In this document: piece after piece, positions 1-22,040 of the stretch
How the letters are laid out: each line of letters starts with the position of its first letter
Numbering within the stretch: position 1 is the first letter of the stretch
DNA from: Deltaproteobacteria bacterium RIFOXYA12_FULL_61_11
GTDB taxonomy: Bacteria; Bdellovibrionota_F; JAHFAK01; YA12-FULL-61-11
NCBI GenBank assembly: GCA_001799195.1
Contig: MGSU01000340.1
Span: forward strand, 1 to 22,040
Reading direction: 5' to 3'
Length of the DNA: 22,040 bases
The notes under the pieces: model-generated
The model's database searches: none
What the model was told of the DNA's origin: nothing
What the model saw: the letters and a program-made list of their open reading frames with translations, nothing else
Position numbers and translations under genes: made by a program

Positions 1-532
1 GGAAAGGATAACAGGCGGCAATTTCGTTGATTTTATCCGAGAAGGCCTCGTTCCAACTGCAGTTGACCACCGGGATGCGATGGATGAGGATGAATCGCTT
101 CATATTGTTGAACAGTAATCGTCGGGCCTCGGTCTTATGACGGGCCTTCTCTCGCAGCACGGCGAGGGGGAGGGGGGTCCTGCAAACCTCATCTTCTTCG
201 ACCAGAAAATCGAAGGGCATCTTCAGCGCGTGTAAGCGGGCCTGGGGGGTGCAGACGGCGATGATCCCGGCCACAGCGGTGCCATGCCCGAGGTAGTATT
301 CGTAATTCGCGCGGTTAGCTTCAGAGAGCCCCTCGTAGAAGTGAGGGTCGAATTGTTCGGGGCAATCGCTCTCGAAGTTCCAACTCGAATGAAGAGCGTA
401 ACGGTCCCCTCGCATGGTGAGGAGATCGGTCTGGTCTGGATGCTCTTCTTCCGCGGGGCGATCCTGTCGTATCAACTCAGTATCGAAATCGACCCCTCCG
501 TCGATGATGCCAACATCCACACCTGGTGCCAT
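1..532 (-). CDS. Subtilisin-like serine protease (peptidase S8), 3' end beyond the window
   Basis: The minus strand from 532 to the left edge encodes about 177 residues of a subtilase. The catalytic Asp lies in VGIIDGGVDF (residue 11 from the ATG at 532) and the catalytic His in YYLGHGTAVAGIIA (residue 83). VVNCSW near residue 155 matches the strand before the oxyanion-hole region. The Asn and Ser motifs would lie outside the window. Subtilases are secreted or intracellular serine endopeptidases. No signal peptide is visible. The ATG at 532 has no good Shine-Dalgarno and begins only ten residues before the catalytic Asp, which is too short for this fold. The same frame stays open upstream to about 700 but looks non-coding there. 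The neighbouring frame from an ATG at 644 looks coding, so a one-base frame break around 535-550 is likely. The family call is firm; the start is not. Confidence 0.85.
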   Translation of the reverse strand, partial: MAPGVDVGIIDGGVDFDTELIRQDRPAEEEHPDQTDLLTMRGDRYALHSSWNFESDCPEQFDPHFYEGLSEANRANYEYYLGHGTAVAGIIAVCTPQARLHALKMPFDFLVEEDEVCRTPLPLAVLREKARHKTEARRLLFNNMKRFILIHRIPVVNCSWNEAFSDKINEIAACYPF

Positions 533-644
533 GCCGCTCGTCCGCCGCCACCCTGGAGGAGGAACTATACTGAAAGGCCGGGTTGATATCAAGAAAACCG
601 GAAATTGCCCGAGACTCAAGTTCGATGGGAGGTATCTCCCACAT
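533..644 (-). other. Probable displaced 5' coding segment of the subtilase (shifted frame)
   Basis: Read on the minus strand from an ATG at 644, this stretch gives MWEIPPIELES, then ISGFLDINPAFQY and a Ser-rich run, before entering nonsense past about 535. Its codons mostly end in G or C, as in the genuine genes here. The catalytic-domain frame over the same bases has fewer such codons and a proline-rich, unnatural peptide. A GGAGAG lies about 10 bases before the ATG. Joining this segment to the catalytic frame needs one base to be skipped. This is inference from codon use and family layout: subtilases usually carry some 25-40 residues with an 'I.A..AW'-like stretch before the catalytic Asp. 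Confidence 0.4.
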
Positions 645-826
645 TTGATGGGCTCTCTCCCGGCTCGCTGCCAAGTGGTGAATACGTGGTGCGACTGCGC
701 CTATATGTCGCAGATTCAAGTTTGCAGAAAATAGTATAAAATGTTGAAAATATAGCAATAAAAAACGGCATTAAAGTTGCTTTTAATAAAATTAACGTTG
801 CAAAATGCACCGGGAGATTTGGAGCT
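645..826. promoter_or_regulatory. AT-rich divergent intergenic region
   Basis: This region separates the leftward subtilase from the rightward secreted-protein gene. Bases 720-800 are far richer in A and T than the rest of the window. They hold TATAAAAT at 735-742 and TAAAAT at 787-792, either of which could serve as a -10 box for the gene at 827. No convincing -35 partner sits at the usual distance, so no exact promoter is claimed. I see no terminator hairpin or RNA gene. Confidence 0.45.
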
Positions 827-1369
827 ATGAAGACAACCCTATTCGCAGTTCTCGTAGGAGTCCTTGTTGCAAGCTCGGCCTCGGGAGAAACACAGTACGC
901 GGCCCATTCGTTCAAGATGACGATCCTCTATGATCTCACCGAGGGTGACGGTTGTGAGCTTCTTGCCGGTAGAATCCAGAAAACCATTCATGCGATGTTC
1001 CCGGAGAATGACCTGAGCACCTACTTCACCGTTTCCGGAGGGCAGAAGAAGTTCAGTCTGACCCCCTCGCCTATCGGCGCCCTTGCTGCTTGTCAGATCA
1101 ATGTCTACCGGCCTCGGCAGGTGAAAGAGGATGTCATCCAGGAAGGGTATGTCTCGGAAACCTCCCTGCCGCTTGCCCTTGTCGACGATACCATGCGGGT
1201 CGAAGAGCGTTGCGACATGTATGGAAGGTCGTTGGAAGGTGCTCTGCAGTTCCTCTTTCCCCATCGCACCGCAGATTTCTCGGTGGTAGGAGTACTTGGG
1301 AATAAAGCTCTCAGCCCCGACACCCTGTTCGAGTACGGGGTCTGCACCCTGAACATCCGGCCGAACTGA
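827..1369 (+). CDS. Small secreted protein of unknown function, four cysteines
   Basis: This 180-residue protein is not recognised. It begins with a clear signal peptide: MKTT, a hydrophobic core LFAVLVGVLVASSAS, and a probable cleavage near ASSASG|E. GGAG lies at a sensible distance before the ATG. The mature protein of about 160 residues holds four cysteines (in GCELL, AACQI, ERCDM and GVCTL), compatible with two disulfides in the periplasm or outside the cell. No catalytic motif, repeat or membrane span is visible after the signal peptide. It stands alone between an AT-rich promoter region and the convergent SDR gene. High GC at third positions and the signal peptide argue that it is real, and not the minus-strand shadow of similar length. 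Confidence 0.75.
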   Translation: MKTTLFAVLVGVLVASSASGETQYAAHSFKMTILYDLTEGDGCELLAGRIQKTIHAMFPENDLSTYFTVSGGQKKFSLTPSPIGALAACQINVYRPRQVKEDVIQEGYVSETSLPLALVDDTMRVEERCDMYGRSLEGALQFLFPHRTADFSVVGVLGNKALSPDTLFEYGVCTLNIRPN

Positions 1370-1419
1370 GCCCTTCCGACCGTGTTCCCTGGCCTCCTCG
1401 GCACCTCGCTCGACCAAAC

Positions 1420-2373
1420 TCAGAACTCGATGTGCCCCTCGGGTTCGAAGCCCAATTCGCGACGGGCCTTGGCGATGTCCAGGAGACCTGTGTATTTTTG
1501 GCGTTGCCGGTCGACCTCGTAGTAGTACCTAGTCAGGCCAAGGGCTCGGGTGGCCCAGTTGAGCGGCCCGAGCAGAGGTTCCGGCAAGCCGAGACAGAAG
1601 GAGTGGTTGAGATCGGCGAAGGTCGCCAGCGGTGCCGTGTCTTTCCCCGCGATGTTGTAGATTCCCTTGACGTTCTTGAAGATCGCCAGCTCGATGGCCC
1701 GGATGACGTCCTTCATGTGCAAGAGGTTGATCATCGGATTGAAGCCCATGGTGCGGAAGACGATCTTGGAATCGAAATAGGAATTGTACTGCCCACCGAT
1801 ATTCCTGCCGAAGATGCTGGCCATACGTAGGATGACGATGCGCATGGTTTTGCTGTCCATGTAGGCCCTGCAGATCATGTCCGCGTCGACCCGGTCTTTG
1901 ATCCACTGGTCGGCCTCGGGGTCGTGGTTCAGTTCGGCGTGTTCGTCGAGGAAGACCGGGTTGCTGGGTCGGAGCTTGTAGACCGAATCCGAACTCTTGA
2001 ACACGAACTTGGTCACCGTGCCGGTGCCGATGCACGCTTCGATCAGGTTCTTGGTGCCGTGGACGTTGAGTAGGTGGACGTCCTTGCCGTGCATCTGGCG
2101 GTTGTGGAAGGCGAGATGAACCACGGTGTCGATGGCGCAATCCTTGAACACGCGGGAGAGGAAGAGGTTCTTGAGTTCACGGTACTTGAGGATGTTGCAG
2201 TTGCGGTAGAGGAACCTCGAGCGATCGAGGTCTTTGAAGTAGTAGGGTAATTTATCCCGGCCAAGCCCCAGGATGAACCCTACCCGCGGGTTTTGGATGA
2301 GGTGTTGGGTCAGGTTCCTACCGATGGAACTGGTCACTCCGGTGATGAGCACATTCTTCTTCGTGGTCGGCAT
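1420..2373 (-). CDS. NAD-dependent epimerase/dehydratase-like protein (extended SDR) with atypical active site
   Basis: This 317-residue protein has the extended short-chain dehydrogenase/reductase (SDR) layout. It shows the nucleotide-binding TGVTSSIGR at 11-19, VVHLAF near 84-89 where family members carry the NN/LAA segment, and the beta-5 segment FKSSDSVY around 125-132. LRMASIFGRN follows, typical of epimerases and dehydratases. The usual catalytic YxxxK appears to be replaced by W157xxxR161 in DQWIKDRVDAD, so classical redox chemistry is doubtful. Binding of a nucleotide or sugar remains plausible. The ATG lies 3 bases after the stop of the acyltransferase gene, with GGGGGAG inside that gene's end, so the two are very probably translated together. 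A role in lipid or glycolipid metabolism is inferred from this pairing only. Confidence 0.85.
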   Translation of the reverse strand: MPTTKKNVLITGVTSSIGRNLTQHLIQNPRVGFILGLGRDKLPYYFKDLDRSRFLYRNCNILKYRELKNLFLSRVFKDCAIDTVVHLAFHNRQMHGKDVHLLNVHGTKNLIEACIGTGTVTKFVFKSSDSVYKLRPSNPVFLDEHAELNHDPEADQWIKDRVDADMICRAYMDSKTMRIVILRMASIFGRNIGGQYNSYFDSKIVFRTMGFNPMINLLHMKDVIRAIELAIFKNVKGIYNIAGKDTAPLATFADLNHSFCLGLPEPLLGPLNWATRALGLTRYYYEVDRQRQKYTGLLDIAKARRELGFEPEGHIEF

Positions 2374-2376
2374 TGC

Positions 2377-3264
2377 TCACTCCCCCGTGAAGTCGAAGAT
2401 ACTGGTCCTGCGCCGCAAGCCCTCGTCGACCAATCCCTGGACTGCGAGTTGGACTTTGTCGGCGAGCATCCGCACCGTAGCCGGGTCCTTGACTGTTTCC
2501 GGCGGATAGTCCCGGTAGAAGTCGATCGGTTTCCCATAGTAGAGGTGGTAACGCACCGGGAGGGGCAGCATGCCGAAAGGCCCAAGCCAGGGGAAGAAGG
2601 GTGTGATCGGGAAATAGGGGAACCCCATGAGTTTTGCCAAGGGTTTGAGATTATGCAACATCGGTGCTTGTTCCTCGGCACCGATGACGGCCACGGGCAC
2701 GATGGGGGCTCGGTATTGCAGCGCAAGTTCTACGAACCCAACGTTGAAGCGCAACAAGCGGTACCGGTTGTGCCAACGCTTGCCGGTACCCTTGGCTCCC
2801 TCCGGAAAGACGATGACGGCCTCGTCGCGTTCGAGCAGATCGACGAAATTGCGGCGTGCTCCGACGACTTGACCGGCGCGGTAGAAGAAGGTGTTCACAA
2901 AGGGCAGGAAACCCATGAAGTGGTCGACCATGCCTCGTACCAGGCGAGGCTGAGCCGATCGGGACACTAAATCGACCGCGATCATCATACCGTCGAAGGG
3001 CAAGACGCCGGAATGATTGGGAACGTAGAGTACCCGCCCTCCCTCCGGCAGGTGTTCTTGTCCACTGCTCTGCACCCGGAACCAGTAATGGTACAATTGC
3101 CAAGCCAGGGCAAAACCGAGCACTGCGGTCTCTTTCTCCAGACCGAAGGGGTCGTAACCGAAGCCCGTGTCGTTGATCTTGAGGCTCATGACCCGTTTGA
3201 ACTCCTCGGCCGGGAGGAGACTCTTGGCCAGTTTGAGCGCGGTTCGGCGTTGGTGTTGCTTCAT
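2377..3264 (-). CDS. Lysophospholipid/glycerolipid acyltransferase (PlsC-like, HX6D type)
   Basis: This 295-residue protein carries the PlsC/LPLAT acyltransferase motifs. NHSGVLPFD at 83-91 gives the catalytic His84 and Asp91, six residues apart instead of the four of classical PlsC. That spacing is seen in the diacylglycerol-acyltransferase-like branch. FPEGAKG at 153-159 corresponds to the EGxR substrate-binding block, and APIVPVAVIGAEE follows as in the family. It would transfer an acyl chain from acyl-CoA or acyl-ACP to a glycerolipid or similar alcohol at the inner membrane. The substrate cannot be told from sequence. AAAGGA lies upstream of the ATG at 3264. It is the first gene of a two-gene unit with the SDR protein and is divergent from rsmB. 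Confidence 0.9.
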   Translation of the reverse strand: MKQHQRRTALKLAKSLLPAEEFKRVMSLKINDTGFGYDPFGLEKETAVLGFALAWQLYHYWFRVQSSGQEHLPEGGRVLYVPNHSGVLPFDGMMIAVDLVSRSAQPRLVRGMVDHFMGFLPFVNTFFYRAGQVVGARRNFVDLLERDEAVIVFPEGAKGTGKRWHNRYRLLRFNVGFVELALQYRAPIVPVAVIGAEEQAPMLHNLKPLAKLMGFPYFPITPFFPWLGPFGMLPLPVRYHLYYGKPIDFYRDYPPETVKDPATVRMLADKVQLAVQGLVDEGLRRRTSIFDFTGE

Positions 3265-3330
3265 CGTTCCTTTCCAAAGAGGTCACAACCGGTATTCGAT
3301 CCAACCTAGCAGAGCCCGGGCCGACCGACA

Positions 3331-3354
3331 AGTCGTGATCGGAGTCGTGATCGG
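3331..3354. repeat. Perfect tandem duplication of 12 bp
   Basis: AGTCGTGATCGG occurs twice with no gap, at 3331-3342 and 3343-3354, in the spacer between two divergent genes. It may be a recent replication-slippage duplication or a doubled protein-binding site. Confidence 0.9.
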
Positions 3355-3418
3355 ACTTGCTCAGGGCTTCTTTACAACCTGCCTTCAGGCGCGTACGGTC
3401 GGCCCAGGAAGTTCCCTC

Positions 3419-3424
3419 AGGAGG
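3419..3424 (+). promoter_or_regulatory. Ribosome binding site that favours the GTG start of rsmB
   Basis: AGGAGG sits four bases before the GTG at 3429. The spacing is slightly short, but it is the only strong Shine-Dalgarno near the 5' end of this gene. Confidence 0.55.
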
Positions 3425-3428
3425 ATCG

Positions 3429-4715
3429 GTGGTTCCGCCTACCCGCTTGTTGGCGTGGCGTCTCCTCGACGATATCCTGTTCCGCGATACACGGCTGGAG
3501 CTGGCGTTAGCCCGTGCCCGACCTTCAGCGCAGCGTGAGCAGGCCCTGTTGGTCGAGCTGGTTCGCGGCGTGTTGCGCTGCCGCGTTGCTCTAGACTGGG
3601 CCTTGACCCCGTTAGTTCGTCGCCTCGACCCACGAACTCAGAATCTCCTCCGTTTGGGGGCTTATCAAATCCTCTTCCTGGATCGAACCCCGGTTCACGC
3701 TGCGGTCGACCTGACAGTCGAATGCGTGGCCGAAACTCGAGAACGCCGTTTCGTCAACGCCGTACTCCGGTCCCTCGCCTCGCGGCGAGACGAGTTGCGC
3801 ACGGTCCTTGAGGCGCACCCAGATCCCCTGGTTCGCCACAATCTCCCGGCTGAACTCTACGCAGATCTGTGTGACTGGTTGCCGCCGCTTCAACTCGCAT
3901 CCTACCTCGAACGCATCGCCTCCCCTCCTCCCGTCTACTTGCGGGTGAACACCGCCAGGGCCACCACCGCAGAGGTCAAGGTCCAACTCCGGGCCGAAGG
4001 GGTCTCCACCGAGGAAGATACAAGCTTGCCGGGTTGCCTGCGGCTTTGTTCCCCACTTGCCGGCTATCTGCATTGCCGAGTGCATCAGGTTGGTCTGGCC
4101 ACGGTCCTCGGTCTAGGTTCCCAATTGGTCACAGCGTTGTGTGAGCCCCTACCACCGGACAGGATTCTCGATCTCTGTGCCGGCAAGGGCGGAAAATCCC
4201 TTGCCCTGTGGTTGCTCGCACCCAGGGGCTGCCATCTTACCGCTGTGGAACGGGATCGGCGTCAGGTTGTCCGCATGAAGGAAAATCTTGATCGGTTGCA
4301 GGTCCAGGCTATCGAGGTGCTTCAGGCTGATCTTCTCGACCTACACATTCGAGAGGAGTACGAGTTAGTCCTTCTCGATGCTCCGTGCAGTGCCTTGGCG
4401 GAATTGGATAAATATCCCGATCTGCGCTGGCGGTATCGCAGGAAGGACCTGGCCGGGCTTGGTTCAGCTCAACTCGCCCTGCTCCGCGTCGCTGCTTCTG
4501 CCGTAGCCCCTGGAGGGCGGCTGGTCTATTCGGTCTGTACGTTCACCCCTCGGGAGACGGTTGAGAACCTCGCGGCCTTCGAACGAGAGGCTCATGACTT
4601 CAGGTTGGTGATGCAGAGCGGTGTCGTCGCGGCTCCGGACGGGCCAGGATTGCTCCAGCGGCTGACCTCGACAGGGTTCTTCTGGGCCTGTTATCGTCGT
4701 GGGAATGGTGTATAA
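3429..4715 (+). CDS. rsmB: 16S rRNA (cytosine-967-C5)-methyltransferase RsmB
   Basis: RsmB uses S-adenosylmethionine to methylate C967 of 16S rRNA at carbon 5. From the GTG at 3429 the product has 428 residues, essentially the length of E. coli RsmB. Residues 1-130 form the NusB-like RNA-binding domain (LLAWRLLDDIL, NLLRLGAYQILFLDRTPVHAAV, RFVNAVLR). The Rossmann methyltransferase domain follows with the SAM loop LDLCAGKGGK at 247-256. DAPCS carries Cys320 and YSVCT carries Cys370, matching the two catalytic cysteines of the family. Two motifs are slightly diverged: AGKGGKS replaces the usual AAPGGKT, and Val replaces Thr before the nucleophile. A TTG at 3357 would add 24 unconserved residues. 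The gene stands alone; fmt, def or priA, common neighbours elsewhere, are absent. Confidence 0.9.
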   Translation: MVPPTRLLAWRLLDDILFRDTRLELALARARPSAQREQALLVELVRGVLRCRVALDWALTPLVRRLDPRTQNLLRLGAYQILFLDRTPVHAAVDLTVECVAETRERRFVNAVLRSLASRRDELRTVLEAHPDPLVRHNLPAELYADLCDWLPPLQLASYLERIASPPPVYLRVNTARATTAEVKVQLRAEGVSTEEDTSLPGCLRLCSPLAGYLHCRVHQVGLATVLGLGSQLVTALCEPLPPDRILDLCAGKGGKSLALWLLAPRGCHLTAVERDRRQVVRMKENLDRLQVQAIEVLQADLLDLHIREEYELVLLDAPCSALAELDKYPDLRWRYRRKDLAGLGSAQLALLRVAASAVAPGGRLVYSVCTFTPRETVENLAAFEREAHDFRLVMQSGVVAAPDGPGLLQRLTSTGFFWACYRRGNGV

Positions 4716-4976
4716 GGCCCTCCCATGGGGTGCGACCTTCTTGCCTCAGGTGTAACCGTCCAACTTGGCAGGGCTATTAAGTTGATATTGCATAGTATTT
4801 ATGCAATCTCGGCGCTTCTTGAGTTGAGTGGGAAGTTCCCCATCGAGGTCGAAGCTAGGGTCGGTTGGTGAGGAGAATAACGAGGTATTTCAAACAAATA
4901 TGACCATGAGATTTTTCTATTCTGCGGCATGCAATTTGCTTTGATGCTGTCTGAAACCAATGTCGGAGTTGGGATT
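4716..4976 (+). promoter_or_regulatory. Upstream region of the OmpA-like gene
   Basis: This 261-base non-coding stretch lies between rsmB and the OmpA-like gene. It is AT-rich around 4776-4807 and 4886-4924. It contains a perfect inverted repeat (4787-4807) and TATTCT at 4918-4923, a weak -10 candidate without a clear -35. In-frame codons from 4929 are open, but the signal peptide and Shine-Dalgarno place the real start at 4977. No intrinsic terminator with a T-tract is visible behind rsmB. Confidence 0.45.
4787..4807. promoter_or_regulatory. Perfect 8-bp inverted repeat, candidate operator
   Basis: ATTGCATA (4787-4794) and its exact reverse complement TATGCAAT (4800-4807) flank five bases. 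No T-run follows, so it is not an intrinsic terminator. The size and placement 170 bases before the OmpA-like start fit a binding site for a dimeric regulator. Confidence 0.5.
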
Positions 4977-6248
4977 ATGAAGATGGTTCAGAGCATGACG
5001 GTGATGTTCCTCGTCCTGACCCTCCCCTTGAGCGCCGGGGCCGTGTCCAGAGACGGGCTCCATCTCAACTTCGAACCCAGTATGGCCGTTCCGATCGACG
5101 AACAGAAGGAAAACTTTGACAACTTTGCCGGTTGGGACCTCGGTTTCCGGCTCGGCTACAAGAGCAGCTTCATCCAGCCGCAGCTCTCCTTTTCGTACCT
5201 CCGTTTCTGGAACGACCCGGAGAATCCGATTTATGGGGAGCAGGCAGGTTTCGATGTCCCCTCGGTCGGTGCCGGATTGCGCCTCATCCCCTTGGAAACC
5301 GAATTGGTCAATCTGTGGCTCGACGGCAATGGGCAAGCCTATCTCGCCCAACCCCCGGCTCAGCAAGAGATCGGAGTCGAAGAACAGAATCCGCGCGGAC
5401 AAGCCAATGCCGCCATGGGGTTGGGCTTCAATCTGACCGACAACCTGACCTTCGGTCCGACCGTCCGGTACGACCATGTCTTTTATCCCAAAGTCGAGGA
5501 TCTCAAGGTTGTCTCCGCCGGTATTACTTTCAGCATCCGTTTCGGCGGTGACAAAAATCCTTCGCAGGTGGCTTATTACGAGAACGGCTCGGTCGCGGTA
5601 CCGGAGGAGAGCGAAAGCGCTCCTGATGAGGTCAAACAGGAAGAAATCCTGGCCGAGGAAGATTTCACCGATGGGGGAAATCTGTGCGAAGAACTCGGGT
5701 TCACCCTGGTCATGGCCGATGACTTCAAGACCGTCGACCGGATCGCCTTCGATTTCGATGCTGCCAGCCTGCGCCCTGATCAACAGGAAACCATGGGACG
5801 TATCGTCCAGTGCTTCAAGTTCTACCTCACCGAGCATCCTGAGACCGTGGTGACCATCGAGGGACATTGTGATGAGAGGGGCAGCAACGAGTATAACCTG
5901 GCCCTGGGGTTCAGCCGTTCGCAGCGTATCTTCGAAGAGTTGGTCAACGGTGGGGTCAATTCCGAGCAACTCAAGACGATCTCTTACGGTGAAGAGCGCC
6001 CCATCGATCCTACGCACACCGAGACGGCATGGTCCAAGAACCGTCGCAGTCAGTTCATAGGAGAGAGCAAAGCTCAGCCCCAGGATGTGGCCGCCGCACC
6101 GCTCCCTACCAATTCGACCATGGTCGCAGCCGATCCCGCGACGGCGGTTGTTGTACAGGAGACTCCCAAGAAAGTCGTTCCGGTAGTAGAGATCGAGGAG
6201 AACAACGACACTACCATGCTCGAGACCTATCCCGGCAGTCTTCGTTGA
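4977..6248 (+). CDS. OmpA-family outer-membrane protein with Pal-like peptidoglycan-binding domain
   Basis: This 423-residue protein starts with a signal peptide (MKMVQSMTVMFLVLTLPLSAGA). Residues 30-190 have the alternating aromatic and glycine-rich pattern of a small beta-barrel (LGFRLGYKSS, GAGLRLIPLE, NAAMGLGFNLTDNLTFG, VVSAGITFSIRFGG). An acidic linker leads to an OmpA/Pal domain at about 245-360. EGHCDERGSNEYNLALG at 295-311 and the late NRRSQF supply the Asp and Arg that bind diaminopimelate in peptidoglycan. The tail of about 60 residues is rich in Ala, Pro and Val, is probably disordered, and is unusual after this domain. It would anchor the outer membrane to the cell wall. GGAG eight bases before the ATG at 4977 and the signal peptide decide the start over an in-frame ATG at 4929. 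Confidence 0.9.
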   Translation: MKMVQSMTVMFLVLTLPLSAGAVSRDGLHLNFEPSMAVPIDEQKENFDNFAGWDLGFRLGYKSSFIQPQLSFSYLRFWNDPENPIYGEQAGFDVPSVGAGLRLIPLETELVNLWLDGNGQAYLAQPPAQQEIGVEEQNPRGQANAAMGLGFNLTDNLTFGPTVRYDHVFYPKVEDLKVVSAGITFSIRFGGDKNPSQVAYYENGSVAVPEESESAPDEVKQEEILAEEDFTDGGNLCEELGFTLVMADDFKTVDRIAFDFDAASLRPDQQETMGRIVQCFKFYLTEHPETVVTIEGHCDERGSNEYNLALGFSRSQRIFEELVNGGVNSEQLKTISYGEERPIDPTHTETAWSKNRRSQFIGESKAQPQDVAAAPLPTNSTMVAADPATAVVVQETPKKVVPVVEIEENNDTTMLETYPGSLR

Positions 6249-6269
6249 CGTCCCTCTCTCTTAATCTTC

Positions 6270-6524
6270 CTATTGATCGCTACTCCCTTCCATCCCAACA
6301 TTGTGCTCGGCATCGAAGCCATCAAGGAGGTCATGGAGCGCTTGGGCCTGGATACCGCAGCGTTCGATGAAATGTCTGGCCTTATCATCTCCTCCAATGC
6401 TTTGACGCACGGAGAGAAGATCGAGAAAGGATGTGATTACCGCCAGGGCGCTGCGCATATCGTGACAGAAGCGTCGGAAGTCCTCGCGGTTGATCTCGAT
6501 GGTGGGTTGGGCCTTCTCGGACAT
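6270..6524 (-). CDS. Orphan mini-protein resembling a histidine-kinase DHp (HisKA) domain
   Basis: This protein of about 84 residues is little more than an H-box helix hairpin. FCHDMRSALAVITSFLDLL matches the HisKA pattern 'HELRTPLTAI..yLELL', with His22 (counting from the ATG at 6527) as the candidate phospho-acceptor. A second helix (DDKARHFIERCGIQAQALHDLLDGF) would complete the hairpin. No ATP-binding domain follows. It could be a phosphotransfer or dimerisation partner of a separate kinase, a competitor of one, or a relic. AGGAGG at 6530-6535 lies five bases before the ATG at 6524 and two before the one at 6527, which favours 6524. The start overlaps the stop of the pseudouridine synthase gene (TGATG), so it is the last gene of the operon. 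The resemblance rests on my reading of the motif only. Confidence 0.65.
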   Translation of the reverse strand: MSEKAQPTIEINREDFRRFCHDMRSALAVITSFLDLLSVRQSIGGDDKARHFIERCGIQAQALHDLLDGFDAEHNVGMEGSSDQ

Positions 6525-7498
6525 CATTGCCTCCTTCTCTCTTCGAGGAACGTGGCCAAATCTGAGGGAAATTCTGTGCGAAGGGTAATGCGCCGTCCCA
6601 GAACCGGATGGTAGAGGGTCAATTCATGGGCATGTAATAATTGGCGAGCGGTTCGCAGTCCGCTCTCGCCGAGATCCAGGGTCCTGCCTTCGTAATGATC
6701 GAGGAAGAGCGCTTGGTCCGGCCCGTAGAGCTTGTCGCCGACGACTGGGTGGCCGAGATGGGCCAAGTGAACTCGGATCTGGTGCTGCCTACCGGTGACA
6801 GGGTGCACGCGTAGGAGGGTGTGAGTGGCAAGTCGTTCCACGACCTCGTAGTCGGTTCGCGAAGGCAAACCCTGATTGGTCACGGTTTTCCGAATGAATA
6901 CCTCAGAATCCTCGTCTTCTCCGATGGGGGCGTCGATGACGCCTCTGTCGGTAGGAACAACACCTTCGACGATGGCGAGATAGGTCTTTTTGACCCAGCG
7001 CTTGACCCATTGCATTGCTAAGTGGTTGTGCCATCGAAGATCCTTGGATACGACTAAAATACCGCTGGTTTCGCAGTCAAGACGATGCAACAGCCTGACT
7101 CTTTCGCGATCACCGTGACCGCGCGTACCGTGATAATGGATATTGAGAGCGTCGATGAGGTTGACCTCGAGGTGTCGTTTGGTCGGATGTACGGAGAGGT
7201 TGGCGGGTTTGTCCACGGCCACGAGCAGGGGATCTTCGTAAATGAAACGTACTCCGAGGTCTTTAACCTCTGGCGGAGGGAGGATCGGCCCCTCGGTCCA
7301 ACGGGCCAGGATGTGTGCTCCGGCATGCAACCGAGTGGCCGGTTTGACCCGCGGATGGCCGTCGATGTCTATCCTGCCCTCGCGGATGAGGTTCTGGGCC
7401 TGGTTACGTGAGAGCCAGCGAACCTGTCGGCAGAGGAAATCATCGAGCCTCGAGTGGTCTTCTCGCGGTGGAACCTTGAACTGGTTCGAGGTGCTCAT
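6524..7498 (-). CDS. RluA-family pseudouridine synthase
   Basis: This 324-residue enzyme converts uridine to pseudouridine in RNA, probably rRNA. Residues 15-65 form an S4 RNA-binding domain (RLDDFLCRQVRWLSRNQAQNLI, then EGRIDIDG). The catalytic motif HRLDCETSGILVVSK places the nucleophile at Asp141. The late block GRQHQIRVHLAHLGHPVVGD is typical of RluA, RluC and RluD, but the exact target site cannot be read from sequence. The ATG at 7498 overlaps the stop of the upstream zinc-ribbon gene by four bases (ATGA), which indicates translational coupling. An in-frame ATG at 7543 would add 15 residues and run into that gene. The stop overlaps the start of the DHp-like mini-gene. Confidence 0.92.
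   Translation of the reverse strand: MSTSNQFKVPPREDHSRLDDFLCRQVRWLSRNQAQNLIREGRIDIDGHPRVKPATRLHAGAHILARWTEGPILPPPEVKDLGVRFIYEDPLLVAVDKPANLSVHPTKRHLEVNLIDALNIHYHGTRGHGDRERVRLLHRLDCETSGILVVSKDLRWHNHLAMQWVKRWVKKTYLAIVEGVVPTDRGVIDAPIGEDEDSEVFIRKTVTNQGLPSRTDYEVVERLATHTLLRVHPVTGRQHQIRVHLAHLGHPVVGDKLYGPDQALFLDHYEGRTLDLGESGLRTARQLLHAHELTLYHPVLGRRITLRTEFPSDLATFLEERRRQ
6530..6535 (-). promoter_or_regulatory. Strong Shine-Dalgarno for the DHp-like mini-gene
   Basis: AGGAGG on the minus strand, inside the last codons of the pseudouridine synthase gene. It supports independent, efficient translation of the small downstream gene. Confidence 0.7.
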
Positions 7499-8466
7499 AG
7501 TTGGCGGGAGAGCATCTCGATCTTCTTGAGCACTTGTTTCCATTCGGTGCTGTTGACCTCGAGACGGCCGAGATAGTGCTTGTACTCCTCAACCGCTTTA
7601 TAGAGGTCGCCCTTGCGTTCGTAGACAGTTGCCAATTCGCGATGGGCTTCAGCAGTATCCCGCCGGTAGAGCAGGCGCTTGTATTCGAGTTCTGCCATTT
7701 CCAAGGCGGAGAAACCTTCGAGGAAGACTTTCCCGGTCAAGAGCAACACTTCGGGACGATCATTATCGAGCTGGTTGGCCTCTTCGAGCGAGGCCAGGGC
7801 CTCGACCCAGTTCCCTTGGCGGATGAGTTGCTCGGCATCGAACAAGCGGCGTTCGAACTGTCGCCGTTGAGGTTCTTTCTCGCTGTTCTCGGCTTGCTTA
7901 CCTTCCAGAGGGGAGACTTCGACCCTGGTTATTGGGGATGGCGAGTCCCATCGTTCTTGCACCCACCGATACCCCAGCACTCCAACCGCAGAACACAGGA
8001 GAAAGAGGAAGGCGCTACCGAACCACCATTTCCAAGAAGTCGTGGGTTCTTGTTGGTTGGCCTTACGCAGGGATTTCTTGACCGTAGGATCCAGGTCGTC
8101 GTCGATCGCCTCCTTCCGTCGATGAGGTCGAACTGCGCGGGCCAGCGCCGCCTGGGCGATCTTGACCGTTTTGTCTTCCTCTCCACCAGGCTGGGTCGGT
8201 TCGCATATGGCGAAATCAGCACTAGGGTCGTCGCTCGAGGGCAGGATCGACATGGAGCGGGTTTCGGCCCGTTTGGGTTTGAACCCACCGGTGTTCTTCC
8301 TCTTGAAGGCTGGATTGGTATATTCGAAGAAGGCGTCTTGGGGTTCGCTTGCCTTCCCTGAGGGGAGTAGTATGCCCCCACACTCGCTGCAGGCTTGTGC
8401 ATGCAACGCATCGCTGGTCTCTGGCAGTTCGAAGACCTTTTTGCATTTGCTGCAGGTGTAATCCAT
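7495..8466 (-). CDS. Zinc-ribbon, single-span membrane protein with TPR domain (323 aa)
   Basis: The N-terminus has a zinc-ribbon with Cys5, Cys8, Cys26 and Cys29 (CSKC and CSEC). A charged, probably disordered linker of about 110 residues follows. One membrane span lies at about 146-168 (WWFGSAFLFLLCSAVGVLGY). Residues 205-320 are helical repeats of TPR type (AEQLIRQGNWVEALASLEEA; AHRELATVYERKGDLYKAVEEY). Positive residues before the span suggest the zinc-ribbon is cytoplasmic and the TPRs periplasmic. Its layout copies the upstream 840-residue protein in miniature, so the pair may be paralogues or partners. It starts 5 bases after that gene's stop and overlaps the next gene by 4 bases. The function is unknown; a scaffold role is the most that the domains suggest. 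Confidence 0.88.
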   Translation of the reverse strand: MDYTCSKCKKVFELPETSDALHAQACSECGGILLPSGKASEPQDAFFEYTNPAFKRKNTGGFKPKRAETRSMSILPSSDDPSADFAICEPTQPGGEEDKTVKIAQAALARAVRPHRRKEAIDDDLDPTVKKSLRKANQQEPTTSWKWWFGSAFLFLLCSAVGVLGYRWVQERWDSPSPITRVEVSPLEGKQAENSEKEPQRRQFERRLFDAEQLIRQGNWVEALASLEEANQLDNDRPEVLLLTGKVFLEGFSALEMAELEYKRLLYRRDTAEAHRELATVYERKGDLYKAVEEYKHYLGRLEVNSTEWKQVLKKIEMLSRQL

Positions 8467-8471
8467 TGTGT

Positions 8472-10994
8472 TTATTGTGACAATTCGTTGATATACTCGG
8501 TAATTACCGAGAGGTCCGAGGCTTCTGGTTTCAACTCCAGGTATTTCTGTAAGTTTTCCACCGCCTTGTCCTTCTCCCCGACCTTGCCGTAGATGAAGCC
8601 CAACTGTTTGTAAGCCGATGCGTACTTCCGGTCAAGATCGATAGCCTTGTTCAGTTCGAAAATGGCTGCGTCGGATTGGTAGAGAAGATCGAGGGTCTCT
8701 GCCAATTTGAAGTGATAGAGGGGGTTGTTCGGTTCAGCTTTGAGCGCTTGTTCGAAGTTGACTTTCGCTTTGGTGTAGTTGCGTTCCTCGAAGAGTTTGT
8801 TGCCCTCGAGGAAGAATTTTTTCCCTCGTGAACCTCCGGCGGGTTTGACGGGTTCGGCGCCTGTTCCCGTTTCCTGGACGGACGGTTCGTTGGTTGCCGC
8901 CTCATCCTTTGGCCGTTGGGGGCGTTGCTGTTGTGTACTCGGGCGGGGCGTGCGTCGTTCGGCCTGACGACGGTCCACGGTTCGTGCTTTCTCCTCGGTT
9001 TTTTGTTGTTGTGGTTCCATCGGTTGAACCGGTTCGGTCTCGAAGCGGGTGCGGTCTGCGCCGAGTTCGGGGTATTTCTCGACGTATGCTTGCTCGAGCG
9101 CCGTGATCTTGGTCTTGAACTCGTCCGCTTCCTCGCTCTGCTGCTGTTCGAGAGCCAGTTCGTACAACCGGCGCATTGCTTTGAGGAAGGTTGGGTCTTC
9201 GTCGAGAGCGCGAAGGTAGTTCTTGCGCGCCTTGGTCGCGTTGCCTCCCTTTGCCGCAATCAAACCTGCGAGATGATGGAAGTCGGCTCGATCGGTCTGG
9301 GCAAGCTTGAAATAGCGTTCGTGCAGGTCCGAGGCATTCCCGAGGAATGCCTTACTCTCTTTAGAAAGGTAGTAATAGATCTCAGCACGGTAACAAGCCG
9401 GAGTTTTCTCTTTGTCGTGGATGATGTCGATGTTCTTCTTGGCAGCGTTGAGCAAATGAGGGTTGTTCGCCGAATAGCCCCACACTGCTTTATTCTCCGC
9501 ATCGGCACAACGGATCAACCCCAGCATGGGGTTGCGGGCAAGCCCTTTCATGAAGCGAAACTCGGCCATCTTGTAGGCGATAGGGGTATCGAACAGGAAG
9601 AGATAGCGTCCCTCGAGGTATTCTTCGCTGAGCAGCGCCGGAGACATCGGCTGTTCCGAGCTTTCTGCCTGTTGAGTCGGAGGTACGCCGCCGCCTGCTA
9701 GGAGCATCAGTTGTTGCAGAAAAGCCCGATGGGTATAGGCTTGAAAAGCGAGATAGCCGAGAATGAAGAGGAAGGAGAGCTTCGCGAAGAAGCCGACCAG
9801 GGAACTCCGGCCTTTGAGTTGGCGTTTGAGTTCACGGCCCTGGAGCAGTCGCTCGGAAACGGGTTCGTTCACTTCTTGGATAGGGGCCTTGACCGATCGT
9901 GTGGCTGCTTTGGGTTGTGGAGGTTTGGGAGGAGGTGGTTCCGTCGGGAGCTTCGGGGGGGGCTGGACCTGGGATGCCAATACCTCTCCGCGGACTTGTC
10001 CATAGTCTTTCCGCTGGGTTTCGCGCTCTTCGAGCGGAACCATGTCGTTACGGAAGGCCGGGGGCTGTGGGACCTGTTGCGAGGCTGTTGCAGGGGGGGG
10101 AGCCACTGGGTTGGCCGAGGGGGCGCCCGCCACCTCGTAGTACCGTTGTTTGACCGTTGCGGCTTCCTCGACGTTGGCGAGACGTTGTTCTTTCGCAAAA
10201 TTGAAACCGACATCCTTCCGTGGATCGACTCCGAGCTTGGGCTCACGTCCGGCGAGTTGGCGACTGCCCGCGTCGAAGACGGGGAAATCATGATCCATGC
10301 CCACCGGGTCTCCCGAGGGTTGAAGCGTTGCACCGTCTTCCACCGTACTGACCCGGGTCTTGCCCGCATAGTCCTCGAAGTTCTCGATTGGGTTTCCGAG
10401 GGGATTGATTTGACGGGTTTTCTCTGCTTCGAAGCGATCCTCTGCACGTTCTTGGCCGGGGGCCTCATCGTGCTGGCGCTTGTAGACGGCCATTGGGTCG
10501 GCCTGAGGCTGCCCTTTGGGTTGTTGAGGGATCAGGACGTGGGTTTCCTCGAGACTGAAGGTGTCATCCTCGTCCTCGTCGTCTGCATCCTCATCTGCCC
10601 CTCCACTCTCTCCCTGTTCAGCGAATTCGTCTTCAATGTTTTCGAGGGGTTCCTCGGTCAGGGAAGAATCCTCGCCGTCGGGTTCCTCAAGGAAACCTTC
10701 ATCTTCATCGGCCCAGGGGTCGCTCGTTTCAGAAGAGTCGGAAACGGCTTCCGGCAAGCTGGTCTCGGGACCAGGATCTGAGCTTGTATCGGTATCACCT
10801 TCGGTCTCTGTCTCAGGGCCTTCTTGGTCCAAGGAGGGGAGCCACGAGGTCTTCTCCACGTCGGTTTCCGTTGTCGGGTGGGCAACGCGGAATACCTTCA
10901 GGCATTTAGGGCATTTGACATTCACACCCTGGAGGGGGATTTTATCGTCCTCGAGGACATAGGATTTCTGGCAGTTCTTGCAGACAACCTTCAT
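8472..10994 (-). CDS. MJ0042-type zinc-ribbon protein with acidic linker, membrane span and TPRs (840 aa)
   Basis: The first 36 residues are a textbook MJ0042-type zinc-ribbon: MKVVCKNC, then VKCPKCLKVFRV, with Cys5, 8, 28 and 31. Residues 45-150 are strongly acidic, and 290-375 are rich in Pro and Gln, so about 350 residues are probably disordered. KTRQI and GKTRV segments within the linker could be phosphorylation or docking sites, but this is a guess. A membrane span lies at about 398-420 (LVGFFAKLSFLFILGYLAFQ), preceded by basic residues, which suggests the N-terminus is inside. The outer part has helical repeats around 560-640 and at least three clear TPRs in the last 120 residues (GNKLFEERNYTKAKVNFEQA; AIFELNKAIDLD; VENLQKYLELKP). 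Proteins of this type are frequent in Myxococcota, some with roles in gliding or polarity. I cannot assign one here. Confidence 0.88.
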   Translation of the reverse strand: MKVVCKNCQKSYVLEDDKIPLQGVNVKCPKCLKVFRVAHPTTETDVEKTSWLPSLDQEGPETETEGDTDTSSDPGPETSLPEAVSDSSETSDPWADEDEGFLEEPDGEDSSLTEEPLENIEDEFAEQGESGGADEDADDEDEDDTFSLEETHVLIPQQPKGQPQADPMAVYKRQHDEAPGQERAEDRFEAEKTRQINPLGNPIENFEDYAGKTRVSTVEDGATLQPSGDPVGMDHDFPVFDAGSRQLAGREPKLGVDPRKDVGFNFAKEQRLANVEEAATVKQRYYEVAGAPSANPVAPPPATASQQVPQPPAFRNDMVPLEERETQRKDYGQVRGEVLASQVQPPPKLPTEPPPPKPPQPKAATRSVKAPIQEVNEPVSERLLQGRELKRQLKGRSSLVGFFAKLSFLFILGYLAFQAYTHRAFLQQLMLLAGGGVPPTQQAESSEQPMSPALLSEEYLEGRYLFLFDTPIAYKMAEFRFMKGLARNPMLGLIRCADAENKAVWGYSANNPHLLNAAKKNIDIIHDKEKTPACYRAEIYYYLSKESKAFLGNASDLHERYFKLAQTDRADFHHLAGLIAAKGGNATKARKNYLRALDEDPTFLKAMRRLYELALEQQQSEEADEFKTKITALEQAYVEKYPELGADRTRFETEPVQPMEPQQQKTEEKARTVDRRQAERRTPRPSTQQQRPQRPKDEAATNEPSVQETGTGAEPVKPAGGSRGKKFFLEGNKLFEERNYTKAKVNFEQALKAEPNNPLYHFKLAETLDLLYQSDAAIFELNKAIDLDRKYASAYKQLGFIYGKVGEKDKAVENLQKYLELKPEASDLSVITEYINELSQ

Positions 10995-11000
10995 CGTCGT

Positions 11001-13169
11001 TCAGTTCACGATGCCAAGGGGCATGACGTGCGGCGAGAGCTTCTTGAGGCCAAAACCGACAAAATACACGGTCAGTCGCAGCGAGTGGCCGTTGCCCTCG
11101 ACGTTCTTCAGATCTCCTGTGCCGAAGACGGGATGCACGACCTTCATGCCTACCCGGTATTCGTTCGGAATCTCATCATCCGAAGCGTGTCGCATGGCGG
11201 TAGAAAAGGCGGCCGGAGGCTGTGGTATTGACGATCGCGTTGGCAGGGTCGGGCGCGGCTGGACCTCGCGGACGAAGGAGGAGGGAAAGGCTGGTCTCAC
11301 CCCACCCTGAAAACGGCGAGTGGCGCAGAAGGTCAGACACAATCGTTGTCTGGCCCTCGTCATGCCGACATAGCACAGCCGCCGTTCTTCCTCCTGTTGT
11401 TCGGCGGTGCGCGAACGGGCGTGTGGGAAGAGACCTTCTTCCATGCCGACCAGGTAGACGGTATCGAATTCGAGGCCTTTAGAGCAGTGCACGGTCATGA
11501 GTACAACCTCGTCCCCGGAGAGTCGTTGGTCATTTCCCTCGGAGAACAGCGCTACGGTCTCGAGATAATCATGCAACTCCATGGCAGGGTGTTGCTCGAA
11601 GAATCCGTTGAAAGAATTCAAAAATTCTCGGACGTTGTCAACCCGGCTCTCGCCCTCGAGTCCGAAGCTACCGACGAGGTAGTCGAGGTAGGCGGTGCGT
11701 TCGAGGAGTCGGTTGAGCAAGGTTCTTTTCGGTTCGTGCTCGTACAGGTGGCGCAGTTCGGATAGCAGGGCATGGAATTCGAGGAGTTTCCCGCTCTTGC
11801 CGGGGAATTGGAGGTCCCCTGTGGCTACTCCGGAGAGAGCCGTGAACATCGAGACACCCCGCTGTCCAGCCAAGCGTCCGAGTTGCTCGAGGGTCACCGT
11901 GCCGATGCCTCGCGAAGGCGTGTTGATGATCCTGGTCAGACCGCCGTCGTCGTGGGGATTGACCAGCACCTTGAGGTAGGCCAGGAGATCCTTGATCTCC
12001 ATCCTTTCGAAGAATTTTTTACCCCCGACGATGCGGTAGGGTATCCCGTTGCGTAACAGTTCTTCCTCGAAGACCCGCGATTGGGCATTGGTGCGGTAGA
12101 AGACAGCGAGTTCTCCCCGGGGAACACCTTGACGTTGATGCAAATCGCGCAGGTCTCGGACCACGAAACGGGCTTCTTCGAGTTCGTCGCGCAAACGCTG
12201 GACACGCACGTCCTGGCCTTCTTCGCGTTCCGAGTAGAGCTGTTTCGGGTAGCGCTGGGCGATGCGTTCGACCACGCGGGTAGCAGCAGTCAGGATGTGC
12301 CTGGTCGAGCGGTAGTTGCGTTCCAATTTGAGGATCGTGGTTCCCGGGAAAGAGGTAGGGAAGGAGAGGATGTTCTGCACGTCGGCCCCGCGCCAACCAT
12401 AGATCGATTGGTCATCATCGCCGACGACGGTGAGCAGGGTCCTACCTTTGGCCAAGGTTTCCAGGAGGAGGTACTGAGCGTGGTTGGTGTCCTGGTACTC
12501 GTCGATGAAGAAGGCTCGGAAACGATCTCGATAGGTTGTGAGGAGTTCCGGGCAGGTGGCGAAGAGACGGAGCGGTTGGACGAGGAGGTCCCCGAAATCC
12601 AGGCAGTTGTTGATCTGGAGGAGCTGTTGGTAGCTCGTGTAGAGTTCGGGTAGCCGGGCATCGTCGCCGTCGGAGAGGACAAAATCCTCGGGCAGGACGG
12701 CTTCGTTCTTAGCACGGTTGATCGCCCCCTGTAGGGTCTGGGGCTGGAGCGAGGATTCGGCGATGCCGCGTTCGCGGAGGAGGCGGCGGACGAGCTGGAG
12801 TTGGTCCTGTTCATCGAGGATGGTGAAGTGACTTCCGTAGCCGAGTTCTCCAGCGTGCCTCCGAAGGATACGCGCTCCGATGGAATGGAAGGTTCCCATC
12901 CAGATGCCCCGGGAGACCTCGGGCAGATACTGGTCGATGCGTTTGGCCATCTCTTCTGCGGCTTTGTTGGAAAACGTCATAGCCAGGATTTCATGCGCGA
13001 GGACGCCGTGCGCCGACAGACTGTGGACGAGCTTCGAGGTTAATACCCTGGTTTTGCCGCTGCCCGCGCCGGCCAGGATCAACAGAGGGGAGCCGTGGTG
13101 GAGCACTGCCTCGCGTTGCTGCTCATTGAGTTGTCCGAGCAGTTCTTCGATATTGGGTGATGGCGGCAT
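11001..13169 (-). CDS. UvrD/PcrA-type superfamily 1 DNA helicase
   Basis: This 722-residue ATP-dependent 3'-5' helicase acts in DNA repair, replication restart and removal of protein obstacles. The Q-motif region LNEQQREAV is followed by the Walker A GAGSGKT at 34-40, TFSNKAAEEM, GTFHS, the Walker B box DEYQDTN at 223-229, and GDDDQSIYGWRGAD from 250. Later come LERNYRS, VFYRTNAQSR and LMTVHCSKGLEFDTVYLVGMEEGLFPH. The C-terminal 45 residues (YRVGMKVVHPVFGTG onward) match the Tudor-like domain by which PcrA/UvrD binds RNA polymerase, so it may take part in transcription-coupled repair. uvrD or pcrA would both be fair names; the C-terminal domain favours pcrA. The ATG has AGGGG upstream. The gene is 87 bases downstream of a 54-residue reading frame on the same strand and 6 bases before the zinc-ribbon gene. 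Confidence 0.94.
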   Translation of the reverse strand: MPPSPNIEELLGQLNEQQREAVLHHGSPLLILAGAGSGKTRVLTSKLVHSLSAHGVLAHEILAMTFSNKAAEEMAKRIDQYLPEVSRGIWMGTFHSIGARILRRHAGELGYGSHFTILDEQDQLQLVRRLLRERGIAESSLQPQTLQGAINRAKNEAVLPEDFVLSDGDDARLPELYTSYQQLLQINNCLDFGDLLVQPLRLFATCPELLTTYRDRFRAFFIDEYQDTNHAQYLLLETLAKGRTLLTVVGDDDQSIYGWRGADVQNILSFPTSFPGTTILKLERNYRSTRHILTAATRVVERIAQRYPKQLYSEREEGQDVRVQRLRDELEEARFVVRDLRDLHQRQGVPRGELAVFYRTNAQSRVFEEELLRNGIPYRIVGGKKFFERMEIKDLLAYLKVLVNPHDDGGLTRIINTPSRGIGTVTLEQLGRLAGQRGVSMFTALSGVATGDLQFPGKSGKLLEFHALLSELRHLYEHEPKRTLLNRLLERTAYLDYLVGSFGLEGESRVDNVREFLNSFNGFFEQHPAMELHDYLETVALFSEGNDQRLSGDEVVLMTVHCSKGLEFDTVYLVGMEEGLFPHARSRTAEQQEEERRLCYVGMTRARQRLCLTFCATRRFQGGVRPAFPSSFVREVQPRPTLPTRSSIPQPPAAFSTAMRHASDDEIPNEYRVGMKVVHPVFGTGDLKNVEGNGHSLRLTVYFVGFGLKKLSPHVMPLGIVN

Positions 13170-13256
13170 GGCCAGCCCCTACCCCTATTTCATTCGGGTA
13201 GTGTCGCAAAGATGTCGCGAAATCTCAATGGTTATCTCAGAGGGAGGTGATTGTGT

Positions 13257-13421
13257 TCAGAGTTGGATCTCGATGACGTTGCCGAAAGAGGTGTGCTCTT
13301 CATCATCCTGTTCAGGCCGCTGCCATTCGACAGGACGCTCGATTTGCAGGGGGAGGGGTTGCCATTGCTGCTTCTGCCTTTCGCGGTTGAGTTTGTCGAT
13401 GATGGCGGGGTGGATCAGCAT
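13257..13421 (-). CDS. Conserved-looking 54-residue protein upstream of the helicase gene
   Basis: The reading frame starts MLIHPAIIDKLNRERQKQQW, continues with a proline-rich middle (PLPLQIERP) and an acidic stretch (EQDDEEH), and ends FGNVIEIQL. GGGAG lies seven bases before the ATG, and nearly all codons end in G or C, as in real genes here. I recall similar short proteins from Myxococcota and relatives with the pattern 'L.RER...', 'LPLP' and an aliphatic C-terminus, of unknown function; this recollection needs a search. The gene is 87 bases before the helicase start and probably opens that operon. It is not recognised as an enzyme and has no signal peptide or membrane span. Confidence 0.6.
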   Translation of the reverse strand: MLIHPAIIDKLNRERQKQQWQPLPLQIERPVEWQRPEQDDEEHTSFGNVIEIQL

Positions 13422-13675
13422 GGTAACGCTCCCGAGGGGCCGTGGTTGACGGGAAGTTTAGCAAAGACCGGGCCACGCCAATGGAATGTCGGGGGATTGC
13501 TAACTTATTGATAAATAAAAACGGTAATGGGGTCGTCGTTTGAGGGTGTAGAAAAGATGGGACAGGGGTAGTGCAAGCAGGTAGACTCGCCTGTCGCTTC
13601 GGCAAGTACCCTCGCAGTTTGTCGTATGATCGTACCTTACGAGGCGGCAGGTGAGAGGAACTCGGTACAGAGTGC
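13422..13675. promoter_or_regulatory. Divergent region between the helicase operon and the ABC transporter
   Basis: This 254-base spacer contains an AT-rich block at 13497-13520 with an imperfect palindrome (TTATTGATAAATAA). It probably carries the promoter of the minus-strand operon, the transporter promoter, or both. No clear -10/-35 pair is claimed. A 16-base element at 13626 recurs inside the transporter gene and is listed separately. Confidence 0.45.
13626..13641. repeat. Direct repeat, copy 1
   Basis: ATGATCGTACCTTACG matches 13689-13704 at 15 of 16 positions. It lies 35 bases before the first transporter start codon. Confidence 0.8.
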
Positions 13676-15397
13676 ATGAAGCCCCTCCATGATCGTACCT
13701 TGCGTCGGCCGGGACCCGTACCGGCTTCCCTCACCGCACGGGGACTCTTGCGCCAAGCTCTCGATCAGCATCGCGGCATCTATGTCCTCGGCGCTGTCGG
13801 AGTGATTGGCACGAATGCCGTTGAGGTCGGGATCCCAAAATGTGTTCAATGGGTCCTCGAGGTCCTCCTTGGGCACCCATTTCCTTTTTACCTACCTCAC
13901 GGCTGGGATCCTCTCGCGATCCTCGTTGGGTTCCTGGTGCTCCTCATGGTGCTCCAGGCGATGCTCCGGTACCTGTGGCGGACCACCCTCGGGCAGGAAT
14001 CCCATCACAGCAGCGCTACGTTGAAAGCGGCTCTATGGCGCAGTGCTAGCAAACTCCCCCGTGAAGCCCTGCTCGAACGCTTTGGGTCCGGTACCATGAT
14101 GAGCATTGCCACCAGCGATGTGGGTAGTGCCCGTAACCTCTTCGGTTGGACTCTGGTAGGCTTGCTGGACCTGTGTTTTCTCGGCCTCATGACCGTGAGC
14201 GCCATGCTCTGGATAGACCCCTTGCTCACGGCTTGCGCCCTCTGCACCTTGCTCGGTCTACCTCCCTTGACCAAGCGCTTGGCCGACCAAGAATATGACC
14301 GCCATTTCGAGGCCCAGGAAAGTCTAGCGGAACTGAACGAACGCTGCCACCGGGCTGTGACGACACAGAGACTGCAACGCGTGAGCAAGACCAGTTCAGT
14401 GTTGACCTCACGCCTCAGCGACATGGCGGAGGTGTATCGCCGCAAGCGGCTTTCCGTGCTGACGACCATGCTGCACTTCGTCCTTGTGTTGGGGCTCTCT
14501 CCCCTGCTCGCCTATTCCGTACTGTTCACGTTCGGCTTATGGCGCGCCCAGCAAGGCCTGCTCAGCATCGGGGGGTTCGTCGCCATGCAGAGTTATATCC
14601 TGCTGTTGCAAGGGCCCTTGGGAGAGTTGGGCTATCTGGTGGCCGACTGGCAACAGGGTTTGGCCAGTCTCCGAAGGATCCTCGAAGTCCTCCACCACCC
14701 CGGCGACAGGGTGTTCGAGGCTCCGTTGGTACCAGTTTCCCGGACGACTGTGGGTCAGGGACCGACGGTCTTCGAAGTCGAAGCCTTGCGGTTTTCCTAT
14801 CCGGGAGGAGTTGGAGAGATCCTCTCGGGTTGTTCCTTCCGACTCGACGAGGGCGAGTGGTTGGCTTTGCGAGGGCCGGTCGGCCGTGGGAAATCGACCC
14901 TCTTGTGGTTGCTTGCAGGATTGGAGCGACGGTACCGAGGTTCTATCTATTATCGGGGGCAGGACCTCGCGACGTTGTCGACCTCGGTGCTCCGCGCAGA
15001 TCTAGCTTTGGTCCCGCAACGCGCCTTCCTGTTCGCCGCGAGCGTTGCCGCCAATCTACTCCTCGATCGGAGGGCCAGCGAAGCCGAACTTTGGGAGGTG
15101 TTGCGCATTGTCCAGCTAGCCGAGGATTTCCAGTCGCTGCCTCACGGTCTCGATACGCCTCTCGGCGAACAGGGTATCAATCTCTCCGGCGGCCAACGCC
15201 AGAGGCTGTGCTTGGCCCGAGCTTTGGTGGGTAAGCCCAAAGTCGTATTGCTCGATGATCCCCTCGGGTCCGTCGATTTGCTCACCGAACGGTTGATCAT
15301 CACTTCCCTGCAGTCCCGGTTCCCCGACACTACCGTCCTCTGGGCCGCGCATCGCGGTTCGGTCTTGCGCTATTGTTCTCGGGTTATGGAACTATGA
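13676..15397 (+). CDS. ABC exporter half-transporter, MdlA-like subunit with degenerate Walker B
   Basis: This 573-residue protein fuses a membrane domain of about six spans (residues 30-330) to a nucleotide-binding domain. Walker A is GPVGRGKST (400-408), the Q-loop Gln is in LVPQRAF (Q448), the signature is the canonical LSGGQ (503-507), and the switch His is H559. The Walker B ends VVLLDD, so Asp528 replaces the catalytic Glu. That is the mark of the degenerate-site subunit in heterodimeric exporters such as MdlA/MdlB and TM287/288. Together with the next gene it should export a lipid, peptide or drug across the inner membrane. The stop overlaps the partner's start (ATGA). The ATG at 13676 has only a weak Shine-Dalgarno (GAGAGG is 17 bases off), so the exact start is uncertain. 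Confidence 0.92.
   Translation: MKPLHDRTLRRPGPVPASLTARGLLRQALDQHRGIYVLGAVGVIGTNAVEVGIPKCVQWVLEVLLGHPFPFYLPHGWDPLAILVGFLVLLMVLQAMLRYLWRTTLGQESHHSSATLKAALWRSASKLPREALLERFGSGTMMSIATSDVGSARNLFGWTLVGLLDLCFLGLMTVSAMLWIDPLLTACALCTLLGLPPLTKRLADQEYDRHFEAQESLAELNERCHRAVTTQRLQRVSKTSSVLTSRLSDMAEVYRRKRLSVLTTMLHFVLVLGLSPLLAYSVLFTFGLWRAQQGLLSIGGFVAMQSYILLLQGPLGELGYLVADWQQGLASLRRILEVLHHPGDRVFEAPLVPVSRTTVGQGPTVFEVEALRFSYPGGVGEILSGCSFRLDEGEWLALRGPVGRGKSTLLWLLAGLERRYRGSIYYRGQDLATLSTSVLRADLALVPQRAFLFAASVAANLLLDRRASEAELWEVLRIVQLAEDFQSLPHGLDTPLGEQGINLSGGQRQRLCLARALVGKPKVVLLDDPLGSVDLLTERLIITSLQSRFPDTTVLWAAHRGSVLRYCSRVMEL
13689..13704. repeat. Direct repeat, copy 2, inside the transporter's first codons
   Basis: ATGATCGTACCTTGCG repeats the element at 13626 with one mismatch, 63 bases downstream. 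It falls within the 5' coding sequence of the first ABC gene. Confidence 0.8.
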
Positions 15398-17214
15398 GCG
15401 AACTCCAGGGATATCTCAACGAAGATGAGGTTCCAATCGGGAGGCAGGATATCTCTGCCCTGTTCGGGGTTCTCCGCCATTCGAGGTCGGCAAGGCCTCT
15501 CTACTTCCTTGCCTCAGGACTTCTCACTGCCTCGGCTGTCGCCGCTATTGTTGCCGCTCGGCTGCTCGCCCCTACCATCGACCGCGGGCTCCTCGCAGGC
15601 GATGTCTACACCGCGCTGTGGTCAGGCAGTCTGGTGCTCACCGCAGAATTCGGAGCGGTGATACTTGCATGGGGGGGGCGTTGGGCTCTGGCGATCGCTT
15701 CCTCGCGCACTGTGCTGACCCTCCGTCAGGAACTCTTCGCCAAGACCGAGCGCTTACCGATGAGTTATTTCGATCATCATCCGGTCGGCCGTACTGTTAC
15801 GAGACTCACACATGATGTTGAGGGGTTGGAACAATTCTTCGGCGCCAGCTTGGGCCGTTTACTCAGTTCGACTTTCCTGGTCCTCCTCACGTTCGCCATA
15901 ATGCTCTTCGATCATCCCTTGCTCGGGTTTATGGTAGTCCTGGCCATGCTCCCGGCCGTGTTCGTCACCTTGGTCTCCAGGAATACCATGTTGTGCCTGA
16001 ACCGTTCCATCGCACGCAAGAGCAGCGCCATCAACGCCACACTCTCCGAATACCTCAACGGTTGGCCGCTCATCCGTGCCTTCGGTCTGGAAACCTGGTC
16101 GACCGAACGCTACGAGGCCACGGTTTCCGATCACCTTGGAACAATGATCGAATTCAATATTGCCAATGCGTGGATCAGACCTTTGATCTCCATGCTTACC
16201 CTCCTGCCGATCCCCCTCCTGCTGTGGTTCGGTGGTCAAGCTGTGCGTGAGGGAGCCCTGGAGTTGGGAATTTTGGTCGTTTTCGTGCGGTATTGCGAAC
16301 GGTTCTCCAGCCCGCTCCTGATGCTGGTCAGGGAGATACACCTGGTCCAGACCGCCTTGGCCAGTGCCGAGCGCATCGCGACCTATCTAGCAGAACCCGA
16401 AGAAGATGAGGTTCTCGGCCCGAATGGGAGCCAGCGGCCGCACCTGTTCGGAGCGGTCGGTTTCGAAAAAGTCAGCATGAACTATGAGCAAGGGCCGGAG
16501 ATCCTCCATCGGGTGAGTTTTACCTGTGAGGTCGGAGAACGTCTCGGGATCACGGGAACCACCGGCAGTGGGAAGTCCACGGCGATTGGCCTCCTGGTGC
16601 GGTTGTACGCTCATACGGAGGGCAGGGTGACGCTCGATGGCCTCGCTGTAGAAAACCTCGACCGAGTGCATCTCCGCAGCCAGGTCGGGTATCTCGGTCA
16701 GGAAGTCGTGGTCTTCCGCGGCACGGTGGCGGAGAACCTCGATCCTAGAGGCTCGAAGCCGGAGGCAGAACTACTCGAGGCAGCGAGCACGACCGGTCTT
16801 GACCGAGTGATGCACCTGCGCGGTCTGACCTTGGCCTCGCAGCTCCTGGACCAGGGAGCAAACCTCAGCGCGGGGGAGCGTCGTCTGGTTGCCCTGACCA
16901 GGGTCGTGCTCGAGGATCCCGCCATCCTCGTACTGGATGAAGCAACGGCAGATCTCGATGAAACCGAAGAAAGGATGTTGCTCGATTCACTCGTGAGACT
17001 GATGCACGGGCGCACCATGTTGGTCGTGGCTCACCGACCTGCTACCCTGTTGCGCTGCGACCGGGTCGTGGTCTTCGCCCATGGCGTGGTGGTCGAGCAG
17101 GGTCGACCGAAGGACCTGCTGATCCGAGACGGTGCTTTTTCCTCTTTGTTCAACAATGCCATGTCTCAGGATGAAGTCGAGGCAGGGACTATCGGTTCGG
17201 TCAGAACGCACTGA
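15394..17214 (+). CDS. ABC exporter half-transporter, MdlB-like subunit with degenerate signature
   Basis: The 606-residue partner has a six-span membrane domain and a nucleotide-binding domain with Walker A GTTGSGKST (388-396) and the Q-loop in YLGQEVVVF (Q436). Walker B is intact (ILVLDEATADLD, catalytic Glu516), and the switch His is H547. Its signature reads LSAGE (491-495), not LSGGQ. Thus the two degenerate elements, this signature and the partner's Walker B, would fall in the same composite ATP site, leaving one fully competent site. An in-frame TTG at 15373 exists, but the ATG at 15394 overlaps the previous stop in the classic ATGA form, so it is preferred. The last 14 bases overlap the convergent HD-hydrolase gene. 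The substrate is unknown. Confidence 0.93.
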   Translation: MSELQGYLNEDEVPIGRQDISALFGVLRHSRSARPLYFLASGLLTASAVAAIVAARLLAPTIDRGLLAGDVYTALWSGSLVLTAEFGAVILAWGGRWALAIASSRTVLTLRQELFAKTERLPMSYFDHHPVGRTVTRLTHDVEGLEQFFGASLGRLLSSTFLVLLTFAIMLFDHPLLGFMVVLAMLPAVFVTLVSRNTMLCLNRSIARKSSAINATLSEYLNGWPLIRAFGLETWSTERYEATVSDHLGTMIEFNIANAWIRPLISMLTLLPIPLLLWFGGQAVREGALELGILVVFVRYCERFSSPLLMLVREIHLVQTALASAERIATYLAEPEEDEVLGPNGSQRPHLFGAVGFEKVSMNYEQGPEILHRVSFTCEVGERLGITGTTGSGKSTAIGLLVRLYAHTEGRVTLDGLAVENLDRVHLRSQVGYLGQEVVVFRGTVAENLDPRGSKPEAELLEAASTTGLDRVMHLRGLTLASQLLDQGANLSAGERRLVALTRVVLEDPAILVLDEATADLDETEERMLLDSLVRLMHGRTMLVVAHRPATLLRCDRVVVFAHGVVVEQGRPKDLLIRDGAFSSLFNNAMSQDEVEAGTIGSVRTH

Positions 17215-17833
17215 GTTCGGTGTAGCCCTGGGATCGAGAGGTTTCTGCGAATTGGCATAGTTCGTCGACGACTCTGCTCAGCCGGTCGAGCAGTGGATGG
17301 ACCCAACCGGTGTTCCCCAGAGCCGCGGTCATGGACCGATAGTACCAGCATGTTTCCTCCGGAGTGGCGCGGAAGCTCTTCCACACAATTGGTCCTTCTC
17401 GGCGCAAGGCTTCGACGGTGCAGCCGGCGTTGTGCAGTTTGTCAGCGGCCACCACCAGAAGCACCGGATGATCTGGCCCAAGGCTGCCTATCCCTCGTAC
17501 CGCGGCTTCTTTCCTCTCGAGCCAAGGGGGTTTGGGGTGGCCTGCTTGGCCGTGGGTGTCGGAGCAACGTTCCACCATCTCCCGAACCCGCGGCCCGAAG
17601 GCGCGCTCGAGATCGTCGGAGCTGATCCGATCGGACTGGTCTTCGAGGGAGTCATGGAGCAGCGCGGCAATGGCCTGATCTTCGTCGCCATGGTGTTCGA
17701 GCACCAAGGCAGCTACGGCCAAGAGATGGGAGATATAGGGAGTATTGCCGTGTTTGCGGTACTGGGAGCGATGTACCTCTGACGCCAGAGCAAGGGCTGT
17801 GTCGAAGCGCGAGGACAGTTCCATGGAGGGCAT
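17201..17833 (-). CDS. Stand-alone HD-domain hydrolase, SpoT/MESH1-like (candidate small alarmone hydrolase)
   Basis: This 210-residue protein aligns with the hydrolase half of RelA/SpoT and with MESH1. It has EVHRSQYRKHGNTPYISHLLAVA (metal ligand His36), ALLHDSLED with His60-Asp61 and the Glu64-Asp65 pair, FGPRVREMVERCSD, and ADKLHN with Asp131. In that family the metal site removes the 3'-pyrophosphate of (p)ppGpp. No synthetase, TGS or ACT domain is present, so it would act only as a hydrolase, or on another nucleotide. Two ATGs, at 17833 and 17824, are possible starts; neither has a strong Shine-Dalgarno. Its 3' end overlaps the ABC gene by 14 bases, tail to tail. All HD-signature residues are present, so activity is plausible. 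Confidence 0.85.
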   Translation of the reverse strand: MPSMELSSRFDTALALASEVHRSQYRKHGNTPYISHLLAVAALVLEHHGDEDQAIAALLHDSLEDQSDRISSDDLERAFGPRVREMVERCSDTHGQAGHPKPPWLERKEAAVRGIGSLGPDHPVLLVVAADKLHNAGCTVEALRREGPIVWKSFRATPEETCWYYRSMTAALGNTGWVHPLLDRLSRVVDELCQFAETSRSQGYTELSAF

Positions 17834-17908
17834 GCTATCATACGGTTGCGGATTTGACTACTCTCCTTTCATCGATGTTGTCAGGTCTCGACAGAGGAGG
17901 AAGAATTC
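17834..17908. promoter_or_regulatory. Short divergent spacer
   Basis: These 75 bases separate the HD hydrolase and the metallopeptidase and must serve both 5' ends. They include the AGGAGG used by the rightward gene. No other defined element is visible. Confidence 0.4.
17895..17900 (+). promoter_or_regulatory. Shine-Dalgarno that decides a TTG start
   Basis: AGGAGG lies eight bases before the TTG at 17909. The only nearby ATG (17914) is out of frame with the metallopeptidase. Confidence 0.75.
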
Positions 17909-18634
17909 TTGGAATGGCCCCCGCCCTACCAACTCGAAGTCAACCCTCGCCTTCGGCACCTCCGCTTGCGTCTCGATCATCGAGGGCTGGTGATTATCGT
18001 GCCCAGGGGCTTCGACCGTCGGGAATTGGCACGGGTACTCGAGGCGAAGCGAGGTTGGTTGGAACGGCACCACGATACCGTGGTGGAACAGGGCCGCCGC
18101 CGAAGGGAAGAAGCTCTGCAACTACCTGAGACGATAGAGTTTCTTGCCACCGGCCAGGTTTTCTCCGTCAGGTATCGGATCGAAGACTTCGCCGAAGTCC
18201 GACTGCAACAGCATGGCCAGGGCAGCCTGGAAATCTGCGGCAAGATCGAGCAGCGCGCTTTGGTACGGCAGGTACTCAGTCTGTGGTTGCGTGATCAGGC
18301 GAGGAGGAGACTTCCCCCGCTCGTGCTGGAGTTGGCGCAACAACTGGGCCTGACCGTCGACCGGATCGGGGTGCGTAGCCAGCTCACCCGTTGGGGGAGT
18401 TGTTCCGGACGGGCCAGGATCAATCTCAACGACCGGTTGCTGTTCCTCCCCCCGCACTTGGTGCGACATGTCATCGTCCATGAGCTCTGCCATCTCGGAG
18501 AACGGAACCATTCCTCCCGCTTCTTTCAACGTTTGGCTGAAGTGGACCCCGACCACCTTCGGCACAGGGCCGAACTCCGAGCCGGTAAAGAGGGCATCCC
18601 ACCATGGGCCAGGCTCGACCACGAGAGGGGCTGA
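17909..18634 (+). CDS. YgjP-like (DUF45/M48-type) zinc metallopeptidase
   Basis: This 241-residue protein matches the YgjP/DUF45 family. The N-terminal half has the usual pattern (LRLRLDHRGLVIIVPRGFD, EAKRGWLERH). The family block RWGSCSGRARINLN starts at 161. The metal site is HELCHLGERNHSSRFF: zinc ligands His191 and His195, Glu192 as general base, and His201 as the likely third ligand. Members are cytoplasmic and related to WSS1/SprT-type proteases; their substrates are mostly unknown. Translation probably starts at the TTG at 17909, given the perfectly spaced AGGAGG and the lack of an in-frame ATG nearby. It ends 3 bases before the convergent peptidase gene, with no visible terminator between them. 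Confidence 0.88.
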   Translation: MEWPPPYQLEVNPRLRHLRLRLDHRGLVIIVPRGFDRRELARVLEAKRGWLERHHDTVVEQGRRRREEALQLPETIEFLATGQVFSVRYRIEDFAEVRLQQHGQGSLEICGKIEQRALVRQVLSLWLRDQARRRLPPLVLELAQQLGLTVDRIGVRSQLTRWGSCSGRARINLNDRLLFLPPHLVRHVIVHELCHLGERNHSSRFFQRLAEVDPDHLRHRAELRAGKEGIPPWARLDHERG

Positions 18635-18637
18635 GGC

Positions 18638-19483
18638 TCAGTCGCAGGAGTGTTCAGCGATGAAGGTCGAGGGAGCGACGTAGTACTGCCGTATCTTGGC
18701 CGCGTCCCAGCCTTTTGTCCAGGCTCCCGCGGTTTGGTATTGGGTACGCACCTCGAAGTGCAGGTGTTCTGCAAAAGAACAGCCGCTGGTTAAGGCCCCC
18801 GAACATCCTGTCCTGCCGATGCGTTGGCCGCGGGAGACCTTCTCCCCCTTGTTCACCTCATAGGCATCCAGGTGGGCGTGCAGGGACCAGACCTTGGTTC
18901 CGTTCGAGAGCTGGTGTTCCAGATAGATGACATTGCCGTACGACGAATACCCCCCTCCTACGAGCAACATCCTCGTCGCCTCGAGTACTGTGCCGTCGGC
19001 AATGGCGAAGAGCGGGGTCCCCTTGGGCACGCCGAGGTCTTCGCCCGGGTGGTATTGTCCCAGGGAAGTCGCCATCTCCCCGCTGTACTGCGCAAGGAAA
19101 CCGAAGGTAATCCGATAGTCGGTGAGCGGCAAGGAGAAGCAGTCGGGATTGTCGACGACGGGGGCTTCTTCTTCGGGTTGCGGTTCGGGTTGCTCCGGCA
19201 GAGGGTCGAGCGGTGGTTCGACCGGCACCGGGTTGACCACCGGGGGGCGTTCCGGTTCTCCCGGGAGCAAGGAAGGATCCGGGGGCGGTTGTTCTGCCGA
19301 GGGCACGGGTACGGCAAGACCCTGACGTTGATCGTAATAGGTCCCCTGGGGTTGGTTCTGTTGCCACTCTTCCCCGGTCGAGACCGGTGGAGCGCACGTT
19401 GGCAGGATGAGAGCGAGCAAGAGCAGAGCGAAGGGGGCACCAGGCAGCTTCGGAGGTACAAGTCGGGGGCTACATACGCTCAT
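18638..19483 (-). CDS. M23-family (LytM-like) peptidase, probable lipoprotein
   Basis: From the ATG at 19483 the product has 281 residues. A basic N-terminus and the core FALLLLALILPTC suggest a lipoprotein with Cys30. The lipobox LPTC is non-standard at the -2 and -1 positions. About 95 residues of Pro/Glu-rich spacer (PEQPEPQPEEEAP) follow, suited to crossing the periplasm. The catalytic domain has HPGEDLGVPKGTPLFAIADG (His145, Asp149), SLHAHLD (His204) and HLHFEV (His240, His242). These are all the zinc and catalytic residues of LytM, so it is probably an active peptidoglycan endopeptidase. A GTG at 19555 in the same frame overlaps the upstream stop (GTGA) and would add 24 residues. The ATG gives the better signal peptide, though the overlap suggests coupling. 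Confidence 0.88.
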   Translation of the reverse strand: MSVCSPRLVPPKLPGAPFALLLLALILPTCAPPVSTGEEWQQNQPQGTYYDQRQGLAVPVPSAEQPPPDPSLLPGEPERPPVVNPVPVEPPLDPLPEQPEPQPEEEAPVVDNPDCFSLPLTDYRITFGFLAQYSGEMATSLGQYHPGEDLGVPKGTPLFAIADGTVLEATRMLLVGGGYSSYGNVIYLEHQLSNGTKVWSLHAHLDAYEVNKGEKVSRGQRIGRTGCSGALTSGCSFAEHLHFEVRTQYQTAGAWTKGWDAAKIRQYYVAPSTFIAEHSCD

Positions 19484-19551
19484 GGTGGTCAGTATACCAT
19501 TCTGGGAATTGCTTACCATAGGCAAGGTACGTAGTACGCGTGGTACAGAAT

Positions 19552-20868
19552 TCACGGTTCTTGGCAGCGTCCGGCTGCGGGCTCAGGCAGGAGGGCGCAG
19601 CGTGACCGGCGGATACTTTCTTCTGGATACGAGATACGGAGGGCTTGGATCAGGCGTTCGAGGCAGAGTTCGGTCTGCTCGGGGAACTCGGCGCACTTGT
19701 CCAAACACCGGGAAGGAGTTTGCGTCCGGTCTATGAAGAAGAGGTCGAAATACCGCGTCAGACACGTCACACGGTGCTCGGGGGGGAAGTGGGCACAGCC
19801 GGCCGGGAGAAAACGGCGGGGGTAATAGTGCTCGGCCATGCCCTGGTAACATGGCCGGACGTAGGGGGCGGCAAGGCCGGCACAGGTGTTGAAGTCGTCG
19901 AAGACGGCCAGGTCCTGGCCATAGGCCAGGGCCGCGCCCTCGTTACAGGCAAGCTGGTCGGTGGGGGCGAGTTTTCCCGGACAGAAAGGCTCGAAACGCG
20001 CGGTATCCCGATCGTGAGCTTTGAACCAGATCCACCCAAGTCTATGAAAACATTTATGACGATGGTTAGGGAAGGGGATTCTCGAACAGAAGGCCTGGCC
20101 AGCACCCTTTTCCTGGAGCGTGAACAGGAGGTGGTCGAAACACTGATAATTCCGGGCCCTGGTCGAGCGGTGGCACAGTTCGATCAAGCGGTCGAAGTTC
20201 TCCTCGGTCGTCCGAGTGGACAATTCGTCGGCGAGCGTGAACCAGCACTCGGAACGGTATTCAGGGATGGACATGGCCTCGCACAGGGTTTCGATGACGG
20301 TCTGGGTTGACGAAAAAGCATCGACGAGCCGTAGCGAATGGGCGATGACGAGGTAGTAGAGGCATTCGTCCACCTCGTCCAGGCTTGTGGCTCGACGGCA
20401 AAGCAGGACGGCTCGGTCTTCGGACGAGACGGTAGCATGGCTCGCCTCGAGGTAGCGGTACAGCCGTTGGTCGAAGCCGTGAGGATCTTTCTGCTCGGAA
20501 CCCGGAGGTGGGAAGTGCGACATGCTCTCCCGGCGGGAGAGGAACTGCCGCATGTGCGGACGCCATGTGATGCGGTCACACAGCTTGAGAAGGTAGGGAT
20601 TGGCGATCGCCGGGCAAGGACTATGATCGTACTGCGCCTTCGGATGGCGTTCGGCGTTGGCAAACGCACTGAAATAACAACTGTCGCGGCCTAGTGGGGT
20701 GGCTTCGAATTCGCAGCCCTTGCGCCCACTGGAGCCTGAGGGCTGCCGCAGGGTAGGTTCCCCTAATCGCCATTGCATGAGAGCAAATGAAAGGAGGAGT
20801 ATGCCGACCAGAATAATGAGGTAGATCAAAGGACGAAGGCGGTTGGAACGATCGGAAGTGCATGCCAT
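19552..20868 (-). CDS. Membrane-anchored protein with eleven cysteine-pair repeats
   Basis: From the ATG at 20868 the product has 438 residues. A short basic cytoplasmic end is followed by one span (LIYLIILVGILLLSFALMQW). The remaining 385 or so residues, presumably periplasmic, hold 23 cysteines. Twenty-two of them form eleven pairs of the form C-x(9-11)-C, mostly 10 or 11 residues apart, for example CRRATSLDEVDEC, CEAMSIPEYRSEC, CSRIPFPNHRHKC and CPGKLAPTDQLAC. The second Cys is usually followed by an aromatic or hydrophobic residue and a helix-like stretch. This suggests a rod of helical repeats, each locked by a disulfide. No enzyme motif is seen. A TTG at 20934 would lengthen the N-terminus by 22 residues; neither start has a good Shine-Dalgarno. 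The stop overlaps a possible GTG start of the M23 gene. The function is unknown; an oxidising periplasm is implied. Confidence 0.82.
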   Translation of the reverse strand: MACTSDRSNRLRPLIYLIILVGILLLSFALMQWRLGEPTLRQPSGSSGRKGCEFEATPLGRDSCYFSAFANAERHPKAQYDHSPCPAIANPYLLKLCDRITWRPHMRQFLSRRESMSHFPPPGSEQKDPHGFDQRLYRYLEASHATVSSEDRAVLLCRRATSLDEVDECLYYLVIAHSLRLVDAFSSTQTVIETLCEAMSIPEYRSECWFTLADELSTRTTEENFDRLIELCHRSTRARNYQCFDHLLFTLQEKGAGQAFCSRIPFPNHRHKCFHRLGWIWFKAHDRDTARFEPFCPGKLAPTDQLACNEGAALAYGQDLAVFDDFNTCAGLAAPYVRPCYQGMAEHYYPRRFLPAGCAHFPPEHRVTCLTRYFDLFFIDRTQTPSRCLDKCAEFPEQTELCLERLIQALRISYPEESIRRSRCALLPEPAAGRCQEP

Positions 20869-21006
20869 GCAGGTCGATGCTCGGGGACGTACGTCGATGG
20901 TGGTACCTATGGCAGGTTTTGTGAGAGGATTCAAGTCGTGGAAAGGACTGAGCTGATGCAGTGAGGGGCACGGATCGGAGTGGTATCAGAGAGCGCTGCA
21001 CGTTCC
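20869..21006 (-). other. Spacer, or 5' end of the cysteine-pair gene
   Basis: These 138 bases lie between two minus-strand genes. If the TTG at 20934 is used, part is coding. I see no hairpin terminator or clear promoter. Confidence 0.3.
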
Positions 21007-22040
21007 TCAATCGCAGGTCGAGACTACCTCACGCGCCGGTTGGAGTTCTGAGGCGTAGACGAAGAGGTCGGCATCGGGATCGGAGCCTGGTAGGCCTGTA
21101 CGGGCGATGTGGGCAATGCCGCCGTAGATGCCGGGAACGTAGTAGCAGTGGCCCTCGTAGTAGACCAGGTCGTTGTCGGCGAACCGGCGCGGTTTCCCAT
21201 CATGGTTGGGTAACAGGGCACGGTAGGGGAAGAAGGCGCCGCCCTCGAGCTCGAACTCGGAGATCCTCTGGCCATAAGCTGGTTCGACCAAAGCGCCTGT
21301 CGCTGTAAGGTCGCGGATCAGACCGAGATCGGGGCGGCAGGTGAGCGGATTGATAAAGAGAACATAGTTCGGCGCCTCTCCGGCGAAATCATCTGCTGCC
21401 AGGCCCTCGCTGAAAACCTCCACCTCACAATCCTCGAGCAGGGTTTCAATGTACTCGGCCGGTTGGTGCGGCATCACCTCTCCGCTGGCCTCGCTGTATG
21501 GCTGCAACTGTGAGAGATAGACCCATTCGAGGGAATGTTGCTCGCCGGTGCTGTAGGTAGCGCCCGTTCCGCGGTAACTAGCGTAGCCACTGAGCAAGGC
21601 GGCTCCGCCGTTGATATCGCTGATCATGTAAGTGCCGTCGTCGTAGAAGACGACGTCACTGTCGGCATAGTCGAAGCGCGGCAGACCGTCGTCGATGGCC
21701 CGCAGTGCGTAGTGCGGAATCTCGCGCTCGAGGTAGGTGTAGCCGTAGTGCATGCCCACGGTCGCGGTGGTATCGCCGAGCGCAAGGATGCGCCCGGGGA
21801 GGAAACGGCACCGCTCGGGGTCGAGCGCTAGGGCATAGCCCAGACGATGTTCTTCCTGGGTCCAGGAGTTTTCGAGGACCACGAGAGAATGGTAGAAATC
21901 GAGGTTGTTCCGGTCGAGCAGGTCTTCGCCGCACTGGGTGAAGATATGGTCGCGGATCGGTTCGATCTTCTCGTAACAACGCGGTCCGTTGGCGCCCATG
22001 AGGGTCAGGGACATGCTCAGACTCAGGGCCAGGCCGAAGC
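21007..22040 (-). CDS. Secreted protein with an internally duplicated beta-rich domain, 5' end beyond the window
   Basis: The frame runs to the right edge. Just before the internal Met at 22014 it reads FGLALSLS, so the visible start is the core of a signal peptide whose ATG lies outside. The mature part is of unknown family. It contains two similar segments of about 85-95 residues. One (about 21783-21490) has IPHYALRAIDDGLPRF, YADSDVVFYDDG, INGGAALLSGY and VYLSQLQPYSE. The other (about 21276-21025) has FPYRALLPNHDGKPRRF, ADNDLVYYEGH, IYGGIAHIARTG and VYASELQPARE. The short-strand pattern closing with VYxSxLQP is reminiscent of SH3-like or Tudor-like barrels, which is an inference. Several cysteines suggest disulfides. 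It lies upstream of the cysteine-pair and M23 genes on the same strand, so all three probably act in the envelope. Confidence 0.8.
   Translation of the reverse strand, partial: FGLALSLSMSLTLMGANGPRCYEKIEPIRDHIFTQCGEDLLDRNNLDFYHSLVVLENSWTQEEHRLGYALALDPERCRFLPGRILALGDTTATVGMHYGYTYLEREIPHYALRAIDDGLPRFDYADSDVVFYDDGTYMISDINGGAALLSGYASYRGTGATYSTGEQHSLEWVYLSQLQPYSEASGEVMPHQPAEYIETLLEDCEVEVFSEGLAADDFAGEAPNYVLFINPLTCRPDLGLIRDLTATGALVEPAYGQRISEFELEGGAFFPYRALLPNHDGKPRRFADNDLVYYEGHCYYVPGIYGGIAHIARTGLPGSDPDADLFVYASELQPAREVVSTCD
21025..21276 (-). repeat. Protein-level repeat, second copy of the duplicated domain
   Basis: Encodes the C-terminal copy, with PYRALLPNHDGKPRRF, NDLVYYEG, YGGIAHIA and VYASELQPARE. 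The resemblance to 21490-21783 is at amino-acid level and too diverged to be obvious in DNA. Confidence 0.65.
21490..21783 (-). repeat. Protein-level repeat, first copy of the duplicated domain
   Basis: Encodes the N-terminal copy, with PHYALRAIDDGLPRF, SDVVFYDDG, NGGAALLSG and VYLSQLQPYSE, in the same order and with similar spacing as the second copy. Confidence 0.65.

Follow-up and report, generated by a model that had tools for sequence, protein, structure and literature searches.

The window, 22,040 nucleotides in length (G000:C340:1-22040), belongs to a source genome of 4.6 Mb in 342 contigs that is 87% complete. Its assembly contains no 16S rRNA. On its minus strand, an open reading frame at 19552-20934 with a TTG start encodes a 460-residue protein with a repeated pattern of cysteine pairs. 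The ATG at 20868 is the likelier start, judging from comparison with the paralogs p2-p4 of the same genome, and would give a protein of 438 residues. No clear Shine-Dalgarno sequence is seen at this ATG. The features of the locus are as follows.

18638..19483, minus strand: downstream gene, M23 peptidase lipoprotein with a Pro-rich linker (PF01551, E 2.7e-20; 281 aa from ATG)
19552..20868, minus strand: likely coding region of the cysteine-pair repeat membrane protein (ATG start, 438 aa; paralog comparison)
19564..20715, minus strand: ectodomain with eleven C-x(9-11)-C pairs, a predicted alpha-solenoid (cysteine spacing and AlphaFold models)
20224..20253, minus strand: conserved SECWFTLADE motif, spanning the second Cys of pair 4 and the beginning of the helix that follows (paralog alignment)
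20551..20580, minus strand: conserved CDRITWRPHM motif directly after pair 2 (C-x-R-x3-RPHM invariant in all four copies)
20776..20832, minus strand: single N-terminal transmembrane helix, PLIYLIILVGILLLSFALM (from the sequence; helix 11-35 of the model)
21007..22038, minus strand: upstream gene for a secreted-looking protein, running to the contig end or nearly so (no Pfam or NCBIfam match)

In the predicted structure the transmembrane helix has a block pLDDT of about 90 over model residues 11-35. It is preceded by three basic residues. Under the positive-inside rule, basic residues ahead of a transmembrane helix keep the N-terminus in the cytoplasm, and the protein should therefore be oriented N-in/C-out, with its repeats outside the cytoplasm and presumably in the periplasm. 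Elsewhere in the window (7495-10994), two adjacent minus-strand proteins each possess an N-terminal zinc ribbon followed by TPR repeats.

The adjoining M23 peptidase gene

The M23 reading frame is open to a GTG at 19555, and the 4-nt overlap with the cysteine-pair gene (GTGA, 19555-19552) exists only with this GTG start. Read from ATG 19483, 68 nt downstream of the cysteine-pair gene, the M23 protein has a short lipoprotein signal (LLLALILPTC), and this ATG is probably the true start. An extended -10-like element, TGGTATACT, is visible by eye just upstream of it and is unlisted in the consensus scan. Because the scan lists neither a minus-strand promoter nor a terminator in the region of the two genes, a shared transcript and separate transcripts are both possible. 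The earlier note described the protein as translated just before the M23 peptidase. That description depends on the doubtful GTG start.

From this adjacency it was proposed that the protein could be a scaffold or activator of the peptidase and so act directly in the remodelling of peptidoglycan. The two genes are at most 68 nt apart on the same strand, the scan found no terminator between them, and the peptidase, a lipoprotein of the envelope, has H..D, HAH, and HLH motifs. However, the genes close to the three paralogs in the source genome include those for HDOD, DegT aminotransferase/FAD oxidoreductase, and TonB-receptor proteins, and no M23 gene occurs among the tested neighbours of any of the three. 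The conserved M23 neighbourhood is thus not observed, and relatives in two other phyla also have no M23 gene in about 1 kb of flank inspected by eye. The M23 gene has its own ATG and lipoprotein signal, and possibly its own promoter at the -10-like element. A scaffold or activator role is unlikely on these grounds, and a functional link between the two proteins is possible but unsupported. No conserved gene neighbour, partner, or substrate was found for the protein.

The cysteine grid, its paralogs, and distant relatives

The 460-residue product contains 25 cysteines, and 22 of these are arranged in eleven C-x9..11-C pairs. Pairs 1-6 are located at residues 74-86, 107-119, 179-191, 218-230, 254-265, and 283-295, and pairs 7-11 at 318-330, 351-362, 380-391, 414-424, and 446-457 (460-residue numbering). 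Between partners there are 9-11 residues, with x9 in one pair only. The eleven-fold pairing reported in the earlier note is borne out, to which three further cysteines are added: the unpaired C410, and C22 and C25 ahead of the transmembrane helix. When the cysteines are taken in strict order, so that the pairing is not chosen, 9 of 11 successive pairs have a spacing of 9-12 residues. When as many cysteines were placed at random, the maximum was 8 of 11, reached once in 200,000 trials. The spacing is far beyond chance. The regularity is one of pair spacing and not of repeat length, which varies from 29 to 39 residues with one gap of 72. This gap is the site of a pair that is found in two paralogs and is missing from the window protein.

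The three paralogs are encoded at C158:4332-5666 (40% identity), C336:28103-29524 (30%), and C342:6541-7989 (21%; p4). All four copies possess one N-terminal transmembrane helix, the same aligned cysteine grid, the C-x-R-x3-RPHM motif, and a SEC-[WY]-[FY]-x-LADE motif, the features that mark membership of the family in this lineage. The p4 reading frame (L011 6538-8028) has a third-position GC of 0.40, compared with 0.64-0.85 for the other listed reading frames of its contig, and p4 was perhaps acquired or wrongly binned. A match of PF16700 to p4 (E 0.028) fell below the cut-off and was taken as chance.

Cysteines are lost in pairs. Counted from the printed alignment columns, 12 aligned pair sites in four sequences have both cysteines 43 times, none 4 times, and a single one once; the pair found only in p3 is excluded, and pair 7 of p4, where the loop length is ambiguous, is tallied as present. 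The window protein and p3 have each lost two cysteines, both of one pair (random-loss probability about 0.044 in each case). p4 has lost five, including two whole pairs (about 0.03), and has one half-lost pair, odd extra cysteines, and longer loops in the best alignment. Given the small counts and the relatedness of the sequences, these probabilities are support rather than proof. Since cysteines are lost almost always as whole pairs, disulfides within each C-x10-C unit are favoured over disulfides between units.

The repeats belong to no family that could be named, as the earlier note supposed. The window protein has no match in Pfam or NCBIfam, with none in Pfam even at E 10, and a profile of the family has no match among PDB sequences. 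No close relatives were found in the viral contigs, plasmids, or genome contigs searched, and the family is absent from the other genome compared of the same phylum (two genomes in all). The proposed search with a single-repeat profile recovered the four proteins of the source genome and nothing else among 145 genomes. Among the titles and abstracts listed in literature searches, no family of bacterial CX10C/CX11C repeats matched. Supposed archaeal C-x10-C repeats were tried as relatives with a synthetic consensus query, and this had no match in genome contigs; they were set aside for that reason.

The profile of the whole family reaches further. Two overlapping samples, of 290 and 385 genomes and mostly from other phyla, gave matches in two additional genomes (G181 and G061), which belong to two other phyla. 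The G181 relative (L013 1570-2397) is a transmembrane protein with 14 cysteines in seven x9-11 pairs, and such a protein is found in none of six other genomes of that phylum. By eye, its gene is close to one for a secreted MsrB-like methionine sulfoxide reductase.

The G061 protein (L012 919-2229) matched with an E of 5.6e-8 per genome. Its phylum is probably Gemmatimonadota, because the protein matches one of Gemmatirosa kalamazoonensis. The G061-type family is present in 39 of 150 genomes of this phylum and has no Pfam family. Like the window protein, its members have an N-terminal transmembrane helix and cysteine pairs, here nine and mostly x10-11; unlike it, they have extra H-x-YAH and C-x-HG-x-GHG motifs and some pairs of x7 or x15. 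Twelve reading frames were extracted (L044-L055), several truncated, missing, or wrong ones not being counted, and in the full-length copies aligned the 18 main cysteines form nine conserved pairs. The histidine motifs are conserved as well and may be a metal or heme site.

These motifs are part of the case for a COA7-like redox or cofactor protein, in which the cysteines or the RPHM histidine would act in thiol exchange or bind heme or a metal and the shape would be secondary. The strict cysteine content, the RPHM histidine that is invariant in four copies, and the DsbA/VKOR proteins encoded in the source genome are also in its favour. However, the pairs do not have CxxC-type catalytic spacing, some of them are lost whole, and the RPHM motif loses its invariance when the G181 relative joins the alignment. 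A role of this kind is improbable.

Predicted helices and known disulfide-stapled proteins

AlphaFold models were made from the single sequence for the whole protein (mean pLDDT 56.5, pTM 0.43) and for residues 150-438 (mean pLDDT 68.3, pTM 0.55). With moderate confidence, both predict successive helices arranged as alpha-hairpins. Nine pairs were examined in the ectodomain model. In eight of them the first Cys lies no more than 3 residues from a helix end, and in the ninth it is in coil; in seven, the second Cys occupies position 7 of the helix that follows. By helix position all nine pairs tested are in register, compared with 0-5 when they are shifted by at least 3 residues along the model. 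Both models place a turn between the partners, where P, D, or N is often found. The second Cys is in a helix in all nine pairs, as expected from the helix-like stretch that the earlier note placed after each pair. Its disulfide-stapled helical rod fits the helix layout at the cysteines, and the pairing itself is suggested by sequence and by models of moderate confidence.

Fold searches matched only generic alpha-solenoids (retromer VPS35, LGN TPR, Ton1535, LapB, and HEAT proteins). The best match has a Z of 8.7, a value that, like lower ones, is common for helical repeats according to the search tool and may reflect a common arrangement only, and there is no Foldseek E below 0.001. The TPR alpha-solenoids (LGN TPR, Ton1535, and the LapB cytoplasmic domain) match the model with Z 7.0-7.9. 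The window protein differs from them in that its sequence has no TPR signal, and in its disulfide grid, which they do not have. Against the 34-residue TPR consensus, no TPR model matched the cysteine protein, whereas two other proteins of the window did match.

HcpB and HcpC of Helicobacter are secreted, Sel1-like proteins made of tandem alpha/alpha repeats. In Hcp, consecutive repeats are linked by a disulfide that runs from the end of the first to the beginning of the second (PMC3851747), and the paired cysteines have seven residues between them, C-x7-C (PMC4792463). The Hcp pairs belong to Sel1 repeats of 36 residues in which Ala/Gly are conserved; the window protein has 9-11 residues between partners, longer loops, uneven repeats, eleven pairs, a transmembrane anchor, and no Sel1 consensus. 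In the moderate-confidence models its helix layout would be compatible with an Hcp-type alpha/alpha superhelix. Human COA7 is a protein of the mitochondrial intermembrane space with five Sel1-like repeats. Its cysteines are nine or eleven residues apart and are proposed to staple helix-turn-helix repeats (PMC6505684), a spacing that resembles the window protein. COA7, however, is soluble, has 13 cysteines, and belongs to the Sel1 family. Structures of Hcp, COA7, and other Sel1 proteins are not among the fold-search matches, which excludes nothing.

None of the four cysteine proteins matched the Sel1 profile PF08238 even at E 1, though this profile matches other proteins of the same genome (C202 and C194). 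The window protein may work like Hcp and COA7 but is not filed as a Sel1 protein because this test fails. One of the Sel1 proteins of the genome, at G000:C202:7012-8085, has at least 10 repeats.

The spacing also overlaps the CX9C and CX10C motifs of twin CX9C proteins. In a CHCH-like fold, each C-x9..11-C would run along one helix and be bonded to the Cys of a neighbouring helix. The pairs instead span the turn between helices in 8 of 9 cases, the ninth starting in coil, the residues between partners are often P, D, or N, and whole-pair loss suits bonds within pairs and not bonds to neighbours; such a fold is very unlikely. Hardly to be expected either is a cytoplasmic metal-binding repeat with the transmembrane helix reversed and the cysteine pairs as thiolate ligands, for which the spare N-terminal C25 and the zinc-ribbon TPR proteins of the genome might speak, but against which stand the three basic residues that suggest N-in, the unusual ligand geometry of a second Cys inside a helix and 10-11 residues from the first, and the secreted look of the same-strand neighbours.

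A putative envelope adaptor

The source genome encodes two VKOR-DsbA fusions (L056 706-1968 and L057 1459-2688), with CPAC and CPHC sites. Periplasmic disulfide formation in this organism is therefore plausible. The inner-membrane anchor and presumably periplasmic, stapled helical repeat put forward in the earlier note are supported by the whole-pair loss, the helix ends at the cysteines, and these fusions.

On balance, the protein is likely a bitopic, periplasmic, disulfide-stapled alpha-solenoid adaptor anchored in the inner membrane. The single N-terminal helix would hold a periplasmic solenoid with some eleven helix pairs. One local disulfide per C-x(9-11)-C pair would bridge the turn between consecutive helices, from the end of the first to the beginning of the second, and would set how neighbouring repeats are angled, in the way of the Helicobacter Hcp proteins. 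The VKOR-DsbA fusions would make these bonds. By analogy, a rigid groove may bind other envelope proteins or peptides, and each of the four paralogs may serve different partners. The disulfide state, the periplasmic side, and protein binding are what we infer from these data, and an adaptor is the most likely role.

The proteins are a real, orderly family without a name and are structurally a variant of the known disulfide-stapled solenoids. A broader reading, close to an even call but leaning slightly against, is that they represent a sequence-distinct class of membrane-tethered, disulfide-stapled alpha-solenoids. This class would be independent of Sel1 and TPR, would occur in several little-studied phyla, and would have multiplied in some genomes as envelope receptors or adaptors.

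If true, the few stapled solenoids that are known would gain an unlisted repeat family, one that follows a simple rule of a single disulfide at each turn between repeats. It would offer a natural model from which scaffolds of great stability could be designed. With about eleven bonds in one protein, it would also put oxidative folding by VKOR-DsbA fusions to the test.
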